A stretch of DNA of 64,000 bases from an uncultured Cytophagales bacterium. GTDB lineage: Bacteria; Bacteroidota; Bacteroidia; Cytophagales; Thermoflexibacteraceae. Below, piece after piece: positions 1-64,000 of this stretch (position 1 is the stretch's first letter; each line of letters starts with the position of its first letter). The notes below the pieces were generated by a model. The model ran no database searches. It was given only the letters and a program-made list of their open reading frames with translations, and was not told the DNA's origin. The stretch lies in NCBI GenBank assembly GCA_938039675.1, contig CALHUI010000003.1:372001-436000 (forward strand). Direction: 5' to 3'. Both the position numbers and the translations under genes were made by a program.

Positions 1-7
1 AAAAAAA

Positions 8-325
8 TTATGCTTCGCCAAAATGGTGCAGGTACAGGTTTATTAGATAAGGCTCGGGTAGGGAAGTGCTACTTATCCAGCCGCCAGTTTCAAAATAGAC
101 TTCTACCAGAAAGTCGTAAATCAGATACAGCCTGACTTTGTAATTATTGCTTTGGCGACTGCCTAACAAATAGCCTTCCTTATCTAAAAGCGTGCATTGC
201 CGAGTGAGAGAGAAGCGAAAAAATTCTGATGAAGTAATCATAGCAAGTCGGGTAGTGTGAAAAATCAGCCAATAATAAACGGCAGTAATTGAATAAGAAA
301 CAAAAAAAGCAGTTAGAAAGTGCAT
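8..325 (-). CDS. Small membrane-anchored hypothetical protein, divergent to ribD
   Basis: Reads as about 105 residues. A hydrophobic N-terminus (MHFLTAFFVSYSITAVYYWL, residues 1-20) is followed by a polar part with several Tyr/Leu-rich segments (NYKVRLYLIYDFLVEVYFE). I do not recognise a named family; the pattern resembles short uncharacterised Bacteroidetes proteins, but that is recollection, not a search result. The frame stays open far into ribD on the opposite strand, and that upstream part is a shadow. The ATG at 325 overlaps the ribD GTG by 6 bp head to head, so one of the two genes probably starts a little further in. The stop TAA lies at 8-10. Confidence 0.5.
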   Translation of the reverse strand: MHFLTAFFVSYSITAVYYWLIFHTTRLAMITSSEFFRFSLTRQCTLLDKEGYLLGSRQSNNYKVRLYLIYDFLVEVYFETGGWISSTSLPEPYLINLYLHHFGEA

Positions 326-1348
326 ACGGACGAAATTTTCATGCAGCGCGCCATAGCTATTGCCCAATTGGGGCGCGGCAGCGTTAGCCCTAACCCAATG
401 GTTGGTTGTGTGATTGTACACAACGGAGTCATCATTGGAGAAGGTTATCACCGGCGCTATGGCGAGGCACATGCCGAAGTGAACGCGGTGAATGCTGTTG
501 CCAATCCTGAACTGCTGTCGGAATCTACGCTGTACGTTACGCTTGAACCTTGCTCGCACTTTGGTAAAACACCTCCCTGTGCCGACCTGATTGTGCGCCA
601 CCGCATCCCCAAAGTTGTTGTGGCGAATTTGGACATTAACCCTTTGGTGAGTGGCAACGGCATCCGCAGGTTACAAGAGGCAGGTATAGAGGTGCAAATG
701 GGTGTACTGGCGCGCGAAGCAGCCGAAATGAATCGCCGTTTTTTTACGTTCATCCGCCACAACCGCCCTTATATCATCCTGAAATGGGCAGAAAGTGCCA
801 ATGGCTTGATGGCCGCCGCTGACCGCCGCCCTGTATGGATTAGCAACCGCCTTTCACGGCAGTTGGTGCATAAGTGGCGCAGCGAAGAAGATGCCGTTCT
901 GACAGGGTCGGGGACAGCCCTGCACGATAATCCGCGCTTGAACGTGCGCGACTTTCCGACAATCCGCCGCCAGCCCCACCGCATAGTCATTGACCGCCGC
1001 CTGCAACTACCTCCCGATTTGCACCTGTTTGACGGCTCACAGCCTACCATCTGCTACAACCTGTACCGCAGCGAAGAGCAATCCGGTCTGATTTGGCAGC
1101 AACTGCCGGCGGGTACATTTTTAACCGACCTATTTGCCGATTTGTATGAGCGAAAAATACAGTCGGTATTGGTGGAAGCCGGCCCGCGATTGCTGCAAAC
1201 CCTGATTGCTTTGGGTTTATACGATGAAATTCGCCTGTTCCGTTCAGCGCATCCCATGGGCGAGGGCATCGCTGCACCGCGTCCTCAGGGCAGAATGGTG
1301 GCACGGGAAAATCTGTTGGGCGATGAACTGCTGGTTTTCAGAAAGTAA
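320..1348 (+). CDS. ribD: Bifunctional riboflavin biosynthesis deaminase/reductase RibD
   Basis: Riboflavin pathway, cytosol: deaminates diaminohydroxyphosphoribosylaminopyrimidine, then reduces the ribosyl side chain with NADPH. The N-terminal zinc deaminase (about residues 1-140) shows HAE (H51, E53) and the paired cysteines of PCSHFGKTPPC (C78, C87). The rest is the reductase domain, with KWAESANG and, near the end, VEAGPRLL. Length 342 aa is normal. I chose the GTG at 320 because family members begin with a short stretch ending in FMQRAIxLA, which the ATG at 341 would cut. No FMN riboswitch is visible in the short upstream region. The gene stands alone here, followed by a permease on the same strand after 139 bp. 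Confidence 0.93.
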   Translation: MHTDEIFMQRAIAIAQLGRGSVSPNPMVGCVIVHNGVIIGEGYHRRYGEAHAEVNAVNAVANPELLSESTLYVTLEPCSHFGKTPPCADLIVRHRIPKVVVANLDINPLVSGNGIRRLQEAGIEVQMGVLAREAAEMNRRFFTFIRHNRPYIILKWAESANGLMAAADRRPVWISNRLSRQLVHKWRSEEDAVLTGSGTALHDNPRLNVRDFPTIRRQPHRIVIDRRLQLPPDLHLFDGSQPTICYNLYRSEEQSGLIWQQLPAGTFLTDLFADLYERKIQSVLVEAGPRLLQTLIALGLYDEIRLFRSAHPMGEGIAAPRPQGRMVARENLLGDELLVFRK

Positions 1349-1487
1349 GCCGGTTGCGCAAATTCAAACGTATCGCTTCTTTCGCGTTGATTTCATTGCA
1401 AGCATACAAGTATGCAAAGTGTGAAATATCGCAAAGTTTGAGTATCAATTATTTGCAGTATATTTTGCAGTTATTAACTCAACCGAT

Positions 1488-2771
1488 ATGTCGTCAGCAC
1501 TGCAACAGCGGCTTTCCCGAAGCTCTCCCGTCGTCTTTTCTGCCTATGCCGCAGGGGCGGCTTTTTGTGCCTATACCTGTATTTTCGCCTTGCGAAAGTC
1601 TTTCACGGCTGCCACATTTGAGGGCTTCTCTTTTGCGGGGATAGATTATAAAATCTGGCTGATTACGGCGCAGGTGCTGGGCTATATGTTGTCCAAATTC
1701 ATCGGTATCAAGCTGATTGCTGAAATGTCGCGGGGCAAACGGGCGCTAAGCATTGCCGTTATGGTTGCCATTGCGCTGGCTTCATGGGTCGGGTTTGCAC
1801 TTGTGCCGCCACCCTATAACATTATCTGTCTGTTTTTCAACGGCTTGCCCTTAGGCATGGGTTGGGGGCTGATGATTGGTTATTTGGAAGGGCGGCGTGT
1901 AACCGAAGTACTGGGAGCAGGGTTATCTGTGAGTTTCATTTTCTCTTCGGGAATTTCTAAAACTATTGGCCTGTGGGTAATTAATGGTTGGGGAGTCAGC
2001 CCGTTCCTGATGCCCTTGGTCGTAGCTGTCGGATTTGTCCTGCCGCTGGCCGGGTTCATCTGGTTGTTGGAGCAACTGCCGCCGCCTTCTGCGGAGGACG
2101 AAGCAGCCCGCACCCGTCGCAAACCCATGAACGGAGTAGAGCGGCTGGCGTTTGTTCGCTGTTTTGCTTTTGGGCTGCTCAGCCTGATTTTGGCATATAT
2201 TCTTCTGACCACCTACCGCGATTTTCGCGATAACTACGCTGCCGAAATATGGCAGGCGTTGGGCTATGGTGGCTCACCGCAGATGTTTACACTCACCGAA
2301 ACGCCCGTTGCGCTGGCTGTGATGATAGCCGTTAGCCTGATGATGGCAGTAAAAGACAATAGGCTTGCATTGCTTATCAATCATGCCATGATTGGCGGCG
2401 GCTTTCTGCTTGTAGGGTTGGCTACACTGGGTTTTCAGGCAGGTATTATCTCCCCTGTTTGGTGGATTATCAGCGTTGGTTTGGGCTTATACTTGGGTTA
2501 TGTGCCCTTCAACAGCGTGCTGTTTGACCGCCTGATTGCTACCTTTCGCCATGCGGGCAATGTCGGTTTCCTGATTTACCTTGCCGATTCTTTTGGCTAT
2601 GTAGGCAGTGTTTCGGTGTTGCTTTATAAAAATTTTGAACAACAATCTACGGGTTGGCTGCCGTTTTTCATAAAAGGCAGCTACATCGTATCTATCGTTG
2701 GCACGCTGCTAATGCTGGTTTCGGCGGTTTATTTTTGGAGAAGGTACAAAAGCGGTTCATCGGGCGCATAG
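1488..2771 (+). CDS. DUF5690-family multi-pass membrane protein (MFS-like)
   Basis: A 427-residue integral inner-membrane protein with roughly 12 hydrophobic segments arranged as two halves, separated by a charged loop near residues 195-215 (PPPSAEDEAARTRRKP). The N-terminal FCAYTCIFALRKSFTAATF and the GLGLYLGYVPFNSVLFDRL stretch near residue 335 match what I know of the Bacteroidetes DUF5690 family, distant relatives of the major facilitator superfamily. The substrate is unknown. A terminator-like hairpin follows at 2826. Confidence 0.8.
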   Translation: MSSALQQRLSRSSPVVFSAYAAGAAFCAYTCIFALRKSFTAATFEGFSFAGIDYKIWLITAQVLGYMLSKFIGIKLIAEMSRGKRALSIAVMVAIALASWVGFALVPPPYNIICLFFNGLPLGMGWGLMIGYLEGRRVTEVLGAGLSVSFIFSSGISKTIGLWVINGWGVSPFLMPLVVAVGFVLPLAGFIWLLEQLPPPSAEDEAARTRRKPMNGVERLAFVRCFAFGLLSLILAYILLTTYRDFRDNYAAEIWQALGYGGSPQMFTLTETPVALAVMIAVSLMMAVKDNRLALLINHAMIGGGFLLVGLATLGFQAGIISPVWWIISVGLGLYLGYVPFNSVLFDRLIATFRHAGNVGFLIYLADSFGYVGSVSVLLYKNFEQQSTGWLPFFIKGSYIVSIVGTLLMLVSAVYFWRRYKSGSSGA

Positions 2772-2825
2772 CTTACGGACATTCGCCGGTGCATCAAGGG
2801 GAGCGTACCGCCTTACATAGCAAAT

Positions 2826-2859
2826 GCTGTCAGGAAATGGTTTCCCGACAGCTTTATTT
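2826..2859 (+). terminator. Rho-independent terminator after the DUF5690 gene
   Basis: GCTGTC-a-GGAAA pairs with TTTCC-c-GACAGC (11 pairs, one mismatch, 3-nt loop) and is followed by TTTATTTC. It lies 55 bp past the stop codon and before the convergent DUF1080 gene. Confidence 0.65.
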
Positions 2860-2945
2860 CATATGCATAATTTGTATTTGAGATTCAGCGCACACTGCTG
2901 TCATCTTGTATGCTGCAAAAGGCACAAAGATTGGCTGCATTACAT

Positions 2946-3680
2946 TTACATTTCCCGAATCCAGATATTGCGGTAGCTCACAGGGTTGCTGTGGTCTTGC
3001 AGTACGATAGGGCCTTTGCCGTGTGCAATATATTTGGGTGCACCTATGTATTCGGTTGTTCCATGAATTTCCACGTGGTTTTGTACAACCACTCCGTTGT
3101 GAAGCACAGTTATGTAAGCAGGTCGTTCCAAAGAACCATTTTTGCGAAAACGCGGCGCGGTGTAAATGATGTCGTAGGTATTCCAATCGCCGGGCTTGGA
3201 GGTGGCATTCACTAAGGGAATGTGTTGTTTGTAAATGCTTGCTGCCTGCCCGTTGGAGTAGGTGCGGTTTTCGTAGGAGTTCAAAACCTGTACTTCATAA
3301 CGCCCCTGCATAAATATACCGCTGTTGCCTTTGTCTTGCCCTTTGCGGTTAGGCTCATCGGGCGAGCGCCACTCTATGTGCAGTTGAAAATCGCCAAAGG
3401 TGCGCTTGGTCTGGATGTCGCCTGTGCCCGGTACAACGGTAAGAATACCGTCTTTTACTTCCCATTTGGCAGCACTGCCGTCTTTGGCACTTATCCATTC
3501 GTTGAGGTTGCTGCCATCAAATAATAAAATAGCATCGGAAGGGGCTTTTCCCATACCGGGAGCTGTAATTACTTTGGGTTCAGGCTCCCACACTTCGGTT
3601 TCTTCGGGTTTGGGTGTGTCTTGCGCATTAACTGTTGCGCTGAAAAGGACTGCAAGGCTAATTAAAGTGAGTTTCTTCAT
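2946..3680 (-). CDS. Exported DUF1080 / 3-keto-disaccharide hydrolase-like protein
   Basis: A 244-residue secreted protein with a clear signal peptide ([20 protein letters not shown], cleavage after NA). The mature part is a single DUF1080 domain of concanavalin-like jelly-roll fold: [11 protein letters not shown] near residue 53, [42 protein letters not shown] and the C-terminal [20 protein letters not shown]. Members act on or bind sugars, and some are 3-keto-glucoside hydrolases; the substrate here cannot be read from sequence. It lies just downstream of a lipoprotein amidohydrolase on the same strand (44 bp), possibly co-transcribed. Confidence 0.88.
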
Positions 3681-3724
3681 CGTTTTTGAAGTTTAACGGT
3701 GTCTAATATAGGCAAAAAGGCTCA

Positions 3725-5380
3725 TCAAATTCCCTTTCGGTGTACGGACTTGCCGCCTGCCAAAGTGAGCAACACCTTGGTTTTATGAATATCGGCGGGC
3801 AATATTTTGAAAAGATTTTGGTTAAGTACAATTAAGTCCGCTGCTTTGCCCGGTGCTATGCTGCCTGTAATGTCATCCTGATGCATCAGGTATGCGCCGC
3901 CGAGCGTATAGGCATGGATGATTTGATGCAAAGTCAGGCGTTCTTCGGGAATCCACGGGCGGTCGTCCGGCACGTTGATTTGCATACGGGTTATTGCCAC
4001 CTGAATAGCCTCAAACGGATTGACCGTAGAAACCGGCCAGTCGCTGCCTGCTGCCAAGCGTGCGCCGGTATTCCAAATGCTTGCCATCGGGTATTGGCTG
4101 CGAGCGCGTTTAGGTCCTAAAATTCTGGAAATCAGGTCTATATTCAGCAAATCACCTTTTGCCCAAAAAGGCTGAAAATTGGCGATTATTTGTTGGCGGG
4201 CGAACCGCGCACGGTCGGCGGAGTCTATCACCTGCAAGTGTGAAATATTGTGCCGCAAAGCGGGATTGCTACCCTCCACGGCATCTAAGGAAACGCGCAC
4301 AGCCTTATCTCCAAGGGCATGGAAGTGAATCTGAAAGCCTGCACTGTCCAACTGTCGGCAGTAGCGGCGCAACTCTTCAGGATTGTAATTCAAAATTCCT
4401 GTATCGTTGGGGCGGTCGTCGTAAGGAGCTAACAGGGCTGCCGTGTGTGCTTCGGGAACACCGTCGGTAAAGATTTTGACACATGCTGCCCGCAACCACT
4501 CGTCTTTGGTGTAAGTTCGGCGCAGACTGTCTAAGGAAGCAACAGGAATGATACCATTCAAACCAACTGACAATGAAGTGATTACACGCGAATTTAATTC
4601 ACCTTTGCGGTGTAGTTCCTCATAGGCTTTCAAGTAGGAGAGGGGCGCAGAGGCATCCGTAAAACTCGTAATGCCCAATTCGTGCATTTTTTGCATGGCA
4701 GTTTTCAGCAAATTCACGCGCTGCTCGTGGGTGTCTTTGGGAATCAACTTGCTTACCAAGTCCATCGCCTTTTCACGCAGCGTACCCGACGGCTGTCCTT
4801 TGCGGTCTTTTTCAATGCGTCCTTGCGGCGGGTCGGGAGTTTTCGCGGTGATGCCCGCCATCGCAAGGGCTTTGCTGTTCACCCAAGCTGAGTGCCCATC
4901 CCAAGACCTGAGGTACACAGGGCGGTCAGGCGCGATACTGTCCAACAGGGCACGCGAAGGGTTGCCGTCAGGCGGGAATACGTGCAGCTCCCAGCCCCTG
5001 CCGAGTATCCACTCATCGTTGGGGTGAGCTTTCACATAGTCGGCAATGGCTTGGCGCACTTCTGCAATGGTATTTAGCCCGCTCAACTGACATTGCACCG
5101 CTTCGGTAGCCCCTCCAATCGGGTGCACGTGTGCATCGTGCAAGCCGGGCAGCACCAACTTGCCCTGTAAATCAAGCACTTCCGCAGCTTCATATTGTGC
5201 TAAAATATCCGCACTGTTGCCAACTGCCAGAATTTTGCCGTTGCCAACAGCTACTGCTTCGGCAAAAGTGCTGTCGGGCAGATAGCAATGTCCGCTGTGC
5301 AATATCAAATCGGCAGACTGTTTTTTGCCGCAACTGCCCAGCAGCAACAGCGCGAAAAATAAGGCGTAAAAAATGCGCAT
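3725..5380 (-). CDS. YtcJ-like amidohydrolase, lipoprotein
   Basis: A 551-residue member of amidohydrolase family 3 (YtcJ/N-substituted formamide deformylase-like). The N-terminus is a lipoprotein signal with lipobox LLGSC followed by GKKQ, placing it on the periplasmic or outer-membrane surface. The metal-site motif LPGLHDAHVHPIGG (about residues 78-91) is present, as are WDGHSAWVNSKAL, the histidine-bearing FQIHFHALGDKAV and GSDWPV near residue 444. It closes with the usual PGKAADLIVLNQNLF beta-sandwich strand. These enzymes hydrolyse C-N bonds of small amides; the substrate is not assignable. Confidence 0.88.
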   Translation of the reverse strand: MRIFYALFFALLLLGSCGKKQSADLILHSGHCYLPDSTFAEAVAVGNGKILAVGNSADILAQYEAAEVLDLQGKLVLPGLHDAHVHPIGGATEAVQCQLSGLNTIAEVRQAIADYVKAHPNDEWILGRGWELHVFPPDGNPSRALLDSIAPDRPVYLRSWDGHSAWVNSKALAMAGITAKTPDPPQGRIEKDRKGQPSGTLREKAMDLVSKLIPKDTHEQRVNLLKTAMQKMHELGITSFTDASAPLSYLKAYEELHRKGELNSRVITSLSVGLNGIIPVASLDSLRRTYTKDEWLRAACVKIFTDGVPEAHTAALLAPYDDRPNDTGILNYNPEELRRYCRQLDSAGFQIHFHALGDKAVRVSLDAVEGSNPALRHNISHLQVIDSADRARFARQQIIANFQPFWAKGDLLNIDLISRILGPKRARSQYPMASIWNTGARLAAGSDWPVSTVNPFEAIQVAITRMQINVPDDRPWIPEERLTLHQIIHAYTLGGAYLMHQDDITGSIAPGKAADLIVLNQNLFKILPADIHKTKVLLTLAGGKSVHRKGI

Positions 5381-5447
5381 AACAGAGAACTTTTAGGAAA
5401 GGATACTAAGATAGCCCCTTTGAGATGTATTTCAATTGGCTTTCCAC

Positions 5448-5455
5448 TAATTTTG
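5448..5455 (+). promoter_or_regulatory. Candidate -7 element upstream of argS
   Basis: TAATTTTG fits the Bacteroidetes TAnnTTTG consensus and lies 129 bp before the argS ATG. A TTG at 5420-5422 is 25 bp upstream, slightly too far for an ideal -33 element. Confidence 0.35.
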
Positions 5456-5583
5456 CAGCCGCATAAGCACAACTATTCGTGCTATCTGCATTTTTAAACT
5501 TTTGCTCATTTCGCGGCGCAACTTTTTACCGCAAAGTGAGCAACATTTTAACGACACACGATTTAAGCTAAAACCGCATCAAC

Positions 5584-7404
5584 ATGAATATCGCCCTGCT
5601 ACTGATTCCAACCATCAGCAAGTGTTTTGAAGAGAAATTCAACATCCAACTTTTGGACAGTGAAATAACTTTTCAAACCACCCGCAAAGAATTTGAGGGC
5701 GATGTTACGCTGGTGATTTTCCCTTTTCTTAAAAAAGTACAAGAGAAGCCCGAAGTGTTGGCACAAACCATCGGCGAATATCTCGTGCAGCACAATCCGC
5801 AAGTAGCGAAGTTTAATGTAGTCAAAGGCTTTCTGAATATTTCGCTTTCGCAAGCCGTATGGATGGAAACCCTGACGCAAATTGCCAACGACCCCAATTA
5901 CGGACTTTTTGCCGCTAACGGGCAAAAAGTAATGGTAGAGTATTCATCACCGAATACGAACAAGCCGCTACACTTAGGCCACATGCGCAATATTTTCTTG
6001 GGCTATTCGGTAGCTAATATTCTGAAAGCCAACGGATATGATGTCATGAAGGTCAATCTGGTGAACGACCGCGGCATCCATATCTGTAAGTCTATGCTGG
6101 CTTACCAAAAGTTCGGCAATGGCGAAACTCCGCAATCTTCGGGCATGAAAGGCGACCACTTGGTGGGGCATTACTACGTGGTTTTTGACCGCGAAAACAA
6201 GCAAGCAACCGCGCAACTGCTGGAAGAATACAAGGCTGCTTATCCGAACGAAGACCCCGAAAAATTAGCCGAAAAAGCTGCCAAAAACTCGCCGCTGCTG
6301 TTGGAAGCACAGGAAATGCTGCGCCAATGGGAAGAAGGCAATCCCGAAATCGTACAACTTTGGCAAACCATGAACGGCTGGGTGTACGAAGGTTTTGATG
6401 TTACCTACCAAAAAATGGGCGTTGATTTTGACAAAACCTACTATGAAAGTAATACTTACCTGCTCGGCAAAGCCGTAGTGGAAGAAGGACTTGCCAAGGG
6501 GCTGTTTTTCAAGAAAGAAGACGGCTCGGTGTGGGTAGATTTGACCGCCGATGGCTTAGACCAAAAACTCCTGCTTCGCTCCGACGGCACCTCGGTTTAC
6601 ATCACGCAAGACCTCGGCACGGCAGACATGAAATATGCCGACTTCCCGATGCAAAAATCGGTGTATGTGGTTGGTAATGAGCAAGATTATCACTTCAAAG
6701 TCCTTAAACTCATCCTGCAAAAACTCGGCAGAAGCTACGCCGACGGGGTCTATCACTTGTCCTATGGCATGGTAGAACTGCCCGGCGGTAAGATGAAAAG
6801 CCGCGAAGGCACGGTAGTAGATGCCGACGATTTGATAGATGAAATGGTGAAGATTGCCCGCGAGCGCACCAAAGAATTGGGCAAAATTGATGATTTTGAA
6901 AGTGCAGAAGCCGAAGCATTGTATCATGCCTTGGCAATGGGTGCGCTGAAATACTACCTGCTGCGCGTTGACCCGAAGAAAAAAATGCTCTTTAATCCTG
7001 AAGAATCCATTGATTTTCAAGGGGATACGGGAGTTTATATTCAATATACCCATGCAAAAATTGCGGCTATCCTGCGCCGTGCACAGGCATCGGGCATTGA
7101 TGCTTCGCCTGCTGCTTTTGCTGCTGCTCCGGTGCTTGCACCGCAAGAGGTAGAACTCATTCAAACGCTGGCAGCCTATCCGAAGCGCATTGCCGATGCG
7201 GCCAAAGAGTACGCGCCTTCACTGATTGCTGCTTATGCTTATGAATTGGCTAAAACTTACAGCCGTTTCTATGCCGAGCTGTCTATTTTCAACGAAGCGG
7301 ATGAGGCATTGAAGAGTTTGCGTGTAGCCCTTTCGGCACAAACCGCCAAAGTTTTGAAAGCTGCCCTACAACTGATTGGTATTCAGGCACCTGAGCGGAT
7401 GTAA
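5584..7404 (+). CDS. argS: Arginyl-tRNA synthetase
   Basis: Class I synthetase charging tRNA-Arg, 606 aa. The N-terminal Add-1 domain is followed by the HIGH-type motif HLGH at residues 130-133 within SSPNTNKPLHLGH. The KMSKS equivalent is GGKMKSREGTVV. The C-terminal DALR anticodon-binding domain is recognisable from YIQYTHAKIAAILRRA to the end LIGIQAPERM. Length and order of motifs are typical of Bacteroidetes ArgS. Start ATG at 5584; the translated N-terminus starts directly in the Add-1 domain. Confidence 0.97.
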   Translation: MNIALLLIPTISKCFEEKFNIQLLDSEITFQTTRKEFEGDVTLVIFPFLKKVQEKPEVLAQTIGEYLVQHNPQVAKFNVVKGFLNISLSQAVWMETLTQIANDPNYGLFAANGQKVMVEYSSPNTNKPLHLGHMRNIFLGYSVANILKANGYDVMKVNLVNDRGIHICKSMLAYQKFGNGETPQSSGMKGDHLVGHYYVVFDRENKQATAQLLEEYKAAYPNEDPEKLAEKAAKNSPLLLEAQEMLRQWEEGNPEIVQLWQTMNGWVYEGFDVTYQKMGVDFDKTYYESNTYLLGKAVVEEGLAKGLFFKKEDGSVWVDLTADGLDQKLLLRSDGTSVYITQDLGTADMKYADFPMQKSVYVVGNEQDYHFKVLKLILQKLGRSYADGVYHLSYGMVELPGGKMKSREGTVVDADDLIDEMVKIARERTKELGKIDDFESAEAEALYHALAMGALKYYLLRVDPKKKMLFNPEESIDFQGDTGVYIQYTHAKIAAILRRAQASGIDASPAAFAAAPVLAPQEVELIQTLAAYPKRIADAAKEYAPSLIAAYAYELAKTYSRFYAELSIFNEADEALKSLRVALSAQTAKVLKAALQLIGIQAPERM

Positions 7405-7545
7405 GAAATTAACATGTGCTTTTTTACTGCGGAGTTTGCAAAGGTTCAATCCCAAAGTACACAAAGCAACAATCGTTGGAAGAACACTTTGCGCACTTGG
7501 CAGTAGAAGATTTGAAAGTGCGTTTTAAAGTACTCACCTTCTGCC

Positions 7546-8058
7546 CTATTGCAGATAAACCGCTAATTGCTGCGGATTTTCCAAATGCACATCTACATGC
7601 TGGCGGACTGTCGTAGAAAGCGCATAACCTACATAATCGGCAGCAATCGGAAACTCCTGATGCCCTCTGTCCACAATCACCGCTGTTTGCAGTCGCTTGG
7701 GATGTACGTCCAGAATGGAGCGAATGGCAAAGCAAAAAGTTTTGCCCGTGTAGAGTACATCATCTGCCAAGATGATTGTTTTGCCATGCAGTTGCTCGGT
7801 CGGAACGTCCAATGTTACGGGGCTGGTGGCAGGATTTTGTTTGTCTATATTCAACTTAACGAGTTTCCACGTTATTGGCAGAATTTGTTTGAGTTCGCTT
7901 AATAACAGTTCTGCAAAGAGGTAACCTTGTGGCGCAATTCCTGCCACAATAATTTCTTTTTCCTCAAAATTGCGTTCGCAAATTTGAAAAGCAATGCGCC
8001 TGATTTTTTGTGTAATCTGGCGGTTGTCTAATATCAAATGGCGGCTTTCGTTTTGCAT
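7546..8058 (-). CDS. PyrR-like phosphoribosyltransferase
   Basis: A 170-residue type I phosphoribosyltransferase. The PRPP-binding loop ILADDVLYTGKTFCFAI (near residue 95) and the early IVAGIAPQGYLFAELL segment are diagnostic. The nearest family is PyrR, which binds uracil or UMP and PRPP and in some bacteria controls pyr mRNA. With no pyr genes nearby, only the transferase label is safe. The open frame extends to 8169, but ATG 8058 gives the usual start just ahead of LILDNRQITQKIRRIAFQI. The gene is convergent with argS. Confidence 0.85.
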   Translation of the reverse strand: MQNESRHLILDNRQITQKIRRIAFQICERNFEEKEIIVAGIAPQGYLFAELLLSELKQILPITWKLVKLNIDKQNPATSPVTLDVPTEQLHGKTIILADDVLYTGKTFCFAIRSILDVHPKRLQTAVIVDRGHQEFPIAADYVGYALSTTVRQHVDVHLENPQQLAVYLQ

Positions 8059-8197
8059 ATACCAAGGTTGGTTATCGCAAATTTGGGGATTCTTTTTTAT
8101 CTGCCCTGTTTTTCCCAAAAGAATTTTTAACTTAGGAAAAGTCGCTGCCCGGCTTGCTGTTTCAATCATTTTTTCATTTCAAAACCTTGAAAATACT

Positions 8198-8804
8198 ATG
8201 GATGGCATTGAATCAATCATCGGGAAGTATAAAATTGTGGGCATTATTGTTGCCATCATTGCGGTTGTTGTTTATTTTAATGGCTATCAGCAAAGCGAAA
8301 GGGAGAAAGGTAAAGCCGAACTGGAAAAACAGGTGGCAGAGATTGAGGTGGAAAAGAAAAAATTAGAGTTGGAAAAGCAGCGCATGGAATATGAAAATTT
8401 CAAAGCTGAACAGGAAAAAAGGTACTTTCGCAATATGGTGGTGATGAGGCCGAAGCAGTAAATGACCTGCGCGAACGCGAAAAATACCTGAAACAACATC
8501 AGCCTTCTGCTCCGCCTTCGGGCAGTTACAACAACGATGGCAACATTCCCAATATTGCCGGCACATGGATGGACAGCAATAATACGGGGGCGTATTACCT
8601 GATTGAGCAAAACGGCAATCAAATTACAATCACTGAATATTCCTATTTTTTTGGGAATCCTTTGTTTTGGCAAGCGGGGCAGAGTACGTAGATGCTGCGG
8701 GCAATGCAACTGTCAATTATCAGACGCTATTCGGCACAACAGGGCAGGGAACTTTCCATGACCAAAACACCGGTGCTATCGTGCAGGTATCGGCGCGCAA
8801 ATGA
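8198..8804 (+). pseudogene. Coiled-coil membrane protein gene broken by two frameshifts
   Basis: Three consecutive frames read as one protein. Frame 1 (8198-8461) gives MDGIESIIGKYKIVG, a membrane segment near residues 10-26, then a Glu/Lys coiled coil. After the A6 run at 8415-8420 the sense moves to the frame reading QYGGDEAEAV, with a compact domain (NIAGTWMDSNNTGAYYLIEQ). After the T7 run at 8646-8652 it moves again to ESFVLASGAEYVDAAG and ends VQVSARK at the TGA 8802-8804. Adding one base to each homopolymer restores a single frame of about 200 residues. The C-terminal part resembles a small lipocalin-like beta domain; function unknown. Either a real pseudogene or two one-base sequencing losses. 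Confidence 0.75.
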
Positions 8805-8825
8805 TAAAGCACGCATTCAATTGAA

Positions 8826-8865
8826 AAAACCCGACAGTTTACAGATGCTGCCGGGTTTTATTTTT
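8826..8865. terminator. Bidirectional terminator between the broken gene and glyA
   Basis: AAAACCCGaCAG pairs with CTGcCGGGTTTT (one mismatch, 10-nt loop), with A and T runs on the two sides. It sits between two convergent genes and can serve both. Confidence 0.7.
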
Positions 8866-8880
8866 GTGTATATAAGGCTG

Positions 8881-10185
8881 TTAGAACATAGCCGCTACCA
8901 ACTCTTCCGATTCGGCAAACAACGGATACTGTTGCATCCAATTGTTTACTTCTTTGCGCACTTCGGCAAGTATCGTATCGTTGTCATTATTCATCAGTGC
9001 CTTATCAATCAGCATGGCAATTCGCGGCATATCGGCAGCTACTAATCCGCGGGTGGTAATAGCGGGCGTACCGATACGCATACCTGAGGTAACGAACGGC
9101 GACTTGTCATCAAACGGCACCATGTTTTTGTTGATAGTAATGTCGGCTTTAATTAGCGTATTTTCTGCCAGTTTGCCACTGATGCCTTTGTTGCGCAGGT
9201 CAATCAGCATCAGGTGGTTGTCTGTTCCACCGGAGATGATGTGGTAGCCCATGTCCACAAAAGCCTTAGCCAGTGCTTTTGCGTTTTCGGCTACGCGCTT
9301 AACGTATTGCATGTAGCTGTCGGAAAGGGCTTCACCGAAGGCTACGGCTTTGGCAGCAATTACGTGTTCCAGAGGGCCTCCTTGTGTGCCGGGGAAAACG
9401 GCACCGTCTAACAGTTCGGACATCATTTTTATCTGTCCTTTGGGGTTGGTGATGCCGAACGGATTTTGAAAATCTTGTCCCATCATAATGATTCCGCCGC
9501 GAGGGCCGCGCAGGGTTTTATGTGTGGTGGAAGTTACGATGTGGCAGTGTTGCAGCGGGTCATTCAGCAAATCGCGGGCAATCAGTCCGGAAGGATGGGA
9601 AATATCGGCCAGCAACAGTGCACCTACTTTGTCGGCAATGGCGCGGAGGCGGGCATAATCCCAGTCGCGAGAGTAAGCCGAAGCCCCACAGATAATCAGT
9701 TTGGGCTGTTCGCGCAGGGCTGTTTCCTCTACTTTGTCCCAGTCAATCAGTCCCGTTTCGCGTTCAACACCATAAAATGAAGGCTGATAGAGTTTTCCCG
9801 AGAAGTTCACGGGTGAGCCGTGGGTCAGGTGTCCGCCGTGCGAGAGGTCAAAGCCCAGAATTTTATCGCCGGGTTGCAATACTGCCAGCATGACGGCCGC
9901 ATTAGCTTGTGCCCCCGAGTGCGGTTGCACATTTGCCCAAGTTGCACCAAACAGTTGTTTGAGGCGCTCAATGGCAATGTCTTCAATTTGGTCAACTATT
10001 TCACAGCCGCCGTAGTAGCGCTTGCCGGGTAGTCCTTCGGCGTACTTGTTGGTCAGCACGCTGCCCATAGCCTGCATTACATAAGGTGAGGCAAAGTTTT
10101 CGGAAGCAATCAGTTCAATGCCGTGAGTTTGGCGCTCAAACTCTTTGTGGATGAGGGAAAATACTTGATTATCAGCCTTAATCAT
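8881..10185 (-). CDS. glyA: Serine hydroxymethyltransferase
   Basis: PLP enzyme interconverting serine and glycine with tetrahydrofolate, supplying one-carbon units; 434 aa, cytosolic. Seen directly: [21 protein letters not shown] near residue 23, [17 protein letters not shown], the HSGAQAN motif, [10 protein letters not shown], and the PLP lysine motif [13 protein letters not shown]. The C-terminus has [16 protein letters not shown]. All are canonical. A promoter-like element lies about 25 bp upstream of the ATG. Confidence 0.97.
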
Positions 10186-10209
10186 GGAAATTGAGGGAAA
10201 ATGAGGTTA

Positions 10210-10242
10210 CAAATGTACATAAAAGTGTACGGTTTTCGGCAA
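10210..10242 (-). promoter_or_regulatory. Candidate glyA promoter
   Basis: Read on the minus strand, TACATTTG (complement at 10210-10217) matches TAnnTTTG, and TTG (10240-10242) lies 22 bp upstream. The glyA start codon is 25 bp downstream. A second TAnnTTTG match (10277-10284) lies further up. The rest of the 275-bp gap to tRNA-Phe shows no gene. Confidence 0.45.
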
Positions 10243-10415
10243 ATGTGGGCTTATATACTTTTTACTTACACCGAAACAAATGTAAGCAAGTAAAAATAAT
10301 CGTCAGTAAAAATACTTAACCGACTTTACAAGCAATTTGAAGCTCGGTTTTCAACTGCTCAACTACTTAGTTTGAAAAAGCGTGTACGGTCGGTCTTGTG
10401 TACTTGCATTTAAAG

Positions 10416-10452
10416 AAAAAACCCCGTCAGAAATGCCTCAGACAGGGTTTTT
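10416..10452 (-). terminator. Terminator of tRNA-Phe
   Basis: On the minus strand AAAAACCC-t-GTC pairs with GAC-g-GGGTTTTT, leaving a U-rich tail. It starts 9 bp past the tRNA 3' end. Confidence 0.7.
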
Positions 10453-10460
10453 ATAGGATT

Positions 10461-10536
10461 TGGTGGTGTGGGAGGGAATCGAACCCCCGACACAAGGATT
10501 TTCAGTCCTTTGCTCTACCAACTGAGCTACCGCACC
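10461..10536 (-). tRNA. tRNA-Phe (GAA), CCA encoded
   Basis: The minus strand folds as a 76-nt cloverleaf. The acceptor GGTGCGG pairs with CCACACC (one C-A mismatch at pair 5), the D-arm is GCTCAGTTGGTAGAGC, the anticodon loop CTGAAAA contains GAA, the T-loop is GTTCGATTC, and the 3' end is ACCA. A matching promoter lies upstream and a terminator downstream, so it is a single-gene transcript. Confidence 0.95.
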
Positions 10537-10557
10537 GCCTTGTTGTTTTTGGTGGCA

Positions 10558-10588
10558 CAAAAGTAAAACGCGGTTTATTATCCACCAA
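10558..10588 (-). promoter_or_regulatory. tRNA-Phe promoter
   Basis: On the minus strand TTG (10586-10588), 20-bp spacer, TACTTTTG (10558-10565): a full match to TTG-N19-21-TAnnTTTG, ending 21 bp before the tRNA 5' end. One of the two best Bacteroidetes-type promoters in the window. Confidence 0.7.
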
Positions 10589-10629
10589 GTCTTTGTTGAA
10601 AGTTTTTTTAAGTTTTCTGCAATAATCTG

Positions 10630-10917
10630 TTAATCAATTACTTTGGGTACGCGAAAATAATCGGCATCGTGGTCGGGTGCTTGTGAAAGTGCCTGCTCGT
10701 GTGTCAGGGTCTGTTCAATTTTGTCTTTGCGCAGGCGATTGACCTCGTGCGTCATATGTGTAAGCGGTTCTATGCCCGTAGTATCTACCTCGCTGAGTTT
10801 ATCTACCCAAGCGATTGTTTTGTTAAGGCTTTCCAATAGTTTTTCACGGTCTTGCGGAGCTACTTGCAAGCGCGCTAAGTGAGCGATTTTTTCTAAAGAT
10901 TCAGGCGTAATTTCCAT
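10630..10917 (-). CDS. gatC: Asp/Glu-tRNA amidotransferase subunit C
   Basis: A 95-residue subunit of the GatCAB complex, which converts Glu-tRNA-Gln (and Asp-tRNA-Asn) to the amidated forms; GatC stabilises GatA and GatB. Typical features: ITPESLEKIAHLARLQV at the N-terminus, LNKTIAWVDKLSEVDTTGIEPLTH in the middle and the DYFRVPKVID tail. gatA and gatB are not in the window. It follows the acyltransferase gene by 3 bp on the same strand. Confidence 0.95.
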   Translation of the reverse strand: MEITPESLEKIAHLARLQVAPQDREKLLESLNKTIAWVDKLSEVDTTGIEPLTHMTHEVNRLRKDKIEQTLTHEQALSQAPDHDADYFRVPKVID

Positions 10918-10920
10918 GTT

Positions 10921-11760
10921 TTATGAATGACGGATAACAGATTGCGAAAAATATCGAGCAAGTTCGTCTGCAATAATTTGATAGGTCTGCTCTTTGAGCA
11001 TGTCTACATCGGCAAGTGTAAGGCCTTTGGTTTCTATCGGGGGATGTATAACTACCAGAGCCTGCTTGCGCAATACGCGCCAACCCGACTTTTCGGGCAG
11101 AATCTGCCAGTTGTAAGGCATAGTTACAGGTACAATGGGCACTCCTGTTTCAATAGCAAGGCGGAATGCACCTTCTTTAAAAGGCGCAAGGGTTGGCGGA
11201 GCTATTCGACCGAAACCGCCTTCGGGGAAAATCAGTACGCTGCGGCCGCGCTCGAGGCGTTCTTTGGCTTTTTGCAAAGCACCCAACCCGCTTTTAGGAT
11301 TGGAACGATTGACGGGAATATGTACTCGACGAAAAATGTACCCAAAAATCGGGATTTTGGCCAGTGAACTTTTGCCCACAAAAACAAACAAACGAGGAAT
11401 GGCATATACCATCAGTGGTACATCCAAATAGGAAACATGATTGGGGGTCAGAATGTAAGGTCGTCCTTTGGGGAGGTTTTCCCGCCCGACAACCCGAACG
11501 GGTAGTGCACACATCCAAAAGAGCAATGTGCCCCATATCTTATAAGCGACCAAACTAATCACGTGCAATTTGCGATGCCAACTACCAATAATGGCCGGCA
11601 GCGCGATAGGTAAGAAGAAACTAACTAAACAGGCTGCGCACCAAAGCCCGTACAGCCTACTTCCTGCGCTTGTCTTTTTTGCGCTTGTTGTTGCCGTATG
11701 AATAGCCGGAATAGTGTTGTTGTTGATGTTGTGACTTGTAGCGGTGTTCTCTTTCAGCAT
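10921..11760 (-). CDS. 1-acyl-glycerol-3-phosphate acyltransferase (PlsC family)
   Basis: Membrane-bound acyltransferase of phospholipid synthesis, adding the second acyl chain to lysophosphatidate. The catalytic NHVSYLD (HX4D) and glycine motif FPEGGFGRIAPP are present, followed by PIVPVTMPYN. One or two hydrophobic segments precede the catalytic block (ACLVSFFLPIALPAIIG). The start is uncertain. The frame is open to 11790, but everything upstream of LYGLWCAAC overlaps the end of the DUF4290 gene and is Ser/Thr/Asn-rich low-complexity sequence; a CTG at 11653-11655 would fit the family N-terminus. I list the ATG at 11760 as a compromise. Confidence 0.85.
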   Translation of the reverse strand: MLKENTATSHNINNNTIPAIHTATTSAKKTSAGSRLYGLWCAACLVSFFLPIALPAIIGSWHRKLHVISLVAYKIWGTLLFWMCALPVRVVGRENLPKGRPYILTPNHVSYLDVPLMVYAIPRLFVFVGKSSLAKIPIFGYIFRRVHIPVNRSNPKSGLGALQKAKERLERGRSVLIFPEGGFGRIAPPTLAPFKEGAFRLAIETGVPIVPVTMPYNWQILPEKSGWRVLRKQALVVIHPPIETKGLTLADVDMLKEQTYQIIADELARYFSQSVIRHS

Positions 11761-12307
11761 ACTCCGAGCGAAGCGATTGTATATCCACATCTAATTGATT
11801 GTTGGAAAGTTCACGCAATTGTGCGGCTATTACTTCATCGTCTGTGTTTTCTTTGTTCCATGCTGCATAAAAAGCGCGCATCAGTTTGAAAATACTGATA
11901 GCGGCTACTTTCCGTTCTTCAGGGTCTTCCAGTTTGATGGCTTTTTCAATCATCAACTCCACGTTTTTGCCATAATGACGGTAGGTAATAGCGTGGGAAT
12001 TATAGGGCATTTTTTGTGGTTTTTGAAACAACTCGCCCGGTTGCGGCGGCGGGAAAGGGCTATCTATATCTAATTTATAATCTGCCATATGGTGCAGGTG
12101 GTCCCATATGCGTTGCGGAGTTTCGATGTTTTCCCGTACTGATGGGTTGAGTTGCTTCATCAAGCCTATGAGTACATGTGAGAGGGCTGTGCGCTCTTCT
12201 TTGGTAGGTCTGGAAACAATATAATCTGCAATTTTTTGTACGCTGCGGCCATATTCTTTTAGGATTAGCTGGCTGCGCTCTGTATTGTACTCGAAGTTTT
12301 TCATCAA
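11657..12307 (-). CDS. DUF4290 protein
   Basis: A 216-residue soluble protein of the Bacteroidetes-specific DUF4290 family; role unknown. The conserved core runs from FEYNTERSQLILKEYGR through ERTALSHVLIGLMKQLNP and the DYKLDIDSPFPPPQP segment to KLMRAFYAAWNKEN. The tail is very basic and His/Gln-rich (SQHQQQHYSGYSYG, then KRKKDKRRK), which suggests nucleic-acid or ribosome contact as an inference only. It heads a run with the acyltransferase and gatC on the same strand. Confidence 0.88.
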   Translation of the reverse strand: MMKNFEYNTERSQLILKEYGRSVQKIADYIVSRPTKEERTALSHVLIGLMKQLNPSVRENIETPQRIWDHLHHMADYKLDIDSPFPPPQPGELFQKPQKMPYNSHAITYRHYGKNVELMIEKAIKLEDPEERKVAAISIFKLMRAFYAAWNKENTDDEVIAAQLRELSNNQLDVDIQSLRSEYAEREHRYKSQHQQQHYSGYSYGNNKRKKDKRRK

Positions 12308-12319
12308 AAAATATTTCTA

Positions 12320-12351
12320 CAAATTTATTGCAAAATGCGTAATTTTACCAA
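12320..12351 (-). promoter_or_regulatory. Candidate promoter of the DUF4290-plsC-gatC run
   Basis: On the minus strand TTG (12349-12351), 21-bp spacer, TAAATTTG (12320-12327), ending 12 bp before the DUF4290 start codon; that implies a very short leader or a start slightly further in. Confidence 0.45.
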
Positions 12352-12434
12352 AATGCACCCTACTTTTAAGTCCGCGCCATTGTGGAAAGGCGTTAGAATG
12401 GAAATATTAGTTTAACACGTAACCGAAAAATACG

Positions 12435-13418
12435 ATGAGTTTTTCTCAGCCTGCGAGAAGTGAAGTGATGCAATTTCTCGACAAAAAAATTCTGGGCTAT
12501 GTAAAGGATTTTTTGCGTCCAATTGACGAAAACTGGCAACCAGCAGACCTTTTGCCCAACGCGTCGATGGAAAATTTTTTTGAGGAAGTAAAGCGTTTGC
12601 AGGAGCGTGCGCGCGAACTTTCTTACGATTTGGTAGCTGTGCTCATTGGGGATACTATTACGGAGGAGGCACTGCCCAGCTATGAGTCGTGGATTCATAC
12701 GGTTAAAGGTGTACATGAGGCCGACCGCGAGAGTGGTTGGCGTACATGGACAAGGCACTGGACAGCCGAAGAGAATCGACACGGCGATGTGTTGAACCGC
12801 TATCTGTACCTGACAGGGCGAATTAATATGCGTGAAATGGAAGCCTCTACGCAATACCTGATTGCTGACGGCTTTGATACACAGATTGGCGATGACCCTT
12901 ATCGCACTTTTATTTATACCAGTTTTCAGGAGTTGGCAACCAATATTTCACACCGACGTGTGGCATCTATTGCCAAGAAGCAAGGTGATTCGCTGCTTGC
13001 CAAAATCTGCGGACAAGTGGCTGCCGACGAAGCCCGCCATGCCAAGGCTTATATTACTTTCATTCGCCATATTTTTGATATTGACCCCAACGAAGCTATT
13101 CTGGCATTTGAAGATATGATGCGTAAGAAGATAGTAATGCCTGCTCACTTCATGCGCGAAATAGGCGTGGAGATAGGTAAAACATTTGCGCACTTTACCG
13201 ATGCAGCACAGCGGCTGGGCGTATATACAACTACCGATTATGTAGATATTTTGCGGCAACTGCTCAAAGATTGGGATATTGAAGGGCTGCCGCAATTAAA
13301 AGACTCCGGCGAGAAAGCCAGAGAATACCTTTTGCAGCTTCCTGCCCGTTTGGAACGTATAGCAGAACGTATTAAAACTCCGCAATTGGAATACAAATTC
13401 CGATGGATTCTTAGCTAA
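12435..13418 (+). CDS. Acyl-ACP desaturase (ferritin-like di-iron)
   Basis: Soluble fatty-acid desaturase of the plant stearoyl-ACP type, 327 aa. It introduces a cis double bond into acyl-ACP using O2 and an electron donor such as ferredoxin. The two di-iron motifs are visible: EENRHGD near residue 115 and DEARH near residue 200. WTRHWTAEENRHGDVLNRYLYL and the preceding HEADRESGW are diagnostic. In this lineage it would adjust membrane fluidity. It is transcribed divergently from DUF4290 and followed by an inverted repeat. Confidence 0.92.
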   Translation: MSFSQPARSEVMQFLDKKILGYVKDFLRPIDENWQPADLLPNASMENFFEEVKRLQERARELSYDLVAVLIGDTITEEALPSYESWIHTVKGVHEADRESGWRTWTRHWTAEENRHGDVLNRYLYLTGRINMREMEASTQYLIADGFDTQIGDDPYRTFIYTSFQELATNISHRRVASIAKKQGDSLLAKICGQVAADEARHAKAYITFIRHIFDIDPNEAILAFEDMMRKKIVMPAHFMREIGVEIGKTFAHFTDAAQRLGVYTTTDYVDILRQLLKDWDIEGLPQLKDSGEKAREYLLQLPARLERIAERIKTPQLEYKFRWILS

Positions 13419-13431
13419 AAACAGCAGCATT

Positions 13432-13462
13432 GCCAACAGCGCTGATTCTCGGTGCTGTTGGC
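13432..13462 (+). terminator. Hairpin after the desaturase gene
   Basis: A perfect 9-bp inverted repeat, GCCAACAGC and GCTGTTGGC, with a 13-nt loop, 14 bp past the stop codon. There is no strong T run, so termination is inferred from position. Confidence 0.5.
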
Positions 13463-13519
13463 TTAGACTATTTAGCAATTTCTTAATACTTGATTACAAC
13501 GGATGCTTGTTGTAACGCA

Positions 13520-13527
13520 TAACTTTG
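13520..13527 (+). promoter_or_regulatory. -7 element of the TonB-receptor gene
   Basis: TAACTTTG matches TAnnTTTG and lies 21 bp before the ATG at 13549. No well-spaced -33 TTG is seen (the nearest, 13490-13492, is 27 bp away). Confidence 0.45.
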
Positions 13528-13548
13528 CACCGCAATAAAAGCATTCTT

Positions 13549-16500
13549 ATGAACAGAAAATTATTACTCAATGTATTTGCTGCGCTGCTTTGCTTGTTTG
13601 CTGTAACAGCTGTGCAAGCGCAGGTAACCACTGCAGCTATGACAGGCAAGGTACTTGACGACAAAGGTCAAGGCTTGCCGGGTGCGAACGTAGTAGCCAT
13701 CCACGTGCCTTCGGGAACCCGTTATGGCACTGCAACCCAACTTGACGGGCGTTACACTATCCCGGGCATGCGTGTAGGCGGCCCTTATAAAGTAACAGTA
13801 ACTTTTGTGGGTTACAAAGAGCAATCTCAGGAGAATATTTTCCTGAATCTGGGTACTGCTGCAGATGTAAGCTTCACTATGAAAGAAGATAACGTTGAGC
13901 TTGGCGAAGTAGTGATTACAGGCAGCCGCAACGATATTTTCAGTTCTGACCGTACAGGTGCTGCTACTAACATCGGCAAAGAGCAAATTGCTACCATGCC
14001 TACGCTGAACCGTTCTATCAACGACTTTACCCGTCTGACTCCTCAGGCAAGCGGTAACGGTTCTTTTGGTGGTGTCGATAACCGTTTGAATAATATTACC
14101 ATTGATGGTTCATTGTTTAATAACAGCTTTGGCCTCGCAGGCCAGCCCGGCGGTCGTACAAGGCAATCTCCTATCTCTTTGGATGCCATCGAAGAAGTAC
14201 AAGTAAACCTTGCTCCTTACGATGTGCGTCAGGGCGGGTTCGTCGGTGCGGGTGTAAATGCTGTAACCCGCAGCGGAACCAACGAATTCAGCGGTTCTAT
14301 TTTCTACAACAACCGCAATAAAAATCTGGTTGGCACAAAAGCAAAAGGTCAAGATGTAATTGTTGGCGACTTTAATGTAACCCAAACGGGTTTCCGTTTG
14401 GGTGGCCCGATTATTAAAAACAAATTGTTCTTCTTCCTCAACGGTGAGTTGGAGCGTCAGACAGAACCGGGTACAACTTTCCGTTCTAATGCCGGCGGCG
14501 AAACAGTAGGAGGTAATGTAACCCGCGTATTGCGCTCCGATCTCGACGAACTGAGCAACTTCCTGCGCACTCGTTTCAATTATGAAACAGGTCCTTATGA
14601 AGGCTATAATAATGAAACCCGCAGCGATAAATTCCTTGTACGCTTAGACTACAACATCAGCGACAATCATAAGCTAAGCGTTCGTTATACACATTTAGAC
14701 TCTCGTGCCGATATTTTATTGAGTAACAGTACAACTGTACTGGGAGCGCGTCGCAGCACGCTCAACGCCTTAAACTATCAGAACTCTAACTACATTCAGA
14801 ACGAGGATATTCGTTCAGTAATTGCTGAGTTAAACTCCAACTTTAAAGGCAAATTTTCTAACAACTTTATTATTGGCTATACTTATCAGAACGAAGACCG
14901 CGGCTCTCGCGGCTCTTTCTTCCCATTGGTTGAAATTGCACAAGGCGGCGCAACCTACATCACTTTTGGTTTTGAGCCTTTCACGCCAAACAACAGGCTG
15001 AATTACAAAACCTTCCAAATGCAAAACAACTTCACTTATTATGGTCGTAAGCACACCATTACTGCCGGCTTTAACTTGGAGCGTTTGTCGTTTGTGAACG
15101 TTTTCTTCCCATTCTCACAAGGTCGCTATGCGTTTAACTCTTTGCAAGATTTCTACACTGCCGCCAATGCTTACTTGGCAGACCCGGGACGTACTACTTC
15201 TCCTGTAACAGTGCGTAACTATCGCCTGAATTACTCAGCACTTCCCGGCGGTGCAGAACCTGTACAGCCTACCAAAGTAACATATGCAGGTGTTTACTTG
15301 CAAGACGAAATCCAAGCTGCCGATAACTTTAAAGTAACTGCCGGCATGCGTATAGATGTTCCTTTCTTTGCTGAAACAGGTTATTTTAACCCGATTGTAC
15401 AGAATCTGACTTTCCGCGATGAAACAGGTGCTGCTGTGCGTTATAATACGGCTAAATTGCCTGATTCTAATATTTTGTGGTCGCCTCGCTTGGGCTTTAA
15501 CTGGGATGTATTCAAAAATCAGACTACGCAAGTGCGCGGCGGAACGGGTATCTTCTCCGGTCGTCCTCCTTTTGTGTGGATTTCTAACCAGATAGGCAAC
15601 AACGGTGTGTTGACAGGTTTGATAAACATTGACAACACTACGGCCTTCCCATTTGACCCTAATCCTCGTCGTCATATTCCTGCGAACCCTACACTGCCTT
15701 CTTCTTTCAACATTGCAGTAACCGACCCGTCTTTCCGTTTCCCGCAAGTATGGCGTTCTAACATCGCGATTGACCGGAAATTGCCGGGTGGTATCATTGG
15801 TACCTTAGAGTTTATCTACAGTAAAGATGTAAATCAGGCTTACTATATTGATGCTAACCGCGAGCCTGCCGACCGTACGTTCAATGGACCAGACAACCGT
15901 CCGCGTTTCCCCGGTTCGGGCTTATCAGGTACTGCACTAAACAATGCTATCCGTATCAACGATAACATCACAGACGCAATTGTGCTGAAAAATACCAACC
16001 AAGGCCGCTCTTACAACATCACTGCCCGCTTGGAGAAACGCTTTAACTTTGGTCTGAATGTGATGGTAGCTTACAACCGCGGTGACTCACGCAACCTGAT
16101 TGACCCTGCTTCTATTGCATTCTCTTCATGGTCTGGCTTGCCAACCGTTCGCGGTAACAACTTGCCTGATTTGGCATTCTCTGATAATGACCAGCGTCAT
16201 CGCTTGATTTCTTCTATTGACTATCGCAAAAACTTTGGTAAGTTGCTTACTCTGACCGCCTCTCTGTTCTACGAAGCACGCAATCAAGGCCGCTTCAGCT
16301 ACCGCATCAACGGCGATATGAACGGTGATGGTTTGAACGGTAACGACCTGTTGTTCATCCCGAACCGTGCCAGCGACCTGACTTTCCTGCCTCTGGTAAT
16401 CGGCAACCGTACATTTACTCCAGAAGAACAAGCTGCTGCATTTGATGCATTTATTAACCAAGATAAATACCTGAGCTCACGTCGTGGTCAGTATGCTGAG

Positions 16501-16830
16501 CGTAACGGTGCCATACTGCCTTGGGTTTATCGCGCTGACTTTAGCTTGCAATTGGATGTGAAAGTTACTCCTAAGAACAAGTTGCAGTTCCGTTGGGACG
16601 TATTCAACGTAGGCAATTTGTTGAATAATAACTGGGGTGTAGGTAATACCATCATTACTACTACGCCGCTGAGCTTTGCAGGCGTAAATGCGCAGGGAGT
16701 GCCAACTTATCGTATGGTGAACGTAGGTACAACAGCTAACCCTGTGCTGCCCAATACAACTTATGCTTCTTCTACGGGCTTCGGCGATGTGTATCGTATG
16801 CAATTTGGTGTGCGCTATACTTTTAACTAA
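13549..16830 (+). CDS. TonB-dependent outer-membrane receptor with carboxypeptidase-regulatory N-domain
   Basis: A 1093-residue outer-membrane protein of the Oar/SusC-like type. The signal peptide (FAALLCLFAVTAVQAQ) is followed by a CarboxypepD_reg-like beta-sandwich (MTGKVLDDKGQGLPGANVVA ... TFVGYKE, about residues 30-110), a plug region (ITGSRNDIF ... AGVNAVTRSGTNEFSGSIF) and a long beta-barrel ending in the aromatic strand VYRMQFGVRYTFN. No SusD-type partner follows, so this is more like a stand-alone Oar receptor than a glycan-uptake pair; the ligand is unknown. The frame also opens at a TTG at 13525, but the ATG gives a proper signal peptide. Confidence 0.9.
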   Translation: MNRKLLLNVFAALLCLFAVTAVQAQVTTAAMTGKVLDDKGQGLPGANVVAIHVPSGTRYGTATQLDGRYTIPGMRVGGPYKVTVTFVGYKEQSQENIFLNLGTAADVSFTMKEDNVELGEVVITGSRNDIFSSDRTGAATNIGKEQIATMPTLNRSINDFTRLTPQASGNGSFGGVDNRLNNITIDGSLFNNSFGLAGQPGGRTRQSPISLDAIEEVQVNLAPYDVRQGGFVGAGVNAVTRSGTNEFSGSIFYNNRNKNLVGTKAKGQDVIVGDFNVTQTGFRLGGPIIKNKLFFFLNGELERQTEPGTTFRSNAGGETVGGNVTRVLRSDLDELSNFLRTRFNYETGPYEGYNNETRSDKFLVRLDYNISDNHKLSVRYTHLDSRADILLSNSTTVLGARRSTLNALNYQNSNYIQNEDIRSVIAELNSNFKGKFSNNFIIGYTYQNEDRGSRGSFFPLVEIAQGGATYITFGFEPFTPNNRLNYKTFQMQNNFTYYGRKHTITAGFNLERLSFVNVFFPFSQGRYAFNSLQDFYTAANAYLADPGRTTSPVTVRNYRLNYSALPGGAEPVQPTKVTYAGVYLQDEIQAADNFKVTAGMRIDVPFFAETGYFNPIVQNLTFRDETGAAVRYNTAKLPDSNILWSPRLGFNWDVFKNQTTQVRGGTGIFSGRPPFVWISNQIGNNGVLTGLINIDNTTAFPFDPNPRRHIPANPTLPSSFNIAVTDPSFRFPQVWRSNIAIDRKLPGGIIGTLEFIYSKDVNQAYYIDANREPADRTFNGPDNRPRFPGSGLSGTALNNAIRINDNITDAIVLKNTNQGRSYNITARLEKRFNFGLNVMVAYNRGDSRNLIDPASIAFSSWSGLPTVRGNNLPDLAFSDNDQRHRLISSIDYRKNFGKLLTLTASLFYEARNQGRFSYRINGDMNGDGLNGNDLLFIPNRASDLTFLPLVIGNRTFTPEEQAAAFDAFINQDKYLSSRRGQYAERNGAILPWVYRADFSLQLDVKVTPKNKLQFRWDVFNVGNLLNNNWGVGNTIITTTPLSFAGVNAQGVPTYRMVNVGTTANPVLPNTTYASSTGFGDVYRMQFGVRYTFN

Positions 16831-16862
16831 TCCGAAGCATCCCTGAAACCTAAAAGGCTTAT

Positions 16863-16892
16863 AACCGGTGTGGAAATACTTCCGCACCGGTT
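16863..16892 (+). terminator. Terminator of the TonB-receptor gene
   Basis: AACCGGTGtGGAA and TTCCgCACCGGTT form a 13-bp stem with one T-G wobble and a 4-nt loop, 32 bp past the stop. A short T run follows. The rest of the 320-bp gap to the next gene shows only the minus-strand hairpin at 17096. Confidence 0.7.
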
Positions 16893-17095
16893 TGCCGTTT
16901 ATTGGAAAGTATGCTTTCACATATTATCAAAGCAGTGTGCTCCTGTAAGTCAGTATGCAAAATTTTTGTGTTATCTTTTGGACACTGATGACAGTAGTTG
17001 TGTGCAGATTTAAGTATTTCCAATCGGTATTATTCGCCGAAATGTGCAGCGCCATTTACCAATGCTTGAATAGTTGTTTGATTTAAATGAAAAGC

Positions 17096-17116
17096 CATCC
17101 CAAAAAATTCGGGATG
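17096..17116 (-). terminator. Hairpin downstream of the trypsin-CAP gene
   Basis: CATCCC and GGGATG (6 bp) around a 9-nt A/T-rich loop, 34 bp past the minus-strand stop at 17150, with GGCTTTTCATTT after it on that strand. Confidence 0.5.
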
Positions 17117-17149
17117 ACTCTCTTACGAATAACCGCAACTGTGTTATTA

Positions 17150-18223
17150 TTAATACGATAGCATCATAGACCAGTATTTTCCTTGGCGTGCAATACCAAT
17201 CTCTTTAATGCGTGGGTCTAAAATTTTGTTGCGGAACTGCGGGAATTTTATCCATGCATTCAGGCAGTCCTCTATGGTTTCATGGCCGTAAATAAGCATT
17301 TCGTAGATACCATTGGGTTTTGCGCCTGCCAGCAGAGCGCGTTGCATAGAAGTTTCTTCGTCATAAGTTTTTACCGTCATCGGGGCAGAGCATTTAACTT
17401 TGTCTAATGTAGAGAGTGCTGCCTGTGCCGGCAAGTCGTTCCATACCAGATTGGTTTTGCAGGTGGCCATACCGTATTGACTTGGCCGGGGGCCTTTTCT
17501 GAAATCGTTCAACATAGTAAGCACATCGGCAATAAAGGCGGCTTCATTAGTGTAGCCTGTTGCAGAGCGCTGGGGGGGTTTTACCACTACTGCTTTGAGC
17601 AGATTTACCAGCGTCATAGGACTCTCAAAGCGATTTTTCAGCAGCGTTTTCAGATGATTAACGTGGATGGCAAAGTTGAGGTTTTGTCCACGCACAACCG
17701 AACTGACAATTACTCCTACTACTTCGTTTTGCAGATTGATAAGCGGCCCCCCGCTATTGCCTGATGAAATGGGCACACTGATTTGCAGGTGTTCAATGCC
17801 ATCGAAATCACGTATGGCACTGATGAGCCCGTCGGTAAAAGTGGCGGAAAAGCCCAGTGGACTACCAATGGTAAACACCTGCTGCCCCACTTGCGGATTG
17901 CTGCCTAAGTTGAGCGGCTGTCCTTTACCCTCTACCTGCAACAATGCCAAGTCAGCGGCAATGTCGTACCCCACTACGCCCATTACCTTCCATTTTTGCT
18001 CGGAATCGTTAGCATAGATTTCAATGTTGCCCTCCCCTTCGATAACGTGGAAGTTGGTAGCTATCACGTTTGGCAGTACAAAGAATCCCGAACCGGAATT
18101 TTTACTGCCAATCATATTGACAGAAGATTTAATGGCTTTCTTAAAAACAGCCTCAGGGCTTTGGGAAAAGGCATTGGCTGCCGACAGCAGGATAACAAAC
18201 AGAACAAACTGAAACTTTTTCAT
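17150..18223 (-). CDS. Exported trypsin-like protease fused to a CAP domain
   Basis: A 357-residue secreted protein. The signal peptide ends near AANAFSQ (residues 15-21). Residues 25-215 are a chymotrypsin-fold domain of the HtrA/S1C type with the full triad: H59 in TNFHVIEG, D91 in DIAADLALLQV and S157 in SSGNSGGPL. No PDZ domain follows. Residues about 240-357 form a CAP/SCP-PR1 domain (LNDFRKGP, LVWNDLPAQAALSTLDKV, WIKFPQFRNKILDPRIKEIGIA, YWSMMLSY). The CAP cavity histidines are not evident: the usual HR is FR, and the first site reads MTVKTY. The ATG at 18223 gives the signal peptide; the frame opens upstream at a TTG. A perfect inverted repeat abuts the start codon. Role is inferred as envelope proteolysis; the partner is unknown. 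Confidence 0.85.
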   Translation of the reverse strand: MKKFQFVLFVILLSAANAFSQSPEAVFKKAIKSSVNMIGSKNSGSGFFVLPNVIATNFHVIEGEGNIEIYANDSEQKWKVMGVVGYDIAADLALLQVEGKGQPLNLGSNPQVGQQVFTIGSPLGFSATFTDGLISAIRDFDGIEHLQISVPISSGNSGGPLINLQNEVVGVIVSSVVRGQNLNFAIHVNHLKTLLKNRFESPMTLVNLLKAVVVKPPQRSATGYTNEAAFIADVLTMLNDFRKGPRPSQYGMATCKTNLVWNDLPAQAALSTLDKVKCSAPMTVKTYDEETSMQRALLAGAKPNGIYEMLIYGHETIEDCLNAWIKFPQFRNKILDPRIKEIGIARQGKYWSMMLSY

Positions 18224-18283
18224 AGGGAACGTTTGATTGAGTGTTTTCTGTTGTTTAATACCGCAGTTTTCCAAACGTTCCCT
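18224..18283 (-). repeat. Perfect 12-bp inverted repeat flush with the start codon
   Basis: AGGGAACGTTTG (18224-18235) and CAAACGTTCCCT (18272-18283), separated by 36 bp. In the mRNA of the protease gene the second arm ends directly at the ATG, so a folded leader would cover the ribosome-binding region. It could equally be an operator, or a terminator of the upstream TerB-like gene. Each arm contains the palindrome AACGTT. Confidence 0.7.
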
Positions 18284-18297
18284 GTTTGTGAAAAAAA

Positions 18298-18693
18298 TTA
18301 GAGCAGATGTTTTTTTAGCGATTCAATCATTTCTGACTCGGCTTTATTGGTGCCGCGATAGGCAGCCGCTACTTTTTCTACGCTTTTGACAATAAGCGCG
18401 CGCAGTTCCGGTGAAAGATTTTTCTGGTTTTCTTTGGCAAATGCAATAAATCGGTCGAATGCTTTTTGTGCCCTGATATTGCGGTCTTGCAAAATCTCAA
18501 ATTCAAATTCGGCAAAAAAGGCGGCATCCGTGCCGAAGTTATCTACACTTTCTTCCAGTGGCACAAGGTCTTCTACCACAATTCGGTGGATGGTCTTAAT
18601 TTCCTTGTCCTGAATTTGGCCGTCGGCTTTGGCAATGGCATAGAGCAATACACCGATGTTTTTGTAAAGTTTTTTGTAAAAATGCGCCGTCAT
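18298..18693 (-). CDS. TerB-like protein
   Basis: A 131-residue all-helical cytosolic protein. The N-terminal IGVLLYAIAKADGQIQDKEIKTI is the hallmark of the TerB/DjlA-N fold, whose acidic ADGxIxxxE loop can hold metal in tellurite-resistance TerB. The rest is helical with FIAFAKENQKNLSPELRALI and an EKVAAAYRG segment. No other ter genes are nearby, so a general stress or scaffold role is all that can be proposed. It precedes the trypsin-CAP gene by 74 bp on the same strand. Confidence 0.75.
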   Translation of the reverse strand: MTAHFYKKLYKNIGVLLYAIAKADGQIQDKEIKTIHRIVVEDLVPLEESVDNFGTDAAFFAEFEFEILQDRNIRAQKAFDRFIAFAKENQKNLSPELRALIVKSVEKVAAAYRGTNKAESEMIESLKKHLL

Positions 18694-18717
18694 ATGAGTT
18701 AATTTATGGTTGTGCGA

Positions 18718-20385
18718 TTATCTGACCAATACCATGCGCCTGCTGATTTGCATATAGGCCGTATGGAGCGTACAAATATACACCCCTGCCTATAAACGCG
18801 TGGCATCAAATGTAAGTTCGTGCGTATCGGAGCATCCCTTCGGCAAGAATGGCTATGAGCTTGCCTGTCAGGTCGTACAATTGTAACAGCACTTCGCTGC
18901 GTTGGGGCAGGTAGTAGCGGATGCAGGTTTCCTGCGCAAACGGATTGGAATAGCTCTAAAAAAACTGACCGACACGAGAAACGGCTTCTTCGATGGAAGT
19001 TACCGGCATGCTTACAGGATTAGACGGCAGACTTTCGTTGTGGAGGCGGTCAAATGCCATAACTACGTAGGTGTAGCGCACATCGGCCAATGTGTTTATT
19101 TTATCGGTAAAGGTGGTGGTATCATTCGGAGTAATGTGCGAATGGCACGTGTTTCGTCGGTATTGATGTTGCTGCCCGCTTCAAAGCGATAAACGGTAAA
19201 ATAATGCATTGCAGTGCGCCCGAAGGTAGTTCTACACCATTACGCACAACGGTAGCCGTCAGGTTTTGGGGGGCTGCCAGTACTGCATTGTCTTTCCATG
19301 GCATCGGCGAAATTATGGCGGGTTGGCAGCCAACGAGCGGGAACTAAAGAAGATATTGCCGCGCACTTCGGCGGTTCAGGCGTACTTGCTCCGACACTTG
19401 TTAGGTTTACGATAGTTGGCATCTGTGCTTGTTTCGTCAATGCGGTAGGCATCTTGACCAATGTACAAGTGCCTGCCAAAACTGCTTGGTGCCTACCAAG
19501 CCACAATATTGCATAGCGAGCAGCGTTGAAGCCGATTGTCCAATAAATTTGGGGTGCTACATAGTCCGGCCATTGTTGTTCTACTCATTTGCGTGAATCG
19601 GCATCAATGGTGCTGGAACTTTGTAAACCGGAGGTAGTCGAGCCAAGTGGTTGAGCAGTGCTGCGGTTTTGCCAGATGCCAAAAGGCGATATGCCAAACT
19701 TGGCACAAGGTTTCGCGGCGCAGATGCTGTCCTAAGAGGCACGAATGAAAAGTTCTATGTTGTTGCGTCGCCGGTCTTTGTTAGTGATTCCGCGTCCGAA
19801 AGCACGGAAGGTAGCTTCGTTGTCCGGCGTTTGCCCTGCCACAGGGTAAGGCTCAAAATAATCATCATAGTGAACGGAATCAATATCGTATTTGCGTACC
19901 ACATCCATTACAGCGCGTAGGATGTGCGCCTCGGACATACTTGGGTTGAGGATGCGTAAATTGCCATAGGTCAGTATCCACTCGGGGCGGGTAACGCTGA
20001 TATGATTGGGCGCAATGCTCGCCGAGCGCATATCGGTGTAATGGCACGAAAAGGATTAAACCATGCGTAAAACTCCATGCCGCATTTGCAGGCTTCGGCA
20101 ATCATGAATGCCAGTGGGTCATAGCCCGGGTTTTGTCCCTGCCTGCCTGTCATCCATTTGCTCTATGGCTCAATTTCGCTGGGATATATCGCATCGCAGG
20201 CACTGCGAACCTGCAACAATCACCGCATTGATACCGTTGCTTTTATACTCATCCGGCAGGCTGATAAACTCCTGTCGTTGCTGTTGGGCGGTCAGGTCGC
20301 GGCGGCTCGGCCAGTCAATGTTGCTTGTATAGGCAACCCATACCCCCGCGAAACTCTCGCTTGGGCGACTGTGCCCAAGTGATTA
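18718..20385 (-). pseudogene. Decayed GHL10-type glycosidase-like gene with T9SS sorting tail
   Basis: No long frame survives, but minus-strand fragments fall in the right order. N-terminal: ESFAGVWVAYTSNIDWPS and EYKSNGINAVIVAG, then TGRQGQNPGYDPLAFMIAEA and CGMEFYAWFNPFRA, then LNPSMSEAHILRAVMDVVRK with YDIDSVHYDDYFEPYP. These match the GHL10 (DUF187) glycosidase-like fold. A fibronectin-like piece follows (APQNLTATVVRNGVEL). The end reads DATRL-stop-AGVYICTLHTAYMQISRRMVLVR, a type A T9SS C-terminal sorting domain with an in-frame TAG. At least six frameshifts or stops are present. No signal peptide is visible, so the 5' end is probably lost. Confidence 0.85.
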
Positions 20386-20523
20386 TATATCAAAGTGTGC
20401 AAAGCAATACAATGCGGTAAAAATCTTTATAAGAAGTTGATAGTCGGATGATAAAAAAACTGAAAACGGCAAATCTCGCATCTTAATTCCGAACTCCGTT
20501 TAATTTTGCTTGCTTAAAAAAGC

Positions 20524-21312
20524 CTACTTGCCTGCCGCTACAAACAATTGCGGGTCAATTGGCTGATTAACAGCAAATTGTTTCCAATTGATATCCATCC
20601 ATTTTGCTCCTTCAAAATAGAGACGCACACGGGTAGGTTGCAGAAAGGACACGTTGGGTGCTTGTTTGAAGTCGGAGTAAATGCGATAGTGATAACCTAC
20701 TTCTGTATTAAAACCTACCATGCGAATGTAGAAATTTTTAGCATCTATCGCAAATAAGGTTTTGCTCTGTTTGGGGTCGGTAATTTGGATGAAGTAACAA
20801 GGAAAACCTTCTACTTGGTCGTTGGCAAGCAAATCCAGTTTAAAGCCCGGCGAATTGGCAAAGCGGATGATGCCAAAGCCGAAGTTGTTGCTCCATGCAA
20901 AATGTTTTTCGTAGGGCTTGGCCTTGGGCGCGAGGTAAGTGGATGAGGTTTTGCCGTCAAAAGCCAATTTGAAAAATACGGAGTCGCCTTCTGCCGCATC
21001 AAAGCGCACACGCCCGTTGGCTTTGTGGGCTTCGTCGTTTTCGGGCGGATAGACGCGGTACATGGCGTATTTGTCAAAGTGCATTTTCATATCCTGCCGC
21101 CCGTCGGGGAAAAAATCGGCAGTACCTTGTAAAACCAAAGTTTGCGGGCGCTGCCACGTGTCGCCGCCGGCAGCAGCCACAGCCCGTTTCAGAATCTCGG
21201 TGGCCGAAAGCGTAGGTAATGCCGCCGCCGTTGTTTTTTCCGAACTCTTGCAAGCATTCAGCAACCATATGCCGAGCAATAGCCATCCTGTCAAATACAT
21301 GTTCCGCTTCAT
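20524..21312 (-). CDS. Predicted outer-membrane lipoprotein, LolA/LolB-like
   Basis: A 262-residue lipoprotein: the signal ends with lipobox LLNAC followed by KSSEK, without Asp at +2. The mature part is predicted beta-rich (LVLQGTADFF, GRVRFDAAEGDSVFFKLAF, HYRIYSDFKQAP, RVRLYFEGAKWMDINW), similar in plan to the half-barrel of LolA/outer-membrane lipoprotein-sorting proteins. ATEILKRAVAAAGGDTWQRP before the barrel is common in exported Bacteroidetes relatives. The function is not known. ATG 21312 or 21300 are both possible starts. Confidence 0.7.
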   Translation of the reverse strand: MKRNMYLTGWLLLGIWLLNACKSSEKTTAAALPTLSATEILKRAVAAAGGDTWQRPQTLVLQGTADFFPDGRQDMKMHFDKYAMYRVYPPENDEAHKANGRVRFDAAEGDSVFFKLAFDGKTSSTYLAPKAKPYEKHFAWSNNFGFGIIRFANSPGFKLDLLANDQVEGFPCYFIQITDPKQSKTLFAIDAKNFYIRMVGFNTEVGYHYRIYSDFKQAPNVSFLQPTRVRLYFEGAKWMDINWKQFAVNQPIDPQLFVAAGK

Positions 21313-21539
21313 GCCCTTAAACTAATAAAAAAATGCCAATTTCTGCGCTTTGTGGCTGCTGTTTAAACAATTGGACACTTCAAACTGTGCGTGCAAACGG
21401 CAGGTGCTAATATTTCGCTGAATAGATTGTATCAAAGCGCAAGTAATTTGCGAAAAACACGGCATTCTCAGAAGACACCAACTGCCTCTTGGTTATTTGG
21501 CTGTTAAATGAACCTGCCTCCTGCAAAGAGAAAAATGTT

Positions 21540-21547
21540 TACTTTTG
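21540..21547 (+). promoter_or_regulatory. -7 element of the S9 peptidase gene
   Basis: TACTTTTG matches TAnnTTTG and lies 30 bp before the ATG at 21578. No TTG is found at the expected upstream distance. Confidence 0.45.
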
Positions 21548-21577
21548 GCATATTTGTTAAACAACACAGATTTAACT

Positions 21578-24007
21578 ATGAAAAAACTACTGTTTCAAGG
21601 TGCTGTGCTGCTGTTGTGTGGTTTAAACTCTGCCGCAAATTTGCTGGCACAAACAGACATCAAGTACCAAACGCCGCCTCAATCTATTGTTGATTTGGTA
21701 AATGCACCTTCTACACCGGCTGTAAGCATTGACAGCAAGGGGGAATGGATGGTGTTGCTCATGCAGTCTGAACTGCCGAGCATTGCCGAGCTTGCCCAAC
21801 CCGAGTTGCGACTGGCCGGTTTGCGCATCAACCCCAATACCAACGGCCCGAGCCGTGCCGGTTACATTATCGGCATCAAATTGCGCAAGCTGATGGGTAA
21901 GGAGGAAATAGAGATAAAAGGTATGCCTGCCAATCCATTGATTTCCAATGTATCATGGTCGCCCGATGAAAAGAAAATCGCTTTTGCACATACTGCCGAC
22001 AAGCACATTGAACTGTGGGTAATTGACGTGGCAACTGCAACAGCCAAACGCGTGGGCAACTTTGCGCTGAACAGCGTGCTGGCTAATCCTTTTGAGTGGA
22101 TGAGCGACAGCAACCGCTTGCTTTGTACCATTGTGCTGCAAGGCCGCGGTGCTGCTCCTGCTCCCAATAACGTGCCGCAAGGCCCTGTGGTTCAGGAAAA
22201 TGTGGGTAAACGTGCACCGGCACGTACCTATCAGGATTTGTTGAAATCTCCCTCCGACGAAAAGATTTTTGAATATTATGCAACTGCACAGACTGCCATT
22301 ACCGATTTGAACGGTTCGCTGACCATGATTGGCGATGCGGGCATGATTGGCAATGCATCTGCTTCCCCCGACGGTCGTTTTGTGATGATGCAGATAATCA
22401 AACGTCCGTTTTCTTACTTAGTGCCCGTCAATAATTTCCCCTATCAGGTCGCCGTTTATGACGCCGCTACGGGCAAACAGGTAAAAGTTTTGACAGAGCG
22501 CCCGCTGGCAGAGAACCTGCCCACAGGTTTTGATGCTGTTCCGACAGGGCCGCGCCGCCACACTTGGCGTGCCGATGCACCCGCTACCATCGTATGGGTA
22601 GAGGCACAGGATGAAGGCGACCCCAAAAAGGAAGTAGCTATCCGCGACCGTGTATTTGCACTGAACGCTCCGTTTGATGGGCAGCCCCAAGAGATTTTGG
22701 CCACAAAATTCCGTTTTGCGGGTATTACTTGGGGCAATGAAAAAATGGCTTTCGCCCGCGAGCGTTGGTGGGCTACCCGCAAAGAGGCGGTACAAATCAT
22801 TCATCCCGATGGACAGGCAGCCCCTGTTGTGCTGTTTGACCGCTCCTATGAAGATACTTACACCGACCCGGGCTCGCCCCGCACCAAGCGCAATGCCTAC
22901 GGCCGCAGCGTGTTAGACATCCAGAAAGACAACACCATCTTTTTCTTTGGCACAGGTTCTTCACCCGAAGGCGACCGTCCATTTGTTGATTTATTCAATC
23001 TGACAACCAAAAAAACTACCCGTTTGTGGCGCTCGGAAGCCCCTTACTACGAGCGTCCGGTGGACATTATTAATAACGAAAAGCAACTGTTGATTACGGT
23101 GCGCGAATCAACCACCGAAAACCCGAACTATTTCCTGCGCGATTTGAAAAGAAAGCAAATCACACAACTGACCTTCTTCCCCAATCCGTATGAAGGGTTG
23201 AAAGGTGTAACTAAGCAGCTAATCAAGTACAAACGTGCCGATGGTATCGAAATGAGTGCCGATTTATACTTGCCTGCCGGCTATAAAAAAGAGGACGGCC
23301 CGCTGCCTTCTTTTGTGTGGGCTTATCCGCGTGAGTACAAGAGTGCAGCGGCGGCAGGTCAGGTAAGTGGTTCGCCGTATCGCTTTACGCGCCTTTCATG
23401 GGGTTCGCCTATCTTCTGGGTAACGAGAGGATACGCCGTATTTGACAACGCCGCCATGCCTATTGTAGGCGAGGGCGACAAACAGCCAAACGATTCTTTC
23501 GTACAGCAATTAGACCTGAACGCCAAAGCCTTGATAGAGGAGGGTACGCGCTTAGGCGTAATGGATAAGAACCGCATTGCGGTAGGCGGCCACTCCTACG
23601 GCGCATTTATGACGGCTAACTTGCTGGCACATACCGACTACTTCCGTGCAGGAATTGCCCGCAGCGGTGCTTATAACCGCACTTTGACACCGTTTGGCTT
23701 CCAAAGCGAAGAACGTACTTTCTGGGAAGTTCCCGAAGTTTACAGCCAAATGTCGCCGTTTATGTATGCCAACAAAATCAAAGAACCTATCCTGCTGATT
23801 CACGGAGAGGCCGACAACAACTCCGGCACTTTCCCTATGCAGAGCGAGCGTTTCTACAATGCGTTGAAAGGACACGGCGCAACTGCCCGTTTTGTGCTTT
23901 TGCCGCACGAAAGCCACGGCTATCGCGCTAAAGAATCGGTGATGCATATGCTGTGGGAAATGGATCAGTGGCTGGAGAAGTACGTGAAAAATGCAAAAAG
24001 TAACTGA
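21578..24007 (+). CDS. Exported S9-family peptidase (glutamyl-endopeptidase-like)
   Basis: An 809-residue secreted serine peptidase of the prolyl-oligopeptidase clan. Signal peptide MKKLLFQGAVLLLCGLNSAA with cleavage near LLAQ. A beta-propeller (WSPDEKKIAFAHTADKHIEL, ASPDGRFVMMQII) covers about residues 60-530; the alpha/beta hydrolase domain follows. Catalytic residues seen: Ser in GGHSYGAFMT, Asp in HGEADNNSG, His in PHESHGY. The sequence resembles the chloroplast glutamyl endopeptidase (S9D) group. It would trim peptides in the periplasm. The ATG at 21578 is chosen over 21545 because it gives the signal peptide. Confidence 0.9.
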   Translation: MKKLLFQGAVLLLCGLNSAANLLAQTDIKYQTPPQSIVDLVNAPSTPAVSIDSKGEWMVLLMQSELPSIAELAQPELRLAGLRINPNTNGPSRAGYIIGIKLRKLMGKEEIEIKGMPANPLISNVSWSPDEKKIAFAHTADKHIELWVIDVATATAKRVGNFALNSVLANPFEWMSDSNRLLCTIVLQGRGAAPAPNNVPQGPVVQENVGKRAPARTYQDLLKSPSDEKIFEYYATAQTAITDLNGSLTMIGDAGMIGNASASPDGRFVMMQIIKRPFSYLVPVNNFPYQVAVYDAATGKQVKVLTERPLAENLPTGFDAVPTGPRRHTWRADAPATIVWVEAQDEGDPKKEVAIRDRVFALNAPFDGQPQEILATKFRFAGITWGNEKMAFARERWWATRKEAVQIIHPDGQAAPVVLFDRSYEDTYTDPGSPRTKRNAYGRSVLDIQKDNTIFFFGTGSSPEGDRPFVDLFNLTTKKTTRLWRSEAPYYERPVDIINNEKQLLITVRESTTENPNYFLRDLKRKQITQLTFFPNPYEGLKGVTKQLIKYKRADGIEMSADLYLPAGYKKEDGPLPSFVWAYPREYKSAAAAGQVSGSPYRFTRLSWGSPIFWVTRGYAVFDNAAMPIVGEGDKQPNDSFVQQLDLNAKALIEEGTRLGVMDKNRIAVGGHSYGAFMTANLLAHTDYFRAGIARSGAYNRTLTPFGFQSEERTFWEVPEVYSQMSPFMYANKIKEPILLIHGEADNNSGTFPMQSERFYNALKGHGATARFVLLPHESHGYRAKESVMHMLWEMDQWLEKYVKNAKSN

Positions 24008-24023
24008 TAAATAATTGATGTGA

Positions 24024-24057
24024 GAAAGGGCGAACAAAATCGCGCCCTTTCTTTTTT
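24024..24057 (+). terminator. Terminator of the S9 peptidase gene
   Basis: GAAAGGGCG and CGCCCTTTC form a perfect 9-bp stem followed by TTTTTT, 16 bp past the stop. It ends 12 bp before the pgi -7 element. Confidence 0.85.
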
Positions 24058-24069
24058 CGCCCTTACTAT

Positions 24070-24077
24070 TATATTTG
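24070..24077 (+). promoter_or_regulatory. -7 element of pgi
   Basis: TATATTTG matches TAnnTTTG, 23 bp before the pgi ATG and just downstream of the preceding terminator. Confidence 0.5.
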
Positions 24078-24100
24078 CTGCGCACACTAAGCGCAAAGAA

Positions 24101-25450
24101 ATGGAACCACTGAAAATTGATATCAGTAAAACCTTAGAGTTTTTGCTTTATAAAGATATTGCCCGCTATCAGGCAGAAATAGACCAACACCACGAAGCCC
24201 TGCGCAACCGAACAGGCAAAGGCAGCGATTTTTTGGGGTGGGTCAATCTGCCGAGCAGCACAAGCGAGGATTTACTCAGCGAAATAGAGGCTACCGCCCG
24301 CCGTATGCAGGAAATCGCCGATATTTTTGTTGTAGTAGGCATTGGCGGTTCTTATTTGGGCGCCAAAGCGGTGATTGATGCCCTTTCGCACCATTTCAGC
24401 CCGTTATTGAGCAAGGAGCAGCGCAAAGCCCCGCTGATAGTTTTTGCCGGGCAGAATATTTGCGCCGACTACCACGCCGACCTGATGGATATTTTGGCAG
24501 ATAAAAGCTATGCAGTAGCCGTAATTTCCAAATCGGGAACAACTACCGAACCTGCCATTGCCTTCCGCCTGCTGAAACAGGATTTGGAAAAACGCTACGG
24601 CAAGGAAGGCGCACGCAAGCGCATCATCGCCGTTACAGACCCTGAGTCGGGGGCACTGCGCAAAATGGCCACACAGGAAGGCTACCCAACCTTCTCTATT
24701 CCGCCCGATGTAGGAGGGCGCTTTTCGGTGCTCACCCCCGTAGGGCTGCTGCCGATTGCCGTGGCAGGTTTTGACATCCGCCAACTGATAGCCGGCGCAC
24801 GCGACATGGAATTACATTCCCAAAAATACAGCGATATGAACCAAAACCCCGTTTCGCTGTATGCTGCCGTGCGCAATGCACTCTATCGCCGCGGCAAAAA
24901 CATTGAAATTTTGGCAACTTATCATCCGCGCCTACAATACCTTGTGGAGTGGTGGAAACAACTCTACGGCGAAAGTGAAGGCAAAGACCTGAAAGCAATA
25001 TTGCCCGTTGGTGTCGGCTTCACAACCGACCTGCACTCTATGGGGCAACTGATTCAGGACGGGGAGCGCAACTTGTTTGAAACCGTTATTTCTGTTGCCA
25101 AAACCCGCCGTCAGGTTGTCATTCCGACCGATGCCGAGGATTTGGACAAACTTAACTATCTGGCAGGGAAAGACATGCACACCGTTAATAAAATGGCTGA
25201 AAAAGGCACTTTGCTTGCCCACATAGAAGGCAACGTTCCTAATTTGGTCATTGAAATTCCGACTATCAGCGAGTACTACATCGGGCAGTTGTTCTACTTC
25301 TTCGAAAAAGCCTGTGCCATCAGCGGCTATATTCTGGGTGTCAATCCGTTTGACCAGCCTGGCGTAGAGGCTTATAAGGTCAATATGTTTGCCTTGTTAG
25401 GCAAAGCAGGTTATGAGGAGTTGGCGAAAACCCTGCAAGAGCGTTTGTAA
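24101..25450 (+). CDS. pgi: Glucose-6-phosphate isomerase
   Basis: Glycolytic isomerase interconverting glucose-6-P and fructose-6-P, 449 aa, cytosolic, short bacterial type. Seen: VVVGIGGSYLGAKA near residue 77, VISKSGTTTEPAIAFR, the signature DVGGRFSVLTPVGLLPIA, the GEGKD-like GESEGKD, and GVNPFDQPGVEAYK near the end. The frame is open to 24020, but this start is preceded by a terminator and promoter. The esterase gene follows after 4 bp. Confidence 0.97.
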   Translation: MEPLKIDISKTLEFLLYKDIARYQAEIDQHHEALRNRTGKGSDFLGWVNLPSSTSEDLLSEIEATARRMQEIADIFVVVGIGGSYLGAKAVIDALSHHFSPLLSKEQRKAPLIVFAGQNICADYHADLMDILADKSYAVAVISKSGTTTEPAIAFRLLKQDLEKRYGKEGARKRIIAVTDPESGALRKMATQEGYPTFSIPPDVGGRFSVLTPVGLLPIAVAGFDIRQLIAGARDMELHSQKYSDMNQNPVSLYAAVRNALYRRGKNIEILATYHPRLQYLVEWWKQLYGESEGKDLKAILPVGVGFTTDLHSMGQLIQDGERNLFETVISVAKTRRQVVIPTDAEDLDKLNYLAGKDMHTVNKMAEKGTLLAHIEGNVPNLVIEIPTISEYYIGQLFYFFEKACAISGYILGVNPFDQPGVEAYKVNMFALLGKAGYEELAKTLQERL

Positions 25451-25454
25451 GCCA

Positions 25455-26111
25455 ATGGAAGACCTTGCACAACACGATGCCGTTTTCAATTTTAATGCCC
25501 GCTACTATACGTGGGGCACACTTTCGGCTCAGACAGAGAAAATCTGGTGGATTATGCACGGCTACGGGCAATTGGCCGCCTACTTTGTCCGAAAGTTTGC
25601 TCATTTAGACCCTGTCGCTAACTACATCATAGCACCACAGGGGCTTTCCAAGCACTACCTGAAAGGCTTTGAGGGCAGGGTAGGGGCAGTTTGGATGACC
25701 CATGAAGACCGCCTGAACGATATAGCTAACAATATGCACTATTTGCAGGCAGTCTATGCGCTGGAATCGGCCAAACCGCATTTCCAACATGTACCAAAAG
25801 TGTACATGTTGGGCTTTTCGCAAGGGTGTGCTACGCTTTGCCGTTGGCTGGCATATAGCAAAGTACCCTATAATCGCCTGATTATGTGGGCAGGAGAAAT
25901 GCCTGCCGATGTGCTGTCAAACGTACACGAAACACCTATTTCCTCGCGCGAATTGTTGTTTGTGTACGGCAACCGCGATGAGCTGATTCCCGAAGGCCAA
26001 GCCGAAAAACATTTTCATGCTTTGGAAAGTATTGGCTTGCGCCCACAGGTAGTTAATTTTGAAGGTGGACATGAAATGCCTGCCGACATTATTTCCTTTA
26101 TCAGCCAATAG
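25455..26111 (+). CDS. Phospholipase/carboxylesterase-type alpha/beta hydrolase
   Basis: A 218-residue soluble hydrolase of the YpfH/carboxylesterase-2 family. WWIMHGYGQLAAYF is the oxyanion region, GFSQGCATLCRW holds the nucleophilic Ser, YGNRDELIP the Asp, and FEGGHEMP the His. The substrate is unknown. It follows pgi by 4 bp and is probably co-transcribed with it. The ATG at 25455 is used; the frame upstream lies inside pgi. Confidence 0.85.
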   Translation: MEDLAQHDAVFNFNARYYTWGTLSAQTEKIWWIMHGYGQLAAYFVRKFAHLDPVANYIIAPQGLSKHYLKGFEGRVGAVWMTHEDRLNDIANNMHYLQAVYALESAKPHFQHVPKVYMLGFSQGCATLCRWLAYSKVPYNRLIMWAGEMPADVLSNVHETPISSRELLFVYGNRDELIPEGQAEKHFHALESIGLRPQVVNFEGGHEMPADIISFISQ

Positions 26112-26211
26112 CGAGTTAGCTGCTTTTTTTGTAATTATGCGTAAATGAAGATTTGGTTAAATATTTCATGACGGCATAACCTTAATGCAACAAAATTAAA
26201 CCGCATTTGTG

Positions 26212-27018
26212 ATGGCTATTCGCATACTGAATCCTAAAAAAGTAAAGTTGCCGCAGTTGAAGCTTCTTCGGCGCGACCCCTTCGGCAACTGGCTGATTTT
26301 GAAACGTGCGCTGTTAAGCGTTTTTGCAGTAGGTACGTATGCACGCATGAACATTATCAACAAATTGAAGATAGAAGGAACAGAATACCTAATGGATTTA
26401 CCCGATAAGAATGTTCTTTTTATTTCCAATCACCAGACCTACTATGCCGATGTGATTGCGTTATACCACATTTTTTGCAGCGTCAAATGGCGGATGAAAG
26501 ATTCTATTCGCTTTCCTATATACTTTTTTTTGCCAAGAGTAAAAAGTTTTTATGTGGCTGCCGAAGAAACCATGCTTGAAAGCGGATTTTTGCCAAAGGT
26601 TTTTACCTATGCCGGAGCCGTAACCGTTCGCCGCTCATGGCGCAGTAAAGGCCAAGATATACAGCGCGGTCCAGACAGACAAGCACCTGAAAAAATTAAA
26701 AAAGCATTAGAGTACGGTTGGGTAATTAACTTCCCGCAAGGCACCACAAAACCTTACGCACCTGTGCGCAAAGGAACGGCACACATTATCAAAGACTTTA
26801 AACCTATTGTTATACCGGTGGTATTGAACGGATTCCGTCGTGCATTTGATAAAAAAGGATTGAAGCTCAAAAAACGCGGCACAACCCTTTCCGTTCGGTT
26901 TAAGCCCCCCATTGTATTCGATGACAGCTATACTGTTGAGCAAATCAGAGAAGAAATTGCGCGACTGATAGAACAAGTGCCGGAAGGAACAGGTATTCCT
27001 CCGGTACCCGAAGCGTAG
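26212..27018 (+). CDS. Lysophospholipid acyltransferase family protein (second PlsC-like)
   Basis: A 268-residue membrane-associated acyltransferase. The HX4D site is NHQTYYAD (with FISNHQ before it) and the second motif is FPQGTTKPYAPVRKG. A basic C-terminal part (KKGLKLKKRGTT) and PIVIPVVLNGFRRAF complete the core. It differs clearly from the PlsC at 10921, so the two probably use different substrates; this one could act in ornithine-lipid, glycolipid or phosphatidate synthesis. GTG 26209 directly precedes the ATG. Confidence 0.85.
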   Translation: MAIRILNPKKVKLPQLKLLRRDPFGNWLILKRALLSVFAVGTYARMNIINKLKIEGTEYLMDLPDKNVLFISNHQTYYADVIALYHIFCSVKWRMKDSIRFPIYFFLPRVKSFYVAAEETMLESGFLPKVFTYAGAVTVRRSWRSKGQDIQRGPDRQAPEKIKKALEYGWVINFPQGTTKPYAPVRKGTAHIIKDFKPIVIPVVLNGFRRAFDKKGLKLKKRGTTLSVRFKPPIVFDDSYTVEQIREEIARLIEQVPEGTGIPPVPEA

Positions 27019-27071
27019 CGAAAAGTTGACAGATAATCGTTATATTTACGACAAGCTCAACTGCAACAAAT

Positions 27072-27488
27072 ATGCTCAACAAAATACACTACACAGCATC
27101 AGTAACCAACGTGGGTGCACGCACCGGAAACGTAAAATCCGACGATGGCGTTTTAGACCTTGAAGTACGCCAACCCGTAGCTTTGGGCGGCCCCAAAGGA
27201 AATTATACCAACCCCGAGCAATTGTTTGCCGCCGCTTATGCCGCTTGCTTTGGCGGTGCTTTGCAAGCTGCCGGCAAGGGGAAAAACATGGCAGATGCCA
27301 CTGTTACCGTTAAAGTCCACATTGGTAGCGATAGTGAAGGGGGCTTTGGTTTAGGGGCTGAAATTCATGTAGCCTTGCCTCATTTGAATAAAGCTGAAGC
27401 CGAGGAAATTGTAGATAAAGCCCATGCAACCTGTCCATATTCTAAAGCCACCCGCGGCAACATAGATGTGAAACTGGTGGTGCTCTGA
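27072..27488 (+). CDS. ohr: Organic hydroperoxide resistance protein (OsmC/Ohr)
   Basis: A 138-residue thiol peroxidase that reduces organic hydroperoxides, usually with lipoylated partners. The two redox cysteines are present in AAYAACFGGAL and HATCPYSKATRGN, the classic Ohr pair. YTNPEQLFAAAYAACF near residue 45 and the terminal VKLVVL are typical. OhrR is not in the window. Confidence 0.93.
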   Translation: MLNKIHYTASVTNVGARTGNVKSDDGVLDLEVRQPVALGGPKGNYTNPEQLFAAAYAACFGGALQAAGKGKNMADATVTVKVHIGSDSEGGFGLGAEIHVALPHLNKAEAEEIVDKAHATCPYSKATRGNIDVKLVVL

Positions 27489-27552
27489 TGGGTTGATATG
27501 TGCAAAAACCTCATTTAATCAATTGAGCAAATTAGTACCTTATTTTTGTGTA

Positions 27553-27705
27553 AAGTGCTGTTAGCGTCTGCAACGGCCAACAAGCTTTTCCGAATTCCTA
27601 ACAGCGGTTTTTAAACCCCTGTGAGCGGATTCTGAAAAGTTCGCGCCAGACTATTCAATTACTTGTCAGCCTTACCAACTTTCTGTGTTTGGTAAGGCTG
27701 ATTTT
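27553..27705 (+). ncRNA. Candidate structured small RNA, rod-shaped (6S-like)
   Basis: A -7 element TATTTTTG (27541-27548) and a strong terminator bracket about 150 nt that encode nothing. A TTG 15 bp upstream (27523-27525) is a tight -33. The interior pairs end to end: GTCTG (27566) with CAGAC (27647); CTTTTC-c-GAAT-t-CC (27585-27598) with GGATTC-t-GAAAAG (27627-27639); ACAG-c-GG (27601) with CC-c-CTGT (27616-27622). The 3' end is a 12-bp stem CAGCCTTACCAA/TTGGTAAGGCTG (27667-27700) followed by ATTTTAT. A long interrupted rod with internal bubbles resembles 6S RNA; that identity is inferred from shape only. Confidence 0.5.
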
Positions 27706-27855
27706 ATGCAGATGCTTTTGCAACCGATGAAAAACACATCTGATATTTGGCATTTACACAAAGGGAGCTGACTTTTGCATTGTTGCTTCCATCTGACGAA
27801 GTGCGCGCAGAAAGGCCGTTTTTTTTGATAAAGTTCCTTATTGATTGCTTATCTC

Positions 27856-28497
27856 ATGCTTAAAATACACCGATTTACTTTCAATGAATTTCAGGAAAAT
27901 ACTTACCTGCTTTCCGACCCGCAAGGCAAAACGGTAGTGATAGACCCCGGCTGCTATCACAGGCACGAAAAGGCCTTTTTGCAGCAATATATTGCCGAAA
28001 ATGGGCTGGAAGTTGCGCTGCTTGTCAATACACACTGCCACATAGACCATGTATTGGGTAATTACTTTATCCAACAAACCTATAAAGTTCCGTTCTTAAT
28101 TCCCGAAAAAGAGCAGATTATATTGGCATCCGTACCGCAATATGCAGGCTTATACGGCTTCGGTGGCTATGAACCCGCTACGCCTTCGGGTTTTCTGACC
28201 GAAAAAGACCGGCTTGTTTTCGGCACGGCGCAAATGGAAATCCGATTTGTGCCGGGGCACTCGCCCGGGCATCTGGTGTTTTATAGCCCGTCTGATGGTT
28301 ATTGCATTGGCGGCGATGTTCTTTTCTACAACAGCATCGGCAGAACCGATTTGCCGGGCGGCAATCACGAGCAATTACTTGCCGGCATCCGTTCGCAGTT
28401 GTACACCCTGCCGCCCGAAACGGTAGTTTACCCGGGACATGGCCCCGAAACCACCATCGGCTATGAGCAGCGCACCAACCCATTTTGCAAAATTTAG
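27856..28497 (+). CDS. MBL-fold metallo-hydrolase (glyoxalase II-like)
   Basis: A 213-residue cytosolic zinc hydrolase. The metal motif NTHCHIDHVLG (HxHxDH) is near residue 60, with further ligands in VPGHSPGHLVF, CIGGDVLF and YPGHGPET. This order is that of glyoxalase II-like thioesterases and related persulfide dioxygenases. The true substrate cannot be read. ATG 27856 gives the family start LKIHRFTFNEFQENTYLL. Confidence 0.9.
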   Translation: MLKIHRFTFNEFQENTYLLSDPQGKTVVIDPGCYHRHEKAFLQQYIAENGLEVALLVNTHCHIDHVLGNYFIQQTYKVPFLIPEKEQIILASVPQYAGLYGFGGYEPATPSGFLTEKDRLVFGTAQMEIRFVPGHSPGHLVFYSPSDGYCIGGDVLFYNSIGRTDLPGGNHEQLLAGIRSQLYTLPPETVVYPGHGPETTIGYEQRTNPFCKI

Positions 28498-28586
28498 CGG
28501 GTCAAAATTGCTTTTCACTCAAAAAAGTCATATTCTTTGCTGTGAATTTGCTATATTCGGTAGGCGTCCAGTAGCCAATAAACAGC

Positions 28587-31500
28587 ATGATATTTTCCGA
28601 TACCGGCAAAAACAGACAGTTATTACGGCAGGAAGCGGAACATCTGCGCCAACAACTCAGGGTGTTAGAAGAAAAGTTGAGTTATCCGCCCGATGAAGTA
28701 TCCGCAGATACGGCATCTTGGGTCTGTTTGCACGATATTTCGGGCAGCATCATCTGCATAAACGATGAAATGGCTGATTTTTTTGATGCTTTTGATAAAA
28801 ACGGCAAACCTGAAAATATCCGCCATTTTATTGCACACGACGAGCGCCACCTGTTTCACGGTTATATCGAGCAACTCATTGAGCATCGGTACACAGCAGG
28901 CAAACAGCGACTGATTGACAAAAACGGTAATCTGCACTATGTCAGGTTTGAAGCACGGTTAGAGCAGGTAACAACCGTTTCGGAAAGCGGGAGCTATGTG
29001 CGCTGGTTAGGGTGGGACATGAGCCAAGAGCAGCCCGAAGTCTCGCAGCAGAAATTTTACCGACAGTTGTTTGAAGACAGTCCGCAGCCGATGGTATTGC
29101 TCAATGCAGGCAGTATGGTTGTGGAAATCAATGATGCGGCTTTAAAATTCCTTCAAAGAAATGCCGACGAAATATATGGCGTTCCTTTCTACGATTTGCT
29201 CAAATCGGGAACAGTTTGCAAAAAACAACTGCGCGAGCAAATTGTAGAGGCATGGAAGAATCTACAGTCCATGTATCGGTGGACAGAGAAAAGCCCCCAT
29301 GGCGATTTGCGGAAAAGCGAGATTGTATTTAAGAAAATTCGCTACGGCAGGCAGGAAATGCTCGTAGGCTTCCTTAGCGACATTACCCACCAGCAGATAA
29401 AGGAGGAGTCGGTTATTGCCAACTACAACGAGCTGAAAGTTGTCAAAGAAACCATTCGGGCGGTTTCCGGTATGCACCGCACCGATGACATTCTGATAAC
29501 GGCTATTGCCAAACTGTACGAGCTGGATTATCTCAAAGGAGCAGGTTTTTATCAGGTCAGCAACGATTTGTATTTTGCACTGCTCAAATTTCATTTCAAT
29601 ATCACCCAAGCGCTGCTGCCCGAACTCAAAGAAATTCAAACGGCACAATACTCCATATTATTCCAAGAGCGGCAATCGCTGGAACTGCCCGCCGGCACCA
29701 TCAGTTCCGCACAGGAAAACCATTTGCTGTTTATCCCCATCATCGTTGAAAATAAAACGAGCCACGCCCTGTTGTTTGAGTTGGACAGCAATATGCGCAA
29801 CTCAACCTTGTTGCTGAACTTATTGGGGGCAGAAATCAGCAGCTTTATTACGCAGGCACGGATGGCCAACAAATTGGTACAAAGTGAAAACCGATTCCGC
29901 ATTATTGCCGATAATTCTCCTTCGCTGTTGCGCACCACCGATGCCGCCGGAAATTTTGTGTTTTTCAGCCAGCGCTGGTACAAGTTTGTCGGGTTGAGCT
30001 TGCGAGAACACATTCAATGGCTGCAATATGTACATCCGGAAGACAGAACCTATCTGATTGCCGTATTCAACGAAAACTTGGTCAAGCGGCAGAATTTTGA
30101 GGTGGGGTATCGCCTGCGCAAGCAAAACGGCGAGTACCGATGGATGCTGGAAAACGGGATGCCTTATTTTGACAATCGCAATGAGTTCAAGGGATTTATA
30201 TTTTCGGCTTCGGATGTTACCGAGCGCAAAGTAAAAGAACTGGAACTGACGCGAGCAGAGGCACTGCGCTACTCGCGCGAAGGCTTGGAAAGTGCCATTG
30301 AAAAAGCCAACCTTCTGGCACTGACCGTAGAAACCGACGGGCGCATTTCTTACTGCAACCGCTTTTTGCTGCAAAGCACCGGCTGGGACGAGGAAGCACT
30401 CATAGGAACGCCCTTGCAGCAAATTTTACTGTTTGAACAGTCGGAAAAACCGGCAGGGGAGCATACATTGTTCTACGAGCAACTGCTCAACACTTTTCGC
30501 GGAAGGTTGCGCTGTGCCAATGGCGAGCAACTCCAACTCCGATTTAACACCATCGTATGGAATAATCTCGACGGGCAACCTGCCTCCATCACCATCGTTG
30601 GAGAGGATGTTTCCGAAACCTTGCGCATACAACAGGCACTGACGCAAAGCAATTTACTGTTACAGGACTTGTTTGACAATGCCAGCGACCTGATTCAAAT
30701 TACAGACGCTGCCGGCAACTTTGTTTTTGTCAATAAAGCATGGTACAACACGCTCGAATATACGCCTGAAAGCATCCACATCATGCGTTTGCAAGACGTT
30801 GTGCATCCCGACAACGTGGCCATGCTGAACCACACCTTAGATAAAGCTGCCATAGAAGGGGCAGTAGGCAATTTTGAGACCTGCTTTGTGAGCCGCAGCG
30901 GACGCAAAATCAATTTGCGCGGCAGTATCAGCTATAGTTTTGAAGAAGGCAAGCCTGCCATTTATCGCGCCGTACTGCACGACGTAACCGAACAAATTCG
31001 CTCGGAAAAGGCACAAACGCTCTACTACAACCTCTCCAAACTGACCGTTAGCAGCACCAATTTGGAAATGCTGTACCACAATTTCTACATGGAACTCAAA
31101 AAGACTATAGAAGTGGACAGTTTCCTGATTGCCTTGCGCAGCGAAAAAGACCAGAGCGTTTATTTTCCCTACTACGTCAATTCGGACTATGCCCCCGACG
31201 AAGGTATTCAAGGGCGGGCTTTTGCCGAATATGCGCTCAACTTTGACCGCCCGATGTTCTTTTATGACGACATGTTGCAGCGCATCATCCAAAGCAACGA
31301 CATACACGCCGAGGAGGTTTTGCCGCAAACGTGGATGGGCGTACCGCTCAAAATAGACCAGCGGGTAATTGGTATGATTATTTTGCAGTCCTACAAAGAC
31401 CGCAAAATGTATAATAAGCGCGACCTTGACTTGTTGAATTTTATTTCCGGACAGTTGGCCACAGCTATTCAGCGCACACAGAATCAGGAGAAAATCAACG

Positions 31501-33503
31501 AGCAAAACGCACGCCTGCAAGCTATTTTTGAAAGCGGCCAGCACCTGATGTGGTCGGTTAATAAAGACCTGAACATTACCCGATTCAACGGCAACTATGC
31601 CAACTCTTTGCGCTTGCTGTATAACATCAATCTTGTGGCGGGCATGTCGCTGCCCGAAATTTACCGACAAAACGACCGCGAACAGGTTTATTTTTGGTTA
31701 GACAAATACAAATTAGCCCTTTCGGGGTATCCGCAGCAGTTTGAGCGGAAAATGACCGGTATCAATGGCGAGGAATATTGGTATGAGGTTTTTCTTAACC
31801 CCATTGTTACGACCAATAGTTTTGAGGTAGATGAGGTGGCAGGCGTGGCGCACAACATCACCGTTAAAAAGAAAGCAGCCGATGAGTTGCGCCTTGCCAA
31901 AGATTTGGCCGAGCACTCGCTGGAAGTCAAAAAACGCTTCCTTTCCAACATGAGCCATGAAATCCGCACACCGATGAACGGTATCATCGGTATGATTGAC
32001 CTGCTTTCGGAGGCCGAAAATTTAGAGCCCGAATACCGTCAGTATATCAATACGATTAAAAAATCATCGGAAACACTGCTTTATATCCTCAACGACATCC
32101 TCGACCTGTCAAAAATTGAGGCAGGTAAAATGGAGTTGCGCAAAGTCCCTATATCGTTAATGCACATGATGGACAAACTGATTGCGCTTTTCCAGCAGCG
32201 GGCTTTGCAAAAAGATATTGATTTCAGCTATCGCATAGCACCTGATGTTCCTGTCTATATCGTTGCCGATGAAACGCGCCTGTTGCAGATTCTTTCCAAC
32301 CTGACCTCCAATGCACTCAAATTTACCGAAAAAGGCAGCATTGAAATTGTGCTCGAAGTGGCCGAACAACCCGACCCCAACGATATTTTGTTAGACGAAC
32401 ATGAACAAGGCTATTTGCTCAGAGCTAAGGTGATAGACACAGGCATCGGCATTGCCCGCGAGCAACAGGAATTACTTTTCCAGAAATTTAGCCAATTGGA
32501 CAACAGCTATACCAAATCTTATGGTGGCACAGGGCTTGGCCTTTCCATTTCGCAAGAACTTTGCCGCCTCATGTACGGCTATATTGGCGTAGAGTCGAAG
32601 CCGGGCGTGGGCAGTACGTTCTGGTTCACCTTCCGCGCCAAAGCCTGTCGGGCGGAAGACGTAGTTACCGAAGAAACCGAGCAGCAGCGCGAAACACAAA
32701 TTAGTGGGCAGATTCTGTCCAATCCGCACGTGCTGGTAGTTGATGACAACAGTGTAAACCTCAACGTAGCCCGCAGTATCCTGAAACGTGCCGGATGTAA
32801 CGTAAGCATAGCCCGTAGCGGTAAGGAAGCCATTGAGATGGTGCAGCAGCAGAATTTTGACCTGATTTTCATGGACGTACAAATGCCCGTAATGAACGGC
32901 ATAGAAACCACCCAACAAATCAAACAACTTGGCCTGCCGCATCTGCCGCCTATTGTTGCCATGACGGCATTTTCCATGCAGGAAGAACGCGACAGTTTCT
33001 TGCAGGCAGGCATGGATGATTTTATTGCCAAACCCATTAAAGCGCAGGCGCTGATTGCAAAAGTAAAAGAGTTGGTTGCCGGCAGCAGCGAAAGAAAAAT
33101 GCAGCTTGCTTCGGAGGATACCCCTTTGACAGAGTGCGCAGCTACGGAAACCGCCTTAGACATCATTAATCCGGAGGTGGTGGCACAAATGACCAAATAC
33201 GGCGGCAGAGAAATGATAGAAGAGTCCTACGTAGAATTTGAGCAAGAAAGCCGACAACTGCTCGAGGCATTGGCCATTCATATTTCGGAAAAACAGTTTG
33301 ATGCTGCCAAAGGAATTTTGCACACACTGAAAGGCAATGCCGGTACGTTGGGCATAGAAAAATTGTACACTGCTGCAGCAGCATTTGAGGCAGCACTCAA
33401 ACAAAACCAAACGCAAAACGCCGAAGATGAGTTTGCAGGTTTAGTACGCCTTTTTGCCGAATTTCAACAACACTATCGGGCTATTTTGCAGATAAATTCG
33501 TAA
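28587..33503 (+). CDS. Giant hybrid sensor histidine kinase (PAS/GAF-HisKA-HATPase-REC-Hpt)
   Basis: 1638 residues, no signal peptide and no obvious membrane segment, so a cytosolic sensor. In order: PAS near 40-145 and 150-265; a GAF-like region at 280-430; PAS at 435-560 (RFRIIADNSPSLLRTTDA), 570-690 and 690-815 (LFDNASDLIQITDAAGNFVF); a second GAF at 830-965; PAS at 980-1105. HisKA follows with phospho-acceptor His near 1123 (NMSHEIRTPMNG), then HATPase (NALKFT, DTGIGIA, GGTGLGLSIS). REC has its Asp near 1429 (MDVQMPVMNG) and Hpt its His near 1578 (LHTLKGNAG). All parts of an internal phosphorelay are present. A separate response regulator follows after 21 bp. Confidence 0.95.
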   Translation: MIFSDTGKNRQLLRQEAEHLRQQLRVLEEKLSYPPDEVSADTASWVCLHDISGSIICINDEMADFFDAFDKNGKPENIRHFIAHDERHLFHGYIEQLIEHRYTAGKQRLIDKNGNLHYVRFEARLEQVTTVSESGSYVRWLGWDMSQEQPEVSQQKFYRQLFEDSPQPMVLLNAGSMVVEINDAALKFLQRNADEIYGVPFYDLLKSGTVCKKQLREQIVEAWKNLQSMYRWTEKSPHGDLRKSEIVFKKIRYGRQEMLVGFLSDITHQQIKEESVIANYNELKVVKETIRAVSGMHRTDDILITAIAKLYELDYLKGAGFYQVSNDLYFALLKFHFNITQALLPELKEIQTAQYSILFQERQSLELPAGTISSAQENHLLFIPIIVENKTSHALLFELDSNMRNSTLLLNLLGAEISSFITQARMANKLVQSENRFRIIADNSPSLLRTTDAAGNFVFFSQRWYKFVGLSLREHIQWLQYVHPEDRTYLIAVFNENLVKRQNFEVGYRLRKQNGEYRWMLENGMPYFDNRNEFKGFIFSASDVTERKVKELELTRAEALRYSREGLESAIEKANLLALTVETDGRISYCNRFLLQSTGWDEEALIGTPLQQILLFEQSEKPAGEHTLFYEQLLNTFRGRLRCANGEQLQLRFNTIVWNNLDGQPASITIVGEDVSETLRIQQALTQSNLLLQDLFDNASDLIQITDAAGNFVFVNKAWYNTLEYTPESIHIMRLQDVVHPDNVAMLNHTLDKAAIEGAVGNFETCFVSRSGRKINLRGSISYSFEEGKPAIYRAVLHDVTEQIRSEKAQTLYYNLSKLTVSSTNLEMLYHNFYMELKKTIEVDSFLIALRSEKDQSVYFPYYVNSDYAPDEGIQGRAFAEYALNFDRPMFFYDDMLQRIIQSNDIHAEEVLPQTWMGVPLKIDQRVIGMIILQSYKDRKMYNKRDLDLLNFISGQLATAIQRTQNQEKINEQNARLQAIFESGQHLMWSVNKDLNITRFNGNYANSLRLLYNINLVAGMSLPEIYRQNDREQVYFWLDKYKLALSGYPQQFERKMTGINGEEYWYEVFLNPIVTTNSFEVDEVAGVAHNITVKKKAADELRLAKDLAEHSLEVKKRFLSNMSHEIRTPMNGIIGMIDLLSEAENLEPEYRQYINTIKKSSETLLYILNDILDLSKIEAGKMELRKVPISLMHMMDKLIALFQQRALQKDIDFSYRIAPDVPVYIVADETRLLQILSNLTSNALKFTEKGSIEIVLEVAEQPDPNDILLDEHEQGYLLRAKVIDTGIGIAREQQELLFQKFSQLDNSYTKSYGGTGLGLSISQELCRLMYGYIGVESKPGVGSTFWFTFRAKACRAEDVVTEETEQQRETQISGQILSNPHVLVVDDNSVNLNVARSILKRAGCNVSIARSGKEAIEMVQQQNFDLIFMDVQMPVMNGIETTQQIKQLGLPHLPPIVAMTAFSMQEERDSFLQAGMDDFIAKPIKAQALIAKVKELVAGSSERKMQLASEDTPLTECAATETALDIINPEVVAQMTKYGGREMIEESYVEFEQESRQLLEALAIHISEKQFDAAKGILHTLKGNAGTLGIEKLYTAAAAFEAALKQNQTQNAEDEFAGLVRLFAEFQQHYRAILQINS

Positions 33504-33524
33504 AATTGTATTGCTAAACCCCCT

Positions 33525-33905
33525 ATGTACATGCCCAAACAAGTTTTAATTGCTGAAGACAGTTCTGTTATTCAAAATATTACGCGCCGCGTTTTGCAGT
33601 TTCAGAATTTTGATATCACGGTAGTAAAGAATGGTCAGCAGGTACTGGACTATCTGGAAAATAACAACTGCGATATTATCCTGATGGATATTAGTATGCC
33701 TGTGATGGACGGTATGGAATGTGCCGGACGCATTCGCCAACTGCCCGACTCCAAAAAAGCAGCTATTCCGATTGTGGCCATTACGGGCAATGCAAAAAAC
33801 TATACCATGGATGATTTCCTCAATGCCGGTATCAATGACTACATCCAAAAGCCTATTAATTTTGACGTACTGGTAGAAACCGTTCGCCGCCTGACCAATG
33901 CTTAG
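33525..33905 (+). CDS. Single-domain response regulator (CheY-like)
   Basis: A 126-residue REC domain and nothing else. The acidic pair is AEDSS, the phospho-acceptor is D55 in LMDISMPVMDG, Thr is in AITGN and the conserved Lys is in IQKPINF. It lies 21 bp after the hybrid kinase and is the likely receiver of its Hpt phosphate. It has no output domain, so it would act by protein contact. Start could be MYMPK or MPK (33531). Confidence 0.93.
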   Translation: MYMPKQVLIAEDSSVIQNITRRVLQFQNFDITVVKNGQQVLDYLENNNCDIILMDISMPVMDGMECAGRIRQLPDSKKAAIPIVAITGNAKNYTMDDFLNAGINDYIQKPINFDVLVETVRRLTNA

Positions 33906-34182
33906 CAACATGATTCGCTACACAAAGCCTTTTCTCGATTCTCTGGAAAATATTATCGCTGAAACTGACTATATCCTGCGCTATGAAAAAGGCAATTTCA
34001 AATCAGGATACTGCGTGTTGAAAGATACACGCGTCATTCTGATTAATAAATTTTTCCCGTTGGAAGGAAAGATTAACAGCTTAGTTGATATCATCAGGCA
34101 GTTAGACATAGCGCCTAATGGTTTATCGGAAAAATCGCAGAAACGGCTCAAAGAAATTTTGCAGGCCGCTCCGGCAAGGTAA
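33898..34182 (+). CDS. Small hypothetical protein translationally coupled to the response regulator
   Basis: A 94-residue protein whose start overlaps the response-regulator stop by 8 bp, which suggests coupled translation. Readable features: ENIIAETDYILRYEKGNFKSG, then YCVLKDTRVILINKFFPLEGKIN (a beta hairpin and helix), and a basic C-terminal helix. I recall similar short proteins in Cytophagales genomes but cannot assign a family. Position suggests a role in the adjacent phosphorelay or its output. Confidence 0.75.
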   Translation: MLSNMIRYTKPFLDSLENIIAETDYILRYEKGNFKSGYCVLKDTRVILINKFFPLEGKINSLVDIIRQLDIAPNGLSEKSQKRLKEILQAAPAR

Positions 34183-34221
34183 TGCCGCCTCCCACTAAAC
34201 TCCTAACAATTATATACTCTT

Positions 34222-34908
34222 ATGAAACGCTTATTATCACTTCTCTTTGCGGCTTTCACGTGGTTAGCCGCTTTTGCACAAGACAACTGCGACGGTTATT
34301 TTCAGTTTAAGGAGGGCAGCAAAGTAGAGCTGACCACCTATGACAAAAAAGACAAACCTACCGGCATTGTCAGAAACACGATAGTTAAAAAAACGCCTGC
34401 CAATGGCGGATTTTTGTTGGTATTCAAAAGTGAAACTTTTGATGCTAAGGGCAAACCTCTTACCTCCGGTGAGTTTAATGGCCAATGCGAAAACGGAAGT
34501 TTCTACTCTGATATTCGCAACTTTTCTTCTGAGTCCATGCCTAAGGGTCCTGAGTTTGAAATGACTTTTGTCGGCGACCAGTTGGCTTATCCCAACCAAC
34601 CGAACGCAGGGCAGGCACTCAGCGATGCCAGTGTTAAAATAACTTCTGGCATTAAAGGCGGCATGACCATTATGAACATGACCATTGCGTACACCAACCG
34701 CAAGGTAGAAGGTATGGAAACAGTAGAAACACCCGCCGGCAAATTTGACTGCGTAAAGGTCAGCTACGATTTGTCTGTAAAAGTAATGGGTACACGCCAA
34801 ATGAAAGGCGTAGAATATTTGGCCAAAGGTGTAGGTGTAGTGAAGTCGGAGTTGTACGATGATAAAGGCAGAAAAGAAAGTTCTACCTTGCTTACCAAAA
34901 TGGAATGA
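34222..34908 (+). CDS. Exported beta-rich hypothetical protein (DUF3108/TapB-like)
   Basis: A 228-residue exported protein with a signal peptide (MKRLLSLLFAAFTWLAAFAQ). The mature domain is beta-rich with YFQFKEGSKVELTTYDKKDKP early and VETPAGKFDCVKVSYDLSVKV then YLAKGVGVVKSELYDDKGR late. The pattern AGKFDCxKV ... GVGxVKSE recurs in DUF3108-like periplasmic proteins such as TapB. No enzymatic motif is seen. The stop overlaps the MOSC gene start by 4 bp (ATGA). Confidence 0.7.
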   Translation: MKRLLSLLFAAFTWLAAFAQDNCDGYFQFKEGSKVELTTYDKKDKPTGIVRNTIVKKTPANGGFLLVFKSETFDAKGKPLTSGEFNGQCENGSFYSDIRNFSSESMPKGPEFEMTFVGDQLAYPNQPNAGQALSDASVKITSGIKGGMTIMNMTIAYTNRKVEGMETVETPAGKFDCVKVSYDLSVKVMGTRQMKGVEYLAKGVGVVKSELYDDKGRKESSTLLTKME

Positions 34909-35678
34909 CTCCCTTCATAGAGAACATGGTTGTTTATCCTGTCAAGTCAATGGACGGCTTGTCGGTAGTGCAGGCTGCCATTACCCAAGGTGGCAGCCTT
35001 GCATGGGACAGGCAATTTGCTTTCTTTAATGCAGAAGGCAGAACCGTAAATGCCAAAAAGTACCCTGCCATTCAGCGCATCAGGGCAGACTATAACCTCA
35101 ATTACCGCTTGGTTACCCTTTCGGTAGCTAACCATAGCAAAACCTTTGATTTGTTTTATGACCAAGAAGCTATCGCCCGCTGGGTGGGTGATTTTCTGGG
35201 CATATCTGTTACCATGCGGCAAAACAACCTGACAGGCTTCCCCGACGATGACAGCCGTACGGGGCCTACCGTCATCAGTACGGCAACCTTGCGGGCAGTG
35301 GCTGATTGGTTCGGTATGAGTTTGGAAGAAACCCGCCGCCGATTCAGGGCTAATATCGAGCTTGGCGGCTGTCCGCCCTTTTGGGAAGACAGCCTCATCG
35401 GCGAAATAGGTTTATCGGTCGCCTTTCGGTTAGGAGCGGTAACAGTGTACGGAGTGAAAGCCTGTGCGCGCTGCCCTGTTCCTTCGCGAAACCCCGACAC
35501 AGGGGTAGCCGACAGGCAATTTCAAGCAATTTTTGAGCAGCATCGGCGCAGGCAAATGGCGCCTTTTGTACCTCAAAGCCAGTTTCCGCATTACTACTAT
35601 TTGAGCATTCATACAATCATTCCTGAAAATCAGGCAGATAAAATGCTACAAATTGGCGATGAAGTGCAGTTGGTATAG
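34905..35678 (+). CDS. MOSC-domain protein (molybdenum-cofactor sulfurase C-terminal type)
   Basis: A 257-residue protein with an N-terminal MOSC beta-barrel (VVYPVKSMDGLSVVQAAI) and a C-terminal MOSC domain. The latter shows FRANIELGGCPPFWEDS and the cysteine motif CARCPVPSRNPDTG. Relatives such as YcbX and mARC handle sulfur on molybdenum cofactor or reduce N-hydroxylated compounds. MoeA occurs 7 kb away in the window, consistent with active cofactor use. Its start is coupled (ATGA) to the preceding exported protein, an unusual pairing. Confidence 0.88.
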   Translation: MTPFIENMVVYPVKSMDGLSVVQAAITQGGSLAWDRQFAFFNAEGRTVNAKKYPAIQRIRADYNLNYRLVTLSVANHSKTFDLFYDQEAIARWVGDFLGISVTMRQNNLTGFPDDDSRTGPTVISTATLRAVADWFGMSLEETRRRFRANIELGGCPPFWEDSLIGEIGLSVAFRLGAVTVYGVKACARCPVPSRNPDTGVADRQFQAIFEQHRRRQMAPFVPQSQFPHYYYLSIHTIIPENQADKMLQIGDEVQLV

Positions 35679-35831
35679 CCACTGAATTTTTTGGAATAAG
35701 TGCGAACGCATGGCATGTGTCCGAGGTTATGCAACCAAAAAACGATAATGAACATATGCTTGTCTTGTGGATTTTAGCTATACTACCTTTGTTTGTACAA
35801 CCTGATGCGCTCCACTCTTCCATGCAATCAA

Positions 35832-36779
35832 TTATAGAGCAGACCATTGTGCCGCCGGATGGCACTGATTAACTACTTGTTTTAGGTGTTCGCGGCTTAC
35901 GTGCGTGTAGATACCTGTTGTAATGATGGACTCGTGCCCCAGCATATCGCGTACGGAAATCAGGTCTGCGCCCCGTTCAATCAGATGCGTGGCAAAAGAA
36001 TGGCGGAAGGTGTGCGGGCTTACGTTTTTGTTGATACCTGCATTTTGAGCAGCCTTGCTAACAATGTAAAAGACCATCACACGGGACAGCGCTTTGCCGT
36101 TTCGGTTGAGGAAAATGATATTCTCATGCCCTTGCGCTATGGGCTGCCGGGGGCGGACATGGTTCAGGTAGAGTTCTAAGGCTTGTATGGCATGTTTACC
36201 GATAGGAATGAGACGTTCTTTCCGCCCTTTTCCTCTAACGCGAATAAAGCCCAAGTCGGGGAGAAAGTCTGTGATGCGGAGCGCAATCAGTTCGCTAACC
36301 CGCACTCCGCAACTGTACAAAACTTCCAGAATAGCACGATTTCTGTGCCCTTCGTTTTGCGATAAATCAACGGCATTGATAACGTCTTCTATCTCTTGTA
36401 CGCTCAGAGTATCGGGCAAAAAGTATTGAGTAGCAGGTGCTTGCAGATTCTCGGCAGGATTACCCGGCAGGTTTTCTACGTCTTCCAGATATTTAAAAAA
36501 CGTGCGGATACCTGAAACAATGCGCGCCTGCGTGCTGTGGGACAGTTGTAATTCTGTCAAAAATTCCATGAACCGCTGTAAGTGGCAGAGTTCAATCTGC
36601 CGGCTTTCCAAATAAGGATAGTCCATGCAGATAAACTCGGCCAGTTTTTTTATGTCGCGCTTGTAGGCATCTACCGAATTTTCGGTAAAGCCTCGTTCCA
36701 AACGCAGGTAGTTTTCAAATCGCCTGATAGCTGCCTGCCAGTGTTTTTCGTTAGCTTTGGCAAGTGTAGTTTCGCTCAT
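35832..36779 (-). CDS. xerD: Tyrosine recombinase XerD
   Basis: A 315-residue site-specific recombinase resolving chromosome dimers with a partner such as XerC. The N-terminal SAM-like core-binding domain (FENYLRLERGFTENSVDAYKRDI) precedes the catalytic domain with Arg in CGVRVSELIALR, Lys in GKGRKERLIP, HTFRHSFATHLIERGADL, LGHESIITTGIYTHV and the nucleophilic Tyr in IYTHV. The ATG overlaps the stop of the oxidoreductase gene (ATGA). It looks like the host enzyme, not an element's integrase. Confidence 0.92.
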   Translation of the reverse strand: MSETTLAKANEKHWQAAIRRFENYLRLERGFTENSVDAYKRDIKKLAEFICMDYPYLESRQIELCHLQRFMEFLTELQLSHSTQARIVSGIRTFFKYLEDVENLPGNPAENLQAPATQYFLPDTLSVQEIEDVINAVDLSQNEGHRNRAILEVLYSCGVRVSELIALRITDFLPDLGFIRVRGKGRKERLIPIGKHAIQALELYLNHVRPRQPIAQGHENIIFLNRNGKALSRVMVFYIVSKAAQNAGINKNVSPHTFRHSFATHLIERGADLISVRDMLGHESIITTGIYTHVSREHLKQVVNQCHPAAQWSAL

Positions 36780-37942
36780 TTTGCCAACGGATACCATTTT
36801 TCATTGCTTGCCGATGCGGCGACAACTGCCTCAATGAATGCCATACCTCTTACACCGTCTTCTATTGTAGGGAAGTCGGTGTAGAGCGGGTCTGGAGTTG
36901 CTCCTTTCAAGCGGCTGCGTAGGGTGCGGGCAAAGTTTCGGTAGATGTTGGCAAATGCTTCTAAGTAGCCTTCCGGATGGCCTGCGGGGATGCGCGTATG
37001 TGCTTGTGCTGCCGCCGAGAGTTGCCCTACTCCTGTGCGAATCAGTTGTTTGGGTTGGTCTATCAGGGTCAGTTCTAAGGTATTAGGCTCCATTTGATGC
37101 CACCAAATACCGCCTGTTTCGCCATACACGCGGATGTTGAGGTTGTTTTCTTCGCCTACGCAAATCTGACTTGCTTGCAAAATGCCTTTTGCGCCGTTGT
37201 TGAATCGCAGTAATATGTTGCCGTCATCGTCCAATTTTCGCCCGGGAACAAAAGTGGTGATATCGGCGCAAAGTTCGGTAATTTGCAGACCGGTGATGTA
37301 TTCGGCAAGGTTCTCGGCATGAGTGCCGATATCGCCGATGCAGCCCGCCGCACCCGATTTGGTTGGGTCGGTACGCCACGATGCCTGCTTGCTGCCGGTA
37401 GCTTCCACAAGCGTTGCCAGCCAACCTTGCGGATATTCTACTACTACTTTGCGTACTTTCCCGATGTGCCCGCTGCGAACAATTTCGCGGGCTTCTTTCA
37501 CCATCGGATAGCCGGTGTAGTTATGCGTAAGGGCAAATAGTCGCCCGTTTTTTTGCACAATCTCCGCTAATTCTTTCGCTTCGGCTAAGTTAAACGTTAC
37601 GGGTTTGTCGCAAACGACATCAAAGCCGTTTTCTAATGCCATTTTGGCAGGAGGGAAGTGCATATGATTAGGCGTTACGATGGCTACAAAATCCATGCGT
37701 TCGCCTTCGGGCAGCGCTTTTTCTTTGAGAATCATCTCCTCGTAGCTGCCATATACGCGATTGGGCGGCAGGTAGAGTTGTGCACCGGAGAGACGCGATT
37801 TTTCGGGGTCGCTGCTGAAAGCGCCGCAAACAAGTTCTATTTCACCGTCAAGGGCGGCTGCCATGCGATGCACTGCACCTATGAAAGCGCCAATGCCTCC
37901 GCCAACCATCCCCATGCGCATTTTGCGATTGTAGTTTGTCAT
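36776..37942 (-). CDS. Gfo/Idh/MocA-family oxidoreductase
   Basis: A 388-residue NAD(P)-dependent sugar or inositol dehydrogenase-like enzyme. The Rossmann motif [17 protein letters not shown] is near the N-terminus, then [17 protein letters not shown] and the CDKPVTFN (EKP-type) segment near residue 110, followed by [16 protein letters not shown]. The substrate is unknown. It is translationally coupled to xerD downstream (4-bp overlap), which probably only reflects packing. Confidence 0.9.
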
Positions 37943-37979
37943 AGTTGTTTTCGTTTTCAGATTGTCTAAAATATCGGTT

Positions 37980-40136
37980 TTACTCTTTGATGCCTTCCAG
38001 ATAGAGGTAGAATGCGTATTCCAGCGCTACCTCTTTCAATGGCGCAAATCTGCCCGAAGCGCCGCTGTGTCCTGCTTCCATGTTGGTTTTGAGCAGCAGT
38101 AAATTGTTGTCGGTCTTCGTGGCGCGGAGTTTGGCTACCCACTTAGCCGGTTCCCAGTATTGCACTTGCGAATCGTGCAAGCCTGTTGTTACCAACAAAT
38201 GTGGGTAGGCTTTTTTCTCTACGTTATCGTAGGGCGAGTAGCTGAGCATGTAGTCATAGTAAGTTTTGTCGTTCGGGTTTCCCCACTCGTCATACTCACT
38301 TGTGGTAAGTGGGATGGAGTCATCCAGCATGGTGGTTACTACGTCCACAAAAGGCACATCGGCTACGATGCCTTTGAACAGTTCTGGGGCCATGTTGGCA
38401 ACCGCACCCATCAACAAGCCGCCTGCGCTGCCGCCATTGGCGTACAAATGCTCGGGCGAAGTGTATTTTTCAGCAATCAGATATTTGCCGCAATCGATGA
38501 AATCGTAGAAGGTGTTTTTCTTTTTGAGCAATTTGCCGTTTTCATACCATTGTCTGCCCATTTCTTGCCCGCCGCGAATGTGTGCAATGGCAAAGGCAAA
38601 ACCGCGGTCGAGCAGGCTCAGGCGATTAGAACTGAAATAAGCGTCTGTTGAGTAGCCGTAAGAGCCGTAAGCATAGAGCAGCAGGGGTGCTTTGCCGTCT
38701 TTTTTGAAACCTTTTTTGTAAACAATTGAAATGGGAACTTGTACACCGTCGCGGGTTGTGGCGTAGAGTCTTTCCGACTGATAGGCCTCACTTTTGAAGC
38801 CGCCCAAAACTTCCTGTTGTTTGAGCAATTTCTTGGTTTGGGTTGCCATGTCGTACTCATAGGTGGAGTTGGGCGTAGTGAGTGAGGTGTAGCCGTAGCG
38901 CAGTATGGTTGTATTAAATTCGGGGTTGCTGCTCAAGCCGGCGGTATAGGTCGGTTCGCCAAAGTCCACGTAATACTCGGCAGCGGGGTTTGCCCAAGGG
39001 CGTATCCGCAAGCGAATCAAGCCTTCTTTGCGCTCTTCTATGACCAGATAGTCTTTAAAAACGTCAAAACTTTCTACAAATACATCGGTGCGGTGTGGAA
39101 TGAGTTCTTTCCACGCTTGTTTGTTACCAACGGCTTTTTCCTCCGCTTCCATTATGCGGAAATTTTCTGCCTGCCAGTTAGTACGAATGTAAAATTTATT
39201 ACCCGCATGGTCTATGCTGTACTCGTGTCCGTGCTCTCGTGGTAGAAATACCGTGAATTTACCGTTAGGCTGCGCAGCATCCAGAAAACGGGCTTCGGTA
39301 GTCAGTGTGCTGCTGGAGTAGATAAACAGGTATTTGTCTGATTTTGAGCGATATACGCCTACACTAAACGTCTCGTCTTTTTCTTCGTAAATCAGTTGGT
39401 CTTCTTGGGGATTGGTACCGATTACGTGCTTCCAGATTTGGAAGGAGCGTAGGGTTTGCAAATCTTGGCGGGAGTAGAATACGGTTTTATTGTCGGCCGC
39501 CCATGCCATGTTGCCCGTAGTGTTGGCAATTACGTCTTTGAGTGTTTCGCTGGTTTGCAAGTCCTTGAAATACAGGGTGTAAATGCGGCGACTGACGGTA
39601 TCCGCGCCGTAGGCAAGCAGTCGATTGTCATCGCTTATTTTCAGCCCTCCGACCTGATAGTAGGCATATCCTTTGGCCATTTCATTGACGTTCAGCATTA
39701 CCTCTTCGGGGGCTTCCGGCGTCCCTTTTTTGCGGGTATAAATCGGGTATTCACCGCCTTGCTCGTAGCGGGTGATGTAATGATAACCCCGTAGGAAGTA
39801 AGGCACAGACTCGTCTTGTTCTTTAATTCGCCCTTTCATTTCATTGAAAAGTTTTTCCTGCAAGGCAGCAGTAGGAGCCATTACGGCATCCAAATATTCA
39901 TTTTCGGCTTTTAGATAATTAATAACGGCAGTGTCTTCTCTGTTATTGAGCCAGTAGTAGTTATCAATACGAGTGTGGCCGTGTGCAGTCAGCTCTTTGG
40001 GGATAATTTTGGCAACAGGTGCCGGTGGTAGTGTTTGTTTTTCCATCTCTGAAGGTTGCTTAGATTGACAGCCCGCCAATGCAACGGCAGCAAGGGCAGG
40101 CAATAGGGTTTTAGCTGTTTGTGTGAATTTTTTCAT
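37980..40136 (-). CDS. Oligopeptidase B-like S9A peptidase, lipoprotein
   Basis: A 718-residue prolyl-oligopeptidase family serine peptidase of the oligopeptidase B type. N-terminal lipoprotein signal with lipobox ALAGC then QSKQPSE. A propeller covers about residues 75-440; the hydrolase domain shows YAYGSYGYS, IAHIRGGQEMGRQWY, the nucleophile motif GGSAGGLLMG, Asp in TGLHDSQV and His in EAGHSGASGR. It would cleave short peptides after basic residues at the cell envelope. ATG 40136 overlaps the preceding gene's stop (ATGA) and gives the lipoprotein signal. Confidence 0.92.
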   Translation of the reverse strand: MKKFTQTAKTLLPALAAVALAGCQSKQPSEMEKQTLPPAPVAKIIPKELTAHGHTRIDNYYWLNNREDTAVINYLKAENEYLDAVMAPTAALQEKLFNEMKGRIKEQDESVPYFLRGYHYITRYEQGGEYPIYTRKKGTPEAPEEVMLNVNEMAKGYAYYQVGGLKISDDNRLLAYGADTVSRRIYTLYFKDLQTSETLKDVIANTTGNMAWAADNKTVFYSRQDLQTLRSFQIWKHVIGTNPQEDQLIYEEKDETFSVGVYRSKSDKYLFIYSSSTLTTEARFLDAAQPNGKFTVFLPREHGHEYSIDHAGNKFYIRTNWQAENFRIMEAEEKAVGNKQAWKELIPHRTDVFVESFDVFKDYLVIEERKEGLIRLRIRPWANPAAEYYVDFGEPTYTAGLSSNPEFNTTILRYGYTSLTTPNSTYEYDMATQTKKLLKQQEVLGGFKSEAYQSERLYATTRDGVQVPISIVYKKGFKKDGKAPLLLYAYGSYGYSTDAYFSSNRLSLLDRGFAFAIAHIRGGQEMGRQWYENGKLLKKKNTFYDFIDCGKYLIAEKYTSPEHLYANGGSAGGLLMGAVANMAPELFKGIVADVPFVDVVTTMLDDSIPLTTSEYDEWGNPNDKTYYDYMLSYSPYDNVEKKAYPHLLVTTGLHDSQVQYWEPAKWVAKLRATKTDNNLLLLKTNMEAGHSGASGRFAPLKEVALEYAFYLYLEGIKE

Positions 40137-40573
40137 TGCAGGAAGGTTTGTTGGAGAAGTTTCCATAATTGTTTTTTGCCTGCAGTGTCGGTGGCAAGCA
40201 TAGCTAAGTCGTTGGCAATGATTACATGCGCTTTTTCATAGGCAGGTGCAGCGCGATATATGCCAAAAACGGCTAATTCTTTGGGCAAACGGTCGGGTCT
40301 TACAAAAAACAGAATATGCTTTCTGTTACTGTTTTCTTCTGCGCGATAGTCCGCAACAGGTATTTTATCAACCTGTGCCGGATTGATTTTAGCGGCTTGC
40401 AGGATTTTTTGCAGCAGCTCTTCTTCTGCGGGGGCAAGCGGCATACTGGTTACCACAGCCAAAACAGATGACTGTACGCGCTCATCAGCCCGTGGCATCT
40501 CATGTTTGTCCGGTATCAGGTAAAGAGGTTGAGAGAATAAGAGTTCATAAAAAATATCGTTCTGCTCATTCAT
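40133..40573 (-). CDS. Hypothetical soluble protein (possibly HolD/psi-like)
   Basis: A 146-residue protein. LFSQPLYLIPDKHE opens it, VLAVVTSMPLAPAEEELLQKILQAAKI follows, and it ends QLWKLLQQTFL. The arrangement (short N-terminal peptide, alternating beta and helix, HILFFVRPDRLP, a closing helix) resembles HolD-like (DNA polymerase III psi) proteins of Bacteroidetes, but I hold that weakly. It lies 2 bp after the HAMP-GAF-PAS gene and overlaps the protease start by 4 bp, so the three genes form one operon. Confidence 0.6.
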   Translation of the reverse strand: MNEQNDIFYELLFSQPLYLIPDKHEMPRADERVQSSVLAVVTSMPLAPAEEELLQKILQAAKINPAQVDKIPVADYRAEENSNRKHILFFVRPDRLPKELAVFGIYRAAPAYEKAHVIIANDLAMLATDTAGKKQLWKLLQQTFLQ

Positions 40574-40575
40574 TG

Positions 40576-42390
40576 TCAGGCAGCGTTGAGTTTAAGTTTT
40601 TTGGTTAATTCATAGTCAATAACAAAGCCCATCAGGTAGCTGACTTTTTTTTTGTCGTCAAATACGGGAAGGCCTTTTTCCCATACTCGTTTGATATTTC
40701 CGTCGGCGGTAAGCATGTCATACTCTATAACATAGAACTTGCGGTCGTTAATGGCCTTTTCAACTTCTGTATTTACATAGTTTTTGTAGTCTGGATGGAT
40801 GAGTTTGCCCAAGGGAACTTCGTTGCCGAGTACTTGTTCGCGCTGATAGCCTGTGAGCTGCTGTATATTGCCTTCAATAGCGATTGTGCGGTAGTCTTTT
40901 GTTACATCACAAACGTAGTAGAAGCCTTCTACTACATCCATTAGCAATTGACTGATTTCACTTTTGAGTATTAATTGCATTTGTTTTTCTTTAATTTCAT
41001 TGTTTTGCTGGCGCATTTTTTCGTATGATTTCTTTAAAATGATTTCGTTAGCCTCTATCTTGTTTTTTTGCACCGTTAATTGTTTATTGGCTTCTTCTAG
41101 TTCCCTGCGTTTTTTGTCGATCTCTTCTTTGTTTTGGCGCATTTTATCATAGGCTTTCTTGAGCACTGCTTCGTTGGCTTCCATTTTCTTTTTCTGAATC
41201 TCCATTTGCCTAATCATTTCTTGTTGTTCTTCGACCACTCTTCGGATTTTGTGCTCATTTTCTTCCAATTCTTCTTTGGCTTTTTGCAACTGCTGATGCG
41301 AAAGTTCCAGTTCTGCTTGTTTGCGCGCCATTTCTTCCTGAGTAGCTATCAGTTCTTCCATATTTTGGCGCATTTCTTCTTCCTGCGCGCGGAGTTGCTC
41401 GGCTATTTCTTGTGCCTCTTCCAACAAACGGAGATTTTTATGGTTAGCAGTAATGGTGGCAACAGTGGCTGCAATGTTTTCGCCTACCTGCAGTACAAAG
41501 TCAATCATATACTTCTCTATGGGGTTCATGGAAGCTATTTCAATGACACCATAGACCAATTCGTTGGCTTTTAGTGGTACAATGAGCAGGTATCGGGGAG
41601 TGGATTCGCCCAAGCCTGATGCTACGCGGGTGTACTCGGCAGGGAGGTTGTCCAAATAGAAATGTTGTTTTTCTAAGAATGCTTGCCCTATGAGGCCTTC
41701 TCCGGGCAGCAGTTGTTGCTTGGTAAGGCGCTCTTCTGACAAGGCAAAAGCGGCAGACAATTGCAGGATGCTGTTGCCTTTATGGTCTTCCTTGAGAATA
41801 TAGAGTGCGCCCTGAATGCCATTGATATACCGAACCATGTTGGTAATGATATCGCGGGCTATTTCCTCCTCGCTTTTTTGGTTGGCTCGCAATATCTGGG
41901 CGAAAAGTGCTATGCCCTCGGCTGCCCATTTGCGCTGTTGCTCTTGTTGGTTGATAGCTACTAACTGCTTTTTCATGGCCAGCAGCGCTTGTGCCAAGGG
42001 GTCTTTGGACAGTACCGTTTTATCTGTGGTCTGAAAATCAGCATCTAATTTTCCTTCGCCTATTTGTCTGATAAATTCGCGTGCTTGGCTGATGCCGCTT
42101 GTGGTGGTATTTAAGCTGTAAATAATTTGGTCAAAATACGGGTTTCCGCTATAATCAAATTGAATATTATAGTTGCCATTGGTTATTTTTTGGGCTATAT
42201 TAGCTATTTTTTTTACAGGTTCAATAAACCATACATGTGTAAAAATCAACAGTATTAAAATATTGACAATGATTACTATCAGAAACAATTCATCCCAAGT
42301 GCTTTGTGGATTGTTGCCCCAAAAATAACCCGTCACGGAAAGGACAACAGTGGCAAGTGCAATCAGATACAGCTTAGAACTATTGGACAT
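40576..42390 (-). CDS. Membrane sensor: two TM segments, HAMP, GAF, coiled coil, PAS; no kinase
   Basis: 604 residues. Two TM helices at about 6-24 and 33-53 with almost no periplasmic loop, then HAMP-like FIEPVKKIANIAQKITNGNY, a helical stretch, GAF at about 175-330 (YILKEDHKGNSILQLSAAFA, LLPGEGLIGQAF, YLLIVPLKANELVYGVIEIA). A coiled coil covers about 330-490, and a terminal PAS/PAC domain follows (GFYYVCDVTKDYRTIAIEGN). The coil contains a near-repeat: KKMEANEAVLKKAYDKMRQN and NKIEANEIILKKSYEKMRQQ. No histidine-kinase, GGDEF or phosphatase domain follows, so output must be by protein contact. First gene of a three-gene operon. Confidence 0.88.
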   Translation of the reverse strand: MSNSSKLYLIALATVVLSVTGYFWGNNPQSTWDELFLIVIIVNILILLIFTHVWFIEPVKKIANIAQKITNGNYNIQFDYSGNPYFDQIIYSLNTTTSGISQAREFIRQIGEGKLDADFQTTDKTVLSKDPLAQALLAMKKQLVAINQQEQQRKWAAEGIALFAQILRANQKSEEEIARDIITNMVRYINGIQGALYILKEDHKGNSILQLSAAFALSEERLTKQQLLPGEGLIGQAFLEKQHFYLDNLPAEYTRVASGLGESTPRYLLIVPLKANELVYGVIEIASMNPIEKYMIDFVLQVGENIAATVATITANHKNLRLLEEAQEIAEQLRAQEEEMRQNMEELIATQEEMARKQAELELSHQQLQKAKEELEENEHKIRRVVEEQQEMIRQMEIQKKKMEANEAVLKKAYDKMRQNKEEIDKKRRELEEANKQLTVQKNKIEANEIILKKSYEKMRQQNNEIKEKQMQLILKSEISQLLMDVVEGFYYVCDVTKDYRTIAIEGNIQQLTGYQREQVLGNEVPLGKLIHPDYKNYVNTEVEKAINDRKFYVIEYDMLTADGNIKRVWEKGLPVFDDKKKVSYLMGFVIDYELTKKLKLNAA

Positions 42391-42449
42391 AATGGCGTTT
42401 TTTATGCGTTTTCATGTGCACTAAAATACGTTTTTTTTGTTTAACCACC

Positions 42450-43673
42450 TTAGAAAGGCAACAAAGGATAGGTTTCGCCTTTTTTAAAATGCGATTGATG
42501 CGGCGGCAGCAAAAGAAATCCGTTTACTGACAGCAAGTTCACAAAGTCTCCTGAGCCGCCGCCTGCTACCGGTTCTGCCCAACAGATGCCCTCTCGGTCG
42601 GTGTACGTATGCACTTGTAAAAAATAAGTCAGTGCAGGGCTGAATGTTACATCATCGGTCAGGCGGGCATAGAGTAGGGGTTGTTCTTGTTGCAACAAAT
42701 GTTTTTGCAGCCAAGCCGCTACGTAGCGTTGTAGGCACATAAAGGCCGATACAGGATTACCCGGCAGCGCAAAAACAGTAGCAGGGCTTGTTTGCATCCG
42801 ACCAAACAGCAGAGGTTTGCCCGGCTTTTGTTTGACACCGTGAAAAATAATTTCAACACCCAGATTTTCAAGCAGGTCGGGTATGTAGTCTGCTTTGCCT
42901 GCCGAAACTCCACCACTGATAATAATCAAGTCGTAGTTGCTGATAATATGAGCAAGATTGGCTGTAATTATTTGCCGATTATCGGGCAGGTGGCTCGTAT
43001 GCGCAGATACACCATAAGTGGCTAATGCTGCGGCCAGCATATGAGCATTAGACTGCCGAATCTGATGCGGCAGCGGTGCAGATTCTATCGGGACAAGTTC
43101 ATCGCCCGTACCGATAACTATTGCCTTCGGCATACGCGATGTGTACAACTGTGCATAGCCGCAAGCTGCTGCAATGGCTATGTGTGCAGGTTTCAACAAA
43201 GTGCCAGAGGCTATCAGTTGTTGATTGGCTGCTGCATCGCTACCCTTCCAATGCACATTCTGATGTTTTTGAACTGCGGCATCAGGTTTTAAAAAAGCTA
43301 TTCGCCCCTCTGAAATATCAATGTCTTCGTAGCGAATAACAGTATCGGCATATAAGGGCAAAGGAGCACCTGTCATAATTTCTATACAATCATCGGTATT
43401 TTGCAGGGGCGGCGGTGCTGTGCCTGCCATGCTTGTATGCACTATCCGAAACTGTCTTTTGCCTCGTGCCAAGGCATCGTAACAGATGGCGATACCGTCC
43501 ATTGTTACTCTGTCAAACGGCGGGAAATCCCTGTCGGCAATCACCGGCCGCCGCAGAATTTTTCCTGTCGCATCTTTGAGAGAAGTCAGTTCTTCCGCAG
43601 CAGGAGGGGCAGCATCTTGTACAGCCTGCCATGCTTGGTCTGCACTTATTAAGTTTTTTTTCTGTGCGCGCAT
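42450..43673 (-). CDS. moeA: Molybdopterin molybdenumtransferase
   Basis: A 407-residue MoeA, inserting molybdate into adenylated molybdopterin. Seen: DRDFPPFDRVTMDGIAI near residue 55, EIMTGAPLPLYADTVIRYED, IGTGDELVPIESAPLPHQIRQSN, IISGGVSAGKADYIPDLL and FALPGNPVSAFMCL. All are canonical. ATG 43673 is taken over the TTG at 43679. No other moa or mog genes are in the window. Confidence 0.95.
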   Translation of the reverse strand: MRAQKKNLISADQAWQAVQDAAPPAAEELTSLKDATGKILRRPVIADRDFPPFDRVTMDGIAICYDALARGKRQFRIVHTSMAGTAPPPLQNTDDCIEIMTGAPLPLYADTVIRYEDIDISEGRIAFLKPDAAVQKHQNVHWKGSDAAANQQLIASGTLLKPAHIAIAAACGYAQLYTSRMPKAIVIGTGDELVPIESAPLPHQIRQSNAHMLAAALATYGVSAHTSHLPDNRQIITANLAHIISNYDLIIISGGVSAGKADYIPDLLENLGVEIIFHGVKQKPGKPLLFGRMQTSPATVFALPGNPVSAFMCLQRYVAAWLQKHLLQQEQPLLYARLTDDVTFSPALTYFLQVHTYTDREGICWAEPVAGGGSGDFVNLLSVNGFLLLPPHQSHFKKGETYPLLPF

Positions 43674-43695
43674 ATCCAAAAATAGGCAACACCGC

Positions 43696-43703
43696 TAATT
43701 TTG
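43696..43703 (+). promoter_or_regulatory. -7 element of the AI-2E permease gene
   Basis: TAATTTTG matches TAnnTTTG, 39 bp before the ATG at 43743. No clear -33 TTG at proper spacing. Confidence 0.35.
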
Positions 43704-43742
43704 AATTATTTTATAGTAGTCGAAAAGCCAAATTTTTTGGAT

Positions 43743-44834
43743 ATGCCACAAATGAAAATCAATTGGGGATTTATAGCCTTGCTGGTGGGCTTGTTGGCTG
43801 CCGTGTGGATTTTTGCGGATATTGTTATGTACATCATCCTGGCTATGGTGCTTTCCGGCATCCTAAAAGTACCAACCAATGCCATCAGTCAAATTCAGGT
43901 GAGGGGTGTGCGCATTCCGCGCAGTATCGCTATTTTGATTTCATTCAGCATTTTAGTAGGGGTATTGGCATTGTTCGTCTTGTTGTTTATGCCGCTAATT
44001 AATGAGCAGGCTGCCGTTATTGCCAATATTCCTTATGATGAGTTTTCCGACAAGCTATCCCTGCCAATAGCCCATGTGGAAGATTTTTTGATTAATTCAA
44101 AGATAGTTAATCAGCCGCGTGGTTTCCTGATTATTCAATTTAAGGAGAAATTGGGTGAAATATTTACACAATTCAAATTGGGCAATATGCTTAACGATTT
44201 GCTACTGACGACAGGCAATATTTTCATCGGAATCTTAGCTGTGCTCTTTATCACCTTTTTTTTTCTGTTTGAAAAAGGTAAAGTCAGAAAACAACTCATC
44301 GCCCTGATTCCCAATCGCTATTTTGAAGTCAGTATCAGTGCCATTCATAAAATTGAAAGATTGCTGTCCAATTACCTGCTTGGGCTGCTTTTGCAAATTA
44401 TTTCTATTTTTACGATTGTTTCGTTTAGTTTAATTATTTTGGGAATAAACTATGCAGTTACAATTGGCATTTTTGCAGCAATTGCCAATGTAATTCCTTT
44501 TGCGGGGCCTCTAATAGGCATTATTTTCGGAGTAGTTGTTGGTATTTCTACCGCACCGCCCGAATTATTGCAGGGAAATGGCTATCTTTTTCTACTGGGA
44601 CAGTTGCTATTAGCTTTTATCATCACTCAGATAATCGATAACGTTATCTTACAGCCGATTATTTTTTCAAAAAGTGTGAAAGCACATCCGCTTGAAATTT
44701 TTATAAGTGTTTTTGCGGGAGCTACCATAGGAGGGGTATTGGGAATGTTGGCTGCTATTCCGGCTTATACCGTCATCAAGGTATCTTTCTTGGAAATCAG
44801 AAAAGGGTTTAGAGAATATAAGGTTTTTAAATAA
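43743..44834 (+). CDS. AI-2E (TqsA/PerM) family permease
   Basis: A 363-residue inner-membrane protein with about eight TM helices. The early pair (INWGFIALLVGLLAAVWIF) is followed by a long amphipathic region, then FIGILAVLFITFFFLFEKGKV and NYAVTIGIFAAIANVIPFAGPLIG, which carries the family's conserved IPxxGPxIG motif, and late DNVILQPIIFSKSVKAHPLEI. Members export small molecules or act as Na+/H+ antiporters. The frame opens at 43701, but ATG 43743 gives the usual N-terminus. Confidence 0.9.
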   Translation: MPQMKINWGFIALLVGLLAAVWIFADIVMYIILAMVLSGILKVPTNAISQIQVRGVRIPRSIAILISFSILVGVLALFVLLFMPLINEQAAVIANIPYDEFSDKLSLPIAHVEDFLINSKIVNQPRGFLIIQFKEKLGEIFTQFKLGNMLNDLLLTTGNIFIGILAVLFITFFFLFEKGKVRKQLIALIPNRYFEVSISAIHKIERLLSNYLLGLLLQIISIFTIVSFSLIILGINYAVTIGIFAAIANVIPFAGPLIGIIFGVVVGISTAPPELLQGNGYLFLLGQLLLAFIITQIIDNVILQPIIFSKSVKAHPLEIFISVFAGATIGGVLGMLAAIPAYTVIKVSFLEIRKGFREYKVFK

Positions 44835-44843
44835 TCGGTGTAA

Positions 44844-44924
44844 TTATCCGTTGTGCAACCATTCCAATGCCGCTTCGGGGCTGCCGTTGTAATTGAGATA
44901 GACAACAAAGCATCGGTACGGCAT
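44844..44924 (-). CDS. Very small ORF after the HTH gene
   Basis: Twenty-six codons, MPYRCFVVYLNYNGSP then EAALEWLHNG and stop. It begins 6 nt after the HTH gene's TAA and in the same frame, so it could be a separate microprotein or the C-terminal end of the HTH protein behind a nonsense codon (CAA to TAA). No family recognised. Confidence 0.25.
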   Translation of the reverse strand: MPYRCFVVYLNYNGSPEAALEWLHNG

Positions 44925-44930
44925 TTTTGT

Positions 44931-45155
44931 TTACAACAGCGGCGCATCGTCCTCATTTACAATAGTTGTACGCGCTTTGTTAAATACCTGCATAATTTCC
45001 TCTACCTCGCCCGGATAAAGCCATTTTTTACCCTTATATCGGTCGCCAAAGTGCATTTTCAAGTGCCTGTAAATAGTTATGCGCGATACGCCAAAGATTG
45101 TGCTCAAGTCTGCCATTGAGCGAATTTGAGAATAGTCTGGTTTACCTGATGGCAT
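44931..45155 (-). CDS. Small helix-turn-helix regulator of the island
   Basis: A 74-residue protein with a helix-turn-helix in MADLSTIFGVSRITIYRHL (about residues 14-32), then a basic KGKKWLYPGEVEEIMQVF tail. Similar short HTH proteins occur in phages and integrated elements as transcription or replication regulators. It is transcribed away from the three tail-like genes, with a 208-bp AT-rich intergenic region and a GC-rich hairpin between. The frame extends upstream to 45233; ATG 45155 is chosen because the extension is Lys/Asn-rich filler. Confidence 0.6.
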   Translation of the reverse strand: MPSGKPDYSQIRSMADLSTIFGVSRITIYRHLKMHFGDRYKGKKWLYPGEVEEIMQVFNKARTTIVNEDDAPLL

Positions 45156-45305
45156 AGGGTTATTGGTTTTCGATTTAATTATTAGCTTAACATATCGTAA
45201 CATTCTCTTACAAATTGTGCTACATTTTTGCACAAATATGCAGCCGTTTGAAAGTTAGATAGTTACGTTTTTTCTTTGCATCAGCTTTTACAATTAAACC
45301 AACAG

Positions 45306-45354
45306 GCAGCGCGAGGGCGGTGTGAAGTGGGAAAAGATTTTGCCGCCCCGCTGC
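45306..45354 (+). repeat. GC-rich hairpin upstream of the first tail-like gene
   Basis: GCAGCG (45306-45311) pairs with CGCTGC (45349-45354) and GGGCGG (45315-45320) with CCGCCC (45343-45348): 12 pairs with a 3-nt bulge and a 22-nt loop. It ends 9 bp before the ATG at 45364, so it could restrict translation or be a protein-binding DNA site. It stands out in an otherwise AT-rich intergenic region. Confidence 0.6.
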
Positions 45355-45363
45355 ATTTAGCTT

Positions 45364-45972
45364 ATGCAATTTACTACAAACTTAGACTTTGGCATACCAA
45401 GCGGTGTAGAACTAAGTGGCAGGTTCGCAGAGCGGAGGGCAGAGAAAAGAGAGCGGCAGCAAGAGCGACGTGCTTTAAAAGCAGACAGACGCAACAGATG
45501 ACTATCTGCCCGTACAAAAGCTGAACGCCGCGACATTAGGCAAAATCGCCGCAATGCTCGGGTAGCTAACCGCCATGAGTTTCGCATGAGCCATAACTTT
45601 AAGACTGCCGCACAAGCGCGTGGTCAAATGTTTCAAGCTGCTACAGGGCTTGTATCAAATATTACAGGCAGGGGAGGAGGAGGCTTCCCGCCATTAGATA
45701 ACTTTCCACCTACGGGCGGCGGCAATTTTCAAAACGATTTCAACGACGACCCAAGACCACAACCGCGAGGCTTGTTTGGCCCGCGACCACTCATAAGAGG
45801 CGTACCGGACATTATTACCGTCGGAGGCGCAGCAATACCTACCAACAGATGCGAGGCTGGGATGCTGGTCTATGTGCGCAGCGAGCGCAATATTTATATG
45901 CTTGACCATGACTTAGTTACGTGGTTAGAGTACGGGAAAGTTGTCGCTGATTTGATTGAACCCTATTTATGA
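45364..45972 (+). pseudogene. Phage tail-like gene 1 with in-frame TGA
   Basis: Reads MQFTTNLDFGIPSGVELSG, then a strongly Arg/Glu-rich stretch (AERRAEKRERQQERRALK), then a TGA at 45499-45501. It continues in the same frame (LSARTKAERRDIRQNRRNAR ... MSHNFKTAAQARGQMFQAA) to a Gly/Pro-rich linker and the repeat module IPTNRCEAGMLVYV ... MLDHDLVTWLEY at the end. The stop sits inside the basic tract, where CGA (Arg) to TGA is the simplest change. The downstream part alone (from ATG 45586, 128 aa) may still be translated. The module resembles a repeat in phage tail and fibre proteins of Bacteroidetes phages; this is from memory. Confidence 0.65.
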
Positions 45973-46195
45973 TAAACGGAACAGTTTTAGTACAGTCCGT
46001 TATTGCGCCAAGTCGCGAAGGCGATAATTACGCTACGCATGAAGCGCGTTGGGGGCGCGGAGGCTATCGCACCGTAGAAGATATTGCAGAGCGAAATGCA
46101 ATACCTACGCGCCGCCGTGAGGCGGGTATGCTGGTATTTGTAGAAGAGGACGGTATTACCTATATGCTTGACCATGACTTAGTTACGTGGTTAGA
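45895..46195 (+). repeat. 35-bp exact direct repeat within tail-like genes 1 and 2
   Basis: 45895-45929 and 46161-46195 are identical over 35 bp (starting TATATGCTTGACCATGACTT). Each encodes YMLDHDLVTWL in the shared module; the spacing is 266 bp. Identity at the DNA level across a protein repeat points to recent duplication or gene conversion. Confidence 0.9.
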
Positions 46196-46391
46196 CTTTA
46201 GATTAGTCTTAGCAAACTTAGTACGCCCGCATATGCCACCACCGCCACCGGACGGAGACGATCCGCCTGATGCAGGTTTTTGTTTGCAGTGTGGAATAAA
46301 CCTAACAGGCGCAACGATTTGCGGAGAGACAGGCAGCAGTGGTTCATTGTCAGTTTCAGATTGTCCGAATGGATTACCAATATTAAACTAA
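45969..46391 (+). CDS. Phage tail-like gene 2 (module plus Pro/Cys tail)
   Basis: A 140-residue protein, start overlapping the gene 1 stop (ATGA). It opens MINGTVLVQSVIAPSREGDN, then RGGYRTVEDIAERNAIPTRR, the core EAGMLVFVEEDGITYMLDHD and VTWLD. The C-terminus has a poly-Pro run (PPPPPDGDDPPDAG) and a Cys/Gly/Ser-rich tail with three cysteines. It is the only intact member of the three. The module occurs, from general knowledge, in tail and virion proteins of Bacteroidetes phages; the tail is unlike anything I recognise. Confidence 0.65.
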   Translation: MINGTVLVQSVIAPSREGDNYATHEARWGRGGYRTVEDIAERNAIPTRRREAGMLVFVEEDGITYMLDHDLVTWLDFRLVLANLVRPHMPPPPPDGDDPPDAGFCLQCGINLTGATICGETGSSGSLSVSDCPNGLPILN

Positions 46392-46396
46392 TTCTT

Positions 46397-46927
46397 ATGT
46401 CAGCAATACCCGGAGGCGTTAGGGTGCAAGGCTTTATTGCACCAACTTCAAGTAACGATACATACCCCGTAACCGACCCGCACTATGGTTTAGGTGGGCT
46501 ACGAACAGTTTTGAACCTTGGGCAGCGCGATCAAATACCAGCAGCGCGGCGCATGGTTGGTATGCTTGTTTTCGTGCAGCAGCAAAACAAGTAGTACAAA
46601 CTCTTAGATGACCTTGTGCAATGGGAGGAAGTGGACTTATCCAATATCATTATCTCCGAAACCAATCCAACCGTACCAACGCACGTAAAGCAGATACCGC
46701 AAGACAGCACCAATGAGCAGGTTTTGCAGTGGAACGGCACAACTTGGGAAACGGTAACGCCTCCCCCGCCCGCAGCAGGAGTATTACTTACAACAGGCGT
46801 TACAGCGGGCACATATACCTCAATAACTTCATTAACGGTAGATGAATTTGGACAGATAACTAATGTTATAGGTCTTTTGCCTCCAACAGAACAGGAGAGT
46901 CCCCTGCCCGTTCCCCAGCAATCGTAA
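46397..46927 (+). pseudogene. Phage tail-like gene 3 with in-frame TAG
   Basis: Begins MSAIPGGVRVQGFIAPTSSN, continues GLGGLRTVLNLGQRDQIPAA and RRMVGMLVFVQQQNK, then TAG (46592-46594) and, in the same frame, YKLLDDLVQWEEVDLSN, VLQWNGTTWETVTPPPPAAG and GTYTSITSLTVDEFGQITNV, ending SPLPVPQQS. The stop lies in the middle of the module shared with genes 1 and 2 (aligned to DGITYMLDHD). CAG (Gln) to TAG is the simplest origin. The C-terminal GTYTSITVD-type segment is common in phage fibre proteins. It may be truncated at the 3' end. The region 46928-47087 downstream shows no gene. Confidence 0.65.
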
Positions 46928-47087
46928 TAAGGCAATAAATTACCGACGTGCTTTTTTCATAGTAAAGCTGATACGAAGTTAATGGGCGCAAAAGTAGTGT
47001 GCAAGTTTTGTGGGATTATTCCATAGTCAGGTTACACCACTGTATCCGAATTTTACACTCAAATATAACAGTCTGATTATCAACAAG

Positions 47088-47121
47088 AAAACCCTTCTAA
47101 CGGAAGTTGGAAGGGTTTTTT
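47088..47121 (-). terminator. Terminator next to tRNA-Met
   Basis: AAAACCCTTCtAAC pairs with GTTgGAAGGGTTTT (one wobble, 4-nt loop). It starts 23 bp past the tRNA 3' end on the minus strand, with a T run on both sides. Confidence 0.75.
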
Positions 47122-47143
47122 CGGCTCAATTTGAATGTTTTCG

Positions 47144-47217
47144 TAGCGGAGACGGGAATTGAACCCGTGACCTTAGGGTTATGAATCCTACGCTCTAACC
47201 ATCTGAGCTACCCCGCC
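47144..47217 (-). tRNA. tRNA-Met (CAU), CCA not encoded
   Basis: The minus strand folds as a 74-nt cloverleaf: acceptor GGCGGGG with CTCCGCT (two G-T wobbles), D-arm GCTCAGATGGTTAGAGC, anticodon loop TTCATAA containing CAT, T-arm ACGGG-TTCAATT-CCCGT, discriminator A. The first pair and D-arm argue for elongator Met; a lysidine-modified Ile2 tRNA cannot be excluded from sequence alone. Confidence 0.93.
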
Positions 47218-47228
47218 GTTTGTGAGTG

Positions 47229-47258
47229 CAAAATTAAACCCAATTATTTTACTTTCAA
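47229..47258 (-). promoter_or_regulatory. tRNA-Met promoter
   Basis: On the minus strand TTG (47256-47258), 19-bp spacer, TAATTTTG (47229-47236), 11 bp before the tRNA 5' end: a full match to the Bacteroidetes consensus. Confidence 0.7.
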
Positions 47259-47312
47259 AACTTTTTTATTTTTCCAAAATGCTATATTGCAGTAAACAAA
47301 CCGCACAAGGCT

Positions 47313-47729
47313 ATGGCGAAGTTAAAATACGTGGCCGAATTTGAAATCAATGCGTCGGTAAAGATGCTGTTTCCATACCTTTCAACTCCTTCAGGGCTTT
47401 CCGAATGGTTTGCAGAGAAAGTGAAGGTTGTGAATACCGAAGAACGTATCTACGATATTGTTTGGGACGGCATCAGTCATTTGGCAAAGCTCACCGCGCT
47501 ACAACTCAACAAACATGTCAAATTTGTATTCCTGCCCGAAAACGAAGCTGACAAAGAAGACCCGTCCTACCTTGAGTTTAAACTGGTGCATAACGATATG
47601 ACGGAGACCACTTTCCTGAAAGTTATTGACTACTCGCTGATTGATAACGAAGCCGATTTAAAGGAATTATGGATTAGTCTGATACACAGCCTTTGTGAGT
47701 TAATCGGAGCCAAAGAAAACCACGCCTAA
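47313..47729 (+). CDS. START-like domain protein
   Basis: A 138-residue protein of the START-like (AHSA1-related) family restricted to Bacteroidetes. It shows KYVAEFEINASVKMLFPYLS, PSGLSEWFAEKV near residue 32 and TTFLKVIDYSL before the last helix LWISLIHSLCELIG. These bind a hydrophobic ligand in a helix-grip fold; ligand unknown. A Hpt protein follows after 5 bp. Confidence 0.9.
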   Translation: MAKLKYVAEFEINASVKMLFPYLSTPSGLSEWFAEKVKVVNTEERIYDIVWDGISHLAKLTALQLNKHVKFVFLPENEADKEDPSYLEFKLVHNDMTETTFLKVIDYSLIDNEADLKELWISLIHSLCELIGAKENHA

Positions 47730-47734
47730 CGGCT

Positions 47735-48073
47735 ATGAATCTCGACTATTTATATCAAATGACAGATAATAACGAAGCATTTATTGCCGAGTTGCTGTCG
47801 TTGTTGCGAAAAAATCTGGTGGAATTTCCTGTTGCCATGCAGCAAGCATTTGATACGCAACAATGGGAAGACCTGCGCAATATTGCTCATAAATTCAAGT
47901 CTTGTGTTGCTTATGCCGGTATAAAAGAGTTTAATCATGCACTTATTGCTTTGGAATTGAGCAAGGAAAACAATCTTACTCCTGTACAGATACAAAACAA
48001 TTTACAAGTTGTTTGTCAATATGCTAAACAAATGCTTGCGGAAATTGACCAACTGCTGGTAAAATATCATTGA
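47735..48073 (+). CDS. Stand-alone histidine phosphotransfer (Hpt) protein
   Basis: A 112-residue four-helix Hpt protein. The phospho-accepting His is H52 in NIAHKFKSCVAYAG, a variant of the usual HxLKGSS. MTDNNEAFIAELLSLL at the N-terminus is typical. It could shuttle phosphate from hybrid kinases such as the one at 28587, but nothing adjacent identifies its partner. Same strand and 5 bp from the START-like gene. Confidence 0.88.
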   Translation: MNLDYLYQMTDNNEAFIAELLSLLRKNLVEFPVAMQQAFDTQQWEDLRNIAHKFKSCVAYAGIKEFNHALIALELSKENNLTPVQIQNNLQVVCQYAKQMLAEIDQLLVKYH

Positions 48074-48091
48074 GTACGCCATCTTTGCCAC

Positions 48092-48757
48092 ATGAAAGTA
48101 TTAATTGCCGGCGCAACCGGGCTGATTGGCAGCCATTTACTACGCCAATCGCTGCAAAACCCTTACATTGCGCAAGTGGTTTCCCTTGCGCGTAAGCCTA
48201 TGCAAATTAGTCATACTAAGTTGCAGGAAATTATTTTCAATTTTGACAATTCGCACGACTATGACACTTTGCCTGTGGTTGATGCGGCTTTTTGTTGTTT
48301 GGGAACAACCATTAAAAAAGCCGGCTCCCGCAAAGCATTCAGAAAAGTAGATTATGACTATCCACTGGCACTCGCAAAAGCCATGCGTGATAAGGGAACG
48401 GCGCATTTTCTTGTGGTTACCGCATTGGGAAGCGATGCTGGCTCGATGGTGTTTTACAGCCGAGTAAAAGGAGAATTGGAAGAGGCACTTATCGGGTTGC
48501 AATTCCCTTCGCTCAGTATTTTCCAGCCTTCGCTGTTGTTGGGCGAGCGCAAAGAAAAGCGCTTCGGCGAGGATTTTGCTAAATGGTTGATACCATTGGT
48601 TACGCCGCTGCTGGTAGGCAGTCTGCGGAAATATCGCGCCATTCACGGGGCAGACGTGGCCAAAGCGATGCTAAAAATAGCAAGACAGCCTGCCTCGGGC
48701 GTTTGTCGTTATCCCTCCGATGAAATTCAGGAAATTGCCGACCATTTCAGAATATGA
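48092..48757 (+). CDS. NAD(P)-binding Rossmann protein (TIP30/HTATIP2-like)
   Basis: A 221-residue atypical short-chain reductase. The nucleotide motif VLIAGATGLIGSHLL is at the N-terminus; AAFCCLGTTIKKAGSRKAFR is typical of the TIP30-like group; HFLVVTALGSDAGSMVFYSRVKGELEEAL supplies the YxxxK-like site. The substrate is unknown. The stop overlaps the next start (ATGA). Confidence 0.88.
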   Translation: MKVLIAGATGLIGSHLLRQSLQNPYIAQVVSLARKPMQISHTKLQEIIFNFDNSHDYDTLPVVDAAFCCLGTTIKKAGSRKAFRKVDYDYPLALAKAMRDKGTAHFLVVTALGSDAGSMVFYSRVKGELEEALIGLQFPSLSIFQPSLLLGERKEKRFGEDFAKWLIPLVTPLLVGSLRKYRAIHGADVAKAMLKIARQPASGVCRYPSDEIQEIADHFRI

Positions 48758-49560
48758 GTTTGCATCGCACAATTTTTATCGTGGCACAAATGGACTGCCC
48801 TTCGGAGGAACAACTCATACGGATGAAATTAGAGCCGCTTTCGCAAATACAGCAGTTGAAGTTTGACATCCATGGCCGAACATTGATGGTGCTGCACAGT
48901 GGCGAATGGCAACCGATATTTGCCGCTTTGGAAAGTTTGCAATTAGGTACAGCTTTTCAGTCGTCCGATGCAGTGCAAGTTGCTGACCACTCGGAGCATT
49001 TCGCCGAAAATGAAGCCCGACAGCGCCGCCTGCTGATAGCGGTTCTGGTAATTAATTTTGCATTTTTTGTGGCTGAATCGCTGTTTGGGGTGCTTTCAGG
49101 CTCTATGGGGTTGTTGGCCGACGGGTTGGACATGCTGGCAGACAGTTTTGTTTACGGCATGGCACTTTTTGCAGTGGGGGCTGCTGCTGTGCGTAAAAAA
49201 CAAATTGCCCGCATCAGCGGGTACTTCCAACTCATGCTGGCCATTTTTGGTCTGTTAGAAACTTTGCGCCGTTTTTGGGGATGGGAACTCATGCCCGAAT
49301 TTCAAACCATGATGGTTGTTTCACTTTTTGCACTCATGGGTAATGCTGCCTGCCTTTATTTGTTGCAAAAAAGCAAAAGCGATGAGGTGCACATGCAGGC
49401 AAGTCTGATTTTTACTTCCAACGATGTGATTGCCAATATTGGCGTAATCGTTGCGGGCGGATTGGTCTGGTGGCTGCAATCCAAAACCCCCGATTTGATA
49501 GTGGGGCTGATTGTATTTTTCATGGTAGCGCGGGGCGCTTTCCGCATTTTGAAATTGTAA
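48754..49560 (+). CDS. HMA-like plus CDF-like cation transporter
   Basis: A 268-residue inner-membrane protein. The N-terminal 70 residues have the fold pattern of a heavy-metal-associated domain (FIVAQMDCPSEEQLIRMKLE), but only one Cys is present instead of CxxC. Residues 85-268 are a cation-diffusion-facilitator-like domain of about six TM helices; GSMGLLADGLDMLADSFVYG and ASLIFTSNDVIANIGVIVAG carry the usual Asp positions. Zinc or a similar ion is likely. Coupled to the TIP30-like gene. Confidence 0.85.
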   Translation: MSLHRTIFIVAQMDCPSEEQLIRMKLEPLSQIQQLKFDIHGRTLMVLHSGEWQPIFAALESLQLGTAFQSSDAVQVADHSEHFAENEARQRRLLIAVLVINFAFFVAESLFGVLSGSMGLLADGLDMLADSFVYGMALFAVGAAAVRKKQIARISGYFQLMLAIFGLLETLRRFWGWELMPEFQTMMVVSLFALMGNAACLYLLQKSKSDEVHMQASLIFTSNDVIANIGVIVAGGLVWWLQSKTPDLIVGLIVFFMVARGAFRILKL

Positions 49561-49663
49561 CACCCGTAAACTTGACAGTTTTCATACCCAAACAAGCATT
49601 TAGCTTTACCTCTGAGTAGTTGTACACACAAGTACGAGAAACTCTCAAAATTATTTTACGAAC

Positions 49664-50512
49664 ATGTCCTATACCATTCTCACTATTTATGCCCCCCAAG
49701 ATTTTGCCGATATCCTCAAAGCGGAATTGTCCATAACGGGTTTTTCCATCTTTCTTGATTTGGAAAATGGCGCTTTTGAAACATCCATAGAATCGCACTT
49801 GTTTGACCGCCAAAGTACGGAGGAAATTATCAGCCGATACAGCGGCGGGGCAAATATCCGCATGGAAATACGCGAAGAGGAGCGTCAGAATTGGAATCAG
49901 GTGTGGGAAGAAAGTTATCCGCCAGTGGTGGTGGACGACCGCTGCATTGTACGTGCCGAATTTCATGCTCCCCTCATGAACAGCAGGGGCGAGCCATACC
50001 CTTATGATTTGCTGATTACGCCCAAAATGTCATTTGGTACGGGACATCATGAAACCACATCCCAAATGCTTGCCTTTATTCTCGATTTGGATTGCCGAAA
50101 CAAAAAAGTAGCTGATTTTGGTTGTGGTACAGGTATTTTGGCCATTTTGGCGCTGAAACGAGGAGCTACAGAGGCAGATGCCTGCGACGTGGAAGACTGG
50201 TCGGTGGAGAGTAGCACCGAGAATGCTCAACTCAACGGTGTACGGATGCGTACTTACCTAGGTATGGCTGCCGAATGTGGCCGCCCCGAAGGCTACTACG
50301 ACCTGATTTTTGCCAATATCAACCTGAGTGTGTTGCTGGCCGAAACGCCGATTTATGCCCAACTGCTGGCAAAAGGCGGGCGGCTGTTGCTAAGCGGTTT
50401 TTACGTCAGTGATATCCTAGCCATACAAGCCGCCTGTGAGCAACAAGGGCTTGTTTTAGAGCGTCAAAGCAACAAAAACAACTGGGCAGTGCTGCAATTC
50501 AAAAAAGAATAG
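49664..50512 (+). CDS. prmA: Ribosomal protein L11 methyltransferase
   Basis: A 282-residue SAM methyltransferase that methylates ribosomal protein L11. The N-terminal domain (residues 1-100) is followed by MSFGTGHHETTSQM and the SAM motif VADFGCGTGILAILALKRGA, then DLIFANINLSVLLAE, typical of PrmA. No genes for L11 or its partners are nearby. Confidence 0.93.
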   Translation: MSYTILTIYAPQDFADILKAELSITGFSIFLDLENGAFETSIESHLFDRQSTEEIISRYSGGANIRMEIREEERQNWNQVWEESYPPVVVDDRCIVRAEFHAPLMNSRGEPYPYDLLITPKMSFGTGHHETTSQMLAFILDLDCRNKKVADFGCGTGILAILALKRGATEADACDVEDWSVESSTENAQLNGVRMRTYLGMAAECGRPEGYYDLIFANINLSVLLAETPIYAQLLAKGGRLLLSGFYVSDILAIQAACEQQGLVLERQSNKNNWAVLQFKKE

Positions 50513-50544
50513 AACGTTATCTGTAAAACGAATTTGGCTTATTT

Positions 50545-53500
50545 ATGGGAAAAGTTGTGTTTTATCGTTGGGCAATGCTTTTTTTGCTTTCTGTTGTGTC
50601 GGCGGTAGCAGCCCATGCGCAGTCCATTCCTCTCAAAGAGGAAGGTAGCTTCATAGGCAACCTGGAAGTGCTCTATCAGCGCTCGGTGAGCCCTACTGCC
50701 AAAGCCACCTTGGCCAATTTTCAGCCCATCTGGGAGGGACAATTGGGGGCTGCGGAGAAAACCAAAATTTTCAACATCGCCCGCAATATCCAACTGAAAA
50801 ATCCCAATTTTCTCACGCATATAGAAAACCTGCTGATTTGCGTAACCTACGCCGTGCGCGACCGCAAATTGCCGGCAAACCAACAGGCCGCCATGCTTGC
50901 AATGATAGAGGCTACGGCAGAGGATAAAAAATATACCTCCGAAGCACTTATACGCCTGCTAACTACCATCAGGCAGTTTCTGGCCGAAGGCGTACTTTAC
51001 AAATCGGTTGCCTCTACCGTGAGCATACCGATGACAGCCAAATTCAGCTTTGATTATGCTAAATCGGGCGATAAAGCCGAATCTGCACCGCAAGCAGAAG
51101 AATGGACACCGCAGGATTTGCCGCAAGAGCAACCCGCAACCGAACAAAAATCTGAAGACCCGTGGGACGACAGCAACTGGGACAGCAACGACAGCGGTTG
51201 GAGCAACTCCGAGTTTGAAACAGCACCGAAGGAAGTACCCAAAAGAACGAGCCCCGAGCTAAAAGAGTTAGTTTTTGAAAAACCGCAAATGCCCGTACTG
51301 GGAGGGGCTTCCATCAAAATTGAACCTACCGACCTTACCATTCGCACTTCTGCCGATACGCTGACCATTAGAGGCACATCGGGCAATCTGTTTATTATGC
51401 AAACCCGTTTTATTGGTAAAGACGGCAAAACCGATTGGACGCGTACAGGTTTGCCTGCCGATGCAATCACTTGTACATTTAGCGAATACCATTTTGATGT
51501 GCGTAAGCCTAAACTGACGGCAGAATATGCGCGCCTCAGCTATCCGGCCAAAACCGACTCTGTTGTTTTGGGCGTTTTTGAATACAACAGCCAGCGCGTG
51601 GCAAAACGCGAAAAAGCCACCTATCCGCGCTTCAAGTCGTATTATGCCAATATCCCCGTTAAAGGCATTGCCAAAGACCTTGAATATATTGGCGGATTCA
51701 GCCTGATAGGTCGCAATTTTTCAAGTGCTAATTTCAGCAACAGCCCCTCGCAGATATTTATCAAAAAGAACGGAGAGTTGAAATTCCGCACTGCATCGCG
51801 TCGCAATTTTAATTTTACGGATACGACTGTTACCAATCCTGCCACCGAAGTGGTCATTTACCTGAATAACAGGCAAGATTCCATTTCGCACCCGGGCGTA
51901 AGGCTTTACTACAACCACGGCTCGGGCAAACTATCCGCTGTTAAAGAACGCCAAGAGTACGGTATGGCATCATTCACCGATACGTATCATAGATTGGAAA
52001 TGTACGCCGACCGATTGCGTTGGGATGTGTCGCAGGACAGTATGATATTAGATTTGACAGTTTCTAACCAGAACGTGGTAGATTCCAACCGCGTTGTTTT
52101 GCCTATCCGTTCCATGGATTATTTTTCGGACATCTCTTACAACAAAGAGGTACGGATGGGCAGTAACTATAATCCCGTAGGTGTGGCGGTTGCGTATGCT
52201 AAGCAAATCAAAAGCAATAGTTTTTCCGTGCAAGAACTTGCCAACTACTCAAAAATCAATGCCCGCAGTTTGCAGCAAACTATGCGCAGTATGGACAAAA
52301 TGGGCTTTCTGAGCTATGACGACAGTACCGGCTGGATAGAACTCAAACGAAAAGCCGTTTTGTATGCCAACGCAAGTATGGGGTTGGTAGACTATGACAA
52401 CTTGGAGTTGCTGTCCATTACGGAATTTGGCAAAAACATCATCATCAACCTTACAACCAACGATTTGATTATCAGCGGAGTAAGTGTTTTCCCCCTGTGG
52501 CGCCCCAGTGAACTCGACCAGTACGAAACCGACCCATCCAAACGAGCTAAATCGGCCGGTAAAGAAAATAACTTCGTTAAAGAAGGCGTGTGGGTAAAGC
52601 CTACGGGCGGCATTGTAAAAGTCCAGAAAAACCGTGAAATCATTATCAACGGTATGGTGGAAATATTAAAGAGAAACCGCATCAAAGACCGCTACTACGG
52701 CTCCGACTTCCGCTTTAACTACGACGGCTTTCTGATAGATATGCCCAAAGTGGACTCTATTGTAATAGCGCAGCGCGATTCGCTCGGTAGAATTGTTTTA
52801 GACCGCCAAGGAGAACCGCAAATGATGCAAAACAAAATTCAGGCAGCCAGCGGTGTGCTGTATGTGGCGAACCCTAAAAACCGTTCGGGGCAGTTGCGGC
52901 GCTATGCCAATGACACTACGGCAAACCATTATCCCGAATTTCGGGCAGTCGCAGGGGCGTACATTGCCTTTGAAGCAGCACAAATTGAGGGCAGTCAGTC
53001 CTACAAAGACCGTGTGAAATTTGATATGACAGCCTTCAACCTGCGCGGCAGCGACCGTGCCGCAGGCGCAGAGCGTTTTGACGGTACTTTCAAAACAGGC
53101 GGCATTTTTCCTGATTTTGAAGAAACGATAAGTCAGCAGAAAGACGGCTCCTTTGGTTTTGTGCACAAAACCTCTAAAGCCTCCGACAGATTCCCCAAAG
53201 GATATCCCCTCTACACCGATTCATTGGGCACGGCCAAAGAGACCACCGGCTATTTTGAAGGTGAAATTGTACTCAATAATGGCGGTATTCGCGGCAGAGG
53301 CAATATCAATTACCTATCGGTACAACTCAATTCGGCCGATTTTATGTATTACCCCGACTCGGTAACTACCATGGGCGAGGCTGCCAAAGGAAGGCCGAAA
53401 GAACACAATTTCGGACGAATTATCGCAGGCGAATACTTGGGCACCAGCTACCCCGATGTGGAAATGAACGATTTTCAACTCAAATGGCTGGCACGTCAGG

Positions 53501-55494
53501 ACAGCATGATGTTCACCACTATTGATACGGTAAAACAGCCTTTCAAAATGTATGGACAATCTACCATCGCCAAAGAGCAGCAACCTACTTTTAAAGGCAC
53601 GCTCACACTTACGCCCAAAATACTTGTAGGTAATGGCATTATAGACAATAAAGGTGCTGTTGCCAAGTCTGCCGAGTTTGCCTTTATGATGTCGCGCTAT
53701 ACTGCTCGTCATGCGGAATATTTCAAAATCAAAGTCAATAGCAACGCAGACAACCCTGCCATGCTGGCAACCAACGTGCGGATAGACTACGACCTTGCCG
53801 AAAGGAGAGCCGTTATAGAAACCGAAGTAGCAGGTGAGCAAAGTTTCCGTTTCCCCTATACCAAATATAAAACATCGCTGGCAAGGGCAGTATGGGATTT
53901 AGACCAAAAGCAGATAACTATAAGTATGCCCGAAGACGGAATTTTAGATAATTCCGTTTTCACCTCCACCGATGCCAAACGCAAAGGGCTATCGTTCAAA
54001 GGGCATTTGGCTAATTATAATCTGACAACTTATCAGTTGAATGTGAAGGGTGTGCCTTACATATTCTCCGTAGATGCGCATATTATTCCTAATAACGGTG
54101 ATGTAACTATATTACCCGAAGGCGCTATTGCAGAGTTGAAAGATTGTCAGGTAGTAGTACAGGCAGAAAACCAGTATCACCAATTAGACAAAGGCACAAT
54201 CAACGTTTTTTCTAAACACGAATACAGCGGTAATGCCACTTATCACTACAAGAACGATGAGGGCAAAGAATTTGAAATTCCGATGCAGTTCGTACCCTCG
54301 CAGTACGGGCGCAACAGCAACCGCGATGCCATCCTGACCATTACTAAAACCAAAATTTTTGAAAACCAGCAATTAATTTGGAAAGCAGGTACCATTTTCC
54401 GTGGCGATGTTACCATGCGCGGCGATAGTATCAGCCTGATATTCAACGGCGAATACCGCTACATAGACCTCGATAACGACATTTGGTTTCCTGCCAAAGG
54501 CGTATCGGAAATTACGGTGGCTACCGTGGAAGAAGTTCAAAATCAACAAGTTGGTTCGGGTATTTTCTTAAACGAGAAGAGTAGAAATATCTATGCTATT
54601 TACCGGTCGCCCCTGCAAAACAAAAATGACCGTCCTATTTTTGGTACACAAAACGGCATTGAAAAACAGCAAGGCGACATGCGCGTAACAGAAACCAAAG
54701 GTCGAAAAGAAAATTACGTCGGCAACCGATTTGCCTATAGTAAATCCAAAGCTGTAGCAGAGTTTGACGGCAAAATGGAGTTGATTAAGCCTAATGCCCG
54801 TTTCAATATTCTTGCCGCAGTCAAAGGGCGCTCCAAATACGACGAAGACAATTACTCCATGCAAGCCCTTATGGCCATCAAACTGGAAGAGGGCAAAGGA
54901 GATATTTTCAGAGACATAGCCAAACACATCAAAAAGCAGGTAGATTTGGACGAAACTGCCATCAAAAACGATGATGACTTGCTGTACAAACTTGCCAATT
55001 TGATATCGCGCTCCGACTTTGAAGATTTTCAGCGCCGCATCACACGCGGCCGAGCCGAAATTTCGGACGTGTTGCCCATGCCCTTGGTCCTGCACAACGT
55101 CAATCTGAATTGGTCGGCAGACCAGCGCGCCTTTTACAGCAAGGGCAAAATTCACCTGTCCAACATCTTCAAAGAAAATATCAACCTGATAATAGACGGC
55201 TATATTGAAATTCCGATGGCAGGCAAGCAGGTTTGCAACATCTACCTGCAAGTCAGCAAAGGCCGCTGGTACTACCTAAGCTATCAGAGTAACGATATCA
55301 AAATAGTTACTTCCGATGAAGAACTGAACAAAAAAATTGCCGACCCCAAATCAAAAGACAAATTCAAATTAGCAGAGAAATCCGAACGCTTGAACTTTAT
55401 TAATACATTCCGTAAAATTTACCTTAATCAGGAGCCGATGGAAGATGCCGCCTCCGACGATGAGGAAACCATTGAAAAAGACGGCGATAAGTGA
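50545..55494 (+). CDS. Giant exported hypothetical protein (1649 aa)
   Basis: Signal peptide near MLFLLSVVSAVAAHAQS. After an alpha-helical region (about 25-170) and an Asp/Ser/Trp-rich linker (residues 205-225, SEDPWDDSNWDSNDSGW), the rest is a long beta-rich body with recurring short strands (YYNHGSGKLSAV, RGRGNINYLSVQLNSADFMY, GNATYHYKNDEGKEFEIPM). It ends in a helical, strongly acidic tail (SDDEETIEKDGDK). No enzymatic motif is visible. The repeated beta strands and large size are what one sees in surface or envelope-assembly proteins; a distant LptD/OstA-like resemblance is possible but weak. A MORN-like exported protein follows after 57 bp. Confidence 0.85.
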   Translation: MGKVVFYRWAMLFLLSVVSAVAAHAQSIPLKEEGSFIGNLEVLYQRSVSPTAKATLANFQPIWEGQLGAAEKTKIFNIARNIQLKNPNFLTHIENLLICVTYAVRDRKLPANQQAAMLAMIEATAEDKKYTSEALIRLLTTIRQFLAEGVLYKSVASTVSIPMTAKFSFDYAKSGDKAESAPQAEEWTPQDLPQEQPATEQKSEDPWDDSNWDSNDSGWSNSEFETAPKEVPKRTSPELKELVFEKPQMPVLGGASIKIEPTDLTIRTSADTLTIRGTSGNLFIMQTRFIGKDGKTDWTRTGLPADAITCTFSEYHFDVRKPKLTAEYARLSYPAKTDSVVLGVFEYNSQRVAKREKATYPRFKSYYANIPVKGIAKDLEYIGGFSLIGRNFSSANFSNSPSQIFIKKNGELKFRTASRRNFNFTDTTVTNPATEVVIYLNNRQDSISHPGVRLYYNHGSGKLSAVKERQEYGMASFTDTYHRLEMYADRLRWDVSQDSMILDLTVSNQNVVDSNRVVLPIRSMDYFSDISYNKEVRMGSNYNPVGVAVAYAKQIKSNSFSVQELANYSKINARSLQQTMRSMDKMGFLSYDDSTGWIELKRKAVLYANASMGLVDYDNLELLSITEFGKNIIINLTTNDLIISGVSVFPLWRPSELDQYETDPSKRAKSAGKENNFVKEGVWVKPTGGIVKVQKNREIIINGMVEILKRNRIKDRYYGSDFRFNYDGFLIDMPKVDSIVIAQRDSLGRIVLDRQGEPQMMQNKIQAASGVLYVANPKNRSGQLRRYANDTTANHYPEFRAVAGAYIAFEAAQIEGSQSYKDRVKFDMTAFNLRGSDRAAGAERFDGTFKTGGIFPDFEETISQQKDGSFGFVHKTSKASDRFPKGYPLYTDSLGTAKETTGYFEGEIVLNNGGIRGRGNINYLSVQLNSADFMYYPDSVTTMGEAAKGRPKEHNFGRIIAGEYLGTSYPDVEMNDFQLKWLARQDSMMFTTIDTVKQPFKMYGQSTIAKEQQPTFKGTLTLTPKILVGNGIIDNKGAVAKSAEFAFMMSRYTARHAEYFKIKVNSNADNPAMLATNVRIDYDLAERRAVIETEVAGEQSFRFPYTKYKTSLARAVWDLDQKQITISMPEDGILDNSVFTSTDAKRKGLSFKGHLANYNLTTYQLNVKGVPYIFSVDAHIIPNNGDVTILPEGAIAELKDCQVVVQAENQYHQLDKGTINVFSKHEYSGNATYHYKNDEGKEFEIPMQFVPSQYGRNSNRDAILTITKTKIFENQQLIWKAGTIFRGDVTMRGDSISLIFNGEYRYIDLDNDIWFPAKGVSEITVATVEEVQNQQVGSGIFLNEKSRNIYAIYRSPLQNKNDRPIFGTQNGIEKQQGDMRVTETKGRKENYVGNRFAYSKSKAVAEFDGKMELIKPNARFNILAAVKGRSKYDEDNYSMQALMAIKLEEGKGDIFRDIAKHIKKQVDLDETAIKNDDDLLYKLANLISRSDFEDFQRRITRGRAEISDVLPMPLVLHNVNLNWSADQRAFYSKGKIHLSNIFKENINLIIDGYIEIPMAGKQVCNIYLQVSKGRWYYLSYQSNDIKIVTSDEELNKKIADPKSKDKFKLAEKSERLNFINTFRKIYLNQEPMEDAASDDEETIEKDGDK

Positions 55495-55551
55495 TGTAAG
55501 TTCTGGAACAATTTTTGAACATTTGTTATTGCTAATTACCTTGGTTGTTTA

Positions 55552-56733
55552 ATGAGTTTGTCCAACACATTGAAAATATTGGGAATAGTGCTGTTTATCG
55601 GCACTGCTCCCACTATTGTTTTTGCGCAGCGGGATAAAAGCAGCGCCAAACGTGCTGCCGAGTACCGTGCCGAGCAAGTCAATCGCAAAGAACAGGCAAA
55701 GCAGGAAGCCGCAAAAGCAGCCGCCAAAATAGCCGATGCCCGCCGCAAAGCCGAAGAGGCCAAAAACCGCAAAGAAGCGCAGGCAGCAGCCGAACAAGAA
55801 AAAAAAGTAGCTAAAAAGCAGCTAGTGAAAGTAGCACTGATAGAAGAAAAAACTGCCGTAGCCGTTACGGAACAACAACTGACCGTTCAACCCGACAAAA
55901 AAGAGGAGGCGCTCGACAAAGTTGTGGAAACCGACTTGATACCAATTATTAACCTGAAAACTAAAAGCGACGGCAGCACCATAGGCAACCTGATGGCACT
56001 TTTCAATGACATAGGCGGCAGCAAAAAGAGCAAAAGTCAGGTAATGCCCGAAGCTCAAAAAGCAAAGGTAGAAAAGGGAACTTTTGAAGGGATAAAAGTA
56101 TCACGCATGTTCATACGCCATGCCAGTGGCTTTATAGAAAAATTTCACTATATAAAAGACTTTCAGTCGCCGCCTCCCAATATCAATGAGTTGTATTATT
56201 ACAACAAACTCACCGGAAAAATCACCATGCGCAACCCGATGGATGTAGGCATGACAACGTTTGATAAGGAAAATTTCCTATTGCTCCACGGACCTTACAT
56301 CAAAACCAAAGGCGACCAAACCTACGAACAGGGAAGTTTCTACTTGGGTGCCAAGCATGGCCGATGGGAGAAATTTGACAATAATTTCGTATTGCAAGAG
56401 AAGTTTTACTACAATAAGGGCATTGCCAAAGATGCCGAACTCATCTATGAAAACGATGCCAAAGGCAAGCCTCGACTCAAAGAAATTGTACCACTGCAAC
56501 ACGGTTTGCGGCACGGCATCTACATTGCCTATTACCCCAGCGGCAGAGTAGCCGAGCGCGGGCAGTACATAGAGGGCTGTAAAGTAGGCAGATGGACAGA
56601 GTATTACGACCGCGACAAAAACCCCCGCCGACGCGAAATCGCCTATCCCCGTCGCGCCCACGACGACACCTCGCCCTACATCAGCCGCGAATGGGACGAT
56701 AACGGCAAACTAATTACCGATGTGCGAAAATAA
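55552..56733 (+). CDS. Exported coiled-coil plus MORN-like repeat protein
   Basis: A 393-residue exported protein: signal peptide to FAQ (about residue 26), an Ala/Lys/Glu coiled coil to about residue 85, a linker, and a C-terminal block of MORN/YwqK-like repeats from about residue 225 (LHGPYIKTKGDQTYEQGSFY, GAKHGRWEKFDNNFVLQEKF, HGLRHGIYIAYYPSGRVAE, GCKVGRWTEYYDRDKNPRRR). Such repeats act as binding platforms. It stands in tandem with the 1649-aa protein; co-function is inferred from position. Confidence 0.85.
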   Translation: MSLSNTLKILGIVLFIGTAPTIVFAQRDKSSAKRAAEYRAEQVNRKEQAKQEAAKAAAKIADARRKAEEAKNRKEAQAAAEQEKKVAKKQLVKVALIEEKTAVAVTEQQLTVQPDKKEEALDKVVETDLIPIINLKTKSDGSTIGNLMALFNDIGGSKKSKSQVMPEAQKAKVEKGTFEGIKVSRMFIRHASGFIEKFHYIKDFQSPPPNINELYYYNKLTGKITMRNPMDVGMTTFDKENFLLLHGPYIKTKGDQTYEQGSFYLGAKHGRWEKFDNNFVLQEKFYYNKGIAKDAELIYENDAKGKPRLKEIVPLQHGLRHGIYIAYYPSGRVAERGQYIEGCKVGRWTEYYDRDKNPRRREIAYPRRAHDDTSPYISREWDDNGKLITDVRK

Positions 56734-56943
56734 TCGCTGCAGCACAGGGGGGGAACTGCTATTTTTACATGCACGAAAAAGGGAATAAAAGTTTATTTTA
56801 GCAGGTATGCTGTTTTTGTTGCAAATGTAGTGTTGGATACCCTATTATTTGTCATACAAGAAATGGTCTAAAACTTTACATTCTATCCAACCTGCTTCTG
56901 TTGGCATATTCTTTGGACTTTTTTGAAACTAAAATACTGAAAA

Positions 56944-57205
56944 TCAATTGCTTGAAAATTTTAATTTGTAATTATGTAAGCCTGCGGTTAATTGGCAATT
57001 TTCTAATATCTGCTCTTTTTGCTTCACTCTGCTTCTGATTTGATTAATCAAAAAATGCTTAAACCTATCTCATTTTCTACTTTTACTCTAAAACTTGAAA
57101 TGTTTTATTAATCCCTTTTTCAAAAGCGTCTAATGGTTTTCTCTTAGGCTTTTTGTGAGGTATATACAAACCTAATATTCTTTAAGGCCTGTAAGGTTTA
57201 AATGC
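56944..57205 (-). pseudogene. Degraded DDE transposase C-terminus
   Basis: Three minus-strand frames join into one transposase end: IPHKKPKRKPLDAFEKGINK (57163 down), then RVKVENEIG, then RFKHFLINQIRSRVKQKEQI and ENCQLTAGLHNYKLKFSSN with stop at 56944. The IPHKKP, RVxVENxIG and GLHNxxL signatures belong to DDE superfamily-4/IS5-like transposases. At least two frameshifts are present and the N-terminal catalytic part is missing or unrecognisable. No terminal repeats are visible. The rest of the 880-bp gap 56734-57617 holds only the hairpin and repeats listed next. Confidence 0.7.
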
Positions 57206-57370
57206 CTGTTTTTCATTACTTTACAAAAGCATTTTTCGCTGTGCTTTGGTATATCACAACCCGTGCATTCATCGGTGAAAGTTTGTGTGTGCATGGGCTA
57301 AAAATTCCTTCGGTGTGGCTGCAACTTTATTTGGGGGTATTCCGTTAGGACTAAAAACAAAATAAAAAAA

Positions 57371-57391
57371 GCTGCCCTGAAACAGGGCAGC
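57371..57391 (-). terminator. Strong terminator, probably of the dacB operon
   Basis: GCTGCCCTG-aaa-CAGGGCAGC, a perfect 9-bp stem with a 3-nt loop; on the minus strand it is followed by TTTTTTTATT. It lies 227 bp past the dacB stop, leaving a long 3' leader that might hold a small RNA. Confidence 0.8.
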
Positions 57392-57554
57392 CTTTCGCTA
57401 CAACAATTAAAACATATCAACCTATAAATTCAAAGCTATTAAGATGAAACTTAATAAGTTTGACCATTGATTTCCAAATCTGATGCCAACATGCACAACT
57501 AACTGATAATCAGTTTTAATATATATTTGTTGCAACACAAAGGTGAAAAGTAAG

Positions 57555-57591
57555 TGTCCGATTCTGTCCAATTTTTGTCCGTTTTCGGACA
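57555..57591. repeat. Helically phased TGTCC repeats with a palindrome
   Basis: TGTCCG (57555), TGTCCA (57565) and TGTCCG (57576) recur at 10-11-bp spacing, followed by CGGACA (57586-57591). The last pair forms TGTCCG-tttt-CGGACA. It lies 27 bp past the dacB stop, with a TAnnTTTG match (57522-57529) just upstream on the plus strand. Confidence 0.55.
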
Positions 57592-57617
57592 TAATTACAT
57601 GTTACAACAACTAATTT

Positions 57618-58925
57618 TCAGTATTGCTCATAGAGTTGCCACAGTATTTTTCCCATTTCTTCACGGATGGTGACTGTCGGTATCATAAAATGGTTGTTCT
57701 GGAAAGAAAAAATCAGTCGCCTGCCGCTGCGAGTGATTAAAAACCCACTCAGATTGTGGTTATTGCTCAAAGAACCTGTTTTGGCATACACCGAAGGGGG
57801 ATAGACTTTTACATTGCGCAATGTGCCGCTTTTGCCTGCCTGCGGTAGTAAACTAAACAATCGCTGTTCTCCGAGGGAGTCTTTAGCTACTTGTTTGTAA
57901 ATTTTTTGCAGCAGTTCCACACAGCTGCGCGGCGTGAACAGATTGTATCGTGAAAGCCCGGAGCCGTCCACCCAGCGGGGCTTATCGCTCAGGTCGGCTA
58001 ATTGATTTTTGAGCAGATGATTGATTACTTTATCGCTGCGGAGCGTAAAGCTGCCGGCGCGCAGGTTGCCCGCACAAAGCAACAGGATGTGTTCTGCCAA
58101 AAAATTATCGCTTTCCTGCAACATGGGGCGGTACAACTCATCGGCGGTAATGCCCCATACGGTTTGCCACTGTCCGCTATCGGGCAGTGCAATGTTAGCT
58201 ACCCGCACGGGCTTTTTCAAGGTATCGGTTAAAAGCCTTGCGGTCAGCTCGGCTGATGTGTAGAAAGGCGTTTCTTCTTCTTTGAGTGTTTTGGGATTGT
58301 AGCGGAATCGGTTGTCTTCCATGCCTCGTGTAACGGGAATGAGCAGTTCTTTGTCGGGGGAGGTGAGAGATGCGAAAAACGCAGGGATTATTTGTACTTG
58401 TTTGTCTGTTTTGATGAACTTTACGTAGTTGCCGTACAACGGCATAGGGGATTTTTCGGGTTGATAGTCATACAAGTAATCGTTCCATGCCCATCCAAGC
58501 CCCCAGCGCTCATCGGTGAAATTGGCAGGGGAGAAGTAGATATTGCCTTGGGCTTGTTGCAGGAAATCTATGGCAGCACGGCTTTTCAGCAGTGGGTGGA
58601 GTTGTGAAGGGTCGCCGGTGCCCCAGATAATGAGCGAGTCGCCGCGTTGTACGTAGCGCAAGGCAGGTATTTTATCGCCCAGCAATTGCAAACCTGCATA
58701 GAACGTAAAAAGTTTGGTATTGGAAGCAGGCGTAAAGTATTTGCGGCTGTTGTATTCAATCAGGTACTTTTCTGCTGCAATATCATAAACGTCAAGCCCG
58801 TGAAAACTTTGCTCGTAGTTTTTGTTTTTCGCGGCTTGCTGTTCCATGCTTTTGGTGGTCAGGCGTGGAGTACAGGCTGTGGCAATCAGCAGCAGACCAA
58901 TGCCAACATGTGCAATTTTCATCAT
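57618..58925 (-). CDS. dacB: D-Ala-D-Ala carboxypeptidase/endopeptidase (PBP4)
   Basis: A 435-residue class C penicillin-binding protein trimming peptidoglycan stem peptides or cross-links. Lipoprotein-like signal (LLLIATAC then TPRL). Active-site motifs in order: SxxK in FTPASNTKLFTFY near residue 65, SxN in VDGSGLSRYNLFT and KTG in VYAKTGSLSNNHNLSGF. A PBP4-type insert lies between the first two. The solute-binding-like gene precedes it by 44 bp on the same strand, so they are likely one operon. Confidence 0.92.
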   Translation of the reverse strand: MMKIAHVGIGLLLIATACTPRLTTKSMEQQAAKNKNYEQSFHGLDVYDIAAEKYLIEYNSRKYFTPASNTKLFTFYAGLQLLGDKIPALRYVQRGDSLIIWGTGDPSQLHPLLKSRAAIDFLQQAQGNIYFSPANFTDERWGLGWAWNDYLYDYQPEKSPMPLYGNYVKFIKTDKQVQIIPAFFASLTSPDKELLIPVTRGMEDNRFRYNPKTLKEEETPFYTSAELTARLLTDTLKKPVRVANIALPDSGQWQTVWGITADELYRPMLQESDNFLAEHILLLCAGNLRAGSFTLRSDKVINHLLKNQLADLSDKPRWVDGSGLSRYNLFTPRSCVELLQKIYKQVAKDSLGEQRLFSLLPQAGKSGTLRNVKVYPPSVYAKTGSLSNNHNLSGFLITRSGRRLIFSFQNNHFMIPTVTIREEMGKILWQLYEQY

Positions 58926-58969
58926 CTGTCATTAGCAATTGTTGGCAGCTAAGGTAGTAAATAGTTCCT

Positions 58970-60037
58970 TTATCGCTTTTTTTTGCGCATGGCCAATTCC
59001 TGTGCGGCTTTCTTGCGGCTTGCGGCAATGCTGCGGTTGGCTACAATCAGTACAACCACTATGGCAACGGCTATCAGCCCAAACCAAAAGTGGGAGTTTG
59101 TGCCTTTGAACTCGAACGTACCCGTGGGTTTTTCTTCGCTTGAGGCCTTTTCTTCGCCTGCCGGGGAAGCACCCTGTAAGGTGAGTTCTTCTGCGTCTAT
59201 GGTGCAGTGGCGTTTTACCAAAAAGACTGCGTTGGCTTCAAAGTTGGGGTGTGTGAAAAACTCTGTTATGGGTTCTACCCAATCGCTTTTTTTGGGCAAC
59301 CACCATGCCACATCGGCCTGCGGTACTTCAAAAAATGCTTGGCGGTTCAGTTCAAGCCCGCGCCTGACGGCTACGAAGTAGTCATAGAGTGGCATAATGG
59401 CGTAGCTGTTTTCTGTAGAAGCAAGTTTATCGGCAAGAATTTCGCTGTTGGCTACCGAAATAGTTTGCCAAGCGCTGTTCAGTTTTTGCAACGCATCGGC
59501 GGCGGGTGTGTTTTCTATGAAAAACGCGGTAGCTTCTTTTAGTGCAGCTTTCAATGCAGCCTCCGATGCAGCTTTTTGAATGCTCCGATGCGTTACTACG
59601 ACTAATTTGTTGTGCATGTAAGGGCGGGTGAGCTGTGCCATTTGACTCATTTGGGGAGTAGCGGAAATAGCAGGCAGGCCAATGGTACCGTTTCGTACAT
59701 TGGGAAATAACGATGCCAACTCTTCGTAATTGGCCAGTTCTATCCACACAGGCTCGAGGGTTACATCGTACTTTTTCTTGGCAAACTTGATGAACAGATT
59801 GACCATTTCGTAGTCAATCCCTGTTTGGCGGGCGTAGTCGTCTAAGTAGTTAAACGGACGGCTTTTGTAATAAAGTAAAATAAGTCGCCCTTCCTTATTG
59901 GCTTTTACGGAAGCCCACGATTCGCCTGCAATGGCAGCATCAATGGGTTCTTGTGCCAAAGAAATACTTTGCAGCAGAAAAACGGCAAGCAACAGGGCTA
60001 CAAATTGTTTAGCAAAATTGTAAAAGTTTTTTTTCAT
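58970..60037 (-). CDS. Membrane-anchored solute-binding-like protein
   Basis: A 355-residue protein: signal peptide (ALLLAVFLLQSISLAQ), a type 2 periplasmic-binding-protein-like domain (LLYYKSRPFNYLDDYARQTG, GIDYEMVNLFIKFAKKKYDV, ISATPQMSQMAQLTRPYM, YAIMPLYDYFVAVRRGL), a charged linker and one C-terminal TM helix (FGLIAVAIVVVLIVAN) with a basic cytoplasmic tail ending RKKKR. Such domains usually feed ABC transporters, or sit on lytic transglycosylases of the MltF type; neither partner is fused here. Adjacent to dacB, so a link to cell-wall turnover is plausible but inferred. Confidence 0.8.
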   Translation of the reverse strand: MKKNFYNFAKQFVALLLAVFLLQSISLAQEPIDAAIAGESWASVKANKEGRLILLYYKSRPFNYLDDYARQTGIDYEMVNLFIKFAKKKYDVTLEPVWIELANYEELASLFPNVRNGTIGLPAISATPQMSQMAQLTRPYMHNKLVVVTHRSIQKAASEAALKAALKEATAFFIENTPAADALQKLNSAWQTISVANSEILADKLASTENSYAIMPLYDYFVAVRRGLELNRQAFFEVPQADVAWWLPKKSDWVEPITEFFTHPNFEANAVFLVKRHCTIDAEELTLQGASPAGEEKASSEEKPTGTFEFKGTNSHFWFGLIAVAIVVVLIVANRSIAASRKKAAQELAMRKKKR

Positions 60038-60105
60038 GTGTCAGACGAGTTGAAAAATACATTCGTTTATTGCTGCCTCGCCCGCACGCATGAACGACCG
60101 TAGTC

Positions 60106-61408
60106 TTACAATCGGCGGATGCTTATTTTCAGACCATTTTTAGGACGCAGTGTAATCAATGGTTCTGTTTGCACTTTAGCGCCTTGAGGCAGCTCTAAGG
60201 AAATAATGAGGCAAAATCATTGCCAAAACGAGTTGCATTTCCAGCAGCGCAAAATTATACCCAATACACATACGTGCACCTCCGCCAAACAGAATGTACT
60301 GAAATTTGCCCGGCTGCGTCATCTTTTTCACTTCTTCCGAAGCGAAGCGGTCAGGGTTTTCCCAGAAATCGGGATGCCTGTGGGTTGCATAGGGACTTAC
60401 TACAACGGTGCGATTGGTCGGAACGTGGCAGCCGGCAATGGTATCGCCGTGAAGGCACTTTCTGCCAATTACCCATGCGGGCGGATAAAGCCGCAGGGTT
60501 TCTTGGATGACTTGATTAACAAACTTTAACTTGCCGAGGTACTTAAAACGAACAGGTTGTCCGCCCGTAACGCGTGCAATCTCTTCACGCATACGTACCG
60601 TCGTTTCGGGGCTTTGTGCCAGCAAGTAGAATTACCACACAGTGCATGGGCACTTTTTTCATGGCCTGCCATAAACAAGGTGATGATTTCATCGCGCAGT
60701 TGCTCTTCGGTCATGCCTCCTGTGTTGGTGTCTTCGTCTATGCTTGCCGGCAGCATGCCCAGCAAGTCGTTGTAGTGGCTGGGGTGCTGTTTGCGTTTGG
60801 CAATGATACCGTAAATGAGATTATCAAACTCGCGGCGGGCTTTGCGTAAGCACAGTTCGCCGGGTGTAAGCACGTATTCGGGGAGTTTGACAGGCGAAAC
60901 GATGCGGTAGTAGGCATACTCGAGTAATACGCCCATGTGGTCGTACACTTGTTGCACATTTTGGCTGACATCGGTACTGAAAAGTACATTGGTTACAATT
61001 TACAGCGTAATGCGCATCAGTTGGGCCGAAAGATTTGTTATCTCGCCTTGCGGTTTTTGTTCTCGGCGTGGCAGGATGTTACCGCAGGTGTCGGTCATTA
61101 GGTTGGTCATGCCAGCTATTTTAGAGAGGTGGAAAGCCGGCTGAATCAGTTTGCGCTGGCGCAACCGGAAATCGCCTTTGCTGTTGAGCAGGCCATTGCC
61201 CGGCATATACTGCACCGCCTTGTACCCCTCACTTTTGCCGTAGTTGTTAGCATTTTCCAACACCACCTGTTTCACATCCGACGGATGCCATACGACCGTC
61301 ATGGTGCGGCTGTGATACACGAGAAATTCATTCGTAAAGTCAATTGCGTGCGTTGCCAATCGGCGGCAAACCTTTGACATGAGGCGACGCAGCCATTGTC
61401 TCCATCAT
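60106..61408 (-). pseudogene. Cytochrome P450 pseudogene
   Basis: Fragments in the right order: METMAASPHVKGLPPIGNA at the N-terminus, a frameshift, then TVVWHPSDVKQVVLENANNY and GNGLLNSKGDFRLRQRKLIQ. An in-frame TAA (61000-61002) splits MRITL from IVTNVLFSTDVS. The I-helix AGHEKSAHALC is followed by another frameshift, then QETLRLYPPAW and the heme-thiolate motif FGGGARMCIGYNFALLE. A last frameshift precedes ELPQGAKVQTEPLITLRPKN. Part of the early region (about 20 residues) also seems missing. The heme Cys is intact, but at least four lesions make it non-functional. Confidence 0.92.
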
Positions 61409-61487
61409 TAAGTTTCCTGTAAGTTGAATAATCGTTTGCCAGCGCCGATTTTTTTATCCAAAAATACTGACTTTTTTACCTGTTTTT

Positions 61488-62093
61488 TTAACTCTGGAAC
61501 GCTTTGGTATAGTTCAAGATGAAATAGGCAGAAGCCGCGCGAATCATGTTTTCTTCGCTGAACCCTTTTTGTTTGAAGCGTTCTTTCATGGTTTTTTCTA
61601 CTTCGCCGGGCCTGTAGCCGTTTTTAGTGTCCAAAAAACTGCTCATTTTACCTACGGCTTCAAAAGAAAGTTCATTGCTTTTGGTATCGTATGACACGCG
61701 CAGATAGTCCGGCTTGGAGATTTTCCACATGTAACCTGCGTTGGTTGCATAGTAGAATAATACGCTGTAAACGCCGCTGCTACTGCGCTCGTCTTTAATT
61801 ACTAAGTCGGTGAAAAACACCTTGTTGGCATTGGTGCCTTGTGTGGCTGTTACTTCAAACTCGTAGCGGTCGGCGCGGGTCTTTTTGTTAGTGAAAAGGT
61901 AAGTTGTTTTGCCCCGTTCCACACGACACTTAATGGGCTGTCCGGGATTGGAGCGGTTCTCGCAAATAAAAAGCGGTTTGTTGTTTTGTTGCAGAGCATC
62001 CGCTACGCAGTTGCACAGCTCGTTGCCGGAAGGAGTAAAACTGCCGAATATCATCATAAAAGCAGTTGTTGCAGTGTATAAAATGGTTTTCAT
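61488..62093 (-). CDS. Exported hypothetical protein
   Basis: A 201-residue protein with a likely signal peptide (MKTILYTATTAFMMIFGSF) and three Cys in the next 40 residues (NELCNCVADALQQ, FICENRS). The middle is beta-rich (KTTYLFTNKKTRADRYEFEV, SVLFYYATNAGYMWKISKPD), the C-terminus helical (MIRAASAYFILNYTKAFQS). I do not recognise a family. It lies between the P450 pseudogene and the YihY gene, same strand. Confidence 0.7.
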   Translation of the reverse strand: MKTILYTATTAFMMIFGSFTPSGNELCNCVADALQQNNKPLFICENRSNPGQPIKCRVERGKTTYLFTNKKTRADRYEFEVTATQGTNANKVFFTDLVIKDERSSSGVYSVLFYYATNAGYMWKISKPDYLRVSYDTKSNELSFEAVGKMSSFLDTKNGYRPGEVEKTMKERFKQKGFSEENMIRAASAYFILNYTKAFQS

Positions 62094-62132
62094 GTGATTG
62101 AATGAGTTGGATTAGAGATAAGATGCCTTATG

Positions 62133-62990
62133 TCATTGGCGTGTTGAAAAATCGTTGACTGATTTGATAAACTCTGCCCCCATTAGAAAAATAATAGCAG
62201 AGTAGTAAATCCATACCAACAATACTGCCAAAGAAGCCGTAGCTCCGTAAATCAGATTAATGCTGCTGTAAGCAATGTACATGCCGATTATCCAACGCCC
62301 GATGCCAAAAAAAATTGTGGTAAATACAGCACCGTAGAAAGTATGCGACCAACGCATTTTTACATCGGACAACCATTGATAAATAAGCCAAAACAGCAGC
62401 AGTAAAATGCTGAATATTAAACCTCGGTCGGTTAAAATGCCAATAAACCGTAATTGTTTGGGTAGTATTTTTTCTATGTGGCTGTAAACAATTGTAAGCG
62501 TCTGTTCTGCAATTATCAGTACAATAATGAGCAGCCCTATCATAAACGTAATGAGCAGCCCCATAAATCGCTTGTGCAGCAGTTGCCAGAAAGTGAGTTG
62601 TTCGCCTGTTTTGATGCCCCATATTCTGTTGAGCGAGTTATGGATGGCCGAGAATACCGATGTGGCACCAATGATGACCGTAGCTATACCGGCGGTAAGT
62701 GCCCAAAAGTTATTTCCTTCCAAATACGCAAAGCGAATAATGGATTCAATCAGTCGTGCGGCATCTTCGCCAATCAGGTCGGCAGTTTTGCGGTAAATTT
62801 CGCCCTGTGCGGCTTCTTGCCCAAAAAAGAATCCGCTAACCGATACGATAATGAACAGAATGGGGGCTAATGAAAAAGTAGTATAGTAAGCAAGCGCTGC
62901 ACTATGCGTAAAACAGTCATCCTGAATAAAATTGCTTGCCAAAATGCGTACACTTCGCCCGATTTTTGTCAGTAAATATTTGCCATTCAT
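62133..62990 (-). CDS. YihY/BrkB-family membrane protein
   Basis: A 285-residue inner-membrane protein with about six TM helices. DDCFTHSAALAYYTTFSLAPI near the N-terminus, WALTAGIATVIIGATSVFSAI and SLNRIWGIKTGEQL are family hallmarks; late TM helices include GATASLAVLLVWIYYSAIIFLM. Function is uncertain despite the old RNase BN label. ATG 62990 fits the family N-terminus; an upstream ATG at 63041 is possible. It is divergent from the caspase-like gene. Confidence 0.9.
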   Translation of the reverse strand: MNGKYLLTKIGRSVRILASNFIQDDCFTHSAALAYYTTFSLAPILFIIVSVSGFFFGQEAAQGEIYRKTADLIGEDAARLIESIIRFAYLEGNNFWALTAGIATVIIGATSVFSAIHNSLNRIWGIKTGEQLTFWQLLHKRFMGLLITFMIGLLIIVLIIAEQTLTIVYSHIEKILPKQLRFIGILTDRGLIFSILLLLFWLIYQWLSDVKMRWSHTFYGAVFTTIFFGIGRWIIGMYIAYSSINLIYGATASLAVLLVWIYYSAIIFLMGAEFIKSVNDFSTRQ

Positions 62991-63060
62991 GCTGCTAAAA
63001 TGCTTAATTTTGGTCAGCAAGGCAAAATTTTGTAAAACCATTGCTTTAATTAATTGCAAT

Positions 63061-64000
63061 ATGATGGAATCCGGAATCTTACAAAACGGCAAAGCAGTAC
63101 TTCTCAGCACCAATCGTTATATAAAAGACAGCGATATTACGGTACACACAATGGCCGAGCCTGCGGCAGGCTTGATGCAGGAGGTGATTGGGCAGCACTT
63201 AATTAGCAGTTTACATGCCGAAAATATCGTTTGGCTGAACAATGAGCCGGATGTCATCAGAATTAAAGAGCAAATCGCTTGGGCTGCCGAACAGGCCAGA
63301 GACTTGCTGTTGATTTATATTGCAGGCACAGCCATTTTGCGCCGCAGTCAAATTTATATCACCTTGCCACATTCCACCCGGGCGCAAATCCACGTGAATG
63401 GTATTTCTATACAGGAGTTGGCCGATGTTGTCCGCGAGCCGGAGGGCGCACACAAGGTTTTTGTGCTGGATTGCCATTTCTCGGGCGATGTCCCCGATAT
63501 GGTGCAGGCAGTACGCGAGGAACTGCACCGACACGCGGCCAAACTGAAAAAATCGTTCCTCATCGCTCAACTGTGGCAAGAAGGACGCGAAACACTGGGG
63601 CAGCAAATCAGCCGCATTTTGCGGAAGGGCATAATGAAACCGCAAGAGTGGCTTACTTTAGAAGATATTTGTCAGGAACTCAGCGAAATTGCACAACGCA
63701 ACCGCCAGCCCGAGCCATTAATAGCCGCCAAAAAACAAACGCTTGGCACAGCCATAGCTTTCAACCAGCGTTACAAAGAGTTTCAGCGCCTGTTTGCCGA
63801 AGCTCGGCAGGCTTTTGATGCACATGATTTTGACCTTGCCCTCACCTATTTCTCACAGGCACAAGGGCTTTATGCCAACGACGACGACACGGCCACTCAC
63901 ATCCGATTTATCAACCGCTTTCAGGAGGCAGAACAGTTTTATGCCCAAAAGCAGTATATCGCCGCGCGTCGTGCCTACGAAGCTGCTTTTGAGTTGATTC
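63061..64000 (+). CDS. Caspase-like protein with helical repeats, partial at the window edge
   Basis: Open from ATG 63061 to the window end (313 codons) with no stop. Residues 1-160 follow the caspase/C14 layout: a first strand KAVLLSTNRYIKDSDI, LLLIYIAGTAI at residues 82-92 where the family normally has GHG (here G89-T90-A91), and the cysteine motif FVLDCHFSGD with C138. The catalytic His is therefore not where expected; H104 in LPHST lies nearby. From about residue 230 the protein is helical and repeat-like (AFDAHDFDLALTYFSQAQGL, FYAQKQYIAARRAYEAAFEL), TPR-type. The rest of the gene lies outside the window. Role unknown; relatives occur as bacterial protease or scaffold effectors. Confidence 0.75.
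   Translation, partial: MMESGILQNGKAVLLSTNRYIKDSDITVHTMAEPAAGLMQEVIGQHLISSLHAENIVWLNNEPDVIRIKEQIAWAAEQARDLLLIYIAGTAILRRSQIYITLPHSTRAQIHVNGISIQELADVVREPEGAHKVFVLDCHFSGDVPDMVQAVREELHRHAAKLKKSFLIAQLWQEGRETLGQQISRILRKGIMKPQEWLTLEDICQELSEIAQRNRQPEPLIAAKKQTLGTAIAFNQRYKEFQRLFAEARQAFDAHDFDLALTYFSQAQGLYANDDDTATHIRFINRFQEAEQFYAQKQYIAARRAYEAAFELI

Follow-up and report, generated by a model that had tools for sequence, protein, structure and literature searches.

The locus beside tRNA-Met in the window (the window being the whole stretch of 64,000 nucleotides of an uncultured Cytophagales bacterium that we analyzed) is best explained as what deletions have left of an integrated element at a tRNA-Met hot spot, carrying phage virion modules that most likely belong to trimerizing fibers, and we put the probability of this reading at about 0.82. 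The evidence of decay includes an integrase remnant, a breakpoint at the left end, an in-frame TAG and a patchy distribution, whereas the intact g2, together with an HTH-like ORF and a g1 N-terminus for which no phage relative was found, are points against a remnant. The features of the locus are listed in Table 1.

Table 1. Positions of the features of the locus within the window.
Feature	Position	Strand	Remarks
Last ~13 codons of the flanking 137-aa gene	44844-44884	-	Cut at about 44884
Probable island-gene fragment	44871-44912	+	Resembles the gene for a 178-aa protein of the G002 island
HTH-like ORF	44931-45233	-	Diverges from g1; likely start at the ATG, 45158
In-frame stretch before g1, possibly extending its N-terminus	45364-45585	+	Broken by TGA 45499-45501
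g1	45586-45972	+	128 aa; has only the second half of the module (about residues 83-115)
35-nt stretch in g1 (YMLDHDLVTWL...)	45895-45929	+	Identical to 46161-46195 in g2
g2	45969-46391	+	140 aa; whole module (about residues 1-80); uninterrupted frame
g3	46397-46927	+	Single frame; complete module; in-frame TAG 46592-46594; 3' end replaced from about 46898
Tyrosine integrase remnant, ~20 N-terminal codons	46898-46960	-	One base short near start
tRNA-Met (CAT), integration target	47143-47217	-	Same tRNA in G002, G003 and G001

Module copies and coding state of the locus

The genes g1 to g3 lie on the 3' side of the minus-strand tRNA-Met, and an earlier sequence-only reading described all three as sharing one module. 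This description is accurate for g2 and g3, which both carry the full module of approximately 80 residues at the N-terminus, with the qualification that g3 is interrupted by the TAG. The match of g1 begins at "AIPTNR" and extends to the C-terminus of the protein, meaning that it has the second half only, and the window therefore holds two and a half modules, not three. The likeness among the copies is far above chance, as determined by BLASTP (g1 vs. g2, E 1e-17, 46 aa, 59% identity; g2 vs. g3, E 5e-17, 60 aa, 45%; g1 vs. g3, E 1e-7, 32 aa, 47%). Two further features named by the same reading were confirmed, the 4-bp overlap of g1 and g2 (ATGA) and the presence of an HTH-like ORF on the opposite strand, facing away from g1.

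A later ORF with a GTG start represents the part of g3 that lies past the TAG, and since the last codons of g3 fall in DNA antisense to the integrase remnant, this gene is without a 3' end of its own. Recoding of TAG occurs in some Bacteroidota phages; as a default, however, we disfavored a sense reading of this codon because it is a lone stop and the 3' end of the gene is truncated as well. Although the shared protein part of g1 and g2 is 59% identical, 35 bases of the two genes are 100% identical, compared with 75% identity over a 44-nt stretch shortly before them, and this difference points to a recent event inside the decaying locus, either a local duplication or a conversion between g1 and g2. 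Neither g2 nor g3 has a Gly-X-Y run, as judged by eye. A search of the bacterium's own genome returned no second module site at E <= 1 (g3 was reported with one TAG inside), and we consequently rejected a source copy or resident phage in that genome. A search with one phage portal also gave no match there, an empty result that carries no weight by itself.

The HTH-like ORF matched 13 families, nearly all of them HTH families and all under their gathering cut-offs (best E 0.0054). It was present in one of the 390 genomes of the order, namely its own, and the phage search did not find a phage relative. The frame of g1 continues upstream across the TGA to the ATG at 45364, and this stretch is possibly a broken N-terminus. 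Matches to it were obtained in 5/390 genomes at E <= 0.01, including its own, the other four being unconvincing at 0.005-0.008, and no relatives of it were found in the phage search.

Codon bias, scored against host usage, gave z values of 3.5 for the HTH-like ORF from its ATG and 2.9 for g1, while g2 is weakly coding (z 1.7) and g3 scored 1.2 before the TAG and 2.1 after it. The g1 extension scored 0.5 before its TGA and 2.5 after, and the two native controls had values of 5.1 and 8.2. The bias of g1 to g3 agrees with that of foreign genes and lends no support to use by the host. Base composition does not mark the island off, its GC content (0.40-0.50) being like that of the surroundings, and a promoter and terminator scan of the locus gave counts no higher than those in shuffled sequences. 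No portal, capsid, cement or tail neighbors were recognized around g1 to g3 in the window, for which reason we describe the locus as a phage-derived remnant and not as a phage.

The tRNA-Met site and its broken junctions

The sequence-only reading reported no integrase, which proved to be incorrect in detail: at the right end of the locus is a tyrosine integrase remnant, with 17 of 20 residues identical to the integrase of a congener, G002 (E 1.9e-5 against the whole window), and the DNA alignment with G002 also shows this remnant, with one base fewer near its start. In G002 the integrase is complete (385 aa; PF00589, E 2e-14) and located beside the same tRNA-Met, in support of the earlier proposal that the island lies on the integration side of the tRNA. 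The right flank of the locus aligns with that of G002 as far as window position 46898, with 92% of the DNA identical. On the left, the blastn alignment with contig C7 of G002 spans 42000-44884, also at 92%, and then stops. G002 has the 137-aa flanking gene in intact form, where it likewise follows the AI-2E transporter gene, and the left end in the window has an 18-aa match to its protein (E 0.006).

At the left junction, the flanking gene meets a fragment resembling a G002 island gene at a GGGCTGC/GGGTTGC microhomology. At the nucleotide level the two are 88.6% identical over 35 nt (E 7e-7 in a blastn comparison with 10 kb), based on which the fragment probably derives from that island gene; we grade this assignment no higher because the match at the protein level is weak (E 0.23). 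The 178-aa product of the G002 gene had no Pfam match. Both ends of the island are broken. Consequently, of the two possibilities initially put forward, a remnant or a small self-contained set, the remnant stands, and self-containment does not, given that both ends are broken and one gene is interrupted. An attachment-site duplication had not been seen by the sequence-only reading either, and our searches found no second copy. This is a point against an integrated element, but loss of the left end would explain the missing copy.

The G002 genome, which has no module match, provided a comparison for the interval. Its island is like that of the window in the tRNA-Met, the integrase gene and the right flank, but unlike it in holding a Fic protein and other genes. 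The cargo (L012:2989-9950) comprises the integrase, Fic, a toxin-antitoxin-like gene pair (by eye) and several similarly patterned proteins. The G002 contig with the tRNA ends within the island and the AI-2E gene is near the end of another contig, and we infer that the same insertion lies between these two contigs. The G002 island contained no recognizable phage structural gene (three proteins scanned, the rest by eye); the window may therefore have received its integrase remnant and its phage genes in different insertions. For the congeners G001 and G003, the sequence to the left of the tRNA was read by eye over about 5.9 and 2.0 kb, respectively, and neither an integrase nor an island was recognized there; the AI-2E gene sits on a different contig from the tRNA. 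With different cargo in two close relatives, the tRNA-Met appears as a hot spot in the genus.

Because G002 has an intact integrase at this site, we propose that an element with a tyrosine integrase inserted itself at the 3' side of the tRNA-Met. Later deletions, of which both broken junctions are seen, would then have taken almost the entire integrase along with the left side of the insertion, leaving the small HTH-like gene beside two and a half virion-protein modules, one of them broken by a stop codon.

Phage relatives and predicted fold of the module

A profile search of the three proteins, as had been proposed by the sequence-only reading, matched the phage family phrog_23630 (g2, E 3.2e-11; g3, E 6.3e-12; g1, only 6.7e-4), and g2 and g3 had weaker matches to a "virion structural protein" family and a "tail protein" family in PHROG. 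The phrog_23630 family comprises phage proteins of unknown function and has 258 positions, of which the module matches only about 3-80. It was also matched by four of six other module proteins scanned (L089, L111, L042:11338 and L041), and was not listed for L018:15863 and L042:10255. Together, the profile, synteny and fold evidence shows that g2 and g3 are of phage structural origin and that g1 is a partial relative. The label "phage tail-like" was therefore right as to phage and too narrow as to tail, since the relatives have the annotation or the genomic position of virion structural, head or tail-fiber proteins.

Relatives of the module are widespread in viral sequences. A search of IMG/VR with a four-sequence alignment as the query gave 302 stretches matching the pattern, 175 of which encoded a relative, and 80 were kept. 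With a viral module member as the query, 57 of 50,697 phage records matched at E <= 1e-3. Phages carrying the module include Tunturi_5 (annotated "tail fiber protein"), Bacteroides phage SJC03 ("hypothetical protein"), and Erwinia and Dickeya phages. In BFVD there were 11 fold matches at E <= 1e-3, including two named tail fiber and two named structural proteins. Viral locus L089 has the gene order portal (phrog_21, 3e-58; PF05136), capsid/protease (phrog_4523, 2e-64), cement (PF09956), head-tail joining (PF25138), module gene and tail-fiber-like gene, and the gene sizes of many other viral loci echo this order, only L089 and parts of L111 being annotated. No convincing Pfam or NCBIfam match was obtained for any of 40 module members (best E 0.026 and 0.055), and our literature search retrieved no paper on this module within the terms and collection searched.

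In a profile search of 87 loci (80 viral and seven from four relative genomes), 84 had one module ORF each at the cut-off, which is a lower bound, as the profile missed a neighboring copy in L042 that was seen with PHROGs. The module begins at or before residue 15 in 72 of the 84 ORFs. The sequence past it varies from almost nothing to over 1,000 residues, with 34 of the 84 ORFs being at most 130 aa and the longest 1585 aa, and some are cut by contig ends. The alignment of viral members (A3) contains 38 of 41 non-redundant rows, having omitted two second partial stretches and one near-duplicate.

Conserved presence at the same site across distant Cytophagales, which the sequence-only reading had named as evidence against an island, was not found. 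The module is in 5 of 390 genomes of the order, its own included, and in none of the three other genomes of the genus, so that among these four only its own genome has it. A conserved host gene was rejected on the basis of this patchy distribution. Tandem module genes also exist outside the window: in G145, two adjacent genes with module-like parts (L042:10255-12024) are accompanied by an endolysin (phrog_315, 2e-30) in a stretch that is otherwise unrecognized. The genomes G079 and G037 have two genes near the module in common (E 1e-64 and 6e-19; L040:5908-8181, and L015:18958-19901 with L016:448-1650), and to judge from this sequence similarity their module regions may belong to related Cytophagales elements. 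Contig C19 of G079 (49,227 bases; L039, L040 and L018), which carries a module gene, resembles a phage-plasmid. By eye it has ParA-like, possible Rep and resolvase-like genes and several small proteins with a terminal membrane helix, along with an endolysin (phrog_315, 2e-37) and a weak terminase-like ATPase (E 4e-4); five of eight scanned L018 proteins were without a PHROG match at E <= 1.

Confidence in the structural model of g2 is confined to about residues 31-90 (block means 80-96), where the predicted order is a strand, a helix, three strands and a last helix, with the first 30 residues and the tail poorly predicted. Foldseek of this model against the PDB returned nothing under E 0.001 (best E 0.27), the top rows, at E 0.27-0.43, being the phage CBA120 tailspike and the human collagen XVIII and XV trimerization domains. 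After realignment the collagen XV/XVIII domains were the first rows (Z 5.8, next 5.6), with an rmsd of 2.3 over 49 residues for 9bnb_C and of 7.3 over 53 residues for 3n3f_B, both at Z 5.8. The rows that followed were mainly phage tailspikes and fibers, and one of them, the phage protein 7chu (Z 4.7), ties with the collagen rows at Z 5.0-5.6, as rows within 1 Z are counted as tied. A model of the phage homolog from L089 again placed the collagen XV/XVIII domains first (Z 5.0-5.2, rmsd 6.0-7.1; at Z 5.2, 6.0 over 54 residues), but it has no residue at pLDDT 90 or above and its alignment is mostly common with that of the g2 model, so the two are not independent. The model-based Z scores of 5.8 and 5.2, both below 8, are not decisive for a collagen-type fold.

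The human domain (3n3f, 3hsh and 9bnb) provides the top rows for both models, yet it has no sequence match to the module above cut-off. PF20010 (Collagen_trimer) was listed for one of 40 sequences, well under its threshold (g1; E 0.09, 13.3 bits vs. a gathering cut-off of 23.8), and because this cut-off was missed we consider that the module may work like that family, not that it is a member. Sequence searches of solved structures gave chance-level matches only. Separate support for trimerization comes from the protein architecture. Runs of at least six Gly-X-Y units were found in 15 of the 34 distinct viral-locus module proteins longer than 130 aa, vs. 19 of the 931 remaining distinct ORFs (these ORFs are mechanical, not all being genes, and the sequences are related, which leaves the Fisher value, 6e-15, as a guide only), and in 11 of these 15 the run starts at about residue 79-85, right behind the module; the other 19 of the 34 are without a six-unit run. 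A collagen triple helix requires three chains in register. In collagen XVIII, the trimerization domain comes after the triple helix, whereas the phage module comes before it.

A phage example of such a domain is the Klebsiella phage K1 lyase (7w1d), whose N-terminal domain is described as having a collagen-XVIII-like fold and a similar trimer (PMC8822698). The g2 model matches it at Z 4.2 (rmsd 2.2 over 46 residues), but it has no sequence match to the module, is missing from the rows shown for the L089 model and is joined to a polysaccharide lyase. Based on the first rows of the fold comparison and the position of the Gly-X-Y runs, the module is most likely a fiber trimerization domain in phages. 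We give an even chance to the broader proposal that a widespread, unnamed phage domain shares both fold and trimerizing role with the animal collagen XV/XVIII domain and, located N-terminal to the fibers and often immediately before a collagen-like triple helix, would set the register of that helix.

Alternative explanations and significance

With respect to the module, a receptor- or sugar-binding domain is the alternative to a trimerization domain, and the weak fold matches of g2 to the chitin-active GbpA protein and to parts of tailspikes would suit it, as would the annotation of some relatives as tail fibers. Receptor binding is, however, usually at the variable C-terminal tip of a fiber, whereas the module is N-terminal with sequence of highly variable length behind it, often beginning directly with Gly-X-Y repeats, and we consider this alternative unlikely.

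With respect to the locus, the cell might keep g1, g2 and the HTH regulator as domesticated structural genes, for example for a tailocin-like particle or surface fiber. The open, well-conserved sequence of g2, its overlap with g1 and the coding bias of g1 and the HTH-like ORF are compatible with such a role, but the genes are missing from the other genomes of the genus, g3 is broken, the coding bias of g2 is weak, and the four island proteins scanned matched no sheath, tube, baseplate or lysis family, all of which makes domestication quite improbable. Even less probable is a satellite or phage-inducible island whose fiber genes redirect a helper phage. It would account for the small size, the tRNA site, the integrase remnant, the HTH-like gene and the several fiber-type genes; against it, the integrase is down to about 20 codons, g3 contains a stop codon, the left end is truncated, and no packaging or replication gene was recognized among the same four proteins.

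We therefore favor the remnant of an integrated element, and expect that the locus is probably idle now in this genome, although g2 could still be translated. In a working phage, the conserved arm of about 30 residues would, to judge from its conservation, be a docking peptide on the virion, the compact domain of about 50 residues would join three chains, and the tip, whose variation is evident from the protein lengths, would often form a collagen-like triple helix. The locus is ordinary, a scar of past integration, while its unnamed module is mildly interesting: found in 175 viral stretches and having no convincing Pfam or NCBIfam match, it gains a concrete candidate role. If trimerization is shown, this would aid the annotation of many "hypothetical" phage structural genes and would provide a compact trimerizing tag.
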